Shown here piece after piece: positions 1-51,047 of a DNA stretch of 51,047 nt. The stretch covers positions 1 to 51,047 of the forward strand of contig NZ_JAHNZT010000046.1 of the NCBI RefSeq assembly GCF_019039035.1, read 5' to 3'. The stretch is from Citreicoccus inhibens. GTDB lineage: Bacteria > Myxococcota > Myxococcia > Myxococcales > Myxococcaceae. The notes beneath the pieces are model-generated. The model did no database searches and was not told the origin of the DNA. It worked only from the letters and a program-made list of their open reading frames with translations. The position numbers were made by a program, and so were the translations under genes. How positions within the stretch are numbered: the first letter of the stretch is position 1; the number at the start of each line of letters is the position of its first letter.

Positions 1-51
1 GAGCCGATGGTACTCCGCGGGAAACCGCGTGGGAGAGTAGGTCGCTGCCGG
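1..51 (+). rRNA. rrf: 5S ribosomal RNA, 3' end (partial)
   Basis: The first ~51 bases carry the conserved 3' part of bacterial 5S rRNA: GATGGTACTCCGCGGGAAA followed by GGGAGAGTAGGTCGCTGCCG. The 5' part lies outside the window, so the start is truncated. A strong terminator follows at once, so this is the last gene of an rRNA operon that lies upstream. The exact 3' end is set to the last base matching the usual GCTGCCGG ending. Confidence 0.88.
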
Positions 52-63
52 ATTCTTTTTGAG

Positions 64-101
64 AAGCCCTCGTCGCCTTCATGGCGCCGGGGGCTTTTCC
101 T
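64..101 (+). terminator. Rho-independent terminator of the rRNA operon
   Basis: Bases 64-77 pair with 83-96 (AAGCCC...GCC against GGC...GGGCTT, one mismatch and one wobble) around the loop TTCAT. A run of T follows from 95 on. It sits 13 bases after the 5S tail, the expected place for the terminator of an rrn operon. Confidence 0.85.
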
Positions 102-383
102 TTTTCTGCGCCTCACGCGCGCGACTGGCCTGTGGCGCCGTGCCGCCCAGCGCTGGGCCTTGCTGCCCGTGCCTCCTGCGCTTCGCGTCTGGGGCGTGTG
201 AGCCGCGCTCCTTGCTCGCGGTAGGACCTGGCGGGCCTGCTGGCCCGGCGAGTGCCCCCGTCCGTGGCCGGTCCCTCGTTCGCTGGGCGCGGGCTGGGAC
301 TCAGGGCCCCCGCTCAGGCGCGAACGCGGGGCGGATACCTGTCACCTTCACACTCTTGATGTCGGCTCCTGCTTTGGCGGGGC

Positions 384-1022
384 TCAGCGCGAAGCTGGGG
401 AGCCCACGAGGGTCTGTTTCCAGGCGGGACGGGTGCTGATGCGCTCCCACCATGCGGCCAGATGGCGGCGCGTCAGGACGAGGTCGTCCTGCTTCGCGGT
501 GAAGAGGAACTGGAACGTGGGGACGTAGACCAGGTCCGCCAGCGAGTACTCGCTTCCGGCGAGATAGGGGCGGCTCTCCAGCGTACGGTCGAGCACATCC
601 AGGACGCTGGCGACGAGCTCTCGAGCCCTCTCGACCTCGGCTGGGTCGGTCTTCCCTCCGAACCTGGGATTGAGGAACAGCTGCTTGCGAATCTCGAAGA
701 CGGGCGGCTGGAGGTACGACGGCTCCACGCTCACCCACTGGTCCATCACCGCACGGGTCTTGGCCTCCGAGGGCATGAGGCTGGGCGCGGAGGAGGGGAG
801 ACTGTCGATGTAGCGGACGATGGCGCCGGACTCATAGAGGCGGAAGTCCCCGTCGAAGAGGACGGGGATCTTCGCGAAGGGGTGCCGTTCTCGGTGCTGC
901 GGCGTGCGCTGCTCACCTTGGGCCAGGTCCACGAGGACAAGCTCGGCGGTGTGGCCCTTCTCTGCCAGCGCGAGCAGGACCTTCAGGGTGCAGGTGCTGT
1001 AGGTATTTCCGTAGAGCTTCAT
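384..1022 (-). CDS. Glutathione S-transferase family protein
   Basis: 212 aa, the usual GST length. The N-terminal thioredoxin-like half starts MKLYGNTYSTCTLKVLLAL, with a Ser/Cys-containing active-site loop at residues 8-11. It carries the conserved proline of KIPVL and the glutathione-contacting ES of LYESGAIVRYI. The C-terminal helical half contains YLAGSEYSLADL, the typical GST C-terminal N-cap region. It probably conjugates glutathione to electrophiles or reduces peroxides in the cytoplasm; the substrate cannot be read. The ATG follows GGAGAT at 6 nt. It is monocistronic, on the opposite strand to the rRNA operon. Confidence 0.9.
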   Translation of the reverse strand: MKLYGNTYSTCTLKVLLALAEKGHTAELVLVDLAQGEQRTPQHRERHPFAKIPVLFDGDFRLYESGAIVRYIDSLPSSAPSLMPSEAKTRAVMDQWVSVEPSYLQPPVFEIRKQLFLNPRFGGKTDPAEVERARELVASVLDVLDRTLESRPYLAGSEYSLADLVYVPTFQFLFTAKQDDLVLTRRHLAAWWERISTRPAWKQTLVGSPASR

Positions 1023-1355
1023 GGCGGATCTCCGTCAGCGGCCGGGCCTCTTTCGACGCCGGCATCGTGAGACCTACCCTGCGCTCTCTGGGTGTCAGCT
1101 GTATGTCAGCTATGTTCTGGGGCTGGTGACCGCTGCCTCCAGTGGTCCGCATCTGGGAATCGTGCTTGGCGCCGTGGGGCGCGCTTCGTGCCGCTGGGGG
1201 AGGGGCGATGTCCACGACCTGTTGTGCTCCGCTTCGGCTCGGTCATGCTGCGCGTGCGCGCTCGCCGTTGTGCCCGCGTGGGCGCCAGTGGCGGACTCCG
1301 TGGCAAGCCGAGCCAAGAGGCCGCGAACTCGATGGGGCCTCTCTTCGCCGGTCGA
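1023..1355. other. Intergenic region, no gene seen
   Basis: It lies between the 3' end of the FAD oxidase and the GST start. Several ORFs cross it, but they have low-complexity Arg/Ser-rich translations and no ribosome-binding site. The GST promoter should lie in its left part; no convincing -35/-10 pair is visible. Confidence 0.4.
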
Positions 1356-2804
1356 TCAGAAGATGCCCTGTCCCGGCGTGAGGATGTGGTCCGGGTCGTG
1401 GCGCCGCTTGGCGTGCTCGAACCGCTCCCAGTCGGGGTGGAAGTGGCGGCGCCAGTCTGCTGCGGTGAACGGTACGGCATCTACGGGATAGATCTTCCCT
1501 CCACAGGCCGTGAGCCGGTCGAAGATGGCTCGGTTCTTCTGCACGAGGGCTGCGACGTTCTCTGGCGTCGGTGGGATGGCGGTGCGAAGCATCGAGAAGA
1601 GGAAGATGTGGCGGTCGTCGGGGGTGCGTAGGAAGGGCGTGGTCAGCTCCGAGGCGCGGAAGGGGTAGAGGAGGATGGGGCCTTGGCCCATGTCGGCCTC
1701 GGTGGTCTGAGAGAGAACCTCCTGGACGAAGGACTCGGCGGCCCGGGCGGGGACGAACATGTCCAGCCACGGATGGGGAAAGCCCCAGACCCCGAGTTGT
1801 TTGAGGAACTCGATCAGCGGAGCGAGGCGGTTGGCGAAGTCGAAGTAGCTGCCGTCACTCACCTGGAGCGTTGCCGGCTCGAAGCCCAGACCTGTGAGGA
1901 GTCTCGCATCGTGGGGCTCCGCACCTGGGGCGAAGTACTTCACCACCTCGAGTTGATACGCCCAGCCCCCATTGGAGGCGACGGCGGAGCCCTCGACGTA
2001 GTCGAAACGACCGTCCTCGATGAGCCTCCGCTGGTCCTCCATGAAGCGGTGGAGGTCGTTGTAGCGCGCGGTGTACGTCCGTGCGCGGGGCGGCACCTCA
2101 ACGAGCCTCACCCTGGCTCGCACGATGATTCCAAACTGGCCCAGGCCCGAGCGCACGGCGTCGAACAGGGGGCGCTCATGTGTGCGCGAGCACCGCACGA
2201 GCTCACCTTGCCCCGTGACGACGTCCATCTCCATGACGTTGTCCACCTGGAGTCCCCAGCGAAAGGCCTGCCCGCCGATGCCCCCCGCCGACAGGGTCCC
2301 ACCGATGCTCAGCTCGATGTAGTCGGTCAGCACTGGCGGACTCCTGCCTCGGGGAGTCGTGGCCTGAAGCAGTTCGTGCCAGCGGACGCCTGCATCCACC
2401 CAAGCGCTGTCTTCGCCAATCTCGTGGATGCTCGACAGCGCGGACATGTCGATGACGATGCCTGCCTCCACCTGGGATTGGCCGAAGGTGCTGTGGCTCT
2501 CTCCGAGGCCCCGCGCCCCGGCAATCTTCAGTCCCTGGTGCCGAGCGAAGCGGACCATGGCCACGATGTCCTGCACCGAGCCGGGAATGAGAACCGCCCA
2601 GGGCATGCGGTGGCGGATGTGTCCGAAGTCCTCGGTGGCCGCGGCCCTCGATTCCGTGTCCATCCGCAACTCGCCATCGAGTCTCGGCAGAGGGACCGCG
2701 CCAGTCTCCATCGTGGAGGCCCAGCTCCGGGTCATGGGATTGAACGCGACAGTCACCAACGCACCTTGGAGCAACGCTCGCCTGGAGACGGTTCGACTCG
2801 ACAT
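1356..2804 (-). CDS. Tat-exported FAD-linked oxidoreductase, cytokinin-dehydrogenase-like
   Basis: 482 aa. The N terminus has SRRALLQG followed by a hydrophobic stretch, a twin-arginine signal. Next comes a PCMH-type FAD domain: PGSVQDIVAMVRFARHQGLK, then ARGLGESHSTFGQ, which corresponds to the RGxGHSxxGQ segment of cytokinin dehydrogenases and keeps its histidine with a two-residue shift. The C terminus (DWERFEHAKRRHDPDHILTPGQGIF) matches the end of that family. It should oxidise a small amine or alcohol with FAD in the periplasm; the true substrate is unknown. The ATG has a near-perfect GGAGGAG 4 nt upstream. No partner gene adjoins it. Confidence 0.88.
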   Translation of the reverse strand: MSSRTVSRRALLQGALVTVAFNPMTRSWASTMETGAVPLPRLDGELRMDTESRAAATEDFGHIRHRMPWAVLIPGSVQDIVAMVRFARHQGLKIAGARGLGESHSTFGQSQVEAGIVIDMSALSSIHEIGEDSAWVDAGVRWHELLQATTPRGRSPPVLTDYIELSIGGTLSAGGIGGQAFRWGLQVDNVMEMDVVTGQGELVRCSRTHERPLFDAVRSGLGQFGIIVRARVRLVEVPPRARTYTARYNDLHRFMEDQRRLIEDGRFDYVEGSAVASNGGWAYQLEVVKYFAPGAEPHDARLLTGLGFEPATLQVSDGSYFDFANRLAPLIEFLKQLGVWGFPHPWLDMFVPARAAESFVQEVLSQTTEADMGQGPILLYPFRASELTTPFLRTPDDRHIFLFSMLRTAIPPTPENVAALVQKNRAIFDRLTACGGKIYPVDAVPFTAADWRRHFHPDWERFEHAKRRHDPDHILTPGQGIF

Positions 2805-2937
2805 TCACTCCTCCTTCTTCGGCCGCGCCCCCTATTCTGAGGCGGGCCCCCGACAATTGTTCTCTCCCCCTGGCTCCAGAGGTCGGGGGTTCTTGTAGGG
2901 ATGGAGCGGAATTACGGCGCCATGGCTGCGAAACGAC

Positions 2938-2975
2938 AAGCGGCCCGTACCGACATGCCGGTACGAGCCGCTTGC
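2938..2975 (-). terminator. Stem-loop terminator downstream of the pentapeptide-repeat gene
   Basis: CAAGCGGC..GTACCG pairs with CGGTAC..GCCGCTTG around ACATG. On the minus strand it lies ~30 nt past the stop of the pentapeptide-repeat gene and is followed by TCGTTTC, a weak T-rich tail. It separates that gene from the FAD oxidase downstream. Confidence 0.6.
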
Positions 2976-3004
2976 TGACGGGACTGCGTGCCTCGGAGCC
3001 CTCG

Positions 3005-4459
3005 TCAGTTGACGAAGACTTCAGCCAGCGCCGCGCGGACGGCCTCCTTCAACGCCGGAGTCTCCAGGGGGGCCCCCTTGCTCCGGACCTTTAGCGTCGC
3101 CAGGTCGAGCTTCCGACTGGGTGGGGCCAGGAAGTCATCCGATACCCGACGCAGATGGGAGCCGAACTTCCCCGCATCGACATCGGCGCTGTAGCAACTC
3201 GTGAACGTCGACTCGCGGTCGTTGTTCTTCACGAGGAGCGAGAGGCGATAGACGTACGGCCGGCTCCGACTGAAGGCAAACTGGCCGAGCGAAACCCGCA
3301 TGTGATTGCCATGGGCATCCGGTGCGGCGTAGTCGACGTCGAACTCGATGACTTTCGCCTGGGTCATCAAGCGATCCAACGCCTTGCACTTCGCCCCGGG
3401 GGTGCCTCCTGGCGCGGGTGAATGATTCTTCGCGCCTTCGAGGTTCGCCTTCTTCGCGAGTTCCGGTGGAATCAACGCGTGCTCCAGATTGGCTCCCTTG
3501 AAGATTGCGCCCAGGAGGTTGCACGACACGAACCTCGCGTGACGGAGGTCGGCATCGGTGAAGTCACAGCGGCTCAGGTCGCAGTCGACGAACTGGGCAT
3601 GTTGGAGAGAGGCTTTCCGGAAGATGGAGCCCTTGAGGTTCCAGCCATTGATTCGCGTGGCGAGTGCCCATGACGACTTCTGCGTCACCTTGGCTTGGGT
3701 GAAATCGCACTTCACGGCCTTGATGCCGCTCTGGTACACGATGGTGGTGAGGTCGGCCTTCTGGAAGTTGGACCCGCTCATGTCCGTCCTGCTGACGGAG
3801 AACGACGGCCAGAAGGAGCTGTCCAGGACCTGGCCGGCATGATTGCCCTGACGGCCGGCCTTGGGCTTCTGCTCGACGGGCTCCTGATTCGGCTTGGGCG
3901 GAAGTGGCCTCGACTCGTTCCACACGTCGAACGCGGTCGTCGAGAAGAGGTGCCCCTCCTCCAGGTGCTCCAGATACTTCGCGTCTGTCACCTCGACCAG
4001 GAGGTCGAAGCTGTGCAGGCTTTTCCAGGCGGCATCGAGGAATGCCCCGGTGCCCTTGTCCTCGAGCGGGGAGAGCTCCGCGCGGAGCTTCTCGAGCTTT
4101 CTCTCGGGGAGGGCGTTGTGCCGCTTGAGGAGCCGAACCCGCTGGATGTACGTCGGCGTGTTCTCGGCGTGCCAATGTTCATCGTAGTCGGGTCCTCCGA
4201 CCTCGTCGATGAGCGACGAGCGGGCTTTGGCGACCTTCTTTGCCAGCGCCAGGCGTGTCTTCGCGACTGCTTTCGGAGACCCCTTCGTCAGCGCTGGAGT
4301 GTCGCCTGCGCGCGCGCGGGCATCAATGAGCAGTAACAAGGCGAAGGAGCGTGTGTCCGCGTAATCCTTCATTCCCCCCGCGAAGCCTGTCAGGCAGTGC
4401 AGCGTGACGGTGCGCCCTGCGAGCTTCCCCACACGAACGTAGTAGCAATCTGACGACAC
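3005..4459 (-). CDS. Pentapeptide-repeat protein with a long unique N-terminal region
   Basis: 484 aa. Residues 1-~215 form a unique, partly helical region with no motif I recognise. From about 225 to 335 there are pentapeptide repeats of the A(D/N)LxX type: SGSNFQKADLTTI, KGSIFRKASLQHAQF, SRCDFTDADLRHARF, GAIFKGANLEHAL. These build a right-handed beta-helix. The C-terminal ~140 residues are again unique and contain FDVDYAAPDAHGNHMRVSLG. No signal peptide, so cytoplasmic. The GTG start has AGGAG at 8 nt. Pentapeptide proteins range from DNA-mimic gyrase protectors to effectors; nothing here decides the role. Confidence 0.8.
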   Translation of the reverse strand: MSSDCYYVRVGKLAGRTVTLHCLTGFAGGMKDYADTRSFALLLLIDARARAGDTPALTKGSPKAVAKTRLALAKKVAKARSSLIDEVGGPDYDEHWHAENTPTYIQRVRLLKRHNALPERKLEKLRAELSPLEDKGTGAFLDAAWKSLHSFDLLVEVTDAKYLEHLEEGHLFSTTAFDVWNESRPLPPKPNQEPVEQKPKAGRQGNHAGQVLDSSFWPSFSVSRTDMSGSNFQKADLTTIVYQSGIKAVKCDFTQAKVTQKSSWALATRINGWNLKGSIFRKASLQHAQFVDCDLSRCDFTDADLRHARFVSCNLLGAIFKGANLEHALIPPELAKKANLEGAKNHSPAPGGTPGAKCKALDRLMTQAKVIEFDVDYAAPDAHGNHMRVSLGQFAFSRSRPYVYRLSLLVKNNDRESTFTSCYSADVDAGKFGSHLRRVSDDFLAPPSRKLDLATLKVRSKGAPLETPALKEAVRAALAEVFVN

Positions 4460-4585
4460 AGGTCACTCTCCTGGAAGTCCTCTGGGGCTGGACTCTATGC
4501 GATTCTTGCCAGCTCGCTTCAGCGGAAACGCTGTGGTTCGGTGTTCGCAACTCAACAGGGATGAGTGGGGCCGTAGACTCCGCGG

Positions 4586-4957
4586 CGCTCAGCCCGGTGG
4601 ATTGTCTATCTCTCCGCCGCCAGCGTCGCGGATGACCGCTCCAATCCGCCGGTCCTGTTCCACACGCAGGTGGAGCGCGAGTTCGAAATGCACGGGTTTG
4701 CCTCGACCTTCTTGCGGCCGACCGGCTTCACGACGAATGCCTTGATGTGGGCCTCGCTGATTCGTGAACGCGGCATGGTGCAGTGTCCTTACTGGCTCGC
4801 GGCGAGGTCTCTCATTCACGAGCGGGACATCGTGGCGGTGACCGCGCGCGTCCTCGTCGAGGCCGGACATGAAGGCGCGAAGCACGTCCTCTCGGGCCCC
4901 GAGACGTTGACCCAGTTCGAACAGGTCCGATTGATTGGCGAGGCCTTGCGGTAACCC
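4586..4957 (+). pseudogene. Remnant of an NmrA-type NAD(P)-binding protein
   Basis: The frame reads IVYLSAASVADD, then VEREFEMHGFASTFLRPTGF and ...HERDIVAVTARVLVEAGHEGAKHVLSGPETLTQFEQV. This is the middle and late part of an NmrA/YlbE-like atypical short-chain dehydrogenase. The N-terminal GxxGxxG dinucleotide loop is absent and the protein stops after the LTQFEQVRLIGEAL helix, well before a normal end. The first residues before VYLSA do not fit the family, so the 5' break is near 4598. An isolated GTG at 4670 could start a 94-aa peptide, but it would lack the cofactor site. Confidence 0.75.
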
Positions 4958-6096
4958 CTCCGCTACGGGGAGTTCTCCCCTTGAGGAGGCGCGCAAGCAA
5001 TTGCTTGCCGCGAGGGGAAGCGAACGATTCGTCGCGACCGCCCTGTCGGGCTGAGCTCGGAGGGGCACCGAGCCCGAAGTCACCACCCACACCGTTTGAG
5101 AGGTGTGGGGCACGCCGGCGCGCACGTGCCGTGAGTGGGCGGAAGACCCTGCCTGCGACTTCGGTGGGGCGGTGGCTCCGTGAGGCCGTTCGAGAGCGCG
5201 GTCGCCGTTATCGCGGGCGGCACAATGGGCCGCGGGCTGGTTGGGTCGCCAGGCTCTTGGTGACGAATGGCTCGAAGGTCCTCGTCACATGAAGGCTGAC
5301 GGCGCGTGCCATGATTTGGGGGCCACTTGGGGCATGTCGGGGGCATCGTGAAGGCGGCGCTGTTTGGCTCCTCCTTTGTCTTCATGCCGGGGCGGAGGTC
5401 GTCGTGGATGATGCCCTGGTTCTGCCTCACGTCAGCGGATCGCGGGGCCGAGTCGTCACTCCGGGTCGAGTCGCCTCGGTCCGGGGCCTTGCTCCCCGAG
5501 CGCGTCCTGGGGATTTCGCAGCGGGAATGCTCGAGCGAGAGGCACCCGCAGCCTCAGCTCGGAGGGAAGGGCGTTGGGGGAGCGAGGCGTGGTGTCGAGA
5601 AACCGCGAGATTCCCGCCCCGCGCAATGGCACACGTGTGCGCGCCGGCTTGGCCTGCTTTCCTCAGCCGCTCGACTTCAGGTGCGAGCGCGAGGCGGCGA
5701 GGTGACGCGAATGCGTGATTGCGCCTCGGTTTCAGGTCGCTCCCGTTCCCCATGGGGCCTCGGGCCGCTGCGGCCAGTGAGGTGCGATGGACGCTCCCGC
5801 GTGGCGGTGTTCCGGGGGCGTGGGAGGGGGCAGGCTTTCATGGTCGCCATGGAGTGCGACCGAGGTTGGCGCCCCGTCCTCGCGCCGAAGTCCTCTGGGG
5901 GGAATAGGGCGCGGAAGCTCTTCAATTTTTGCGCGCCGCGGGGAGCATGCGCATCTTGCCGTCGGTCACGAGCGCGTTGGCTCCGTCCGGTGCCGCGCAG
6001 TACCACGTGAAGTTCTGGGGCGCCAAAGGCCGCGTCTTCATCTCCGGGAGGGCGCGGCGCGGCGTATCGTGAGCCCTTCACTGAGCAGGGGGACCC
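4958..6096. other. Gene-poor stretch with decayed coding DNA and a 16-bp palindrome
   Basis: No intact gene is credible in these 1.1 kb. A perfect 16-bp palindrome, GCAAGCAATTGCTTGC, lies at 4993-5008. Around 5200-5292 two frames together resemble a Rossmann N terminus (VAVIAGGTMGRGLVG in one, VARLLVTNGSKVLVT in the other), possibly another dehydrogenase remnant. On the minus strand 5930-6040 reads NFTWYCAAPDGANALVTDG without context. The long ORFs here are Arg/Pro/Ala-rich GC artefacts. Confidence 0.45.
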
Positions 6097-6327
6097 GTGA
6101 AGCCGTTGGATGACAAGAGACTGGCCGAGACCTCCACGCGATGGACCTCGGCCTCCCGTATCGAGTGCTGGCGAGCCCTTCCTCCCGACGTGCGGCAGGC
6201 TGTGCTGGAGATGTGGAGGAGTCCGCTCGACATTTGGAGCCACACCACGGAGGACGTGACGCCCCTGCTCAAGGAGATATCCAGGCTGCGCAAGGCGTTG
6301 CAGCACGACCGCGAGCGGCCGAAATAG
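6097..6327 (+). CDS. Small hypothetical protein
   Basis: 76 aa, charged, no membrane segment or signal. It reads MKPLDDKRLAETSTRWTS... and ends in a helical KEISRLRKALQHD segment. The GTG start is preceded by AGGGGGA at about 5 nt, a fair ribosome-binding site, and the composition is not repetitive, which argues for a real gene. I recognise no family. It ends 113 nt before the lipoprotein at 6441 and may share its transcript. Confidence 0.45.
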   Translation: MKPLDDKRLAETSTRWTSASRIECWRALPPDVRQAVLEMWRSPLDIWSHTTEDVTPLLKEISRLRKALQHDRERPK

Positions 6328-6440
6328 GACCGTTTCGGTTCGCAGCGCCCGAGGTCGCGGTCGATTCTCTGCAACACCGCCGCTCCACGTGTCTCCTCTC
6401 CATAGGGCCGGGTTTTCCTGTGGATTTTCGTGAGGACGAT

Positions 6441-7019
6441 ATGAAGACAGCGACATGTTTCCTGGGGCTTCTCTCCGTGCTGGTGGTGGGTTGTGGCAAC
6501 TCCGACGCGGGGGAGGGAGGCGGAGGAACGTCGGACACGGCGCTCCAGTGTTCTTCCGTGGGCTGGTGCACGACGTGGGAGTCCGACCACCAGGTCGTGA
6601 CGGATGCGCCTCCCCTTGCGGGTGGCACGCTGACCGATGGCCTCTACCGCACGGAGAAGGGCTATGGCTTCCGGGAGGCCATGCTCATCCAGGGGAAGTC
6701 CATCCTCCTCATCGCGGGGAACTGGAGCAACTTCGTGGGCACCTGGAAGACGGAGGGCGAAAAGCTCATCGTCTCCGTGAGCGGCAGCTGCAACGACTCC
6801 TACGATGAGCCGATGACGACGACGTTCACCTATGCCTTCGCCGTCAAGGGGGAGGAACTCTACACGCGAGAGCTGGATCGCTCCAACATGCCCGTGGTGG
6901 GCTGGCGCAAGGTTCGCTCGCTCTGTGAGGAGGACGCCTCGTTCAACTGCAAGGCGAGCAACTGCGCCTGCATCACGACGACGAACAAGACCCTCGTCGG
7001 GCAGCCTGGCTGTTCCTGA
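6441..7019 (+). CDS. Cysteine-rich hypothetical lipoprotein
   Basis: 192 aa from the ATG with GAGGACGAT directly upstream. MKTATCFLGLLSVLVVGCGNSD is a lipoprotein signal with lipobox VVGC; Asn at +3 gives no clear sorting hint. The mature part has a compact beta-rich core (GGTLTDGLYRTEKGYGFREAML, NWSNFVGTWKTEGEKLIVSVSGSC) that resembles a small lipocalin-like or META-like barrel. A Cys-rich tail follows (SLCEEDASFNCKASNCAC). The family is not recognised. The frame is open further upstream, but the lipobox and ribosome-binding site fix this start. Confidence 0.8.
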   Translation: MKTATCFLGLLSVLVVGCGNSDAGEGGGGTSDTALQCSSVGWCTTWESDHQVVTDAPPLAGGTLTDGLYRTEKGYGFREAMLIQGKSILLIAGNWSNFVGTWKTEGEKLIVSVSGSCNDSYDEPMTTTFTYAFAVKGEELYTRELDRSNMPVVGWRKVRSLCEEDASFNCKASNCACITTTNKTLVGQPGCS

Positions 7020-7242
7020 GCTGTCGTCGTGCGAGGGCAGGGCGGCTGGTGACGAGCGTCCTCCGAGGAATTCCTGCTCGGGACTCATACTCCCTGTCCG
7101 AATGTCTGCCTTGAGCACCTGCCGTGAGCGGGAGGGTGTGGCGCTCGCTCCGGCCTCTCATGGCAGACTCGGGTGTCGAGTTCGTGGATTCGGAGCGCTG
7201 CTGTTCCGTCACCCCGCGGGCGTGATGCAGGGAGGGACAGGG

Positions 7243-8139
7243 ATGCGCTCGGGTGTCTCCGAGGCCCTCGAGGCCATGTTGGAAGCGATGGGAGAGCCAC
7301 TGGCCACCCGTCTTCGGGTGGCGCCAGGCGGCCGTGAAGCGGTGTCTCGCGCGCTGGAGGCGGCCGCGTCGCTCCGCGGTGTCGCGCCGGCGCCCCTCGA
7401 CTTCGCGCGACACCTGGGCGCGCAACTGGTGAAGGCGGAGGACCCGGCGCTCGCGCTGGAGCGGCTGCATGCCAGGGACCTGGCGCTGGCGCTCGCGTGT
7501 GCGACGCGACTGCCCGGCGCCGACGCGCGGTTCGAGGTGGAGGTCCTCCAGCGCATGCGGGTGCCGCTGTCGCGAATCCACCCGTCACCCGCCTTCGCGG
7601 ACGAGGTGCTGCAGACGCTTCGCGCCAACCTGCTGATGCCGCGCGCGGAGGAGCCACTTCGGTTGCTGGGGTACGCGGGCGTGGGCTCGCTGGTGCAGTG
7701 GGTGAACATGGTGGGCGTGCGGCTGGCGCTACGGCTGAGGAAGGCCCAGGGGGCCGCATCGCAGGTGGATGCCGAGGTGCTGGCCGCGTGCCCTGCACCG
7801 GGGGGGCTGGAGCTGAGCGTCATCCGCGAGGACGCGAGGGCGCATGTGCGGGCGGCCTTCGTGAATGCAGTGGCTTCGCTGGATGACGAGGACCGGGAGC
7901 TGTTGCGCCTGCACTTCGTGGAGCGGCTGTCATTGGAGAAGATGGGGGCGCTGTATGACCTGCACAAGTCGACGCTCTCTCGTCGCTTGAGCGGCGTCCA
8001 GGAGACGTTGGAGAAGCGGACGCGGCGCTTGCTGTCGGAGCGGCTGGCCTTGCGTGAGGCGGAGCTGGAGAGCCTGGTGCGCACGCTTCATGGCCGGCTG
8101 GACTTGAGCTTGTCAGGGCTGCTGGGAGGGCGTGAGTGA
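7243..8139 (+). CDS. Sigma-70-like transcription factor, coupled to the kinase gene
   Basis: 298 aa from the ATG preceded by AGGGAGG at 7 nt. The last ~110 residues hold a sigma region 4: AVASLDDEDRELLRLHFVERLSLEKMGALYDLHKSTLSRRL, a helix-turn-helix that reads -35 elements. Before it lies a diverged region 2-like helical part (ALRLRKAQGAASQVDAEVLAACPAPGG). Its stop overlaps the GTG of the next gene by 4 nt (GTGA), so the two are translationally coupled. Pairs of this sigma type with zf-HC2/kinase/TPR proteins are common in myxobacteria. I infer that the partner controls this factor. Confidence 0.8.
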   Translation: MRSGVSEALEAMLEAMGEPLATRLRVAPGGREAVSRALEAAASLRGVAPAPLDFARHLGAQLVKAEDPALALERLHARDLALALACATRLPGADARFEVEVLQRMRVPLSRIHPSPAFADEVLQTLRANLLMPRAEEPLRLLGYAGVGSLVQWVNMVGVRLALRLRKAQGAASQVDAEVLAACPAPGGLELSVIREDARAHVRAAFVNAVASLDDEDRELLRLHFVERLSLEKMGALYDLHKSTLSRRLSGVQETLEKRTRRLLSERLALREAELESLVRTLHGRLDLSLSGLLGGRE

Positions 8140-11100
8140 GCTGTCCCGAGGAGAACACGCTCGCGCGGTATGTGAATGGGCTGCTGGGCGCGGATGGGGC
8201 TCGCGAGGTGCGCGTGCACGTGGCGGGTTGCTCCGAATGCCGGAGCGTGCTTGCGGCGCTGAGCGCGATGGAGGTGCCTCTGCCCGACGCGGGACAGCTC
8301 GTCACGGGCAGTCGGGTAGGACGCTACGTGGTGCTGGGGTTGCTGGGGGAGGGGGGCATGGGCCGGGTCCATGCCGCGTATGATCCGGAGCTGGACCGGA
8401 AGGTGGCGCTGAAGCTGCTGAACCTGGGGCGGCTGCGAGAGGACTCGCTGACCGAGGCTCGGCAGCGGCTGGAGCGCGAGGCCCGGACGATGGCGCGCCT
8501 GTCGCATCCGCACGTGGCGCAGCTCCACGATGTGGGGGAGTACGAGGGACAGCTCTTCTTGGTGATGGAGTTGGTGGAGGGCGGCACGCTGCGGCGGTGG
8601 CTGCAGGAGAAGCCACGCGCACGCAGGGAGCTGCTCGCGCGCTTCATCCAGGCGGCGGAGGGGCTGGCGGCGATGCACGCGTTGGGCATCGTCCACCGGG
8701 ACTTCAAGCCGGACAATGTGCTGCTCACGCGGGACGGGCAGGTGCGCATCACGGACTTCGGCCTCGCCAACGCGACCGCGGTGCAGGGCGCGGCGAGGTC
8801 CGGGGGCGTACCCCCGAGCCGAGACACCCTCACGTTGACGGGGGCGGTGCTGGGGACACCGGCATACGGCGCACCGGAGCAACTGCGAGGCGAGCGCGGT
8901 GATGCGCGCTCGGACCAGTTCGCCTTCTGCGTGGCACTCTATGAGGCGCTCAACGGGCAGCGTCCCTTCGAGGGCGCGACGCGCGACGAACTCTTGTCGT
9001 CGATGGAGCGGCAGGCGGTGCGGCCCGAGTCGCCGGGCGTGCCGGGTTGGCTCAAGGCGCTGGTGCGCCGGGGACTGAGCGTGGACCCCGCCCGGCGCTT
9101 CGCGTCGATGGCGGCTCTGCGAGTCCAGCTCTCGCGGGACGCGGGGGCTCGGAGGCGCAGCGCTGTCACGGCGGTGGTTGCGGGCGGGCTGGTGGGGCTG
9201 GGGTTCCTCGTGCTGGGGCCGACCGCGGCGACGCCGAGCGAGACCTGTCAGGGCAGTGCGCGACACCTCGCGGGGATCTGGGATGCCGCCGTGCGCGAGT
9301 CCACGCACCAGGCCTTCCTCGCCACTCAGGCGCCCGACGCAGAGGCGTCCTTTCAGGCCGTGGCCTCCTCGCTGGACCAGTGGACCCGAGACTGGGCTCA
9401 CGCGCATCAATCCGCCTGTGAAGCGGCGCATGTCTTTGGGGAGCAGTCGGAGGCCGTGTCGGGGCTTCGGATGACGTGCCTGGACCGGCGCCTGGGCGAA
9501 CTGTCCCGGCTCACCGTGGCGCTCCAGGGCGCGGACGCTCGGACGGTGGAGCGGGGCTTCGGGTTGGGGCACTCGCTCGGTGGCGTGGAGCCGTGCGCGG
9601 ACGTGCGGACCTTGCAGGAGGCGGTGTCGCCCCCGGACGACCCGAGGGTCCGCGCGGAGGTGGACGCCGTGCGCGTGGAGCTGGCGCGGGCGCACGCGGA
9701 GATGCTCGCGGGCCATACTCCGGAGGCCCTGCGAATCGTGCTCCCGGCCCGCGCGCGCGCGCTCGCCACCCGGCATCGCCCCTTGGAGGCGGAGGCGCAT
9801 CAGCTCTGTGCGTTCTTGCAGGAGGACTCGGGCGCGTTCGAGGCCGCGCGCGACTCGTTGGCGCAAGGCGCGTTGGCGGCCGAGGCCGGGAGGCATCTGG
9901 GAGTGCTCGGGCGGGTGTTGCGGGCCCAGGCCTGGGTGCTTGGGTCCGACCTGGGGCGGCCTCAAGAGGCCTGGCCCGTCCTGAATCGGGCGCGTGCGGT
10001 GGCGGAGACGCTTCGGGACGCGGAGCTGGACACGCTGTTGGACAACGTGCAGGCGGAGCTCCTGGAGCAAGAGGGCCGCTACGAGGAGGCGGAGCCGCTG
10101 CTGCGGGCTTCGGTGGAGGCCGTCAGCGCGCGGGGACAGACGGACGCTCACGCGGAGCTGAGTGGCCGGCTGGGCCTGTTGGTCCGGCGTCAGGGGCGGC
10201 TGCTGGAGGCGAAGCGCTGGCAGGAGGAGTCCCTGCGCCTCCACGAGAAGCACTACGGCCCGGCGCACCGGGACACGGGACGGGCCTTGCTCAACCTGGG
10301 AGGGACGCTGGCGCTCCTGGGCGAACTGGAGCGCGCTGAGTCCATGCTCCAGCGGGCGCTTGGAATCCTTCGCCAGACGCTGGGTGAGGAGAACCTGTCG
10401 GTGGCCCGGACGCTGTCCAATCTGGCCCTGGTCTATTTCGAGTGGGGGCACGGCGCCCAGGCGCGAGAGGCCGCGGAGCAGAGCTGGGCCGTGGTGCGCA
10501 AGTGCGTGGCGGCTGACAGCCCGGTGTTGATGGGGATGGCGTCGAACCGGCTGGGCGTCCTGGGAGAGCAGGGCGAGCGGCGGCTGGAGCTGGCGCACGC
10601 GCGAGAGGTGTTGGCGCATCGCGAGCGCGCCTACGGCGCCGCGCACCCGGAGGTGGCCCTGGACGCCCACGAGGTGGGGCGGCTGCTGCGCCTGATGGGG
10701 CGGCCGGACGAGGCGCGCGGCTTTCATGTCCGAGGTGTCGCGCTCCAGGAGCCGTGGGTTGCCAAGGGCGAGGTAGACGGCGCGGGGCTGCGCGCCCTCG
10801 CGGATGCGCTCCTGTTCCTGGGGCGGGTGGACGAGGCGCAGCGCCGTGTGGAGGAGTCGCTCGTGAGGATGGAGAAGGACCTGGGGCTCCTGTCGTCCGA
10901 GCGCATCGAGGCGTTGCTCGTCCTCGGGGATGTCCAACTCGCACGAGGCCAGCCCGCCGAGGCCCTGCCCCCCCTGCGGACCGCGCTGGAGTCGCTCACG
11001 AGCAGGCAGGTGGTCTCCGCGCGTGTGCCTAGGGTGCGTCGTCGGTTGGCGCAGGCGCTTCGCCAGACGGGGGCCGAGAAGGCGGCGTGTGCGGAGGCAC

Positions 11101-11195
11101 AGCGAGCCTGGGAGGAACTCTCCGTCTGGCGTGTGGCCTATGCCCAGGAGACGCGAGAGGCCCGGGCCGAGTTGGCGCACTGCCCCGGTGGGTAA
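8136..11195 (+). CDS. Zinc-finger/serine-threonine kinase/TPR signalling protein
   Basis: 1019 aa. Residues 1-45 form a small zf-HC2-type finger (H28, C32, C35), the fold used by anti-sigma factors. Residues ~63-335 form a Hanks-type kinase: glycine loop GLLGEGGMGRV, Lys93 in VALKLL, HRDFKPDN (Asp189), DFG at 207-209, and GTPAYGAPEQ. One membrane helix follows at ~342-361. The rest (~370-1019) is a long array of tetratricopeptide-type helices, e.g. HRDTGRALLNLGGTLALLGE and ENLSVARTLSNLALVYFEWG. The kinase is thus cytoplasmic and the TPR array should face the periplasm. All catalytic residues are present. Coupling to the upstream sigma gene suggests it binds or phosphorylates that factor. Confidence 0.92.
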   Translation: MSCPEENTLARYVNGLLGADGAREVRVHVAGCSECRSVLAALSAMEVPLPDAGQLVTGSRVGRYVVLGLLGEGGMGRVHAAYDPELDRKVALKLLNLGRLREDSLTEARQRLEREARTMARLSHPHVAQLHDVGEYEGQLFLVMELVEGGTLRRWLQEKPRARRELLARFIQAAEGLAAMHALGIVHRDFKPDNVLLTRDGQVRITDFGLANATAVQGAARSGGVPPSRDTLTLTGAVLGTPAYGAPEQLRGERGDARSDQFAFCVALYEALNGQRPFEGATRDELLSSMERQAVRPESPGVPGWLKALVRRGLSVDPARRFASMAALRVQLSRDAGARRRSAVTAVVAGGLVGLGFLVLGPTAATPSETCQGSARHLAGIWDAAVRESTHQAFLATQAPDAEASFQAVASSLDQWTRDWAHAHQSACEAAHVFGEQSEAVSGLRMTCLDRRLGELSRLTVALQGADARTVERGFGLGHSLGGVEPCADVRTLQEAVSPPDDPRVRAEVDAVRVELARAHAEMLAGHTPEALRIVLPARARALATRHRPLEAEAHQLCAFLQEDSGAFEAARDSLAQGALAAEAGRHLGVLGRVLRAQAWVLGSDLGRPQEAWPVLNRARAVAETLRDAELDTLLDNVQAELLEQEGRYEEAEPLLRASVEAVSARGQTDAHAELSGRLGLLVRRQGRLLEAKRWQEESLRLHEKHYGPAHRDTGRALLNLGGTLALLGELERAESMLQRALGILRQTLGEENLSVARTLSNLALVYFEWGHGAQAREAAEQSWAVVRKCVAADSPVLMGMASNRLGVLGEQGERRLELAHAREVLAHRERAYGAAHPEVALDAHEVGRLLRLMGRPDEARGFHVRGVALQEPWVAKGEVDGAGLRALADALLFLGRVDEAQRRVEESLVRMEKDLGLLSSERIEALLVLGDVQLARGQPAEALPPLRTALESLTSRQVVSARVPRVRRRLAQALRQTGAEKAACAEAQRAWEELSVWRVAYAQETREARAELAHCPGG

Positions 11196-11364
11196 CCCAG
11201 ACCGGCGCGTCCCGGCCCGAGTTGTGCTCGCTTCGCAGGCGGTCTTGGTCGCGCACCGTGAGGCGTTGGTCGGCATTGGGCAGGGGCGAGGTTTGGACCG
11301 GGAGGGAAACCTGGCTCCGTGTGCGCTGGCGAGTCCTCCGGCCCCAGCACCTGGGACCCACGCC

Positions 11365-11634
11365 TCAGTAGTACTTCGCGCATTCATCCCAGTTCGCGAC
11401 GTAGCACTCCCCTTTGTAGATGCGAGCGACGTTGGGCGGGCACTTCCCTGGTTCCGATGACTGAATCTTCACCCAGCACCTCGGGCGTTGCTTCAGGTCC
11501 GTGGCAAAGTCATCGCTTGGATCTGTTGGGATGATCTGCCCATCCACCGGGTCGTTTCGGAGCACCACCACGGCCGCTGCCGCTCCAGCAAGGAGGACAG
11601 CAACGCCAATCGCTACCACCATCGGTCGAGTCAA
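11365..11634 (-). CDS. Small membrane-anchored or secreted protein
   Basis: 89 aa. The TTG start has AGGAG at 8 nt. A hydrophobic helix (VVAIGVAVLLAGAAAAVVVL, ~6-25) acts as signal anchor or signal peptide. The remaining ~60 residues are hydrophilic with four cysteines (RCWVKIQ, GKCPPNV, KGECYVANWDECAKYY), likely two disulfides outside the membrane. It is convergent with the kinase gene. No family recognised. Confidence 0.7.
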   Translation of the reverse strand: MTRPMVVAIGVAVLLAGAAAAVVVLRNDPVDGQIIPTDPSDDFATDLKQRPRCWVKIQSSEPGKCPPNVARIYKGECYVANWDECAKYY

Positions 11635-11852
11635 GACGTCTCCTGGGAGTCCGCAAGGATCCGAGTTCAGAGGTTGGTGTGGGCTGGTGGCGCAGCCCTC
11701 GCGCCGGGCACTCGCGGCATGTGTCTTTTAGCTTGGAAGTCGATGAATCTAAAACTTCGAGGTGAATCAAGCGTTGAGGGAGGGGCCTAGTGAAATCCTC
11801 TCCAGGGCCGGCGTGACTGGGCCTGCCGGTCCATCAACAAGGTGCTCGAGCG

Positions 11853-13244
11853 ATGCGGAAGAAGAGTGGGTTCTCCTGGATGCTGATGTTGAGCGGATTG
11901 GCGCTGGCCTCTGCTTGCGATCGCGAGCCCAGGCCTGTCGAGGTCATTGCCTCTCACGGGCCCGGCGACCTGGTGCTGCTGATGGAGCGAGAAGGGGGCG
12001 CGGGCCCCTACGTCGCGAGTACGGCGGAGCGCTTCCGGGTTGTCGCCTCGGGAGAAGCGTTCAAGGCGGTGCGCTGGAGTGCCACCGCCGGTGCGCTCGA
12101 GCCTGACGCGGAGCACGTCACCTGGCGGTTGCCCTCGGAGGGGACCGCTTCGTTGTCTGTCACCGTCGAGACGGAGTCTGGGAAGACGGCGGAGGGTTCG
12201 TTCCACTTCAGCGTGGTGGCCGCTCCGCTCGCGGCCAGCGCGGCGATCGACACGGGGCCAGACGTCACGGGAGGTCATTGCGAACTCGCGTTTGACGACG
12301 CGGGACAGGGGCATGTTGTCTATACGAACGATACCCATAACAGCCTGTGGTATGGGATTTGGGACGGCACGACATGGAAGACGGAGCAGATTGATGGTCC
12401 CGGCTTCAACACCGGTGGCACCTTCATCACGAAGCCCGTGCTGACGCTCGACGCGGCGACTGGCACGCCGCACGTGGGTTATCTCAAGGGGGCGGGTGTC
12501 CTCTCCACCGCCACGCTGCGCGTCGGATATGCCACCCGCGTGAATGGGGCATGGGTTCGCGAGAACCTGGACTCTGATGCGACGACCAAGCTTGGCATCG
12601 CGCTCAACCCCGCGCAGGGAAAGCAGCCCGTCCTCGTCTTCGCCAACAACTACGTGGGCACCATCCGGATCGCGACTCGGACGGCGGCCAATACCTGGTC
12701 CATCGCGGTGCCGGCCCTCAGCACCTCCCACCTCACGGGTGAGCCCGTCTTCGATGCGAGCGGGGCGCTGTATGTCATGACGAATCAGGCCAACACCCCT
12801 GCCGTCAACTACCTGCGAGTCATCCGGGGCTCGGTCATCGACAACTTCCGGGTGGAGGAGACCGGCACCGTGTCGCCTTGGCTCGCGATGGTCTGGGGGC
12901 AGGGCCAGCACCTCCTCGCGCTTGCAAACGGAATCCCAGAAGGGGGCTGGTCCGCAATCGATGACATCACGGTGGGGACGCCGCTGTCGGCCAGCACCGT
13001 GAGCTCCTCCCCGGTCGACTACAAGTTCGACGCCTCGGATCTGGCGTACGGCGGGGGCCGGCCTGTCGCCGTCCTCCGCAACGGGACGGCCATGGAACTC
13101 AGCACGCCGGACGCGCAGGGGCTTTGGACGTACACCCAGCTGGGGACCGTGGATGCCGCCATGCGCCCGAGTGTGGCGATCCGTCCCACGGATGGCACGC
13201 CGCACGTCTGCTATCAGCGGGGCGGCAAGGTGAGCTTCCAGTAG
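11853..13244 (+). CDS. Lipoprotein with beta-propeller-like repeats
   Basis: 463 aa. MRKKSGFSWMLMLSGLALASAC is a lipoprotein signal with lipobox ASAC; Asp at +2 could retain it in the inner membrane if E. coli rules hold. Residues ~45-130 look Ig-like (TWRLPSEGTASLSVTVETESG). The rest has repeated HVVYTND.., HVGYLKG.., PHVCYQRGG units, as in BNR/sialidase-like propellers. No catalytic motif is seen. A perfect hairpin lies 16 nt after the stop. Confidence 0.8.
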   Translation: MRKKSGFSWMLMLSGLALASACDREPRPVEVIASHGPGDLVLLMEREGGAGPYVASTAERFRVVASGEAFKAVRWSATAGALEPDAEHVTWRLPSEGTASLSVTVETESGKTAEGSFHFSVVAAPLAASAAIDTGPDVTGGHCELAFDDAGQGHVVYTNDTHNSLWYGIWDGTTWKTEQIDGPGFNTGGTFITKPVLTLDAATGTPHVGYLKGAGVLSTATLRVGYATRVNGAWVRENLDSDATTKLGIALNPAQGKQPVLVFANNYVGTIRIATRTAANTWSIAVPALSTSHLTGEPVFDASGALYVMTNQANTPAVNYLRVIRGSVIDNFRVEETGTVSPWLAMVWGQGQHLLALANGIPEGGWSAIDDITVGTPLSASTVSSSPVDYKFDASDLAYGGGRPVAVLRNGTAMELSTPDAQGLWTYTQLGTVDAAMRPSVAIRPTDGTPHVCYQRGGKVSFQ

Positions 13245-13260
13245 GTTGTCGCCCGCGGAG

Positions 13261-13284
13261 GCCAGCCTCGGTGTCGAGGCTGGC
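13261..13284 (+). terminator. Perfect 10-bp hairpin after the lipoprotein gene
   Basis: GCCAGCCTCG, loop GTGT, CGAGGCTGGC. It lacks a T run, so it is a terminator-like or mRNA-stabilising stem-loop rather than a textbook terminator. Its position 16 nt behind the stop supports a 3'-end role. Confidence 0.6.
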
Positions 13285-13405
13285 ATCTCCAAGCGGCGAC
13301 GCCTGCTCAATGGGGCCCCCCCGCGGGCGCGCCCCTCTCCAGGTGATTGGTCATGGCCTCGGACACGGCGAGGCGCCTGCCTCGTCGCGGCGCGCTTCCG
13401 AGGGC

Positions 13406-14665
13406 CTATTCCTTCAAGGCCTTCACAGGATAGTGGCCGGTGTAGGAGTGGAATCGCTGCTCCAGCTTCCCGGGCACGAGCACGCCCGTGTCGAACAACT
13501 TCAGGATGAAGTCCTCGTACTTCGTCCCCTGGGAGAAGTCCGCGCGACGCAGCTCCTCGTAGAGCAGGTAGGCCAGCACGTGCATTCCATCGTCGTGGTC
13601 GCGGAAGAAGGCCGCGCCCGTGAGCGGCTTGCCATCCCTCGCGCGGAGCAGGCCCTGTCGCTCGCTGACGAAGACGTCGATGGCCTCGGCGCAGTCCTCC
13701 TCCGTCAGGCCCTGGGCGGTGGTGTAGCCGAACGCCGGGTCATGCTCGCGGACCAGCCGCTGGAAGTAGGGGTCTGCCTCCAAGGCCGTCAGCCGCGCGT
13801 CGATGGCGCCCTCGCGCTTGAACGGAGGGTGGAGCAGCTCGTGCAATGCGGTCTTCACCGTGACGCTCAACGGGTAGGTGAGGTCGGTGAGGAAGTTCCA
13901 GCCCGTCACCCGGATGCCGTGGGGTTTGGCGAACTTCAGGACGTGGGCGTTCAGCTCCTCCACGTGGAGCGCCCGACCGAGGACGTCCTCGTCCCAGCCC
14001 ACCACATCATGGGCCGCCACCTGGGCGCCGAGCTGCGCGATGGCCTGCTCGACCTGGGGCAGGTACTCCGCGCGCCAGATGCGAGAGAAGTCGATGCGTT
14101 GGAGGAACGCGAACAGCACACCCAGGTCCTGACGCACATCCTCCATCTCGGAGAAGTCGGAGTCCTCGCCGTAGCTCGTCGCCTTGAAGTCCTGGCGCAT
14201 CGCCTTCCAGGCGGCGTCGTCAGCCACCGTCCTGGCCAGTCCGTCCACGGTGGCGGCGCCTGTGACGGAGAAGACGAGCGTCAGGTGGGGACCCACCATC
14301 GTCCCGGCCTGCTTTCCCATCCGCTCGGTGAGGTGTTCGAGCGCGGCCTTCTCCCTGGGCTCGAGCAGGGCGGAGAAGCGCTGGAACTCCGCGGGATAGA
14401 ACTGCGTGTAGAACGCGTCGCCACGCAGGAGGTTGAGCAGGCAGAGGGCGTCATACGCCTCGGAGGGACGTAACACCCAGTGCGTGCGCCCCGCCTCCAC
14501 CCGAGTGAGGGCCGGCGCGGGGGGCGTGGGGACCTCCTGGTGCGCTGCGCAACCGGATGACACCAGCCACAGCGTGGCGAGGAGGACCCGGGTGGGTATT
14601 CCCCGGCGGGAGTCGGAGGGCCGGGAGCGAGCGGGGACGGGGAAGTCGAGCGGGGCCGGAGTCAT
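13406..14665 (-). CDS. Lipoprotein with a HELLH metalloprotease-like motif
   Basis: 419 aa. An N-terminal arginine-rich stretch is followed by RVLLATLWLVSSGC, a lipobox with Cys about residue 40. The centre carries ALHELLHPP with His275, Glu276 and His279, the HExxH zinc signature of gluzincins/metzincins. Acidic segments follow (LTEEDCAEAIDVFVSE, FRDHDDGMH) that could supply the third ligand. It is probably an envelope-bound zinc protein, but the family is not recognised and activity is inferred from the motif alone. The ATG at 14665 has no clear ribosome-binding site, so the start may differ. It is followed head to tail by nothing on this strand and preceded by the AraC gene 46 nt away. Confidence 0.75.
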   Translation of the reverse strand: MTPAPLDFPVPARSRPSDSRRGIPTRVLLATLWLVSSGCAAHQEVPTPPAPALTRVEAGRTHWVLRPSEAYDALCLLNLLRGDAFYTQFYPAEFQRFSALLEPREKAALEHLTERMGKQAGTMVGPHLTLVFSVTGAATVDGLARTVADDAAWKAMRQDFKATSYGEDSDFSEMEDVRQDLGVLFAFLQRIDFSRIWRAEYLPQVEQAIAQLGAQVAAHDVVGWDEDVLGRALHVEELNAHVLKFAKPHGIRVTGWNFLTDLTYPLSVTVKTALHELLHPPFKREGAIDARLTALEADPYFQRLVREHDPAFGYTTAQGLTEEDCAEAIDVFVSERQGLLRARDGKPLTGAAFFRDHDDGMHVLAYLLYEELRRADFSQGTKYEDFILKLFDTGVLVPGKLEQRFHSYTGHYPVKALKE

Positions 14666-14711
14666 GGCGTCGAAGCTGAACCCCGTCGAGCGGGAATGTC
14701 TTGGACGAAAA

Positions 14712-15572
14712 TCACCCCGTTGGACGAAACGCGCAGCCCGTGAGCCGTCGCCGGTACTCGGCGGGGGTCAGGTGGAGTCGCCGGTTGAATTCGCGCGTCA
14801 TGTGACTCTGGTCGCAATAGCCCGCCTCCAACGCGATGTCGCTGAGGGCGTGCCCCGTCTCCCGCAGGGCCCGGCTGGCGCGCTCCAGTCGAGTGCGGCG
14901 CAGGTGGTCGGCGGGAGTGCACTGGAAGAACTGGCGGAAGCCGCGGCCCAACTGCGTGGGGCTCACCCCTGCCTCCCGAGCCAGTTGAGCGAGAGTGGGC
15001 GGCGGCCCTCGGCTCGCATCGAGTTGGTCGCGCACCCGCGCGAGCCACGCGGGAGGGGCCGACGCCTTCTGGGGCTTCGTGGCGCGGACGGCCTCGGCCA
15101 GCAGCTCCAGCGCGAGCCCTTCGATGGCGAGCGTCGCCACGTCATCTCCACGGTGGAACTCCTGATAGAGGCCCGCGCTCAGCGTGGACATCCGCGCGGA
15201 GGTCAGCTCCATCCGGCTGTTCAGCTGGGAGACGAGGGGGGCGCGCGACCGCCAGAACGACTCGGAGAAGTCGATGTTGAAGGTGCGTGTGCGCTGTCCG
15301 GCGATGCGCTGCTCGTGGGCGACCTCGGGGGCCTGGAAGGCGACCGACCTGGGAGGACATTCCCGGGCACGTCCTTCCATCACGTCGGTGAAGCTGCCTT
15401 CCAGCGTGAGCCGGAAGCCCGCGTGCCGGTGTCGGTGCCGGGCGAGGACGATGCCGGGAGCATAGGTGCTCTCCGTCAGGACGAGCCCCGCCACCTCCAG
15501 GCGCTGGAGCGGTGTGCCGAGATAGCGACCAAATCCAAGGACAGGTGCGGAGGACACGAAGTCCCAATGCAC
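14712..15572 (-). CDS. AraC-family transcriptional regulator
   Basis: About 286 aa. The N-terminal half is a cupin-like sensing part (RHRHRHAGFRLTLEGSFTD). The C-terminal ~100 residues form the double helix-turn-helix: LAREAGVSPTQLGRGFRQFF and ALSDIALEAGYCDQSHMTREF, ending LHLTPAEYRRR, all typical AraC. The frame is open far upstream, so the start is uncertain; the GTG at 15572 gives a normal family length but has only a distant GGAG. Its stop lies 46 nt upstream of the HELLH lipoprotein start, so the two probably share a transcript. Confidence 0.85.
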   Translation of the reverse strand: MHWDFVSSAPVLGFGRYLGTPLQRLEVAGLVLTESTYAPGIVLARHRHRHAGFRLTLEGSFTDVMEGRARECPPRSVAFQAPEVAHEQRIAGQRTRTFNIDFSESFWRSRAPLVSQLNSRMELTSARMSTLSAGLYQEFHRGDDVATLAIEGLALELLAEAVRATKPQKASAPPAWLARVRDQLDASRGPPPTLAQLAREAGVSPTQLGRGFRQFFQCTPADHLRRTRLERASRALRETGHALSDIALEAGYCDQSHMTREFNRRLHLTPAEYRRRLTGCAFRPTG

Positions 15573-15699
15573 GGCCCGCGAATCGATTGCAATCTCCAGG
15601 CGCCAGGGCCATTGGGCTCGACCCTGGCGTGGCGCCGTGGGGGGGGGCGCAGTGCCACTTGGGCGAGCCGAGCCTGGGCGCTCCCTGACGCAGCGACCG

Positions 15700-15727
15700 A
15701 GGCCCGGGGAGCCACTGCCCCGGGCCT
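15700..15727 (-). terminator. Perfect 10-bp GC hairpin downstream of the NlpC/P60 gene
   Basis: AGGCCCGGGG, loop of 8, CCCCGGGCCT. On the minus strand it lies ~110 nt past the stop of the NlpC/P60 gene and before the AraC start. A second 8-bp stem (CGCCAGGG/CCCTGGCG) lies at about 15600-15628. Both lack T runs, so they are terminator-like structures. Confidence 0.5.
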
Positions 15728-15838
15728 TCCTGGCAGCGCCGCGGGTGCTTGCGGAGCGGTGTGTCGCGATGGTGTCTTCCCGCGTGAGGATGTCCGCGTG
15801 GGCCGTGGTGATGGAGTCGCCCCGCTCGGCGCTCGGTC

Positions 15839-17302
15839 CTAGGGTTGTGTGACGTGCACGAGGCTGGTCATCGCGTCTACGTACAGCGTCGTGTCGTCGG
15901 CATGCAGCGGCAGCAGCGGAGTGACCGACACCTGGTTCAGCTTCGTCTTCCGAAGCTGTTGCGTGGCCGGATCCTTGAACACGGCGTACGGGACATCTTG
16001 GATGACGTAGGGCTCGCCCTCCACGTGCCCGATGATCATCAACACGTGCCCGGGAACGACGATGAGATCCCCCACCTGTGCTTGGGCGAGCGCGCGCAGC
16101 CGCTCGGTGTGCGAGTCCTGAGCCGTGAAGAGGCGGTGCTTCAGCGCTTCGCTCTTTCCTTGCAGCCCGGAGTTGGGCGGCAGGAACAGCCCCATGCTCC
16201 GGTACACGTCGCTGGTCAGGCCGCTGCAATCGCGCGCATTGAACTGGTGCCCCCAGCCGTAGCGCTCGCCGAGGAACTTGAACGCCTGTCGAAGGATGTT
16301 GGCGCGTGTCAGCGGCAGATAGCCCGGTGCGGTATCGGCGGTACGACGCAGCAGCGCGCTCTGGAAGACCAGTGTCCCGTCCTGCTCGCGCGCCGGTAGC
16401 AGCACTGGCCACGATGCATAGCTGCTGGCGCCGTTGATGGGGTCTCCGGCGGGCACATCGGCCCGTGGCAGCGCGACCCCCATGTCGAGTTCGAGTTCGG
16501 ACACTCCGGGGGCTTCTGGCGTGAAGACGGTGCGTACCTGATCGCCCGTGACGACACGCCCGGGCGCTCTCGTCACATACGAAAACACCGTGTCCGCCGT
16601 GCCTTCCGCGACATCTCCGCGCTGGACCCACGCGGGCCCCTGGGTCGTCAGGACGAACAGCCATTGCTGATCCGCGCTGTGATGCGCGATGACGACCGGC
16701 TCGCCTGGGAACAGGACGCCGGCCTGCAGGCTTTCGTAATCGCGCAGGTTCTCCGCCGCGAAGAATCGCCGGGTGGACGGCAGTGACCGCAGAGGCGTGC
16801 GCCGAACGCTGAGGCCATAGCGCGCGGTGGTGGCTTCGGGGATGTGCGCAGTTGCTGCGTTCTGGCGCAACTCTGCGCGCATGGCCTCCGTCACCGGCTG
16901 CCCCTGTTCGTCGATGGCCGCCTGGATGGGAGTCTGCTGCGCCTCTTGGATCCAATTGGCGACCTGCGTCCGCGTCAGCGTCGCTGGGATGCGCTTCAGG
17001 TCGACCAGGCCGCCCGCTGGACCGAATGCGCGCATGCGCTGCGTTGCCACCTGGTCGGCATCGAGCAGCACCTTGTCGGGAGATGGCGCGCGGCGGATCC
17101 AGAACTCGGGCGACAGCATGTCTTCGCTGAACGCGGGAACCCCGGCTGGAGATACGGCGAGCGCGGATGGCGTGGCGCAGGCTGCGAGGCCGGCGGTGGT
17201 GCCCACGACCATGAGCGAGAGAGCCCGCATGCGCCAAGTGCGTGCTTCCACTCGGCGCGTCGTCGCAGGTGTCTGGGCGGACGGGGAGTCCAGGCGGCTC
17301 AT
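15839..17302 (-). CDS. NlpC/P60 lipoprotein with SH3-type domains (cell-wall peptidase)
   Basis: 487 aa. A long n-region precedes MRALSLMVVGTTAGLAAC, a lipobox. Residues ~50-130 match the N-terminal domain typical of SH3-containing NlpC/P60 proteins. Residues ~150-300 hold two SH3-like parts (RYGLSVRRTPLRSLPS, QWLFVLTTQGPAWVQ). The C-terminal NlpC/P60 domain has the catalytic Cys359 in ARDCSGLTSDVYRSMG and His419 in VVPGHVLMIIG. It should cut gamma-D-Glu/diamino-acid bonds in peptidoglycan stems, as in YkfC-like enzymes, for recycling or remodelling. The ATG at 17302 is chosen for its GGAG at 10 nt. Confidence 0.9.
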   Translation of the reverse strand: MSRLDSPSAQTPATTRRVEARTWRMRALSLMVVGTTAGLAACATPSALAVSPAGVPAFSEDMLSPEFWIRRAPSPDKVLLDADQVATQRMRAFGPAGGLVDLKRIPATLTRTQVANWIQEAQQTPIQAAIDEQGQPVTEAMRAELRQNAATAHIPEATTARYGLSVRRTPLRSLPSTRRFFAAENLRDYESLQAGVLFPGEPVVIAHHSADQQWLFVLTTQGPAWVQRGDVAEGTADTVFSYVTRAPGRVVTGDQVRTVFTPEAPGVSELELDMGVALPRADVPAGDPINGASSYASWPVLLPAREQDGTLVFQSALLRRTADTAPGYLPLTRANILRQAFKFLGERYGWGHQFNARDCSGLTSDVYRSMGLFLPPNSGLQGKSEALKHRLFTAQDSHTERLRALAQAQVGDLIVVPGHVLMIIGHVEGEPYVIQDVPYAVFKDPATQQLRKTKLNQVSVTPLLPLHADDTTLYVDAMTSLVHVTQP

Positions 17303-17749
17303 TCGTTCAACTCCGTGAGGGGACGGCTCCAGGCGGCCGTACTTGCGTGCCGAGACGAGCAGGTCATGCCACGTGTGGCCGGCTGCTCACCCATGGATCC
17401 AACGAGCGCTCAGCGCGATCTATTTCACCTGTGCGCGGTGTTTTCACCGAGAGGCCCCCTGGGCTGGCCCGCGTCGCCGTGTTCGCGGTGGAGGATTCCG
17501 ATGACGACGTCATGGGAGCCCTGGGACACGCTGCTCGAGGTGTCGTCGCTCCAGCCTCTCCTCGGCCGGTCGGTCCGCCTTCATGGCTGCGTGCCTCCTT
17601 CACGGAGCCACTCACAGGAGCACGGAGCCCCTTCTTGCGAGGAGGGGGCGCGGGCAGCGAGAAGCAGAATCATGCCCCCACGGAGGATGAGGCGCGGAAC
17701 GGTACGAACTTGGGCGTCAGGCCACGCAAAGGGTTGCTAGCGTGCTCGG
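17303..17749. other. Divergent intergenic region
   Basis: It separates the minus-strand NlpC/P60 gene from the plus-strand HEAT-like gene, so promoters for both should lie here. The ORFs that cross it have GC-artefact composition. Just before 17750 the sequence GTTGCTAGCGTGC could be a -10-like element of a short-leader transcript. No coding remnant was recognised. Confidence 0.4.
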
Positions 17750-19999
17750 ATGGCGACGAAGAAGACGCAGTCCACCGGTGATGGGGCGCAGGACCGGCCT
17801 TCTCCTTGGCGTGACGTGAACACGTTCCTGAAGGATGGCTGGCCCTCGTTCGTGGAGACTCACTCGGACGGCTCGCCGCAGGCGGAAGCCCTGGATGGGG
17901 CGGTGACGGAGGCATTCACGCTCTGGGGCGCGCCAGTTCCCCCCGATCTGGCCTCGCTTTTCGAGCCGCTTGCTTCGCGCGCGTCGCCACCGCTTGCGCA
18001 GTTCAGCATCGGCTCGTACGTACCCCGGCTGGCGAAGATAGGGAACCTGGCTGAACAGCGCCTCGTGGCGGCCCAGCACTATCGACCCCTGTGGAAGGAA
18101 CTCCTCGCTGGCGTCGTCGAGGTTGGCTCCACTTCGGCGGGTGACATCTGGATGTATGGCCGTGAGCCCCAGCGCGGCAATGCGCGGGCTCAGATCTACC
18201 TCTACAACCACGAGACGGAGGAACTCGAAACGCCACAAGCCGCCGACCTTGATGCGCTCGTGTTTCGCGCGGCGCTTGTGCGAGCCCATCAGCAAGGTGA
18301 GGTGGATGCGGCGACGCTCGCGACAGCAGGCAAGGCGCTCGAGGGCCGCGTTGGAGACCTCTGCTTCGAGGACGTGTTCCCGGGGTTGACGCCATACAAG
18401 GCCGACGCAGAGCCGGCCTACAGCAACGACCTGAGGGCGGGTTGGCTCGCGACGCTGCTCACGGAGGTGGATGCCTCCGACACGGAGTTGCGCGGAGCCT
18501 TCTCCCTGGAGATGAACAAGCCGCTCACCGAGGCGTTGCTGGCTTCGAACGTGGAGCGCTTCAAGCACTTTCCCCCGGCCGCGTTCTACTTCTGTCTGGC
18601 CAGCTTCTTCGCTGGCGATGATGCGCGGCTCGCCCAGGCTCTGGAGTTGAGTCGATTGAGTGAGGCGCCGCTCGTCAAGGACCTCGTCACGTTGGTGGAG
18701 GAGCTGCGCGCGGGGCGCAAGGCGTTGGGCATCATTCCGGACGTGCAGGCCTTGCGTGCGCGGGTGATGGCGCTGGAGCTGTGGGACCCAGAGTCGAGGG
18801 CGCGGGCCTTCGAGAAGGCTGTCGCCGCGGCCCAGGAGCCGGTCGCGCGCGCCGCGAAGGAGGGCACGCTGGACGCGTTCGCCTGGGCTTCGGCGAAGGA
18901 CTCCGCGGTCCTCTCCGCCGTGGAAAAGGCCTATGCGGACGATGCCTCGATGGCGCAGACGCTCTCCCTCGTCTCGCGGTGGACGAACGAGGAGGGGTAT
19001 CGCGACGAGGCGGTCATCGCCCAGCTCATCGAGGAGGGGGACCGCCGGCTGGCCCCGCTGCTGGTGGCTCGCGCGCGGAATGAGGAGGATCGCGCGAGCG
19101 GCCTCGCGCTGGATGTGCTCGCGGAGTGGGCCGAGCCACGCAGCGTGGAGTTGGTGAAGGACACCGCCAAGGTCGTCGACCGCTTCCACCTCAAGCGCCA
19201 CGCCTTCATCCGGCTCGTGCAAGGCGTGGGCGACCCAGTGCACGCGAAGGACTTGTTGGCCATCATGAGAGCGCATCCCCCCAAGGAGGGAGACTCAGGG
19301 CGCAACAAGATGCTCGCCGCGGTGACGTTCGCGCTCGGTGAGTTGGGGGACCCCGCCGCGGGCGGCGTGCTCCTTCCGTACCTGGACTCCCAGGCGACGG
19401 ACGTAGGGTCGGAGGCGCCCATTCCTTTCTGCGACGCGGTCCTCTTCGCTGTGGGGGCGTTGGGGGAGCCGCGAGCCCTCGCCCCACTGGTGGCGAAGGT
19501 GGAGGCGAACAAGTGGGCGCCCTCGGGCTCTCCCGCGCTGTGCTTCGCGCTTGGCCGGCTGGCCTCGGATTCGGACGCCGAGACTCGGCAGACGGTGGTG
19601 TCGATGTTGGATGCGAACCGCATCACCCGGTTCACGGAGATTGGGATGGATCAACAGCCCCGTCAGCGGACGCGGGCCTCCCTGTTCAGCGAAGTGGGCG
19701 GACAGACGCGCACAACGGCCTGTCAGTTGATGTTGGAGGACGCGTTGGCGGGCCTCACCGAGGGGGCCGCGCGAGAGGATGCGCTGGCCAACGTGAGAGA
19801 GCTCGTGACGGGAGTCCTGGTGGGCTGGGAGTCGAGGCAGAACGTGCAGTGGCGCGGGTACGAAGGGTACGCGCTGCTGGCCTGGGCGCTGCTGGCGCTG
19901 CGGCGTCACCCCGAGCTGGGGTGTGAGCTGGCGAAGCCGTTCGTCGGCTTCTCCGTGCCGCTCGTGCGTCATCTGGCGAAGCAGGTTGTGCGCGGATAG
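17750..19999 (+). CDS. Large HEAT-repeat-like protein
   Basis: 749 aa, no signal peptide. After a basic start (MATKKTQSTGDGAQ) the protein is almost wholly alpha-helical. The part from ~430 to 720 shows degenerate paired-helix units such as DRASGLALDVLAEWAEPRSV, AVTFALGELGDPAAGGVLLPY and FCDAVLFAVGALGEPRALAPL, the PBS-lyase/HEAT style. Such solenoids bind proteins; no catalytic motif is seen. The ATG at 17750 lacks a good Shine-Dalgarno site, which fits a short leader. The family is common in myxobacteria but its role is unknown to me. Confidence 0.75.
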   Translation: MATKKTQSTGDGAQDRPSPWRDVNTFLKDGWPSFVETHSDGSPQAEALDGAVTEAFTLWGAPVPPDLASLFEPLASRASPPLAQFSIGSYVPRLAKIGNLAEQRLVAAQHYRPLWKELLAGVVEVGSTSAGDIWMYGREPQRGNARAQIYLYNHETEELETPQAADLDALVFRAALVRAHQQGEVDAATLATAGKALEGRVGDLCFEDVFPGLTPYKADAEPAYSNDLRAGWLATLLTEVDASDTELRGAFSLEMNKPLTEALLASNVERFKHFPPAAFYFCLASFFAGDDARLAQALELSRLSEAPLVKDLVTLVEELRAGRKALGIIPDVQALRARVMALELWDPESRARAFEKAVAAAQEPVARAAKEGTLDAFAWASAKDSAVLSAVEKAYADDASMAQTLSLVSRWTNEEGYRDEAVIAQLIEEGDRRLAPLLVARARNEEDRASGLALDVLAEWAEPRSVELVKDTAKVVDRFHLKRHAFIRLVQGVGDPVHAKDLLAIMRAHPPKEGDSGRNKMLAAVTFALGELGDPAAGGVLLPYLDSQATDVGSEAPIPFCDAVLFAVGALGEPRALAPLVAKVEANKWAPSGSPALCFALGRLASDSDAETRQTVVSMLDANRITRFTEIGMDQQPRQRTRASLFSEVGGQTRTTACQLMLEDALAGLTEGAAREDALANVRELVTGVLVGWESRQNVQWRGYEGYALLAWALLALRRHPELGCELAKPFVGFSVPLVRHLAKQVVRG

Positions 20000-20292
20000 C
20001 CGGCCCGTGCGCTGGGAGTCTCCAGGCGGGGGAAGGCGAGCCCCGTCTGGAGTCCCCGGCCTCCAGTTGAAGACGTGGCTGTTCGGCCGCTCCTCACGCT
20101 CTTCCGTGGGACGCCTCCGTCTCCGGGGCTTGCCCAGGTTGAAAGCCTCTTCTGGGATTGCTCCAACACCTCTGCCCGAGGGCGGACGCCACGTGGGTGC
20201 TGCCTGCGGGATTTGGGAGGCGGCTATCACTGTCAGCAGATTGCGGGGCACTGCGCAGGCCCGTAAGGTCGATGAGACTCAGCAGTGGGACG

Positions 20293-21156
20293 ATGGAGAC
20301 GAACGTGACACGGCGTGCTTTGGTTCTCGGTGGCGGCGGGGTGGCTGGGATTGCTTGGGAGATTGGTGTGTTGGCTGGACTTGCCGAGTCCGGCATCGAC
20401 GTCACGAGCGCCGACATGGTGGTCGGCACGTCGGCGGGCTCGGTGGTCGCCGCGCAGATCACCAGTGGACTGTCGATGGCGGAGCTGCTTGCCCGACAGG
20501 TGGATCCGGCGCTGCAGTGCGAAGAGCTGGTTCCGGTGCTCGAGCTTCAGACGCTGTGGGCGGCGATCGGCGCCATCATGAACGAGACGAAGGATGTCAA
20601 CGAGGCGCGGCGTCGTTTTGGTGCGCTGGCGCTGTCCGCGAACACGGTGAGCGAGTCCGCCCGGCGAGCGGTGATCGCGGGCAGGCTACCCGAGCACAAG
20701 TGGCCGCAGCGCCGGCTGGTGTTGCCGGCGGTGGATGCGCAGACCGGCCTGCCGCGGCTCTTCACGAACGACTCGGGCGTCGAATTGGTCGATGCCGTCG
20801 CGGCAAGCTGTGCAGTGCCCGGCATGTGGCCGACGACGACCATCGAGGGCAGCCGCTACCTCGATGGGGGCATCCGCTCGAACGAGAACGCTGACCTGGC
20901 AGCCGGGTTCGACCGGGTGCTGGTCCTCTGCGTGATGGAGATGCCGGGGGCCGCGCAGTGGCGGCTCGACCTGGACCCCCAGGTCGCCGCGCTGCGGACG
21001 TTCGGCAGCCGGGTCGAGGTGATCCGGGCGGACGAGGCCGCGGTGCGCGCGTTCGGCACCAACCCGCTTGCCCCCAGCACCCGGACGCCGTCCGCGCAGG
21101 CCGGTCTGGCGCAGGGGCGCGCTGAAGCGGACCGAATCCGCTCGCTCTGGATGTAG
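20293..21156 (+). CDS. Patatin-like phospholipase
   Basis: 287 aa. The oxyanion loop is LVLGGGGVAGIAWEIG. The nucleophile elbow is GTSAGS (Ser47) and the catalytic aspartate is in LDGGIRSNENAD (Asp191), so the Ser-Asp dyad is complete. There is no signal peptide, so the enzyme is cytoplasmic or exported by another route. It should hydrolyse acyl esters of phospholipids. The 290-bp gap before it holds no other gene. Confidence 0.92.
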   Translation: METNVTRRALVLGGGGVAGIAWEIGVLAGLAESGIDVTSADMVVGTSAGSVVAAQITSGLSMAELLARQVDPALQCEELVPVLELQTLWAAIGAIMNETKDVNEARRRFGALALSANTVSESARRAVIAGRLPEHKWPQRRLVLPAVDAQTGLPRLFTNDSGVELVDAVAASCAVPGMWPTTTIEGSRYLDGGIRSNENADLAAGFDRVLVLCVMEMPGAAQWRLDLDPQVAALRTFGSRVEVIRADEAAVRAFGTNPLAPSTRTPSAQAGLAQGRAEADRIRSLWM

Positions 21157-21511
21157 TTCGGCGGCGGTGCCAAGCCGTTGCGGTACGTCGGCTGTGGGGC
21201 CCATCAATCACTTCGAGACAGCATCGAGTGATGGATGCGGCCCTTCGCAACGGTCGAGGCCGGCTGATTCCGCGCGCGAGCGCTGCCCTTCGATTGGAAT
21301 GCGCCGTCGAGTGGAGGGGGGGATGTGTGCCCCTCGTTCACGGGGCGTCCGATGAATGCTCTCAATGGGGCAGCAGGGCCAGAATGTTCGCGAGCTGGTG
21401 GGTCTTGGCGGCGCGAACGGGGAAGCTGTGTTCCAAAGGCTACTCATGGTCAGGACGTCAGGGTGTCTTGGTAGAGTCCTGGCCTCCAACTTGAGCAGGA
21501 GAGGAACCCTC
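21157..21511. other. Intergenic region before the subtilase
   Basis: No gene is seen. The subtilase frame stays open through 21356, but the extra 52 residues have no export feature and the signal peptide plus AGGAG site set the start at 21512. The subtilase promoter should be here; none is clear. Confidence 0.4.
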
Positions 21512-23437
21512 ATGGACAGACGACGACATGCAACCTCGACGCGCCTGCGCGCGCTCGGGCAGGCTGCGCTGGTGGTGGCAGGTCTGGGGATGGGAGGTGC
21601 CGCGCTCGCGCAGCCCGGCTCCTCCGATCCCGCTGACGCGGAGATCGCCCGAGACGAGCTGGGCCAACGGCTCTACACCGTGGACCTGCGGGTGGACGCG
21701 CAGAAAGACTTCTCACAGGACTTCACCCCGAGCGAGCGCTTCGCGCCGTACCTTGCCGGGCAGGCCGTGAACCTCGTGCAGTCCCTGGAGGCCCAGTACG
21801 GCTTCCAGGCTCGACAGATGACCAGCGTCACGCGTCTGAGCTTCACCGCTCCGCTGACGGAGGCGCAAATCAAGGCGCTCGCCATCGACCCCCGCGTGGT
21901 GGACGTCGCCCCCGCCATCCTGATGTACCCGAGCACCCCACCCACGGACACCACCGCTGTCTGGCGTGACTCCGCGAACACCACCGCCGAGCCGCCCTAC
22001 TCGCAGTGGAAGCTGGTGCTTCCCTCGCTGCCGGCCATGCAAGCCTGGGGACAGCGCGCGGTGAACAACGCCAGCCCGGCCGTCGTGGCCAATGGCCCCG
22101 TTGTGTACGTGCTCGATGTCGGCACCGGGCTGCACGCCGGTCTCCCCAACGTCGTCGAGCGCGTCAACGGCGTGGTGCCCCTGGGCAATGACTGCGGCTC
22201 GCGCCCGGGCTTGTCTGCTTGCACCCCCGCGCAGCTCGCGAACGTGGTGGGGTGCTATAGCCACGCGACGATGGTCGCGGGCGTCGTCGGCGCGTCGAAT
22301 GCGCAGGGCGGCACGCGCGGTGTCTACCCGGGTGTGAGTATCGTGTCGGTGTCGCTCTACCGGCCTCCCGCGGGCGCCCACGGCTGCGTGTCGGGCCCGC
22401 TCACCAACTCGGCGGATGTCGCGCAGGCGCTGGACTGGATTGGCAACAACATCCTCGCGACCAACCACACGGGGCGACCCAGTGTCGTGAACCTCTCCTT
22501 CAATTGGTCGTTCAACAGCCAGGTGCCCACCGGGTTGCTCGCGCAGATTCAGGCCGTCACGCACATGACGCCGGGGGCCCTCTTCGTTCAGTCCGCCGGC
22601 AACTTCTACCGGGACGCCTGTGCTAGCGCCTACACCCCGACGCAGGTCAATGACGGCGTGCTCGTGGTGGGCGCCATCAACGCCCACGGCCAGCCCGTGA
22701 GACCCCTCAACGGAGTTCCTGGCTTCTGGAAGGACGTTGCGGGCCCCCTGCATCAGTCCGGCTCGAACTATGGCGCCTGCGTCGAGGCATGGGCCCCGGG
22801 GGACGCGGTGCTCACCTCGGTCGGGGACGTCACCAACCAGCAGGGCGCGACCACGTACTCTTCATACGCCTACGTCTCTGGCACCTCTCTGGCCGCGCCG
22901 CATGTGGTGGGGCTCGCCGCGGCGCTCATCGCGAGCGACGGGACGCTGACCACTCCCGCGCTGGTGGAAGCCAAGGTTCGCTCCACGCTTCGGAACCTGG
23001 GCTCGCACGATGCCGATGGCCTGTCCATCTTCCTGCCCTCGCTGAACGCCGCGGAGAAGAACAAGGTGTGGAACACGCCCTACGCGGAGCTGTGGGTGAC
23101 GCAGCAGTGCTACATCCCATACTTCGCGACCTTCGTATCGGGCTGCACCTTCCTCCGTGAGCCGGGGGAGGAGGACCGCCCCAATCTCTTTCGCGACCAC
23201 GACACGCTCTACCGGCGTCCGAACATCGTGCCGCTCATGAGCCTCGACTCGAAGGGGGAGGGTAGCTACACGTGCGACGTGAAGTTCACGGACACGGGCT
23301 TCGAGTCGCACGTCGTGGCCACTGGCCAGAAGCAATACTTCATCGGGCTGGACGCCACCGCGCTGGGCTCCTCGTTGCCGGGCACGCTGTCCTCGACGTT
23401 GTGCCCATCCGCCACCGTGCGACTCGCCACGGATTGA
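21512..23437 (+). CDS. Secreted subtilisin-like serine protease (S8 family)
   Basis: 641 aa from the ATG with AGGAG 11 nt upstream. The signal peptide ends ...GGAALAQ|PG (about residue 34). Residues ~50-140 form an inhibitor-type propeptide (TRLSFTAPLTEAQIKALAIDPRVVDVAP). The catalytic domain has Asp202 (VVYVLDVGTGLH), His251 (CYSHATMVAGVVGA), the oxyanion Asn364 (SAGNFYRDA) and Ser459 (VSGTSLAAPHVVG). It continues to ~515. The last ~125 residues are an extra Cys-containing domain (TQQCYIPYFATFVSGC). It is an extracellular proteinase, as expected of a predatory myxobacterium. A perfect hairpin terminator follows. Confidence 0.94.
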   Translation: MDRRRHATSTRLRALGQAALVVAGLGMGGAALAQPGSSDPADAEIARDELGQRLYTVDLRVDAQKDFSQDFTPSERFAPYLAGQAVNLVQSLEAQYGFQARQMTSVTRLSFTAPLTEAQIKALAIDPRVVDVAPAILMYPSTPPTDTTAVWRDSANTTAEPPYSQWKLVLPSLPAMQAWGQRAVNNASPAVVANGPVVYVLDVGTGLHAGLPNVVERVNGVVPLGNDCGSRPGLSACTPAQLANVVGCYSHATMVAGVVGASNAQGGTRGVYPGVSIVSVSLYRPPAGAHGCVSGPLTNSADVAQALDWIGNNILATNHTGRPSVVNLSFNWSFNSQVPTGLLAQIQAVTHMTPGALFVQSAGNFYRDACASAYTPTQVNDGVLVVGAINAHGQPVRPLNGVPGFWKDVAGPLHQSGSNYGACVEAWAPGDAVLTSVGDVTNQQGATTYSSYAYVSGTSLAAPHVVGLAAALIASDGTLTTPALVEAKVRSTLRNLGSHDADGLSIFLPSLNAAEKNKVWNTPYAELWVTQQCYIPYFATFVSGCTFLREPGEEDRPNLFRDHDTLYRRPNIVPLMSLDSKGEGSYTCDVKFTDTGFESHVVATGQKQYFIGLDATALGSSLPGTLSSTLCPSATVRLATD

Positions 23438-23450
23438 CGCCAGCCTCGGA

Positions 23451-23486
23451 GATGCCCGGGCGCGGCATGGGGCCCGGGCATCTTGA
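23451..23486 (+). terminator. Terminator hairpin of the subtilase gene
   Basis: GATGCCCGGGC and GCCCGGGCATC form a perfect 11-bp stem around a ~9-nt loop, followed by TTG. It starts about 14 nt after the stop codon at 23437. Confidence 0.75.
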
Positions 23487-23839
23487 CGAGCGTGGATGCC
23501 CCACGTGTTCCCTTGAGCCTGCCATGGCCCATGAATGCGCCATGCGGCAGAGCGGTGGCTCGGTCCGTGCGCGGTGCCCAGAATTGTCCAGATGTTCAAC
23601 TGCACGCACGTCAACAGTCCCTCCTCGCCTGCGTGCGGCCGATCGTCCAACGTCTTCACGCAGCCCCGTGTGACGGTTGCGCCGATAGAGGCCGATATCA
23701 CGGCCACGGATGCGGCCTCGTTGCTTTCGTCAAGCTAGACACCAGGCTTGCCGCGTCCTTGGTGTCCACGGAGGCGGCTCAAGCCGATGGGATAGCCTTG
23801 ATGCCCAAGCGCCGCAGTGGGCGGATGTTCTTCGCACCG
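23485..23839. other. Intergenic region with convergent 3' ends
   Basis: It lies between the 3' ends of the subtilase and the NAD(P)-binding protein. Short ORFs cross it in all frames. One (67 aa, 23535-23738, plus) has a mixed composition but no start signal and no recognisable family. Nothing else is seen. Confidence 0.35.
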
Positions 23840-24508
23840 CTACGCCTCTTGAATGAGCGCCTTGAGATCCTTGTTTTCAAGCGTGCGGCTCCCGCGCCAG
23901 CTCCTGTCCAGGCCGACACGAAGCATTGCCCTGCCGAGGTCAATCGACCGGATTCCCAGGGGCGGAACCATCTTGAGGAGTGGGGCGAGGAGCCAGCGAG
24001 TCGCGCCTGTCGGCTGCATCGGGAGAATGCCTGCCGGACGCACGTTGGCCAGACGGGCCAGCTTCAACTCCGCCAGCCTGTCTTCGGCTTCAGCCTTCAC
24101 CCTCGCCCACATCATGGAGGATGTGCGCTTTGTCCCTGACCCCGATAGATAGACAAAACTTGCGTCAGGGCTCTCCGCGAGGAGTGTACGGGCGGCAGCC
24201 AGGGCGTAGGTGACGTGAATCTCGCGGTACGGGGCTTCGCCCTTGACGTTCCTCACCGAGGTTCCGAGGCAGAACAGGCAGCTGTCCGCCCCCTTGAAGT
24301 GGTGCGCGATGCCTCCGAGATTGGCGAAGTCCGACCATGAGACCTCGCGGAGCTTGGGGTGCGAAATGCCCAGTGGACGACGCGTGATGGACCGGACCTC
24401 CGACACCCCGGGTTCCGCAAGGCAGGCCTGGATGGCGCCTTGGCCTGCCGTACCAGTCGAGCCGAAGACGACCACGATCTGTCCCTTGCTAGTTGGGTCT
24501 TGAGTCAT
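23840..24508 (-). CDS. NAD(P)H-binding protein, atypical short-chain dehydrogenase
   Basis: 222 aa. The dinucleotide loop is VVVFGSTGTAGQGAI (GxxGxxG). The second strand region is ITRRPLGISHPKLREVSWSDF, the usual site where atypical SDRs bind NADP. FVYLSGSGT and ARVKAEAEDRL follow, with the Tyr/Lys pair of classical SDRs weakly kept. YwnB/HTATIP2-like proteins of this length bind NAD(P) and often act as redox sensors or epimerases. The ATG is preceded by GGAGG at about 10 nt. The substrate is unknown. Confidence 0.85.
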   Translation of the reverse strand: MTQDPTSKGQIVVVFGSTGTAGQGAIQACLAEPGVSEVRSITRRPLGISHPKLREVSWSDFANLGGIAHHFKGADSCLFCLGTSVRNVKGEAPYREIHVTYALAAARTLLAESPDASFVYLSGSGTKRTSSMMWARVKAEAEDRLAELKLARLANVRPAGILPMQPTGATRWLLAPLLKMVPPLGIRSIDLGRAMLRVGLDRSWRGSRTLENKDLKALIQEA

Positions 24509-24816
24509 TTCTGGACGGCCTCCCATCGGGTTCTGCTCATCAGGGGTGGTGTAGCACCCATTTCGAGCGGACAGGACTCGCGCATGGGACTGCGATGCCA
24601 ATCGACACCGCGTCCCTGTCTCTGGGCTTTCACTTGCGCCAAGGCTCAGGGCGTCTTTCGCTGTTCCTCCTCCCGAGGCTGGACACTGCCTATTTCGCGG
24701 TGCCGCCGGATTGGCGGACGACGGCGCTGGAGCCCGGCACGCGCCCTTCGGTTGGCAGTGGCTCCAACCGCCCCCCGAGGTGTCGCGCCCGGCCTTCTCC
24801 AGCGCGGATACCATCC
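24509..24816. other. Intergenic stretch, probable tail of decayed DNA
   Basis: No gene is seen. Reading continues from the S9 peptidase remnant into Arg/Pro-rich nonsense, so the break of that remnant lies near 24817 and this stretch is unrelated sequence that also carries the promoter of the NAD(P)-binding protein. Confidence 0.35.
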
Positions 24817-25113
24817 CAGGGAGAAGTCTCCGTCGGCCATGCGGCCCAGCACCTCGAAGTCCTCGCGCAGGCTTGCGTCCAACACCTTCCACCGCACGTG
24901 GCCGTCGGTGTTGAACGCCACAGCCTGGACCACCTTGCGCTCGGGGTGGAAGAGGACGTCGAACACGTCCGAGCCCGCGTCGTCCGCGAGCACCTTCTCT
25001 GCGCCTGTTCGCAGCACCTTCTCCACCACCCGCGAGGTGTTGGAGCCGTGCGGACTCTTCAGGTTCACCTTCGCGCCGTCGCGCGAGAAGCCGATGAACC
25101 CCAGGTACTGGTT
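24817..25113 (-). pseudogene. Remnant of an S9-family (prolyl oligopeptidase-type) peptidase
   Basis: The frame reads QYLGFIGFSRDGAKVNL, then SNTSRVVEKVLRTGAEKVLADD, DVFDVLFHPERKVVQAVAF, and VRWKVLDASLREDFEVLGRM followed by ADGDFSL. This is part of the N-terminal beta-propeller of S9 dipeptidyl-peptidase-like enzymes. The upstream propeller blades and the whole alpha/beta-hydrolase domain are missing, so no activity remains. It begins directly behind the stop codon of the carrier-like gene at 25116, so the break point coincides with that gene's 3' end. Confidence 0.75.
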
Positions 25114-25115
25114 GC

Positions 25116-25490
25116 CTAGTTCGGCAGATGCTTGATGGTGTAGTCGCAGGCGTTGCCGACAGTGATGATCTTCTCGGCGTCCTCGTCGGGAATCTCGAAC
25201 TGGAAGGTCTCCTCCATGTCCATGATGAACTCGATGAAGTCCAACGCGTCCATGCCCAGGTCCTCGATGAGGCGAGACTCCAGATGGATGGACTCGAAGC
25301 CGACGCTCGTGTGGTCGCGGACGACCAGCTTCACGATGTCACAGATATCCGGAGGTGCGGCGAGAGAGCGCTGCTCGGTGGACTGTGAATACCCAGGCGA
25401 CATGGGGGCGGAGGCGCGTCCCTCCGCCGGGATGAGCTGCGCCGCCAGCATGAGGCACAACGCGATCGGGAAGGCAGTGAGTCGATACAT
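25116..25490 (-). CDS. Exported acyl-carrier-protein-like protein lacking the attachment serine
   Basis: 124 aa from the ATG with AGGAG at 5 nt. Residues 1-28 form a signal peptide (MYRLTAFPIALCLMLAAQ, then AxA near 26-28). Residues ~48-122 align along their length with acyl carrier proteins: IEDLGMDALDFIEFIMDME corresponds to VEDLGADSLDTVELVMALE, and FEIPDEDAEKIITV matches the helix III region. The serine that takes 4'-phosphopantetheine (DSL) is Ala82 (codon GCG, 25245-25247). It can therefore not be a normal carrier, and its export keeps it away from fatty-acid synthase. I infer a structural or binding role outside the cytoplasm, or a decayed duplicate. A sigma-70-like promoter precedes it. 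Confidence 0.85.
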   Translation of the reverse strand: MYRLTAFPIALCLMLAAQLIPAEGRASAPMSPGYSQSTEQRSLAAPPDICDIVKLVVRDHTSVGFESIHLESRLIEDLGMDALDFIEFIMDMEETFQFEIPDEDAEKIITVGNACDYTIKHLPN

Positions 25491-25516
25491 AGAAGCTCCT
25501 GATTTGTTTGGATTGG

Positions 25517-25544
25517 AGACTATGCCTGTTGTTGCTTGTGTCAA
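25517..25544 (-). promoter_or_regulatory. Sigma-70-type promoter of the carrier-like gene
   Basis: On the minus strand TTGACA (25544-25539) and TAGTCT (25522-25517) are separated by 16 bp. The start codon is 27 nt downstream of the -10 element, with AGGAG between. This is one of the few near-consensus promoters in the window. Confidence 0.55.
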
Positions 25545-26047
25545 GACTGTGAGGCGTACGTGGGCCAGATCTGCTGCTCCTGGGTGGGGTCAAGTGGCCA
25601 GGGTGAATGTGGACCTCCTGCGGAGTTGCCCCATGCCTCGGCGACCGAAGTTGATAAGACATTGGGCTGTGGCGCGGGTCATGGCTCGTGATGCGATGTC
25701 GCGGTGCGTGCGGAGCCACGCGCTTGTGCATGGGGACGCTCCGAGGTGAACCCAGTCGGGCTCAGGCTCCGCAGGCCCGCGCGTCTTCTTGACGCTCCTG
25801 AAGGAGCAGGGGCCTTGAATGCCGTGAGGCCAGGTCCCTGGATGGGAGTCCGGCCTCTGCATGGCCTGGTGCCGATGCTGGAGCACACGCTTCGGTCATC
25901 CTGCGGGAAATTCGCAGAGGAAGGAAAGAGAGCGCCGTGATGCTCTCGGCAGTCGAGGTAGTGGCACACGCCGACGCGGTACGGATGTCCCGGTTCGGAC
26001 GCTGCCGCACAGTCAGTCGCCGGTGACGCGCTCGGGTCCTTCGCCGC
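25545..26047. other. Intergenic region, no gene seen
   Basis: It lies between the carrier-like gene promoter and the 3' end of the RibD/DHFR-like gene. The ORFs present have no start signals and no recognisable products. A short stem GCTCCT/AGGAGC lies near 25794-25807. A purine-rich stretch GAGGAAGGAAAGAGAG is seen at about 25917-25932. Confidence 0.35.
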
Positions 26048-26602
26048 TCATCCCGCTCTGCGACGGAAGTGGAGCGCCTGCGCGCCGGACTCGAACCGCT
26101 GCGTCGATAGGAGTTCGAGATGCCGCGCACTCGACAGGCCATGAAACAACGTCGGCCCGCGGCCACTGATGATGGGATGAACGACGAGGCGGTACTCGTC
26201 GATGAGCCCCAACTCTTCGAGCGCAGTCGCGAGTTTGGGCGCTCCGACGAGGACGCCCCGCTGGGTCCTCGCTTTCAGCGCTGTGATCGCCTCGCGAAGG
26301 TCCCCCTCCACCCTGATCGTGTTCTGCCACGGAAAGTCGCTCCGCGAGCCCGACACGACATACTTCGCCTTCGCCTCGAGCTTCTCCGCCCACTCGCGCA
26401 TCGCGCGTGGTGCCTTTTCGTCGTGTGCCACCGCGGGCCAGGCACCCTCCATCAGCTCGTAGGTGTTGCGGCCGAAGAGCATTGCCCCGCTCTGATCCAT
26501 CAGCTGCGTCCAATAGTCGTGCAGCTCGTCGTCCACGATTCCCTGGGTGTGATCGATGCACCCGTCCAAAGTCACGTTGAGACCGAAGGTGAGGAGGCCC
26601 AT
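26048..26602 (-). CDS. RibD C-terminal/dihydrofolate-reductase-like protein
   Basis: 184 aa, the usual size of the YyaP/YwjB-type family. It shows MGLLTFGLNVTLDGCID at the N terminus, FGRNTYELMEGAWP (NADPH-contact segment), KYVVSGSRSDFPWQNT, and GVLVGAPKLATALEELGLIDEYRLVVHPIISGRGPTLF, all in family order. Such proteins are NADPH-dependent reductases of the DHFR fold with unknown substrates. The frame is open upstream, but the ATG at 26602 begins the domain exactly. It is the only complete metabolic gene in this part of the window. Confidence 0.9.
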   Translation of the reverse strand: MGLLTFGLNVTLDGCIDHTQGIVDDELHDYWTQLMDQSGAMLFGRNTYELMEGAWPAVAHDEKAPRAMREWAEKLEAKAKYVVSGSRSDFPWQNTIRVEGDLREAITALKARTQRGVLVGAPKLATALEELGLIDEYRLVVHPIISGRGPTLFHGLSSARHLELLSTQRFESGAQALHFRRRAG

Positions 26603-26925
26603 GGCCTGGGATTCTACGAAAAGCGCGCCCAGCGCGCACCAGCCCGACCCATCGATGCAGTGCCCCATCCCGATGGGTATCGGCGCGCAGACACTCGACG
26701 CGCTCGAATCGAGCAGCCCGCCCGGCTGCGCGAGGACGGTTGGCTATGGACCAGGCCCCAAACTCAATGGAACCCACAACCACGATTCATTTCGTTGTCG
26801 GTGGTGCTGGGTGTGTTCCTGAATATAGGGACAAAGACACCGCGCTGGCGGTCACGGACATCATACGTAGAGTGCCCGGGGTTCATCGCCAGGAGATGCC
26901 CCTCGAGCATTTTCAATGTATGAAA
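26603..26925. other. Intergenic region, no gene seen
   Basis: It separates the reductase start from the terminator of the coiled-coil gene. Small ORFs cross it without start signals. The sequence becomes AT-richer toward 26900. No remnant was recognised. Confidence 0.35.
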
Positions 26926-26950
26926 AAGTACTGACCGGAGCGTCCGGTTC
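26926..26950 (-). terminator. Rho-independent terminator of the coiled-coil gene
   Basis: On the minus strand ACCGGA-CGC-TCCGGT is followed by CAGTACTTTTT. It lies ~55 nt past the stop at 27004. This is the best textbook terminator away from the rRNA operon. Confidence 0.7.
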
Positions 26951-27003
26951 GTGCGCACGCGGATTCAACCCGCGACCACAGACGGATTCGTTCGAGCTGT
27001 GAA

Positions 27004-27537
27004 TCAGAAAGGAGGTCCGTTCGTGGTGATGCGCAGTTGCTGCGAATTGATGGCGATGGCAAGCCGCTTGTAGAGTTCGCGATCCTGCTGCTCTGTCAGC
27101 TGGCCACGCAGCGCGAGAAAGGCGCTGCGTTCGTGCTCGCCCCATCTGCCGGCACTGATTCCCTGGTCCACGATCTGACTCGCCTGAGCGAAGGCCTCCA
27201 GGCTCGCCGGAGAGGGCGTGGGAGGCTTGGGCGCGGGCCGTTCCTCGGACGGCGAAGCTGGAGCCTCGGCCCGAGCGACCGAGAGCTCCTCTCGCATCAT
27301 CCGCCGTAGGTCTTCTCGAAGCGCGGCCTCGTCCAGCCCCGAGACGGTGGGGAGGGCGGGGCGCGGCGCGCGCTCAAGGCTTTGTCTCATCAGTCGGACC
27401 TCTGTCTCCAGGCGCTCCAGGCGATGGGCCGTCTCGTCCGGTGCGGATGCTGGTTGGCTCCAGCGCCCTACCGCCACGCCTGCGCCTGCCGCCGCCACCA
27501 AGAGGGCCAGGTAACAGGCCCGGGATGCCGTGGTCAT
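27004..27537 (-). CDS. Membrane-anchored protein with a coiled-coil segment
   Basis: 177 aa. A signal anchor (ACYLALLVAAAGAGVAVG, ~7-24) is followed by a heptad-rich segment (AHRLERLETEVRLMRQSLERA), a proline-rich linker (ASPSEERPAPKPPTPSPAS), and a C-terminal helical part (FLALRGQLTEQQDRELYKRLAIAINSQQL). The topology suggests an envelope protein with its bulk outside the cytoplasm. The family is not recognised. It lies 20 nt behind the next gene upstream (27557), so the two probably form an operon. Confidence 0.7.
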   Translation of the reverse strand: MTTASRACYLALLVAAAGAGVAVGRWSQPASAPDETAHRLERLETEVRLMRQSLERAPRPALPTVSGLDEAALREDLRRMMREELSVARAEAPASPSEERPAPKPPTPSPASLEAFAQASQIVDQGISAGRWGEHERSAFLALRGQLTEQQDRELYKRLAIAINSQQLRITTNGPPF

Positions 27538-27556
27538 GGTCCGTGCCTTCTCGCTA

Positions 27557-27949
27557 TTACTTGGGCATGTTGTACGAGGACGTATTCACCAGCACGGAGT
27601 TACAGGTGCCAGCGCCATCGTGGTAGACCATGATGGATGAGTCCGAGGTGAGCGAATGCAGCACCTCGATGAGCCCCGCATCGTAGGTGCGACAGGTCGC
27701 CGAAGCTCCGGACGCGTCCCGAACGGCGAGGTCCGCGAAGATGAGCCCGGTGGTGCTGGCGAAGTACGTGACATGGATGTACTGGATCGTGTCCGCGCTG
27801 TTGCGCGCAGCCCCCATGTCTCCGCCAAAGGCGTTGATGGGCGCCGGGTGGATGACCACGCCATAACTCTGCTTGTACCCAGCCCATGCGGTTCCACCTC
27901 CCGCGAGCAGCGCGAGTCCCAGGGCAATGGCAGTCTTCTTCGTGAACAT
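27557..27949 (-). CDS. Small secreted hypothetical protein
   Basis: 130 aa. The signal peptide is MFTKKTAIALGLALLAGGG followed by TAWA|GY. The mature part is beta-rich with two cysteines (ATCRTYDAG, GAGTCNSVLVN) that may form a disulfide. A GGAGAGA site precedes the ATG. No family is recognised. It is first in a probable two-gene operon with the coiled-coil membrane protein. Confidence 0.75.
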   Translation of the reverse strand: MFTKKTAIALGLALLAGGGTAWAGYKQSYGVVIHPAPINAFGGDMGAARNSADTIQYIHVTYFASTTGLIFADLAVRDASGASATCRTYDAGLIEVLHSLTSDSSIMVYHDGAGTCNSVLVNTSSYNMPK

Positions 27950-28204
27950 GATGTCTCTCCATGTGTTGTGACGGGAAAGGTTACAAGCGCTGTCACGCGT
28001 CGACACCACGCCTGAGCGGGTGTCGCGAGTCTCGTAACACGTTTGCATTGGAGAGTGGAAATGCTTTCAAAACCGTCAAGCCCGGCAGGGGCCGTCGGCG
28101 TCGTGAGCGCTCAGGCCAGCGCGGAATTCTCAGGACGTGTTGAAATGGAGTAAAGGGGGCGGCGCGTTGACCGAACAAGATGCCCGACCTCGCAATGTCC
28201 GCGC

Positions 28205-28395
28205 GCACGCCGTAGCCGAGCGACCTGACAGATGAGCAGTGGGTCCTCATTGATACCTTCGTCAGGGCGGTGGGAGGACCCCCAAGAATCAGGTGCCTCC
28301 GAGGCGAGAGGTAGTGAATGCCATCCTCTACGTATCGCGGACGGGTGTGCAGTGGCGCGACCTGCCACATGACCTACCGCCTCGCATCGCGGCCC
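28205..28395 (+). pseudogene. IS5-family transposase N-terminal remnant
   Basis: Two frames give [21 protein letters not shown] and then [30 protein letters not shown]. This is the start of an IS5-type (DUF4096) transposase. One frameshift lies near 28285-28300, and the protein is lost after the WRDLP motif. None of the catalytic DDE residues remain. Confidence 0.8.
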
Positions 28396-28539
28396 AGCTC
28401 GACACGCACTCAGTTCCAATCGGCTCGTGTTTCTTCAATCCACTGTCCACGACCGATTCTTCCGAGTCGTGAATGAGGCTGAGGGCAAGACGAAGGTGCT
28501 GACGTCGCGCTGCACACAGGACTCCCGCGCCAGGTGGAG

Positions 28540-28715
28540 GCAAGTCGCGCAGTGGGAGGGGCGCCCCCACGTGAGCGGGAGTTGGGGCCCGCGCGCCTCA
28601 CCTCGAGCGTAGACAAAGGCTTCGGGCCCGATTTCGGGGACATCCGATGCGCTCTTTCGCCGAAGCCCCGCGCATCAATGCATTGCCTTCGTCGGGAGAC
28701 AGCGCGCTCTTGGTA
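28540..28715 (+). pseudogene. Decayed DUF4157 (eCIS-core)-like fragment
   Basis: One frame reads PPRERELGPARLTSSVDKGFGPDFGDIR. An adjoining frame continues MRSFAEAPRINALPS. Consensus DUF4157 proteins have LE..FGADFGDVRVHT..EAARLN at this point, so the match needs one frameshift. The zinc-binding HExxH part is not found. This is a low-information match; it may be a chance similarity. Confidence 0.35.
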
Positions 28716-29002
28716 ACACCCGTGCGACGGAGTGGTGCGTGGACCTGCGACGTACTCGAGCGCGTGCGAGGGAACACCTTGGTAGCGGCGAGCCACAGAG
28801 AAGTTCGGGGAGGGGCAGCTGAAACACCAGCAGAATATCCTTGAGGGCCCTCATGCACGTCCTCCGCTTCAAGGATGTTCGCAAGGGACCCGTTTGTTGC
28901 TCTCGGGGGCGCGGGCCGGCGTGGTATGCGCGGGCTCATGGTGTTCCTGTTCCGACGTCATGCTGCACGCGTTGACGCGACCACTCGTCAATCCTACAGT
29001 CA

Positions 29003-29383
29003 GTGAACGTGTGCCGGACTGAACTACGAAGATATGGGTGGCCGTTGGCGGTTCTCCTGCTGACCGCATGCGGCAAATCGGCTCCCTCCAACTCCATCCC
29101 GGCGGTGGCCACGGTGACGCACCTCACGGGCAGCAAGTGTTCCTGGCTCCCAGATGCCGGTGACCTGTGTCCGACGCTGACCATGCGCGTGTACCCAAAG
29201 GGAAGGCCACCATACGAAGCGACCTCCGAGGTGCGCATTCCGCAGGTTGCCGCATCCCGTGTCCAGCCTGGGGCGTGGCTCAATGTTCTGGTAGACCCGG
29301 CCGCGGCCTCGCGCGTATTCGTTGATGTTTCCTCGTTCTCCGGCCCTCCGCCAAACCCTGTTCCCGACGCGGATTCCCGCTGA
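29003..29383 (+). CDS. Small hypothetical lipoprotein
   Basis: 126 aa. GTG start; WPLAVLLLTAC is a lipobox with Gly at +2. The mature part contains SKCSWLPDAGDLCP (Cys pair) and RIPQVAASRVQPGAWLNVLVDP, a pattern reminiscent of short OB-like beta domains. There is no good ribosome-binding site, so the start is uncertain. It stands alone between IS5 and IS3 debris. Confidence 0.55.
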   Translation: MNVCRTELRRYGWPLAVLLLTACGKSAPSNSIPAVATVTHLTGSKCSWLPDAGDLCPTLTMRVYPKGRPPYEATSEVRIPQVAASRVQPGAWLNVLVDPAAASRVFVDVSSFSGPPPNPVPDADSR

Positions 29384-29400
29384 CGCAGGCGCGGTTCTAC

Positions 29401-29620
29401 CTACGTGAGTATCACTTTGGGCGTGAGCCGCTCGCGTGGACAGGTTGACTCCGCTGCTGCCCTGTCGACCTCGGCTGGCGCAGCGTAGCCGATTGTCGAG
29501 TGAATGCGGTGCTGGTTGTAGAAGACCTCGATGTAATCGAAGAGCTTCACCTTCGCGGCGTTGACGCTCTCAAAGGACTCCCCCAACTCGGTGGTGTAGC
29601 CCTCATTTCAACCGGACAGG
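29401..29620 (-). pseudogene. IS3-family OrfB (integrase core) C-terminal remnant
   Basis: The minus frame reads YTTELGESFESVNAAKVKLF, then DYIEVFYNQHRIHSTIGYAAPAEV and a short unrelated tail. The FYNxxRxHSxxGYxxPxE motif is the signature end of IS3 transposases. The DDE aspartates and OrfA are missing. It abuts an IS630 remnant at 29650. Confidence 0.82.
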
Positions 29621-29649
29621 TCGCTCACGCAGAGGACCAGCCCAAACGA

Positions 29650-29760
29650 CCGGTCGCGATTCTTGAACGGACTCATGCCGCGCGGGGAGCAGAGCCGACG
29701 CGCAGCATCCGGCTCGGAGTCTGTTGTGCGTTGCGAGCATTCAGGTCGGCGTCCACCGTA
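29650..29760 (-). pseudogene. IS630-type transposase 3'-end remnant, second copy of 49560-49660
   Basis: Minus strand: VDADLNARNAQQTPSRMLRVGS. The same sequence with few changes ends the larger IS630 remnant near 49600-49660 (VNAYLGARNAQQTQSPMLRVGS). Only the 3' end of the element is left here. Confidence 0.65.
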
Positions 29761-29792
29761 TCTTCAGACGGAGGCGTGATGTGTCATGCTCT

Positions 29793-30242
29793 TCACTCGC
29801 CGGGGCATGGAGCGCTTGCGAGTGGCGCATTCGGGCAAAGGTCCAGCGCGCAGTCGAAGTCCGCGGGCAGCACAGTGAGAGTCTTCTGACTCACCTCCTG
29901 CCGGGTGAACCACCGCGGAGGCAAGGTGACAATGCTGAAGTCGGCCAACTTCTGCCCGTTGTAACCCCATGCCACCTGCATCGCTTGGCCTTCGATTTCG
30001 AGCCTGAGTGCGAACATACGCTTCCCACCCTTGGTGCTGACTTCGGCTGACTTGAAGGCCATTTCAACGGCGCGGTCGCACGCGTCGAGCCCGGCGCTCT
30101 CGAGACGCTTCGACGCGAGCTCTGCCCGGGCCTTCCATGCCGCTGCAACGGAATCGGTGCCTGGTGCGCCGCCGCGGGTTGGCGTGCTGGGCGCGGAACC
30201 GAGCATCACAAGTGAGAGAACAGCGACGACGGGGCGGCTCAT
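29793..30242 (-). CDS. Small secreted hypothetical protein
   Basis: 149 aa. MSRPVVAVLSLVMLGSAPS is a short signal peptide. Helical and beta segments follow (AAAWKARAELASKRLESAGLD; RMFALRLEIEGQAMQVAWG) and a C-terminal tail with two close cysteines (FDCALDLCPNAPL). The ATG has TTGGAG upstream. The family is not recognised. It starts 338 nt from the divergent YCF48-like gene. Confidence 0.65.
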   Translation of the reverse strand: MSRPVVAVLSLVMLGSAPSTPTRGGAPGTDSVAAAWKARAELASKRLESAGLDACDRAVEMAFKSAEVSTKGGKRMFALRLEIEGQAMQVAWGYNGQKLADFSIVTLPPRWFTRQEVSQKTLTVLPADFDCALDLCPNAPLASAPCPGE

Positions 30243-30580
30243 TGACGCTCCAAGTGAGGGAAAGGACGTATGTTATCCGATCCGCAACAGGGCAACACGG
30301 TATGCGCTGCATGGACTTCAATTTTCGACTCAGCAAGAGGTCGCCTCCCGCTGACGGCGTGACTGTCAGTCATTCAGCGCGCTGATTCCTGGAGTCACTC
30401 CGCACCTGTCTGGACTGGAGCGCCTGCCGGGGGGACCCGGGGTGGATGCACGCAGGCAAGATGGAATCATGATGGGGTTGTGATGCTGTGTGCCCGCGGC
30501 CCGTGCCACATGGACTCCTGGCCCCGAGAGGTCCCATTCGCGTGGGCGCTTCCTCTGCTTGGGGACTGGAGGGATTCATC
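30243..30580. other. Divergent intergenic region
   Basis: It should hold promoters for the small secreted protein (minus) and the YCF48-like gene (plus). A 13-nt inverted repeat, TGACTGTCAGTCA, lies at 30360-30372, a plausible regulator site. No coding sequence is evident. Confidence 0.4.
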
Positions 30581-32451
30581 ATGCGGTGTGGCGCGTGGGT
30601 CGTGATGCTCGCGGGACTGTTGATGGCATTTCCTGGCGTTGCGGCGGAGTCGTCGCTCCCCTCCGTGGACCTGGGCGTCCGCGAGGTGGACGCAGGAAGC
30701 CTGGCGCTCATCAGCCGGCGCACGGACGCGGACTGGTGGGCGCTGTCCCGGGTGGGGTCTGAAGTCGGGACGGGGCACCCACGCAAGACGCTCCACGTGT
30801 TCCGCAGCTCGAATGCCGGCCGCTCCTGGCAAGAGGATGTGGAGGCGACGGGGGCCGTGGCAGGGGGGGCGACTCCCGAGATCCTTCGAACGGGTCGCAG
30901 ACCAACCCGGAAGTCGATTTCCTCGTCTGGTTGACACCCAGGATTGGTGTCATGGCGGGGTACATGGGTGCGGAGGTGCTGCGCACCACCGATGCGGGGC
31001 GGACCTGGGGCAGCGTGAAGCTTCCGTTCGATGACAAACTCTGGGTCTATGACCTGGAGCGGGCCGAGGGGCGGACATGGTTGTGCGGCTCGTCCGGGAA
31101 CATCTACCGCAGCGATGACTCCGGAGCCTCCTGGGAGCAGCTGAAGGGGGCTCCCTTCGATCAGGATGACCGCTGCATGGACCTCTCCTTCCTGAGCCCG
31201 TTGCGTGGCTGGGCCTTGGGGATGAAGGGCTCCTTGTGGGCGACGGAGGACGGAGGGGCATCATGGCGTCGCATGGAGTCTCCCGGCCAGACGGACCCGA
31301 TGCTGAGCGGGGGGCAAACGCCACCTTCCTGGGATTTGCGCCATGTGGCTCTGCTCACACCCCAGGTGGCATGGGTTGAGGGCAGGGCAGGTCGCTTCCA
31401 GACGACGGACGGCGGGAAGACGTGGCACACCCGGCCTTTCGTGCCCAGAGAGGATGAAGCGCCCCCGAGCGTCAGGAAGCAAGAGAATGGCCGGCGGCTC
31501 GTCACCGTGGGGGTGATGGACACGGGCGCTCCGGTGAACACCTGGATGCCATCCTTCGACGAACATGCAGAGGTGATGGGGGACGACACGGTGGTATTGA
31601 TTCGTGGCGACTTCATGAGCACCTATGTGGCCGGCCGCCTCGAGAGGAGTTCCCCGCTCACCATTGCAGGCTCTGGCGTCCTCACGCCGCTCGACGGCGT
31701 GAGCTCGGGCCGGCCGTACGGGTGGTTCGGCTGGAAGGGGGACCAGATCGTTCGGTCCCAAGACCAGGGCCGCAACTGGTTCTCCGTGGGCCGCGTCCCC
31801 GAGGCTCCCCTGCGCACCCTGGCCCTCGCAAAGGACGGCAGGCTCTTCGCACAGACGCAGGCCGAGAGTCTCTTCCTCTCCTCGGACCTCGGCCGCACCT
31901 GGGAGCGGAGCTGTGCGTGGCTGGATGACTATGACTTCGTCGTGGCGACCGGCGTCTCCCCTGATGGATTGGAGTCACCGCTTCACTGCCTGCTCACTGC
32001 GCCTGAATCCGTGGTGAAGGTGCGGTTCGATATCGCCGGTTGTTTTGGCGGCACGACGAGCCAATTGGAGTTGGAGCTCTCGCAGGGCGATGCGACGCTC
32101 TTGGGCCGGTCGGGCGGTGGAGAGACGCCCCTCGAGGTCCGCTCCCGCAAGCTGAGTCGTGACGAGGGGCAGCGCATCCTCCGCACGCTGGTGGACGCCG
32201 CCACGCGAAAGGAGGCGCCGCTCGATTGTCGCTCCACCACCCGGTATAGAACCATCATCGAGTGGTCCTGTTCGCTGAAGGAGCCGGAGGAGCGGGACGT
32301 GGAGTTCGAGGCTGCTGGCTGTGGGCCACTCATCCGAGTGGACCTCGTCGGTGCAGCAACCTCGTCCGGCACGGCGAGCGCCGAGGGCTATGCGCGCTCA
32401 CTCGGTGTGTACGAGGCCGCGGCCCGCGCGTTGGAAGGTCCTTCGCGCTGA
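30581..32451 (+). pseudogene. YCF48/BNR-repeat exported protein, split by a frameshift in a G tract
   Basis: The ATG at 30581 has GGAGGG 8 nt upstream. MRCGAWVVMLAGLLMAFPG is a signal peptide. The frame runs to a stop at 30934 after HVFRSSNAGRSWQEDVEATG. The other frame, open to 32451, continues QTNPEVDFLVW and VLRTTDAGRTWGSVKLPF, IYRSDDSGASWEQL, LWATEDGGASWRRM, FQTTDGGKTWHT, RSQDQGRNWF: a series of WD40-like BNR/YCF48 blades. The shift maps to seven G's at 30863-30869; one extra G restores a single frame. The whole protein would be ~620 aa and exported. Sequencing error, phase variation or real decay cannot be told apart here. The C-terminal ~150 residues are unique (CRSTTRYRTIIEWSCSL). Confidence 0.8.
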
Positions 32452-32789
32452 GTGGCGCTGCCTGACCCCGGGGCTGGGCCTCAGCCCGGCTCAGGGACGG
32501 AGACGCGCATCGACATCGTCGCCGCCCCTGAGGGTGGTCGCGGATGCGCCTGCTAAACTCGGCTGGCGCCGAGCACGTGCTCGGCGCCCTACTTCACAAG
32601 CCAGAATCCCTCTCCATCACTGCGGCCGTTATGGTGCGCGACTGCATTCCGAGGACGAAGCCATCCTCCAAGCGGATGGTCCGCTATGATTGCCTCTCGC
32701 CGACTCAGGCCCGGTGAGAGCTCATGCAACGGCAAGCGGCCTGATTGCTGCCCATCTGGTGTCTCAACAATCAGGTGCGGTACAGACCA
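32452..32789. other. Intergenic region, no gene seen
   Basis: It follows the YCF48-like gene. CCGAGCACGTGCTCGG near 32569-32584 is a GC-rich inverted repeat that may end the transcript. The minus frame of the kinase remnant continues here but no longer resembles the family. Confidence 0.4.
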
Positions 32790-33050
32790 TTGCGTTCGGC
32801 TGGCCGAGCCTCTGCGCAGTGATGTTGATGGACGCCAGCGAGGGCGCAGTTCGTGCGCGAGCGTCACGAGGACCTCGTCTTCCATCTGGTCGGCCTCCCT
32901 GAACCGCGCTGCCGTGATGAGCGCCTCCTTCTCTGCGCGGCGGCTGCGCAGGCCGGTGGCCACCGTTGCGAGCAACTCCTCGGGCTCGATGGGCTGGCTC
33001 AGGTAGACGTACGACACCACCGCGGGCTGCTCAGCCAGCGCGCGCTCAAA
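32790..33050 (-). pseudogene. Remnant of a hybrid histidine kinase (receiver/dimerisation junction)
   Basis: Minus strand: FERALAEQPAVVSYVYLSQP, then IEPEELLATVATGLRSRRAEKEA and FREADQMEDEVLVTLAHELR. The first part is the C-terminal strand and helix of a receiver domain (the K of KP is S here). LAHELR is the H box with the phospho-accepting His. The ATPase domain is missing and the upstream part is cut at 33050, where the ArsR promoter begins. Confidence 0.7.
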
Positions 33051-33074
33051 CTGCCTTTACATTCCATCTGTCCG

Positions 33075-33110
33075 TATACTAGATACTGAACCACATGGTT
33101 CAGTACCTAG
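33075..33110 (+). promoter_or_regulatory. ArsR-gene promoter with a 32-nt operator palindrome over the start codon
   Basis: TATACT at 33075-33080 is a near-consensus -10; TGCCTT sits 17 nt upstream as a weak -35. Bases 33079-33110 form an inverted repeat: CTAG, one unpaired position, TACTGAACC, loop ACAT, GGTTCAGTA, one position, CTAG. Only 33083/33106 mismatch. The loop contains the AT of the ATG at 33095. A start site ~7 nt after the -10 would leave a leader under 10 nt, and no Shine-Dalgarno site exists, so the mRNA is probably near-leaderless. An ArsR dimer bound here would block both polymerase and the start. Confidence 0.75.
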
Positions 33111-33460
33111 ATGCCGGCCTCGATGCTTCGTTCGCCGCGCTCTCCGACGCCACCCGACGCGGCGTGCTGGAGCAGCTCGGGCGTGCGGAGGCCTCGATCT
33201 CGGACCTCGCCGAGAAGTTCAACATGACCCTCACGGGCATGAAGAAGCATGTCGGTGTCCTGGAGCGGGCCGGGCTCGTGCGCACGGAGAAGGTCGGGCG
33301 CGTGCGGACCTGCAAGATTGGCCCGCGTCGACTGGAGGAAGAGATGGCATGGCTCGACAGGTACCGCCAGCTCTGGGAGGCACGCTTCGACGAGTTGGAC
33401 AAGGTTGTCGAGGAGTTGAAACGGAAGGGGCAGGTCGATGGACGTAAGAAGAGAGAGTGA
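33095..33460 (+). CDS. ArsR-family repressor
   Basis: 121 aa. Winged-helix pattern: DASFAALSDATRRGVLEQLG, ISDLAEKFNMTLTGMKKHVGVLERAGLVRTEKVGR, the classic ArsR/SmtB fold. The metal-binding CxC of arsenic/cadmium sensors is absent, so the signal is not a soft metal bound at that site. The C-terminal helix (LDRYRQLWEARFDELDKVVEEL) forms the dimer. The class is usually paired with an SRPBCC (AHSA1) gene, as here. The 32-nt palindrome over its own start codon points to autorepression. Confidence 0.92.
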   Translation: MVQYLDAGLDASFAALSDATRRGVLEQLGRAEASISDLAEKFNMTLTGMKKHVGVLERAGLVRTEKVGRVRTCKIGPRRLEEEMAWLDRYRQLWEARFDELDKVVEELKRKGQVDGRKKRE

Positions 33461-33470
33461 GCCCATACCC

Positions 33471-33935
33471 ATGAAGAACCGTACGACTGTGGAGCGGAAG
33501 TCCGAGCGTGAGACCGTCGTCACGCGAACTTTCAATGCTCCGGCACGCATTGTGTTCGAGGCGTGGACAAAGCCCGAGCTGTTCAAGAAGTGGTGGTTGC
33601 CGAAGTCAATGGGAATGACCCTGATTGCCTGCGAGATGGATGTTCGTACCGGGGGCACGTACCGTCTGGTGTTCGGCCAAGGGATGGAGTTCTTCGGTAG
33701 GTACACCGAAGTGACACCGCACTCGCGCCTCGTCTGGATCAATGAGGAAGGTGGCGACAATGGGTCCGTCACCACGGTGACCTTCGAGGAAGAAGGGGGC
33801 AAGACGCTGCTGGTCGTGAGCGAGCTCTACAACTCGAAGGAAGCTCTCGATGCTGCCGGCACCGGAGCGGCGGATGCGCTGGTCGAGACGTTCCAGCAGC
33901 TGGACGAGCTCCTCGTCACCCTGGGCGCGAGCTAG
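33471..33935 (+). CDS. SRPBCC/AHSA1-domain protein, partner of the ArsR repressor
   Basis: 154 aa from the ATG at 33471. Typical AHSA1 (START-like) segments: VVTRTFNAPARIVFEAWTKPE, LFKKWWLPK, MDVRTGGTYRLVF, GRYTEVTPHSRLVWIN, FEEEGGKTLLVV, FQQLDELLVTL. The fold binds hydrophobic ligands. A start at 33438 would overlap the ArsR stop by 23 nt; the later ATG is preferred because it begins at the domain and has AGAGAG upstream. The two genes form one operon under the palindromic operator. Confidence 0.92.
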   Translation: MKNRTTVERKSERETVVTRTFNAPARIVFEAWTKPELFKKWWLPKSMGMTLIACEMDVRTGGTYRLVFGQGMEFFGRYTEVTPHSRLVWINEEGGDNGSVTTVTFEEEGGKTLLVVSELYNSKEALDAAGTGAADALVETFQQLDELLVTLGAS

Positions 33936-34149
33936 GACGGGCATGGAGTCCTCGTTCCCGCGAGCAGCCGCTTGGCTCTTCGCTCCTCGGCGACGAGAGA
34001 GTGAAGCCAAGCGAACCAGGGCTGCTCGCGGAGACGAGGGCCAACGCCTGCGCCATGACGCTGGCGACGAAGAGGGAACGCCGCGCCATCGAGCTCCTGC
34101 GCCAGTTGTCGACTGGCTTCCAAGCGGGGCATGTCAGGCGGGGACGTAG

Positions 34150-34358
34150 GTCAGCCGGAGCATCTGCACGCCGATCCGTTCGCCGTCCATGAGGCGACTC
34201 TTCCCAACGCAGGGGAGAAGGTGGCGGCCAGAACGGAGGGGCTGAAACAGAGGACGCTGCGAGTGGATTGGGCCGAATCGCTGGGGAGGAAGTTCGACTT
34301 CGACGTACTCGCCTGCATGGGGTGTGGAGGCAGGCGCCGGGTGTTGCGCTCCGGTTGA
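34150..34358 (+). pseudogene. IS91-type transposase C-terminal remnant
   Basis: The frame reads GEKVAARTEGLKQRTLRVDW, then AESLGRKFDFDVLACMGCGG. IS91/Y2 transposases end with WAELMRR.F..DVL.CPRCGGRMRVLA, the same pattern. CxxC is kept, the Pro is Met. The catalytic tyrosines are not in this piece. Confidence 0.65.
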
Positions 34359-34559
34359 CGTGTGCCAGCCACTCCAGCACCAGTGTGGACGTGGTGCGGT
34401 CGCGAACTGCGACTGCTACTTCAAGGCTATTCGCTTGGGGAGAGAGCGCAGCAACTGGCGCGAGCGTCACGAGTTCGCGACTGCGGCTCGGCCGCTTGGG
34501 CACAGTTGCGCCGCAGGCCAATTCGTCACTGGTGGGCGACATGGCCCACGTTCATCAGT

Positions 34560-34700
34560 TGGCCGGCAACGGCAGTGCACCTCGTGGTTCGACGACTACA
34601 ATCACGTGCACCCTCACAAGGGTCTGAGGATGCGTTCCCCTATCGAGTACCGACGAGCAGCCCACCCCTCTGACCGTGTCCGGTTTGACGGGGGCAACTC
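34560..34700 (+). pseudogene. IS3-family OrfB 3'-end remnant
   Basis: SWFDDYNHVHPHKGLRMRSP followed by IEYRR: the usual end of an IS3/IS407-type integrase. The DDE triad is absent. It lies between IS91 and IS701 remnants in the same orientation. Confidence 0.75.
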
Positions 34701-34803
34701 CAAGGGTTTGCCCCCAAAAAGCCCTCGGCCTGCCGACGCGAAGAAACCCCATGCGGGCGTTTCTCGGTCGGCGCGGCCTGCATTGACTCTCCTTGTCTGA
34801 TTC

Positions 34804-34965
34804 TCCGTCCAAGAGGTGCGCGGGCTGCTGCTGGCCCTGCTCCGACGCGCCGTCGCCCCAATTGAGCACGTCTTGGCCTGGAGTCGCTGGCGCCGCCACC
34901 ATCAAGCCGTCGCCATCTTCTGCCATTACCGAACTCACAGCGCTCGTCTCAATCTACGGCTGTAG
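34804..34965 (+). pseudogene. IS701-type transposase C-terminal remnant
   Basis: VQEVRGLLLALLRRAVAPIE, then HVLAWSRWRRHHQAVAIFCHY. The AWSRWRRxHQAxAxxCHY motif is the end of SRSO17/IS701-like DDE transposases. A stop follows at 34963-34965. The matching N-terminal half is not here; a similar family N terminus lies at 50146, but the two are not joined. Confidence 0.75.
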
Positions 34966-35068
34966 GACGAATGGTGCCTTGACGCGTTTATGACGCGGTG
35001 ACCGAGTTTTGGATAGGCAAAGGCGATCAGAATACACAGGAGGAGCGAGGTGGTTTGAACCCCTGCTG

Positions 35069-37543
35069 TCAGTCGGCTCGCAGTGCCTCGGACACGGGGA
35101 GGCGCGCGGCGAGGATGACTGGGCGAAGGCTCGCGACGACACAGATGACGAAGAGCAGCGCCGTTGCCGCGCTCAGCGTAAGGAGGTCATCCGGAGCGAC
35201 GCCGAAGAGGACGCTCCGGCCAAGGCGCGCCGTGACGAGTGCCACAGGAATGCCAAGCCCCAGGCCGACGCCTGCCAGGTGGACCGCGTCACGCAGCACG
35301 AGACTCGCCACGGACCACGCGGATGCGCCCAGCGCTCTCCGGACAGCCAGCTCCCGTGTGCGCTGCCGGACCGAGTAGAGTAACACGCCGCTGAGCCCCA
35401 CCACCGCGAGGACCAATGCGCATGCACCCAAGGTGCTTGCCAGCAGTGCGAGTGAACGATCCGTCGAGGAGTCCGCGCGAACGACGTCGTCCTGGGTCCT
35501 GACGTAGAGGAGCGGGAGGCCGGGCGCCAGCGCTTCGACTTCTTTGCGGAGCGCGGGAAGGAACGACAGCGGGGCGCCCTGTGTCCGGACCTCGATGGTT
35601 GCCTGCCCCAGCAACTCCCCAGACGCCTGGGTGAGCGGCACATAGATCGCCCATCGCGTGCGGCCAGCGTCATCTCGGAGGGCTGGGCGGATGTCCTTGG
35701 CGATGCCCACCACCGTCAACGGCTCGCCGCCGCCGCTGAGCCGGACCACGTGCCCCAGCGCACCCATCCCGGGGGCGAGATGCTGGGCAAGGCTCTGGCT
35801 GATCACCGCGACGCGTGCCGCGCCGGCGGAGTCGGAGGTGTCGACGTCGCGGCCCGCGACGAGTGCCACCCCCATGGTGTCGAAGAATCGAGGCGTAACG
35901 GCATTGATGGACACCCGGGAGGGGCTCCCTCCCGCTCCGTCCTCATCGAGCCGCCGCTCGAAGTATCCACCGAAGAAGGGGGCTCTCGACACGGATGCCG
36001 CCCGCACGCCGGGCAGGGCTCCCAGCCTCTCCGCGAGCTGGGTGTACAACGCGACCTCGCGCGTTTGCTCATAGCCGAGCAGCGACGGGTAGATGCTCGC
36101 GAGCAGCACTTGCTCCCGCTCGAATCCCAGCTGCACGCCTTCGATGTTCCTCACGCTGCGCAGCAGCAGTCCCGCGCCGGACAGGAGCACCATTGACAGC
36201 GCGACCTGAAGCACCACCAGGGCCCGCGCGAAGCGCGAGCGTGGAGCCCCACCGGCCTGGCCTCGGTGGATGCCCTGGACCGTGTCGGAGCGCGTGGCGC
36301 GCAGGGCAGGGAACAACCCGCATAGGAAGGTCGTGCCGACGGCGGCCAGTATGGAGAACAGCATTACCCTCGCGGAGGGATGGAACGACAGGGATTCGTA
36401 GTTCGTATCCTCGCTGAGCAAGAGCAGAAGCCCATCGCCCATCCACCAGGCGGTGAGGAGCCCCACGACCGCGGCAAGCCCCGAAAGGGCCCCGCTCTCC
36501 ACCAGGAGCTGCCTCACGATGTGGCCGGAGCGGGCCCCCAGGGCCTGCCGCACCGCCAGCTCGCGCCGCCGAGCAATCGCTTGTGCGAGGAGGAGGTTCG
36601 CGACGTTCCCGCAGGCCACGAGCAACATCAACATGACCATCCCCAGGAGAAGCAGGAGGGGGAGTCGCAGCGCCTCATGCGCGAAGCTCTCACCATGGGC
36701 AATGCTTCGCAGCTCGAGCCTTGCAGCCATCAGGCTCGGGTCCGCGCTGGGATGGCGCTTTAGCAATTCGTCATGGAGGCTGGACAGCTCCGCGAGGGCT
36801 GTCTGCGGTGTGGCCCCTTCCGCGAGGCGCACCACCACCCCTGCCTGATGGTCATTCAATCCCAGCCGGGACTGGAGCCAGAGCGGCAGAGTCACCTGTG
36901 GCGGCCTGTCACCGCGGGCCAGCCCGAAGTACTCTCGCGGTGTGACGCCGATGATGGTTGAAGCAATGCCTCCGACCACCAGTGTCGTGCCAATGACAGA
37001 AGGAGAACGTCCGAAACGCAGGGCCCACCAGGCGTCGCTCAGGACGACCACCGGCTCGGCTCCCGGGTGGTCATCCTCCTCGCTCAGCAGCCGGCCCGCC
37101 TGTGCCCGGACGCCCAGCACCTGATACCCGTTGCCCGCGAGGAACTGGCTCGACACCATCTCGGCTTCGCTGCCGGTGCCCACGACCAAGCGGGAGCCAT
37201 CCTCCGCGAAGAGACCCGTGATCGCGCTCACGCCCGCGGGCCGCTCATGCCGCAGGCCCTCCACCAGCTCCGGCGCGAAGCCACTCTGGTAGCCCCGCTC
37301 CGGGAGGTTGCGGCCGACAGCGTAGAGCTGCTCGGGCCTGGTCACGGGCAGCGGGCGGAGCATCACGGCATCAATCAACCCGAAGACCGCGATGGTGGCC
37401 CCGAGGCCAAGCCCCAGCGAGGCAACCACCACAAACGACAACCCAGAGCTGTGCGTCAGCAACCGCCTCACGCTGGTGAAGTCCTGCCGCAGTCCGTCCA
37501 AGAATCGCGAGAATTCCATACCCATGAAACCTGCAGTCGTCAT
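35069..37543 (-). CDS. ADOP-type ABC transporter permease (MacB/FtsX fold, duplicated)
   Basis: 824 aa. The protein has two MacB-periplasmic/FtsX halves. N-terminal helix LSFVVVASLGLGLGATIAVF with VLRPLPVTRPEQL; then the first FtsX block (LRLPLLLLLGMVMLMLLVAC, RRRELAVRQALGARSGHIVRQ); the second helix after RFARALVVLQVALSMVLLSG; and the last FtsX block (RTRELAVRRALGASAWSV). This is the layout of acidobacterial duplicated orphan permeases. No ATPase gene is adjacent. The substrate is unknown; relatives export peptides or antibiotics or act mechanically on the envelope. The ATG at 37543 has a GGCAGGG upstream; ATGs at 37525 and 37519 are alternatives. Confidence 0.9.
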   Translation of the reverse strand: MTTAGFMGMEFSRFLDGLRQDFTSVRRLLTHSSGLSFVVVASLGLGLGATIAVFGLIDAVMLRPLPVTRPEQLYAVGRNLPERGYQSGFAPELVEGLRHERPAGVSAITGLFAEDGSRLVVGTGSEAEMVSSQFLAGNGYQVLGVRAQAGRLLSEEDDHPGAEPVVVLSDAWWALRFGRSPSVIGTTLVVGGIASTIIGVTPREYFGLARGDRPPQVTLPLWLQSRLGLNDHQAGVVVRLAEGATPQTALAELSSLHDELLKRHPSADPSLMAARLELRSIAHGESFAHEALRLPLLLLLGMVMLMLLVACGNVANLLLAQAIARRRELAVRQALGARSGHIVRQLLVESGALSGLAAVVGLLTAWWMGDGLLLLLSEDTNYESLSFHPSARVMLFSILAAVGTTFLCGLFPALRATRSDTVQGIHRGQAGGAPRSRFARALVVLQVALSMVLLSGAGLLLRSVRNIEGVQLGFEREQVLLASIYPSLLGYEQTREVALYTQLAERLGALPGVRAASVSRAPFFGGYFERRLDEDGAGGSPSRVSINAVTPRFFDTMGVALVAGRDVDTSDSAGAARVAVISQSLAQHLAPGMGALGHVVRLSGGGEPLTVVGIAKDIRPALRDDAGRTRWAIYVPLTQASGELLGQATIEVRTQGAPLSFLPALRKEVEALAPGLPLLYVRTQDDVVRADSSTDRSLALLASTLGACALVLAVVGLSGVLLYSVRQRTRELAVRRALGASAWSVASLVLRDAVHLAGVGLGLGIPVALVTARLGRSVLFGVAPDDLLTLSAATALLFVICVVASLRPVILAARLPVSEALRAD

Positions 37544-37655
37544 GCCAGAGCCCTGCCGACGAACAGGGTCGAGTCTCACACGGAAGGTGTGCTGAAAGTG
37601 AGAACTTCATGTCCCGGAGCCGGACACCTTGAACGCCACGCTGCCGGCATCGCGC

Positions 37656-39797
37656 TCACCACACCTGACAGGCGTCGGCGCCTCGCGACATGGGTGTGCC
37701 CGCCTTGCAAGCGAAAGCCTCCTGGAAATCGGGGGAGTTCGCCAGAGGGTTGTTCACGCGGAACCTGGGGAGTGAGTGGGGGTTGGTGAGCACGTGGCGG
37801 CGAGCGGTCTCCGGGCGATCTGCGGAGCACCAGGAGAAGGCGAAGGAGAGGAAGAAGCGCTGACGGGCGGTGAGTCCGTCGGCGCCAACGTCATCGAGCG
37901 ATTTTCCTTCCTCCCGGAGCGCGGACTGGAGCGCCAGGAGCGCGATGTGAACCCCTCCGTTGTCGGCGGTGTCCTCCCCCAGAGTGAGCCGCCCGTCCGT
38001 CTTGACGCCCAACTCGGGCAACTCCCGGGTGTACTGCCGCGCGATGCAGGCCACCTGCTCGTCGTATTTCCTCGCATCATCTGCCGTCCACCAGTCGCGG
38101 AGGTTTCCCTGTCCGTCAAACTTGCGGCCCTGGTCATCGAACCCGTGGATGATCTCGTGGCCAATCACCACGCCAATCGCACCGTAGTTGACGGAGAGGT
38201 CGAGTGAGGCGTCGAACAAGGGCGGCTGGAGCATGCCGGCGGAGAAGTTGATGGAGTTGAGCTGCGCGTCGCAGTAGGCGTTGATGGTAGGCGGGGTCTG
38301 CGACCACTCCGCGCGGTCGACAGGCCTTCCAATCTTCGCGAGCTGCCGGCGGACCTCGAAGGCAGCCGCCTGGGCGATGTTGTCGAGAAAGTTCGTTCGG
38401 CTCACCTTGACGTGGGAGTAGTCGCGGAAGTGCGCCGGGTAGCCTATCTTGCTCTCAATGGCTTGGAGCTTGACTCGCGCCGCCGTGCGTGTCTCCGAGG
38501 TCATCCAGTCGAGCTGGTCGAGTCTGGCATCGAGTGCCTTCTCGATCCTCTCGACCATCGCCTCCACCCGCTGTTTGCTCGAGGGTGGGAATGCGCGACT
38601 CACATAGGCTTGTCCCAAGGCCTCGCCGAGGTCCCTGTCCGCATATGCGACGCAGCGGCGCCAGCGCGGGCGCAACTCCCGGGCCCCAGAGAGCACGCGC
38701 CCAAAGAAGCTGAAGTTCTCGTCGACGAACGCCTTGGGAAGCGCATCTGCCCTGCCGTGGAGGGCCCACCACCGCAGATACGCCTTCCAGTGGCTGAGGG
38801 ATTCGCCCTGAATCAGTCGCTCGACTGCGTCGAGGAAACGAGGGGTCGCCACGACATAGTGACGAGGAGCGGGCGCGCCCACGGCCTTGAGGTACATCGC
38901 CCAGTTGAAGGACGGCGTCGCCGCAGTCACCTGTGCAAGCGTGCGCACGTTGTTGAGATTCTTCGTGTCCCGTCGCGCGACGGGATCCATGGAGGCCAGG
39001 GCGAGCGCTGTCTCGATTTCAAGGACAGCGTCGGCGTCCCGCGATGCGCGCTCCGGCGATGCACGGGCCAGGATGAACATCTTGCGTACGTGTTCTCGAT
39101 ACTGTGCGCGCTGCTCCAGGAGCTTGGGGGCTTCCGACACGTAGTAGTCACGACCGGGGAGCCCCAGTCCTCCCTGGTCGATGGCCGCGACCACGAGAGT
39201 GGAGTCCACGAAATCCTGCGTGGGACCGAACCCGAAGAGCGCTGCGGGAGTCCCCGTGTCGTTCATGTTGAATCCGCCCGTTGAGTTCGGGGCGGACAGG
39301 TGCAGCCGGGCGACCTCGGCCGCGAGCGTCGCCTTGCTTCGCATGCCGTCAATGCGGCGCAGGTCTGTGGCGAGCGAGTCCAGGCCCGCCTGTTCCACAC
39401 CGGCTTCGTCCATGCACGCCGCCCAGTAGTCGCCGACCTGTCGCATGACGGGGGAGGGCGATGGAGCGGGGCTGGCCGCACGCTCCAGGGTCTCGCGAAG
39501 CACCGTCTGGTTCCAGAGCTTGAGGTTGGAGGTGGTGGTCCAGAAGCCCTGGTCCGCGGGAATGGGGTTCTGGCCGAGCCAGCGCGCGCACGCGTATTGA
39601 TAGAAGTCCGTGCACGGGTCGAGCGTCGGGTCCGCGAGGGTCGACATGAACCGGCTGAGTTCGACGGAGTCACCCGCGTCCGCACGAGTGCCAATGCACA
39701 GCGTCAGCACGACACAAAGGACTGCACCCAAGGGGAGTGTTGGGCGCGCCTTGCACCTGCGGGGCTTCGGTTGAGAGAGAAAGAGGGAAGGATGCAT
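37656..39797 (-). CDS. M13-family zinc metallopeptidase (neprilysin/PepO-like), exported
   Basis: 713 aa from the ATG with AGAGAG at 8 nt. The signal peptide is followed by DPCTDFYQYACARWL, the M13 N-terminal signature. NAYCDAQLNSINFSAGMLQPP leads to the zinc site VIGHEIIHGFDDQG (His547, Glu548, His551) and to the third ligand in GEDTADNGG (Glu608). The end ADACQVW matches the C-terminal CxVW of the family. It cuts small peptides (up to ~40 residues) in the periplasm or outside the cell. All catalytic residues are present. It starts 112 nt from the 3' end of the ADOP gene, but runs in the same direction, upstream of it. Confidence 0.95.
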   Translation of the reverse strand: MHPSLFLSQPKPRRCKARPTLPLGAVLCVVLTLCIGTRADAGDSVELSRFMSTLADPTLDPCTDFYQYACARWLGQNPIPADQGFWTTTSNLKLWNQTVLRETLERAASPAPSPSPVMRQVGDYWAACMDEAGVEQAGLDSLATDLRRIDGMRSKATLAAEVARLHLSAPNSTGGFNMNDTGTPAALFGFGPTQDFVDSTLVVAAIDQGGLGLPGRDYYVSEAPKLLEQRAQYREHVRKMFILARASPERASRDADAVLEIETALALASMDPVARRDTKNLNNVRTLAQVTAATPSFNWAMYLKAVGAPAPRHYVVATPRFLDAVERLIQGESLSHWKAYLRWWALHGRADALPKAFVDENFSFFGRVLSGARELRPRWRRCVAYADRDLGEALGQAYVSRAFPPSSKQRVEAMVERIEKALDARLDQLDWMTSETRTAARVKLQAIESKIGYPAHFRDYSHVKVSRTNFLDNIAQAAAFEVRRQLAKIGRPVDRAEWSQTPPTINAYCDAQLNSINFSAGMLQPPLFDASLDLSVNYGAIGVVIGHEIIHGFDDQGRKFDGQGNLRDWWTADDARKYDEQVACIARQYTRELPELGVKTDGRLTLGEDTADNGGVHIALLALQSALREEGKSLDDVGADGLTARQRFFLSFAFSWCSADRPETARRHVLTNPHSLPRFRVNNPLANSPDFQEAFACKAGTPMSRGADACQVW

Positions 39798-39869
39798 GGT
39801 TGTTCTCTCTGCATAACCCATGCCTCAAGCCAGATGGGCTTCGCTCGCCATGAACGCCTCGGCAGACGC

Positions 39870-40050
39870 CCCGGAATTGGGAATCGAAGTCCCAGGTCTG
39901 GAATTGGGCGCTGTGCGCCAGACCGCTGGAGCGTATCCGCTCTCGTGTAGGTCGGTTCAGTTGACGGCCGCGTGCTCTGCCATTGAGCCCTGCTGGAAGG
40001 TGTTGCGTATAGACGTTGCCGGGGGCGGGATTCAAACCCCGGCCTACTTG
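39870..40050 (-). other. tRNA-like degenerate segments
   Basis: On the minus strand two T-arm-like stretches occur: GGGGTTTGAATCCCG (40038-40024) and TGGGACTTCGATTCCCA (39895-39879). A D-arm-like GCTCAATGGCAGAGC lies between them (39986-39972). No complete cloverleaf can be drawn: stem mismatches occur in both T arms and the anticodon arms are unclear. They may be relics of a tRNA cluster of the kind carried by phages, or chance matches in GC-rich DNA. Confidence 0.4.
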
Positions 40051-40069
40051 AAGCCGCCGATGCCCGGGG

Positions 40070-40500
40070 AGCTGTCGGTGGGCATCGTGGGCTTCGGCGG
40101 TCGGGTCGGCTGTGCGGTGCGCACCGGCCCCACCGGACGTTCACGCGCTGAACCGCCGTCACCGCGAGCTGGCTGCGATCCAGCGTTCGCTCCTCGTCCT
40201 GGTGCCCTGCGAGCTGGAAGTGCAGCACCGACGCCTTGGTACGAGGCAGCACCCGCTTCGTGGGCGAGGTGCCAATTTGCGCCTCACCGTCGAAGTCGAA
40301 GATGGCCGCGCCCGACGGCGTGGACGTGAACTCCTCCACCGTCACGTTCTGGGGACGGGCCGCCGTCAGGCCGGTCCTGCTCCGCCTCCTTGAAGAACTG
40401 GGTGGGGGAGTACTCCAACAGCGCCTGTCGGGACTGCATGTACCGACGGACGCGAAGGATGGGCAGCCACACGCGCTTGCCCACGCGTACCTGAGACTCC
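40070..40500 (-). pseudogene. Decayed gene of unknown family, two frames
   Basis: Minus strand, first frame: RVGKRVWLPILRVRRYMQSR, then QALLEYSPTQFFKEAEQDRP. Second frame: RPQNVTVEEFTSTPSGAAIF, DFDGEAQIGTSPTKRVLPR and ASVLHFQLAGHQDEERTLDR. The frames meet near 40345-40375. The segments have good composition and no repeats, so a broken gene is likely. I recognise no family. Confidence 0.5.
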
Positions 40501-40726
40501 TCCAGCTTCGGTCAAGTCCCGAATCGCGTGTAGTTGGTCAGGAGGGGGTTCGGGGGAGGACGGCTCCTTGGAGGCATCCCGCAGCACCGCGGGACTCTCG
40601 TAGCGAGAGGCACGAGGGACGGGGGCACATCATGCAGACGGCCAGGAATAGACTCGGCGGATGGTGGCCAAGTGCAGGTCACTTCATGGTCTCGATTTCC
40701 CAATGAAAGTGGGCTTCCTCCGCCCC
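40501..40726. other. Spacer of decayed sequence before the IS3 end
   Basis: No gene is seen. A stem (GCAGCACCGCGGGACTCTCG region) and several short palindromes occur. It leads into the IS3-like end at 40727. Confidence 0.3.
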
Positions 40727-40765
40727 ACGATTTCTTGAGACACCTCTCCGGGGGATAAACACCCA
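40727..40765 (+). mobile_element. IS3-type left end, truncated
   Basis: The sequence CCTCCGCCCCACGATTTCTT plus GAGACACCTCTCCGGGGGAT recurs with one or two differences at 50508-50546, where it stands directly before an IS3 OrfA. Here the end is joined at 40765/40766 to unrelated DNA (the 285-bp repeat). The rest of the element has been lost. Confidence 0.65.
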
Positions 40766-41047
40766 GCAATGACGGCACTTCTGCTCTCGAAGCTCGTGCC
40801 CCCGGGCCTCTGGGTGCACGCTTTCGTGACACGGGCGCTTCTTGTTGCTGCCTGTCGCGCAGAGGTAGCGACTCCATTTGTCCAGCGGCCTGGCAGCTCA
40901 TCTCGTCCACTCTTGCAGCCCAGCGTGGCCCAAGGCTTCCTGTCCGCCAGTTTTCGGCACCTCGAGCGCCGCTGCGCGGCCCCCCAATCCCGCGCTTCTC
41001 CGCGCTCGTGTGGATCGAAGCCCCGCGCTTCTTGAAGGTCGTCTCCA
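40766..41047 (+). repeat. Direct repeat copy A (~282 bp), left of the toxin operon
   Basis: Starts GCAATGACGGCACT and ends AAGGTCGTCTCCA. Copy B is at 44677-44971 in the same orientation; most positions are identical by eye, with a ~13-nt insertion in B. On the minus strand both encode the start of a cysteine-rich protein (WSRYLCATGSNKKRPCHE). In copy A the gene is cut after HELREQKCRHC by the IS3 end. Confidence 0.85.
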
Positions 41048-41101
41048 CTCCACGAATCCGGGGCAACTTCATGCCGTGGTAGGAGCGGTAGTGGAGACGC
41101 C

Positions 41102-42310
41102 ATGTCCCAAAAAGTACAAACCCGCTTTCGTTACTCGCGTGCAGACACCCTTCTCACGGTAGTCCTGTTTTTCTTGCTGCCCTTTCGTTCCGTGGCGGCC
41201 GAGGAGCCACCGATGGTACGGACTGTGAAGGAGTTGCTCGCACTCCCGGAGGATCGGCTCAACATTGGCGATGCTGCACTGCTCTTGGGGGCCTTAATGG
41301 ACCCAGACACGGACGTCACCGAAGGCCGGCGGCGCATCGAGCTTCTGTCGGGACAGGTGCGCTCCCTAGTTGGGGGGCGAACTGACCCGGACTACCGCAT
41401 CCGGGCCGTCAACCAGATTCTATACCGAGAGAGCCGCTTCGCATACGACAAGGATGACCCATTGGGGGCGCGGCTCGACGCCTCGTCTCTCTGGCGTCTC
41501 CTGTCGACGAAGAAGGGCAACTGTGTCTCGCTGCCCGTCCTCTGGTACGCAGTGGCAGAGAGGCTCGGTTACCCGGTGGCGATGGTGGAGGCCCCGCACC
41601 ACTTCTTCCTGCGCTACCAGGAAGGACAGTACCAGTCCAACATCGAGGCAACCTCCGGGGGCGGTGAGGCGAGCGACGAGAAAATCATCCTGGACTTGGA
41701 GATTTCCCAGGAAGCCGTTTCCTCGGGCGCCATGATGCGCTCGCTCTCCAAGAGGGAGTTGCTGGGCGCCCTCATTGCCGAGGTGGCCGCCCGCCTCATG
41801 AATGACTGGAACATCGGCCTTGCCGCGCGACTGTCCGAGCAGGCCCTTACAGCCCATCCTCGCAGCATGGCTGCAAACTGGAACCTGGCAATGGTCTACA
41901 ACTACGAGGCCGCCATCGGGAGTTCGGTCCGCACGCCGGGGGAGAAGGCCGCTTCCCACAAGAATCCTCGTGTCATGGAGGCCGCACGGCGAGCCTTGAA
42001 CTACGCCCAGGCCGCGACTCGTCTGGGAGCGCCAGGCCCGCTCGCCCCTGACTACTGGAAGAAGGTGTCCACTCTGGGCGGCACCGAGATGGCGGCGAAG
42101 AAGCCATCACCCCGTCCCTTTAATGTCTCCACTCTGTTCGCGCCTGGAGGAAAGCCCATTCAGTTCGCGCTTGCTGTAGACCCCGGCATATTTGAGCGAG
42201 CGTCACGCCACCCAGGGAACGTCCTAAGGGTCTGCTCGGCCCTCTGTGGCCCTGCGCCCGGCAATCGCTGCGCGGATTTCAAGCCTTTGGATTTGGGAGA
42301 TCCTGAATGA
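41102..42310 (+). CDS. Exported transglutaminase-like/TPR protein, first gene of the toxin operon
   Basis: 402 aa; ATG with GTGGAG at about 7 nt. A signal peptide (TLLTVVLFFLLPFRSVAA) ends near 34. Residues ~95-190 show the Transglut_core2 (SirB1-like) pattern: the presumed nucleophile Cys141 in KKGNCVSLPVLWYAVAERLGYP, His166/167 in APHHFFLRY, and NIEAT. Residues ~225-270 hold a TPR-like helix pair (GLAARLSEQALTAHPRSMAA). The stop overlaps the next start (ATGA at 42307-42310). It may process or chaperone the next protein; that is an inference from coupling. The last ~55 residues are unique and Cys-containing (VCSALCGPAPGNRC). Confidence 0.85.
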   Translation: MSQKVQTRFRYSRADTLLTVVLFFLLPFRSVAAEEPPMVRTVKELLALPEDRLNIGDAALLLGALMDPDTDVTEGRRRIELLSGQVRSLVGGRTDPDYRIRAVNQILYRESRFAYDKDDPLGARLDASSLWRLLSTKKGNCVSLPVLWYAVAERLGYPVAMVEAPHHFFLRYQEGQYQSNIEATSGGGEASDEKIILDLEISQEAVSSGAMMRSLSKRELLGALIAEVAARLMNDWNIGLAARLSEQALTAHPRSMAANWNLAMVYNYEAAIGSSVRTPGEKAASHKNPRVMEAARRALNYAQAATRLGAPGPLAPDYWKKVSTLGGTEMAAKKPSPRPFNVSTLFAPGGKPIQFALAVDPGIFERASRHPGNVLRVCSALCGPAPGNRCADFKPLDLGDPE

Positions 42311-43632
42311 AGCGAGTCCTGTGGATTCGTCTGCTGTTGACGTTGCTGTGCGTACTGCCGCTTTCGGCATCCGCACGTTGGTATGATGCCGGTACTGGCC
42401 GCTTTCTCTCTGAGGACCCGCTCCTCGGTGACATCCTCGCGACGAAACAGCGCCTACCAAACCCCACCAGCGTCCATGCGTGGCTGTACGCGAATGGGAA
42501 CCCGCTCCAGTACACGGATCCGGATGGTCGGGACGCAACTCATGATGGGTATGGTGTCTATAGGGACCCTGTCGTCGAGAAAGCCTGTCTAGAAGGAGGA
42601 GGCTCTACCTGCGCCAATCACGGCTTCAGGGCGATGCGTGAAGACTGTTCCGCAGGGAATGAGACGGCGTGCGCTATCGGTAATGCTTACGTAACAGCCA
42701 TTACGGCGCCAGCTTTTCTCTCTAGGCCGGTGATTCTGGGGTGGGCGGCGCTGTCACTCTTTTCATCGAAGGGGCACAACCCTGGTGACCAGCAGATTGT
42801 TGATCCGCTGACTGCTACTGCCGAGGGTACGTTTGGAACTGCGTACCAATGCGGCGACGACATTTCTATGGGGAAGGCGGCCACGATGTCTTGTGGTTTG
42901 ACTGCCTTCAACCTGGTGACGTTGGGCAGGGCGAGGCAGGTGGCTCGTGCAGTGGCAGTTGAGGAGGCGTGGGCTATTGAAGCTCAAGCGGCTCTGTCCC
43001 AACGCGAGCGTATTCTCTCTAACCTTGCGGAGAGTCGTGCTGCGCGAGAGGCCAGCAATTTTGAGCAGCACGTGATGCTGGATAGCTCATGGGCGCAAAC
43101 CTCCACACTAGAGCGAAGCTTGGCCGCCAACTGGACGCCGGCATCCTCAGTTGTCGATGCTGCAGTTGGAGCTGAAAACTATACGGTTATGCTGGATGCC
43201 GCCCCAGGAGTTGAGATGCCTGCGCCGGTTACGTACGGAATGCCGAACGTCCGGCACAGGGCTCAGAGTGTGAGGATGGATAGTACTGCCAAGGAAGTGA
43301 ATACGGTGGTTGGTCCTGGTGTGATTGCTGAGGATATGAAGTGGATTCGCGCGGGATATGCTAAGAGGGTCGAGAACCAGCTCGTGGTCAAGGGTCGCAC
43401 GTATGTGATTGAGGGGAATAGGAATCGGACGCTATTCCCTGCGTCTGGTGGGAATGGGGCGGGTAGGGTATGTCCTATGACGCGGGCGCAGTATAAGGCG
43501 CTTGGGATTCTTAATGAGCTTGGCGATGGCACTCCGGCTGCGGCTCTGCAGTTTAGTCGGCTGAGCTATATTGCGCCGGCTGATATCGAATATGCCCGGT
43601 CAGTGCGGGCTGCGCTCGGGATCGCTCAATGA
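42307..43632 (+). CDS. Exported mini-RHS protein with a C-terminal polymorphic-toxin-like domain
   Basis: 441 aa. Residues 1-23 are a signal peptide ending ASA. Residues 24-75 are the end of an RHS-repeat core: RWYDAGTGRFLSEDPLL, then NPTSVHAWLYANGNPLQYTD and PDGRD, the conserved RHS/YD core motif. The usual thousands of residues of YD repeats are missing; the tip follows the signal directly. Residues ~76-280 are unique with several cysteines. The end (VIAEDMKWIRAGYAKRVENQ, VKGRTYVIEGNRNRTLFPAS, MTRAQYKALGILNELGDG) resembles, as I recall, C-terminal domains attached to other RHS proteins; I cannot name it. Coupled to both neighbours by ATGA overlaps. Base composition is visibly lower in GC than the flanks. 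Confidence 0.85.
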   Translation: MKRVLWIRLLLTLLCVLPLSASARWYDAGTGRFLSEDPLLGDILATKQRLPNPTSVHAWLYANGNPLQYTDPDGRDATHDGYGVYRDPVVEKACLEGGGSTCANHGFRAMREDCSAGNETACAIGNAYVTAITAPAFLSRPVILGWAALSLFSSKGHNPGDQQIVDPLTATAEGTFGTAYQCGDDISMGKAATMSCGLTAFNLVTLGRARQVARAVAVEEAWAIEAQAALSQRERILSNLAESRAAREASNFEQHVMLDSSWAQTSTLERSLAANWTPASSVVDAAVGAENYTVMLDAAPGVEMPAPVTYGMPNVRHRAQSVRMDSTAKEVNTVVGPGVIAEDMKWIRAGYAKRVENQLVVKGRTYVIEGNRNRTLFPASGGNGAGRVCPMTRAQYKALGILNELGDGTPAAALQFSRLSYIAPADIEYARSVRAALGIAQ

Positions 43633-44045
43633 GGTGGCAAGAGTTTTTCCTGAGTTCTATTGTTGGTTTGGATCGGATTCGTGTGGTTGTTGCGAGTCGA
43701 TTCGGAGTTGGTGCTGGTGCGGTTGCGATTTCTGCGTCGTTGGAGGAGGTTTTGCCTGAGGGGACTCGTGTTTGGGTTGTTGTCCGAGACTTTGCGGGGC
43801 AATTCCCGATGCGTCTTTCGATTATTCCTCAGTGGTGGCCAGTAGAGGTTGGGGGAGAGGATGTGATTCTTCGTGGATTTGCTGCGGATCTTGGATGCGA
43901 TCTCCTGGTTTCGGATGACTCGCCCAGTCCGTATTCGTGGTTGAGGGTTGGTCCCGAGGGCGTTCGGGGGCGCGTATTGCTTGATGCTGTTGAGCTTGAG
44001 CGTGAGCGATATGTGGTTGAGTCAGAGGCGCCGGTGTCGAGCTAA
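43629..44045 (+). CDS. Putative immunity protein to the mini-RHS toxin
   Basis: 138 aa, cytoplasmic, no signal. MRWQEFFLSSIVGLDRIRVV opens it, followed by beta-rich segments (VWVVVRDFAGQFPMRLSII, VILRGFAADLGCDLLVSDD, RGRVLLDAVELERERYVV). It starts inside the stop of the RHS gene (ATGA). The codon use is markedly AT-richer than its surroundings. Position, size and coupling are those of an immunity gene in polymorphic toxin loci; the sequence itself gives no family. Its last 24 nt overlap the end of a minus-strand remnant (44022). Confidence 0.65.
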   Translation: MRWQEFFLSSIVGLDRIRVVVASRFGVGAGAVAISASLEEVLPEGTRVWVVVRDFAGQFPMRLSIIPQWWPVEVGGEDVILRGFAADLGCDLLVSDDSPSPYSWLRVGPEGVRGRVLLDAVELERERYVVESEAPVSS

Positions 44046-44429
44046 ACGACGAGGCGTCATCGGCGTGATCTTTGGAAGGGGCAGCCGAGTCCATTCCACG
44101 GCGATGTTGGGGTTGAAGGCCAAATCCCCCAACAGCTTCGCCCACAACCCAGGCTGCCCGCGGGCCTCCTGCGCGTCCGCATCGACGACAGCGTAGAGGG
44201 GCATGCCGTACCAGGCACTGAGGGACTCCACCAGCAGGGACACGGCTGGAGTCATTGCCGGTACAGGCGGAAGGCGCGCCTTCAGGACGGTGCCCTGCCT
44301 GGGCACGGAGAGAAGCAGTTGGGTGTATGGGGTATGTGCCTCGAGCGTCAGCCACAGCGGCGGTGAAGACATAGAGAGCCACCTCCAGACGGCGCCGGGC
44401 GGCTGGCTCATCCAACTCGCGGGGCACAC
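44022..44429 (-). pseudogene. Hypothetical protein of a mobile-element-associated pair (remnant)
   Basis: Minus strand, up to 135 aa: LWLTLEAHTPYTQLLLSVPRQG, then MTPAVSLLVESLSAWYGMPL and YAVVDADAQEARGQPGLWAK. The composition is clearly coding. It lies downstream of the cysteine-rich protein remnant on the same strand, and the pair recurs near mobile elements. No start site with ribosome-binding signal is seen. Confidence 0.55.
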
Positions 44430-44826
44430 GTGCGACTCTCGTTACGCTCGCCTCCGCCTGGACTGAACCTGGATGTGTGACTCTCCGCGCTCGCTGTCGT
44501 GCCCGTTGCTCGGCTTTGCGGGCCGCCGCGTCACGACGCACCTCGACAGGAAGCAGGCTCGCCCGGTAGGCGCGGCTTGCTTTGCGCCACTGCGCTCTGC
44601 GCGCCAGGGCGCGGCACACTTCACGGCAATAGGCCTGCCCCCTGTCGCACCTCCGACAGAGCCAGAATCGCTCCCTGCAATGACGGCACTCTCGCTCTCG
44701 AAGCTCGTGCACCCAGGCCTCTGGGTGGACGCTTTCGTGACACGGGCGCTTCTTGTTGCTGCCTGTCGCGCAGAGGTAGCGACTCCAGTTGTCCTGCGGC
44801 CTGGCATCCCCCCAGGACGCTCATCT
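44430..44826 (-). pseudogene. Cysteine-rich mobile-element-associated protein (remnant)
   Basis: Minus strand: WSRYLCATGSNKKRPCHESV, then HELRERECRHCRERFWLCRR and CDRGQAYCREVCRALARRAQ, with SRAYRASLLPVEVRRDAAAR and RARRVTHPG. The spaced CxxC/CxxC pairs form a treble-clef-like finger; proteins with FWxCRxCDRGQxYC and VTHxGS are commonly found beside transposons. The open frame begins at a stop near 44826 without a start codon, so the 5' end is missing. The first part coincides with direct repeat B. Confidence 0.65.
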
Positions 44827-44971
44827 CGTCCACTCTTCCAGCCCAGCGTGGCCCAAGTCTCCCCAGTCGCTAGTTTTCGGCACCTCGAGAGCCCCTGCGC
44901 GGCCTTCCAATCCCGCGCTTCTCCGCGCTCGCGTGGATCGAAGACCCGCGCTTCTTGAAGGTCGTCTCCAT
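44677..44971 (+). repeat. Direct repeat copy B (~295 bp), right of the toxin operon
   Basis: Second copy of 40766-41047, same orientation. In this copy the cysteine-rich gene continues past the repeat, so B is the original context and A the truncated duplicate. The two copies bracket 41102-44045 and would allow excision of ~3.9 kb by homologous recombination. Confidence 0.85.
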
Positions 44972-44972
44972 T

Positions 44973-45124
44973 CAAGGCGGGGCAGCAGGTGCGCTACAAG
45001 CAGGGGGGGGCTCCTTCACTGCTCAGGTGACGTCCATTGACGAGAAGGCAGGAACGGTGACGCTGGCTCGAGACAGCGACGGCAAGCAGGTGGCGCGGCC
45101 CTTTGCGAAGGTAGAGGCGGCCTG
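44973..45124 (+). pseudogene. Small beta-barrel-like protein, broken in a G tract
   Basis: FKAGQQVRYKQGG in one frame is followed by SFTAQVTSIDEKAGTVTLAR and DSDGKQVARPFAKVEAA in the next. The shift lies at a run of eight G's (45003-45010); one more G restores one frame. The 5' end is cut by direct repeat B. A homologue is at 48555-48705. The pattern resembles small SH3/Tudor-like domains. Confidence 0.65.
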
Positions 45125-45685
45125 ATTCAGTAGACGCGTGAGCCATCGCTCAATCGGAGCGCTTGTTGGGGCTGACATTGGGGGACAGTTCGGAAATGGT
45201 CGGCGGCGCAATGGGGGCCACACCCCCAATGGAACGTGGGCGGCTGTGTCTCCTCTTCATTTCGTGATGTGTCCCGGTTGGTGTTTCTCAGCCCCATCGA
45301 GCCTTGGCTCAATGGGGGCGTAAAGCAAGGGTGACGCAACCCCGAGGACATGCCTTCGTCTGAATGACTCGCTGCCCCGCAGTGTCCGGGCGGGGCCCCT
45401 CCAGCAATGATCGACGGAGGGGCCCCCAAGGCATCGAAGGCGCTGCCATCCGCGAGCTTGCTTTGGGGGACTCGGGGCTTTCACATTCACCGTGGCCTGT
45501 CGCCAAGGCACTGAGAGGTCCTCCAGCGCCTCTCCCAATAACTCTGAGGAATGAAGGACGGTATTCCCATCAAGGCCTGTTAGGGTCCTCTTCGGGCCCC
45601 TCGGGGCGTGGGACTAATCAACTCCGCCCGTTGGAGCCCGGACTCATACGCACCGGGCGTATCGAGCACTGATGTTGGAGAGAAT
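45125..45685. other. Non-coding stretch with a strong 11-bp hairpin
   Basis: 45392-45402 (GGGGCCCCTCC) pairs perfectly with 45416-45426 (GGAGGGGCCCC) around a 13-nt loop. Other short inverted repeats surround it. No gene is credible; the ORFs have no start signals. The promoter of the 917-aa protein should be in the right part. Confidence 0.5.
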
Positions 45686-48439
45686 GTGAATAGACGCAAT
45701 GTGTTTTCATTTCTGTTGAGCTTGCTCGTCGCAGTTCCCGTGGCTGGCCAAGCCCAATCCGATGGGTGGGAAGACCTCATCACCCCCGCGACATTTCGGC
45801 AGGGTCACTATGATTCTGCCACGCCCACTGTCGCGCCCAGAGGCGTGTACGTCGCGCCCTACTCAATCAACACGGGAGAGCTCCCCAGCATTTACGTCCA
45901 GAGCCCCGAGTCCTTCCGGCTGCGCATCTACCGACTTGGCTGGTATGGCGGTGCGGGCGCGCAGGTGGTCTTCGACTCGGACACCGCGCTGTCGACCGCC
46001 TACGGCCCGATTGCCCAGCCCCGATGCGGCATCGCAACGCCGACCACCGTCACCGGATATCAGGCCCTCCGGCAACAAGAGACGGACTACGGATTGGTGG
46101 AATGCGCGTGGACGCAGCCCGTGCAGCCCCCGGTCTCCGCGCTCACGTCGGGCCTGTACTTCGTGAGAATCACCCCCAACCCCGTGCCCCCCAAGAAGCC
46201 CCTTGAGACCCTGGCGACGTTCGTTGTCCGCAATGACGCGTCCACGGAGCGCCTCGTCATCGTCAACCCGACGACGAACGAGGTTTACAATCCCTGGGGG
46301 GAGACGCTGTACAACCCAGAAGACCCCGCTAATGGGGTGACTTGCGAGGCCTGGACGAAGTGCCCCAAGCTGAGCATGTACTCGATACCGAGGGCCTCCA
46401 AGGTCTCCATGGCGCGGCCGTCCTGGAACATTCCGGACCATTTCAAAACGGATGTTCCACTGCTCCGCTTTCTGGAGAAGAACAACCTGCCGTACTCGGT
46501 GGCCACGGACTATGACGTCTCGCGCTTCCCCAATCTCCTGGCTGCCCGACGCTCCGCCATCATCTCTGGCCACGGCGAATACTGGGACATGGCGACACGC
46601 AACAGTCTGGATGGCTTCGTCGCGCGGGGCGGAAACCTCCTCGCAATGGCTGCGAACACCGGCTACTGGCAGATCCGCTATGAGGCCTCCCCGACGGGCA
46701 ATCCGGGCCCCATCATCGTGGGTTACAAGGAGAGCGCCACGGACACGGCGACCTCAACGCCTGCTTGCCGGAGCGCAATCATCGTCCCAGCCGCAGCGGC
46801 GAACTGCGCCGACCCGCTCTTGTCGGTCTCGCCCCAGCTCACGACGACCTACTTCCGGGCTCCTCCCGTGAACAAGCCCGAGCAGGAACTGTTGGGCGTC
46901 CAGTACCCCCTCAATCCCGCGGGTAACACGTTTGAACTCCCCCTCACGTTCTTCACGAACACCGTCGCCGCTCGCCCAAGCCTCGGCAGTGGCATCACCG
47001 CGGCCGGAGACGTGGTCATCGGCCCCACGCTTCCCTCGTCGACCACCCGCGTGGGCAATCTCGGATGGGAGGCGGATTCCATCCATCCGAACCTGTTGTT
47101 CAGAATGAGCCCCACCGCCTGCCTTCTTCCACTGGGGCAGGGGCGTTTCTCCGACGACCCCGCCTGGGCGTCGGCATTTCCCACCCCATATGGCAATGAG
47201 TTTACTCACCTCGTGATGTATCGCCCCTCAGCAACGAGTGGCCACGTCGTCGCCGGCATGAGCATGCTCTGGAGTTGGGGTCTGGATGACTGGTCCACGC
47301 TGCGAAACCTGGGCGGTCCCGCCATCTCGCGGGTCGACTCGCGGCTCCAGCAGTTCACCCGAAACTTGCTGGCATCGAGTGATGGCGCTGGCTTTGGCGC
47401 GGATTGCGACAAGGGGGCCGACTTCGACGTCTTCTTCGGAGATGCCTTCACGGACACAAAGCCCGACGGCACCGCCCTTCCGGGAGGGGATGGCCGTTCT
47501 GTGGAGATGATTATCAAGGAGCGCGAGTACCCAGGCCGCTGGGGGAGCGTTGCCATCGCGAAGCAGTCGGGCGAAGTGAAGCTGGTTCCTACCTTCACGG
47601 AGGTCGCGAAGCTGACGAACTGGGCCGTCGTCAGTGACGCCTACAATCTGTTCCTGGTGGATGTGAACAATGATCGCAAGAAGGACCTGGTCGCGCAGAG
47701 CCGTGTCAATGGCGAGTGGGACGTTGCGATAAGCGACGGAACGCGCTTCGTTCCGACCGGCTCCGCTTGGCTTTCCGCCACTCCGGGGTGGGCTGTCGGC
47801 AGCGACTATGACGTCTTCGCCGCGGACCTGAACGCGGACGGCAAGGCCGACCTGGTGGCAAAGCGGCGGACGTCTCCTGGCACTTGGGAGGTGGCCCTCA
47901 ACACTGGGACACAGTTCGTTCCGGTGACTGGTAACTGGCTCTCTGGATGGGCAGTCGTCAGCAGTGCGTATGACCTCTTCGTCGCGGACGTGGACGGTGA
48001 CGGCCGGGCGGACCTCATTGCCAAAGAGAAGAACTCGCCCGGTAATTGGTACGTCGCGCACAATACCGGAACGGGTTTCATGGCTCAGCCCACCGCCCTT
48101 TCGAACTGGGCGGTCAGCAGTGCGGACCATGACTTGTTCGTGGCGGACGTGAATGGTGACCACCGCGCGGACCTCATCGCCAAGGAGCGTACTGGCGGCA
48201 AGGTCTGGAAGGTGGCCCTCAGCACCGGACTGGCGTTCCAGGAGCAACCCACGCCTTGGCTCTCAGGCTGGGCCGTGAACAGTAGCGATTTCCGCCTCTT
48301 CGTCGCGGACGTCGACGGGGACGAGGAAGGAAAGGCGGACCTCATCGTCCGCGAGCGCACCACGTTGGGCCGCTGGTATGTCGCCTTGAGCAACGGCAGT
48401 TCATTCGTGCCGCAGGCGGCGAGGTTCGACGCACGTTGA
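45686..48439 (+). CDS. Secreted protein with DMFA2_C-like domain and five FG-GAP/VCBS-type repeats
   Basis: 917 aa from the GTG with GGAGAG upstream. Signal peptide NRRNVFSFLLSLLVAVPVAG. Residues ~30-600 resemble the C-terminal domain of the N,N-dimethylformamidase large subunit: SFRLRIYRLGWYGGAGA, SGLYFVRI, PLLRFLEKNNLPYSVATDYD, SGHGEYWD, and MAANTGYWQIRYE. From ~640 to the end there are five repeats of ~53 residues (WAVxSxxxDLFVADVNGDxRADLIAKER...WxVALxTGxxF), of which DxDGDGxAD is a calcium-binding FG-GAP motif. I expect an extracellular protein, perhaps an amidase-like fold used for adhesion or binding. The catalytic residues of DMFase were not verified. Confidence 0.85.
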   Translation: MNRRNVFSFLLSLLVAVPVAGQAQSDGWEDLITPATFRQGHYDSATPTVAPRGVYVAPYSINTGELPSIYVQSPESFRLRIYRLGWYGGAGAQVVFDSDTALSTAYGPIAQPRCGIATPTTVTGYQALRQQETDYGLVECAWTQPVQPPVSALTSGLYFVRITPNPVPPKKPLETLATFVVRNDASTERLVIVNPTTNEVYNPWGETLYNPEDPANGVTCEAWTKCPKLSMYSIPRASKVSMARPSWNIPDHFKTDVPLLRFLEKNNLPYSVATDYDVSRFPNLLAARRSAIISGHGEYWDMATRNSLDGFVARGGNLLAMAANTGYWQIRYEASPTGNPGPIIVGYKESATDTATSTPACRSAIIVPAAAANCADPLLSVSPQLTTTYFRAPPVNKPEQELLGVQYPLNPAGNTFELPLTFFTNTVAARPSLGSGITAAGDVVIGPTLPSSTTRVGNLGWEADSIHPNLLFRMSPTACLLPLGQGRFSDDPAWASAFPTPYGNEFTHLVMYRPSATSGHVVAGMSMLWSWGLDDWSTLRNLGGPAISRVDSRLQQFTRNLLASSDGAGFGADCDKGADFDVFFGDAFTDTKPDGTALPGGDGRSVEMIIKEREYPGRWGSVAIAKQSGEVKLVPTFTEVAKLTNWAVVSDAYNLFLVDVNNDRKKDLVAQSRVNGEWDVAISDGTRFVPTGSAWLSATPGWAVGSDYDVFAADLNADGKADLVAKRRTSPGTWEVALNTGTQFVPVTGNWLSGWAVVSSAYDLFVADVDGDGRADLIAKEKNSPGNWYVAHNTGTGFMAQPTALSNWAVSSADHDLFVADVNGDHRADLIAKERTGGKVWKVALSTGLAFQEQPTPWLSGWAVNSSDFRLFVADVDGDEEGKADLIVRERTTLGRWYVALSNGSSFVPQAARFDAR

Positions 48440-48554
48440 CCCCGTGGTACCCGTGGCGCACGTTTCGGCAGCTTGCTCAGCGAGTTGGTTGACGTCGTTG
48501 GGAGCCGCTTAGTGATAGGGCGCGCTGGCCCAGTCTGGGCCAGCGCGCGGAAGC

Positions 48555-48705
48555 AGAGGGGTAGGAGGTCCGCTACACGCAGGGGCGAGGCACCTTCCCC
48601 GCCGCGGTGACGGCCATCGACACAAAGGCCGAGACAGTTACGCTCGAGCGCCAGAGCGATGGCAAGCAGGTGAAGCGGCCCTTTGCCAAGGTTGAACCTG
48701 CATAG
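48555..48705 (+). pseudogene. Second copy of the small beta-barrel-like protein, with a stop
   Basis: EVRYTQGRGTFPAAVTAIDT and KAETVTLERQSDGKQVKRPF followed by AKVEPA. An in-frame TAG stands where the first copy has CAG (GQ-QVRY), so translation could not run through. The two copies differ at about a third of residues. No start codon precedes it. Confidence 0.6.
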
Positions 48706-48720
48706 CGCGATGCCAGAGAG

Positions 48721-48969
48721 TTGACTGCATTCGGACTCGATGCGTTCTGGGATGAGTCTCTGCCGCGAAATCCGCGGCTTGCGACTACGTGTTTCCTTGG
48801 CGAAGTGACGCCCGGCCAGACGGAGGGGCTGTTCCTGGGGTGTTATTTGCTTGGAAAGCTCGCATTTCATGGATATGCTAAGTCTTGGGATAGGCTCACA
48901 CCGGTGTGGGCCTGCCTGTTGCCGTGGCGGGACAAGCGGCAGTTCGCCGCTCCACTTCCGTCGCCTTGA
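48721..48969 (+). CDS. Possible small hypothetical protein
   Basis: 82 aa from a TTG. The first part (LTAFGLDAFWDESLPRNPRL) is of ordinary composition and lower GC than its surroundings; the end turns basic. No ribosome-binding site or family. It may be a fragment. Confidence 0.25.
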   Translation: MTAFGLDAFWDESLPRNPRLATTCFLGEVTPGQTEGLFLGCYLLGKLAFHGYAKSWDRLTPVWACLLPWRDKRQFAAPLPSP

Positions 48970-49014
48970 CTAAACACGGGTGCCACCGATGCGGCGCCCG
49001 CCCCAGGAGCCCCA

Positions 49015-49545
49015 ATGGGCACACGAACGACCCTATCGCTTTTCACGTTGGCTGTGCTGGCAATGCTCTCTCGCCCGAGTCTCGCTGCATCGCCCACCCA
49101 GAGCACCGTGTGCACGGAGCAGGGCTCGCCGCCGAACGGATTTCCGAGCTGCGTATGGGCGATCCCCGCGACGGGCGGAGAGGTGCTCCTCGACACGGTG
49201 GGAAGCACCAGCGAGGCGGAGGTTCGACAGGCAATCGCTGAGAGGCGCGCGCCGAAGCTCGCGCCGCACTCGGTGACCCAGGCGGAAAGCGCGCGCGCGG
49301 TCGATGCCGTGCAGCGCTCGACATTCGAGTTCACCGGCGTGCTCGACAGCCATCTGCCGGACTACACGCCGCCGGGCGGCACCGAGCCGGTGACGGTGAT
49401 GGTCGGCCAGTTTGAGACCGATGTCGGGGGAATCCACATCACGATCTACGTGCACCACAATGGCGGCGTTACGATTGTGTACGAGTTCTCCAACGGCGGT
49501 GGCCTCATCTACGACAGTGAGCACGGGTGGTTCACTCTGATGTGA
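49015..49545 (+). CDS. Secreted hypothetical protein
   Basis: 176 aa. AGGAG 6 nt before the ATG. MGTRTTLSLFTLAVLAMLSR, then PSLAA: signal peptide. The mature part carries a Cys pair (VCTEQGSPPNGFPSC) and a beta-rich end (GQFETDVGGIHITIYVHHNG, IVYEFSNGGGLIYD). The family is not recognised. It stands alone before IS630 debris. Confidence 0.75.
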   Translation: MGTRTTLSLFTLAVLAMLSRPSLAASPTQSTVCTEQGSPPNGFPSCVWAIPATGGEVLLDTVGSTSEAEVRQAIAERRAPKLAPHSVTQAESARAVDAVQRSTFEFTGVLDSHLPDYTPPGGTEPVTVMVGQFETDVGGIHITIYVHHNGGVTIVYEFSNGGGLIYDSEHGWFTLM

Positions 49546-49559
49546 CCGGCTCGTACGAA

Positions 49560-50100
49560 ACGACGAACGCGATTCTCGAACGGACTCATGCCGCGCGTTG
49601 AGTAGAGCCAACGCGCAGCATCGGGCTCTGCGTCTGTTGTGCGTTGCGAGCTCCCAGGTAGGCGTTCACCTCGGCCATGAGCGCTGGGCTCGTCTTGCGC
49701 CGGTGGTGGTGGGTGACGTTGGCGTGCACGTCCCATCAGGCTCACTCAATGCGGCCCCTCGGGGCAGTACGGCGGTAGGAAGTGCAGCACGACTCGCCTA
49801 GCCATTTGGGCCAGTGCCTTCTTGCTGGAGTACGTGGCTGCGTTGTCCAAGATGAAGTGTAGGCGCCTGGTTTGGGGGTGGGCCTCGCTCCCCGCGCGCA
49901 CTAGTTCGAAGAGGATAGCGCCCGTCTTGCGCCCCCTCTCGCCCACGTCAGTTCGCCCGTGCGCGAGTTCAGCGCTTCGGCGACGTAGCGTTTCTGGTTG
50001 TTGGCCGGAGTGACAAGTTTCCGCCGCTCTCTGGGCAGCATCCAATCGCTCCCCGCATTGGGGGTGAGGTGCACGTCCAACTCGTCCTCCTAGTACCACT
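49560..50100 (-). pseudogene. IS630-family transposase, broken
   Basis: Minus strand, three pieces: EDELDVHLTPNAGSDWMLPR and ANNQKRYVAEALNSRTGELT; after a shift LHFILDNAATYSSKKALAQM and RVVLHFLPPYCPEG; after another shift VNAYLGARNAQQTQSPMLRV. LDNAxxH-like and LPPYCPE match the DDE region (IS630 normally LPPYSPELNP). A TAG interrupts the frame just before EDELD. Not functional. Confidence 0.85.
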
Positions 50101-50145
50101 TAGTCGGTTGTTGAAGCCGCCGGTCGATCATGATCTACGTTCGCG

Positions 50146-50529
50146 ATGGACCGGCGGACGCTGAAGCGACTCGATGAGGAGTTGCGCGAGTACCTCGACT
50201 CGATGGTGGAAGGCATGGGCCGCCCCGAGCGGCGCGCCGCGATGGCGGCGTACGTGACGGGGTTGCTGCTCGACGGCGAGCGCAAGAGCATTCAACCCAT
50301 GGCGGCTCGGCTGGTGGATGACGCGTCGGAGACGGAGGCGATGCGCCAGCGGCTTCAGGAGTGCGTCGTCATCAGCGGATGGTCCGATGCGGAGGTGTTC
50401 CGACGCCTGGGCCAAAAGTTGGAGCGGGAACTGCCGGGACTGGAGGCGTTCGTCCTCGACGATACGGGCTTTCCGAAGAAGGGGACGCACTCGGCCGGCG
50501 TGGCACTCCTCCGCCCCACGATTTCTTGA
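50146..50529 (+). pseudogene. IS701-type transposase N-terminal half, cut by an IS3 end
   Basis: MDRRTLKRLDEELREYLDSM, then YVTGLLLDGERKSIQPMAAR and FVLDDTGFPKKGTHSAGVA. The first catalytic Asp (DDTGFPKKG) is present; the family continues HSVGVARQYCG, but here LLRPTIS from the IS3-like end begins and ends the frame. Confidence 0.85.
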
Positions 50530-50546
50530 GACACCTCTCTGGGGGA
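50508..50546 (+). mobile_element. IS3-type left end
   Basis: Same sequence as 40727-40765 with small changes (TCTCTGGGGG instead of TCTCCGGGGG). It precedes OrfA by ~20 nt and interrupts the IS701 gene, which locates the insertion. Confidence 0.65.
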
Positions 50547-50564
50547 TAAACGCCCCCCCGTGAG

Positions 50565-50900
50565 GTGGATGTGAAGAAGCAGCAGAAGCAGGACAGGACG
50601 TCGGAGCGTGGACGGTTCTCAGCGAAGAGGAAGAAGGAGGCGGTACTCCGGCTGCTGAAGGGCGAGGAGCTCGACACCTTGTCTCGGGAGCTGGGCGTCA
50701 CCGCCGCGGTGCTGAGCGAGTGGCGGGAGAAGTTCCTGGCTGGAGCCGAGGCCAATCTGAAGAGCCGCGAGCCGGAGCCAGCGGATGATGAGGTGCGGCG
50801 GCTGAAGGCGATGGTGGGCGAGTTGATGAAGAACGAGCTCTTGGAAGAGAAGGCGCAGTTGCTGGAGGGCAACGCACCGGGTTTGGTCGTGTCCCTATAA
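50565..50900 (+). CDS. IS3-family OrfA (helix-turn-helix)
   Basis: 111 aa; GTG start preceded by GTGAG. RFSAKRKKEAVLRLLKGEEL and LGVTAAVLSEWREKFLAGAE form the helix-turn-helix; DDEVRRLKAMVGELMKNELL is the leucine zipper. The usual OrfB overlap is missing: the end (NAPGLVVSL) departs from the family after LLEGNAP, so the gene is probably cut at its 3' end by the following DNA. Confidence 0.8.
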   Translation: MDVKKQQKQDRTSERGRFSAKRKKEAVLRLLKGEELDTLSRELGVTAAVLSEWREKFLAGAEANLKSREPEPADDEVRRLKAMVGELMKNELLEEKAQLLEGNAPGLVVSL

Positions 50901-51047
50901 GTGTGTAGTCGGCGAACAGGGGTGAGCGGGAAAGAGGGAAGCTCCTCGGAGAAACCAACCGAGACGGTCTCCCCCTGGCAGGGGAGCCGAGGAGTTCCCG
51001 TCGTGGACGATACCGAGTTTGCCGCGCCCTCGCACGAGGAGGTGCGC
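50901..51047 (+). other. Start of another element at the window edge
   Basis: No OrfB follows OrfA. CTCCTCGG (50942-50949) pairs with CCGAGGAG near 50988-50995 around an inner stem CTCCCC/GGGGAG. A GTG at 51003 opens a frame that runs to the window end (DDTEFAAPSHEEVR). Which element this is cannot be decided from the part present. Confidence 0.35.

What the first reader, a model, noticed from the sequence alone, without database searches (positions are those of the whole stretch)
33075..33110. 32-nt operator palindrome overlaps the start codon of a near-leaderless ArsR gene
The two arms (CTAG-TACTGAACC / GGTTCAGTA-CTAG) mismatch at a single pair; the ATG begins inside the loop. With a -10 at 33075-33080 and no Shine-Dalgarno site, the same DNA acts as promoter edge, operator and translation start. 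This makes a tight autoregulatory switch for the ArsR-SRPBCC operon.
Basis: seen in the sequence. Interest (0 to 1): 0.55.

Follow-up and report, generated by a model that had tools for sequence, protein, structure and literature searches.

The report
Repressor operator centred on start codon
A small bacterial repressor gene carries its own predicted DNA switch centred exactly on its first codon, so the switch also dictates the first four amino acids of the protein, and the same layout recurs in related genes across many bacterial phyla.

Summary
The palindrome is real (33079-33110; 14 of 16 pairs; axis at 33094/33095, directly before the A of the ArsR ATG). Alone it is not very rare: 2 of 30 simulated windows reach its score. 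Comparison makes the case.

Its core is found in at least 118 genome loci; in 113 of 118 an ArsR gene starts at that ATG. Among 184 ArsR homologues found by protein, 84 have a start-centred palindrome (0.135 expected); 919 control ORFs outside the motif have none. In divergent homologues the half-sites differ, yet non-coding and coding halves change together (permutation z 7.7), so residues 2-4 follow the operator. Synonymous sites of codons 2 and 4 are frozen. Left-arm bases associate best with residues 47, 48 and 50, in the recognition helix.

The comparative -10 lies inside the left arm (33082-33087, not 33075-33080), predicting a leaderless transcript. The conserved operator is 24 bp (33083-33106); the outer CTAG arms are not conserved.

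Best reading: an autorepressor operator with its axis on transcription start and start codon of an ArsR-SRPBCC operon. Binding, autorepression and 5' end are inferred. No paper listed in my searches describes this layout. The signal is unknown.

The parts
33056..33061 (+). -35-like hexamer TTTACA (5/6 to TTGACA), where relatives have a TTG
   Evidence: TTG peak at -38 to -35 in relatives. Spacer to 33082 is 20 nt, longer than in most relatives.
33075..33080 (+).
   Evidence: present; not conserved in the closest relatives (TGTGCT, CATGCT, CGTGCT)
33082..33087 (+). predicted -10 element GATACT, inside the operator's left arm (-13 to -8)
   Evidence: NATA(C/G)T at this position across operator variants
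33079..33110 (.).
   Evidence: outermost four pairs not conserved in relatives
33083..33106 (.). conserved 24-bp operator, family consensus ATACTGAACCATATGGTTCAGTAT, axis at 33094/33095
33095..33097 (+). ATG start codon, right of the axis; predicted transcription start at or one base before 33095 (leaderless)
   Evidence: position of the conserved -10; SD-like 4-mers in 0 of 36, 0 of 67 and 0 of 112 relatives; 5' end not measured
33095..33460 (+). ArsR-family repressor gene, 121 aa
   Evidence: PF12840 46 bits (cut-off 27), NF033788 56.7 (cut-off 55)
33230..33268 (+). codons 46-58, predicted recognition helix; residues 47-51 track the operator's bases
   Evidence: AlphaFold2 helix 46-58; association ranking; helix sequences by operator class
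33438..33935 (+). SRPBCC (AHSA1-type) gene, second gene of the operon; start at 33438 (overlapping arsR) or 33471
   Evidence: PF08327 77.3 bits (cut-off 22.1); partner kept in relatives

Best explanation
The 24-bp palindrome 33083-33106 is the operator of the ArsR protein encoded there. A dimer binds with its twofold axis on the junction -1/+1 of the gene. The left half-site contains the -10 element and the right half-site is codons 1-4 (ATG GTT CAG TAC, Met-Val-Gln-Tyr). RNA polymerase starts at or next to the A of the ATG, so the mRNA is leaderless; bound repressor covers -10, start site and first codons at once and shuts off its own operon, arsR plus an SRPBCC gene. Release by an unknown signal gives expression. 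Because the operator sits in the reading frame, the N-terminal residues are written by DNA recognition, and when a lineage changes its recognition helix, the non-coding half, the coding half and residues 2-4 change together. Shown here: position, conservation, covariation, frozen synonymous sites, association with the recognition helix, gene pairing. Inferred: binding, repression, transcription start, signal.
For:: 113 of 118 genome loci with ACTGAACCNNATGGTTCAGT encode an ArsR from that ATG; with the spacer left free (N4) 86 sites in 1275 genome rows, all 86 with AT at the start-codon place in one orientation; of the 70 loci held, 68 encode ArsR from that ATG; 84 of 184 protein-found homologues start-centred (43 of 43 closest); no other offset has more than 3; half-site covariation in 78 divergent representatives, 4.37 against 3.17 pairs, z 7.7, 0 of 5000 permutations; among homologues at least 55% identical, GTT in 63 of 69 Val at codon 2 against 76 of 541 elsewhere, TAT in 43 of 44 Tyr at codon 4 against 17 of 68.: -10 in left arm, TTG at -36 in 19 of 36 (17-nt spacer), SD-like 4-mers 0 of 36, 67 and 112; residues 47, 48, 50 rank first with left-arm bases (64 rows), 51 and 50 in the 29 rows without the main class. 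SRPBCC downstream 101/101, 65/65, 32/34; residues 1-6 coil. Rv2034, an ArsR with a polyketide_cyc2 partner, footprints -30 to +3 and -26 to +8 at its own gene.
Against: No binding, expression or 5'-end data. The window's own promoter is poor: GATACT with a 20-nt spacer. Its operator has a misfit at 33083/33106, where 96% of motif-selected relatives have T at +12. Most distant homologues are not start-centred (13 of 109 with E above 1e-30 at 8/10 or better), and 29 of those 109 have an 8/10 palindrome upstream (examples), so the layout is a subfamily trait. Of five plasmid homologues looked at, start-centred scores were 9, 7, 7, 6 and 2 of 10. One relative (L416) keeps the palindrome but has ACG in place of the ArsR ATG. 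The association and the tree (39 of 61 inner forks open) do not remove shared ancestry; residues 76 and 90 outside the helix also rank high.
Confidence: 0.83

Rival explanations
1. RNA hairpin: the palindrome acts in the mRNA and hides the start codon (translational control), not as a DNA operator.
For: A transcript -16..+44 would fold strongly, -25.7 kcal/mol; covariation of the two arms fits an RNA stem as well as a DNA dyad.
Against: The conserved -10 lies inside the left arm, so the arm would not be transcribed. G-T misfits are not favoured: 9 of 103 non-Watson-Crick cells, 19.4 of 174.6 expected. Bases track the repressor's own recognition helix.
Confidence: 0.06
2. The conserved N-terminus MVQY is kept for protein function and the DNA similarity is a by-product of protein conservation and horizontal spread.
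For: The best homologue in each of 23 other genomes, fetched from several phyla, is 51-82% identical; a solved relative (3f6o) also begins ..QY.
Against: Synonymous sites are frozen at codons 2 and 4 but not elsewhere; the non-coding left half is conserved too (protein-selected loci) and covaries in divergent relatives; residues 1-6 are coil and the first ten have a mean pLDDT of 68.
Confidence: 0.04
3. The site is an operator, but of another regulator (for example a paralogue), not of the ArsR encoded there.
For: Genomes hold several ArsR paralogues.
Against: Mostly one site per carrying genome (two in 2 of the 41 genomes), and at an ArsR start in 68 of 70 loci held; association with the cis-encoded recognition helix.
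Confidence: 0.05
4. Operator and autorepression as proposed, but transcription starts a little upstream (TATACT at 33075-33080 as -10, leader of about 6-8 nt).
For: TATACT is a 5/6 match in the window.
Against: Not conserved in the nearest relatives; 13-nt spacer to the -35-like hexamer.
Confidence: 0.12

Closest known systems
Rv2034 of Mycobacterium tuberculosis (ArsR family; PMC3338718, passages read)
   Same: Auto-repressing ArsR whose authors favour a non-metal signal; operon with a polyketide_cyc2 (SRPBCC-type) gene; palindrome of two 8-nt arms with 4-nt spacer; footprint reaching the start codon.
   Different: Different half-site (CCGTAAGT); by my reading of the printed footprint the palindrome ends just upstream of the start codon instead of being centred on it; the word leaderless does not occur in the text.
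acuR-acuI-dddL of Rhodobacter sphaeroides (TetR family; PMC3017554, passages read)
   Same: Leaderless autoregulated repressor operon whose transcript starts exactly at the AUG; operator overlaps the promoter.
   Different: TetR family; operator TAATAGAC-N6-GTCTATTA drawn within the 36 bp upstream of the ATG, not in the coding sequence.
lambda cI and Tn1721 tetR (named as leaderless repressor genes in PMC3017554)
   Same: Leaderless mRNA of a repressor gene.
   Different: Other families and operator layouts (recalled, not examined).
PDB 3f6o, ArsR-family protein
   Same: Closest solved relative by sequence, 2.5e-22 over residues 3-107.
   Different: No DNA-bound structure looked for; its recognition helix (ALPSFMKH) resembles that of another operator class.

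Membership tests
ArsR/SmtB winged-helix repressors | HMM score above the curated cut-off | tested here: met
   NF033788 56.7 (cut-off 55), PF12840 46 (cut-off 27); but PF01022 20.8 is under its cut-off of 22
ArsR/SmtB winged-helix repressors | winged-helix fold of about 100 residues | tested here: met
   AlphaFold2 pLDDT 91.4, helices 7-16, 19-30, 35-41, 46-58, strands 62-67 and 70-75, long C-terminal helix 81-120; no fold search was run
metal-sensing ArsR/SmtB | cysteine metal site in the recognition region (ELCVCD-type motif, recalled) | tested here: not met
   a single Cys (73) and a single His (52) in the protein
SdpR autorepressor family (NF033789) | curated cut-off 100 bits | tested here: not met
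   50.2 bits
autoregulated ArsR-SRPBCC operons (Rv2034-like) | SRPBCC gene directly downstream | tested here: met
   PF08327 77.3 bits at 33438-33935; 101/101 and 65/65 relatives with enough sequence
autoregulated ArsR-SRPBCC operons (Rv2034-like) | repressor binds its own promoter | not testable with these tools
   only indirect:
leaderless repressor operons | mRNA begins at the AUG | tested here: inconclusive
   -10 position and absence of SD-like 4-mers agree; no 5' end measured

The most novel reading that the evidence does not exclude
Across a large ArsR subfamily in many phyla the twofold axis of the autoregulatory operator coincides with transcription start and start codon. The repressor's first residues are thus encoded by its own binding site, and specificity changes need three linked changes: recognition helix, non-coding half-site, and coding half-site with its N-terminal peptide. 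Each such gene carries its own operator at a fixed coordinate, a portable gene-plus-switch unit and a natural data set for a wHTH recognition code.
Probability: 0.75. Interest if true: 0.72.

Novelty: new variant of a known kind. Interest (0 to 1): 0.62.

Why it matters
Autoregulated repressors with operators near the start codon are known. What I did not find described is an operator whose axis sits on the start codon as a conserved layout of a whole protein subfamily, so that DNA recognition dictates the protein's N-terminus. It makes the recognition code of ArsR-type winged helices readable from single genes (helix and operator in one gene), gives a rule for correct start-codon annotation, predicts that a synonymous change in codons 2-4 derepresses, and offers a clean case of selection acting on protein letters through DNA binding.

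Tried and rejected
Outer CTAG arms as part of the operator: rejected, positions +13 to +16 carry 0.06-0.18 bits in 112 relatives. The palindrome as significant by itself: rejected, 2 of 30 simulations reach it. Other sites in the genome: none at up to 3 mismatches. Start-centred palindromes as a general habit of repressor genes: 0 of 30 TetR loci of the own genome (30 of 35 matches held; 24 had a candidate start). Viral contigs: 2 sites; no ArsR ORF could be shown, in L150 the frame stops after 3 codons, in L151 the stretch held ends after 8. Literature searches: among the papers listed (at most 30 per search; some hit lists were longer) no title or abstract start describes this motif or layout; the library lacks most subscription journals, and supplementary tables could not be read, so published start-site tables (for example Sinorhizobium meliloti, PMC3616915, passages) were not checked gene by gene. 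The Brucella ArsR6 paper (PMC8509827, passages) gave no motif in the passages seen.

Full report
What is there. The window is contig C64 of a 9.0-Mb genome; no name is given for it. At 33079-33110 lies CTAGATACTGAACCACATGGTTCAGTACCTAG. Its axis is 33094/33095, the junction between the last upstream base and the A of the ATG of a 121-aa ArsR-family gene (33095-33460). An SRPBCC (AHSA1) gene follows, from 33438 or 33471 to 33935. Fourteen of sixteen pairs match. Thirty simulated windows gave a best score of 14 twice, and the window has another 14/16 site at 2955/2956, so the palindrome needs outside support.

Support from relatives chosen by the motif. In 113 of the 118 the ORF from the ATG in the motif is an ArsR homologue; the five others are L036, L055, L084 (end of the stretch), L105 and L116. 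The 112 distinct proteins come from 12 named phyla, led by Pseudomonadota 58, Acidobacteriota 16, Gemmatimonadota 11, Actinomycetota 10 and Myxococcota 7, one without a phylum; many records are metagenome-assembled (titles). That pattern presupposes an ATG, so I repeated it with a free N4 spacer: 33 of 195 genomes of the window's own phylum, one site each, the reversed control pattern in one genome; 3 of 289 genomes of the class of G196; 41 of 395 of the phylum of G217, 43 sites; 7 of 396 of the phylum of G197. G196, G217 and G197 are the centres of their samples and were known carriers, as was G214. All 86 sites have AT at the start-codon place in one orientation (read from the tables), where about one in eight would by chance. 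Of the 70 loci held, 68 encode ArsR from that ATG; L426 runs off its stretch, and L416 has ACG in the ArsR frame (its AT lies on the other strand), the frame continuing to an ATG four codons on.

Support from relatives chosen by protein. I took 186 loci found with the protein only, the window's own among them; 184 had a usable start. Palindromes of 8 or more of 10 pairs (positions 3-12 from the axis) lie at offset 0 in 84 loci and in at most 3 at any other offset; 0.135 are expected at offset 0 with shuffled flanks. By similarity: 43 of 43 (E below 1e-50), 17 of 20, 11 of 12, then 4 of 22, 5 of 43, 3 of 27, 1 of 10, 0 of 7. So close relatives have it and distant ones mostly not; 29 of the 109 distant ones have an 8/10 palindrome between -50 and -3 instead, several of the AACCAATTGGTT kind. 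Controls: 3 of 922 other ORFs, all three at the motif by which the loci were fetched; 0 of 30 TetR loci. Of five plasmid homologues looked at (of 60 listed), Rhizobium lentis scores 9, two Sinorhizobium meliloti 7 and 6, Halomontanus rarus 7, Nostoc 2.

The coding half follows the operator. Outside the main class the half-site differs, for example TTCAACC/GGTTGAG (MVE), AGTTAACC/GGTTAACT (MVN), AGTAAACC/GGTTTACC (MVY), AGTTAAG/CTTAACT (MLN), AGTTAGGC/GCCTAACC (MPN). In 78 representatives under 75% identity without ATGGTTCAG, not selected for a palindrome, the mean is 4.37 of 10 pairs against 3.17 when upstream halves are dealt out anew (0 of 5000 reach it, z 7.7), and 2.2-2.6 when slid by 1-2 bases; the signal sits at positions 4-9 and, weaker, 11. 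Within the ATGGTTCAG class there is no such excess (8.51 against 8.49), as expected of a fixed site. Synonymous sites are frozen, counted in homologues at least 55% identical to the window's ArsR: Val codon 2 is GTT in 63 of 69 against 76 of 541 elsewhere; Tyr codon 4 is TAT in 43 of 44 against 17 of 68, the one TAC being the window's own; Gln codon 3 is CAG in 68 of 68 against 191 of 248. On a quick tree of 64 start-centred representatives (N-terminal residues left out) the main class with three variants is one group of 38 (SH-aLRT 98) and the right hexamer changes at least 24 times, but 39 of 61 inner forks are open, and these rows were chosen for a palindrome of 7/10 or better.

Who binds. 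Ranking alignment columns by association with bases of the non-coding left arm puts residues 47, 48 and 50 first among 64 rows, and 51 and 50 first among the 29 rows without the main class. They lie at the start of helix 46-58 in the AlphaFold2 model (pLDDT 91.4), the recognition helix of this fold (recalled). By eye the classes are TLTGMKKH with GAACC, AVVQH with AAG, SFMKH with AGC/ATC, AVSKH with TCAACC. Shared ancestry inflates such rankings, and residues 76 and 90 also rank high.

Promoter and 5' end. Over 36 start-centred relatives outside the main class (chosen at 7/10 or better), -12 to -8 reads A(91%) T(83%) A(88%) C/G T(100%), a -10 element inside the left arm; TTG starts at -36 in 19 of 36, a 17-nt spacer. 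In the main class TTG peaks at -38 (50 of 111 motif-selected, 21 of 67 protein-selected; 19-nt spacer). SD-like 4-mers between -18 and -4: 0 of 36, 0 of 67, 0 of 112. This places the start at or one base before the ATG. In the window the -10 is GATACT (33082-33087) and the -35-like TTTACA is 20 nt away, so its promoter looks weak. mRNAs starting exactly at AUG are established for acuR (PMC3017554, passages) and for 171 S. meliloti start sites (PMC3616915, passages).

Against an RNA stem: the left arm would not be transcribed, and G-T misfits are not favoured (9 of 103 misfits; 19.4 of 174.6 expected).

Partner and signal. An SRPBCC ORF follows in 101 of 101 motif-selected, 65 of 65 ATGGTTCAG, 32 of 34 other start-centred and 67 of 77 remaining loci; 19 loci with too little sequence were left out. 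The ArsR has one Cys and one His, so a classical metal site is unlikely; the inducer is unknown.

Comparison. Rv2034 (PMC3338718, passages) is the nearest characterised system I saw: auto-repressing, SRPBCC-type partner, palindrome next to the start codon. The present layout differs in that the axis is on the start codon and the coding sequence is half of the operator. I rate it a new variant of a known kind. All functional claims are comparative; nothing here measures binding, repression or the 5' end.

Noticed in passing
window 2938-2973: Another 14-of-16 palindrome (centre 2955/2956), not explained.
   Followed up: no
window 32565-32588: G+C-rich inverted repeat GGCGCCGAGCACGTGCTCGGCGCC shortly after the end of ORF 30931-32451; terminator-like.
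   Followed up: no
window 32589-33020, - strand: ORF that by eye resembles the end of a response-regulator domain and the start of a histidine-kinase domain, but has no Pfam match; possibly a remnant.
   Followed up: no
L416 around 1501-1520: Operator kept perfect but the ArsR start codon reads ACG; translation could start four codons further on.
   Followed up: partly
L405 988-1020: A haloarchaeal plasmid (Halomontanus rarus) has an ArsR-SRPBCC neighbourhood with a 7-of-10 start-centred palindrome, so the layout may reach archaea.
   Followed up: partly
L198, L199, L210, L216, L221: Distant ArsR paralogues with AACCAATTGGTT-like palindromes upstream of the start codon instead of on it.
   Followed up: no
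operators with ATAT centre, e.g. L057, L061: The perfectly symmetric core has an ATG on both strands; long ORFs opposite to the ArsR gene start there in these two loci; their conservation was not examined.
   Followed up: no
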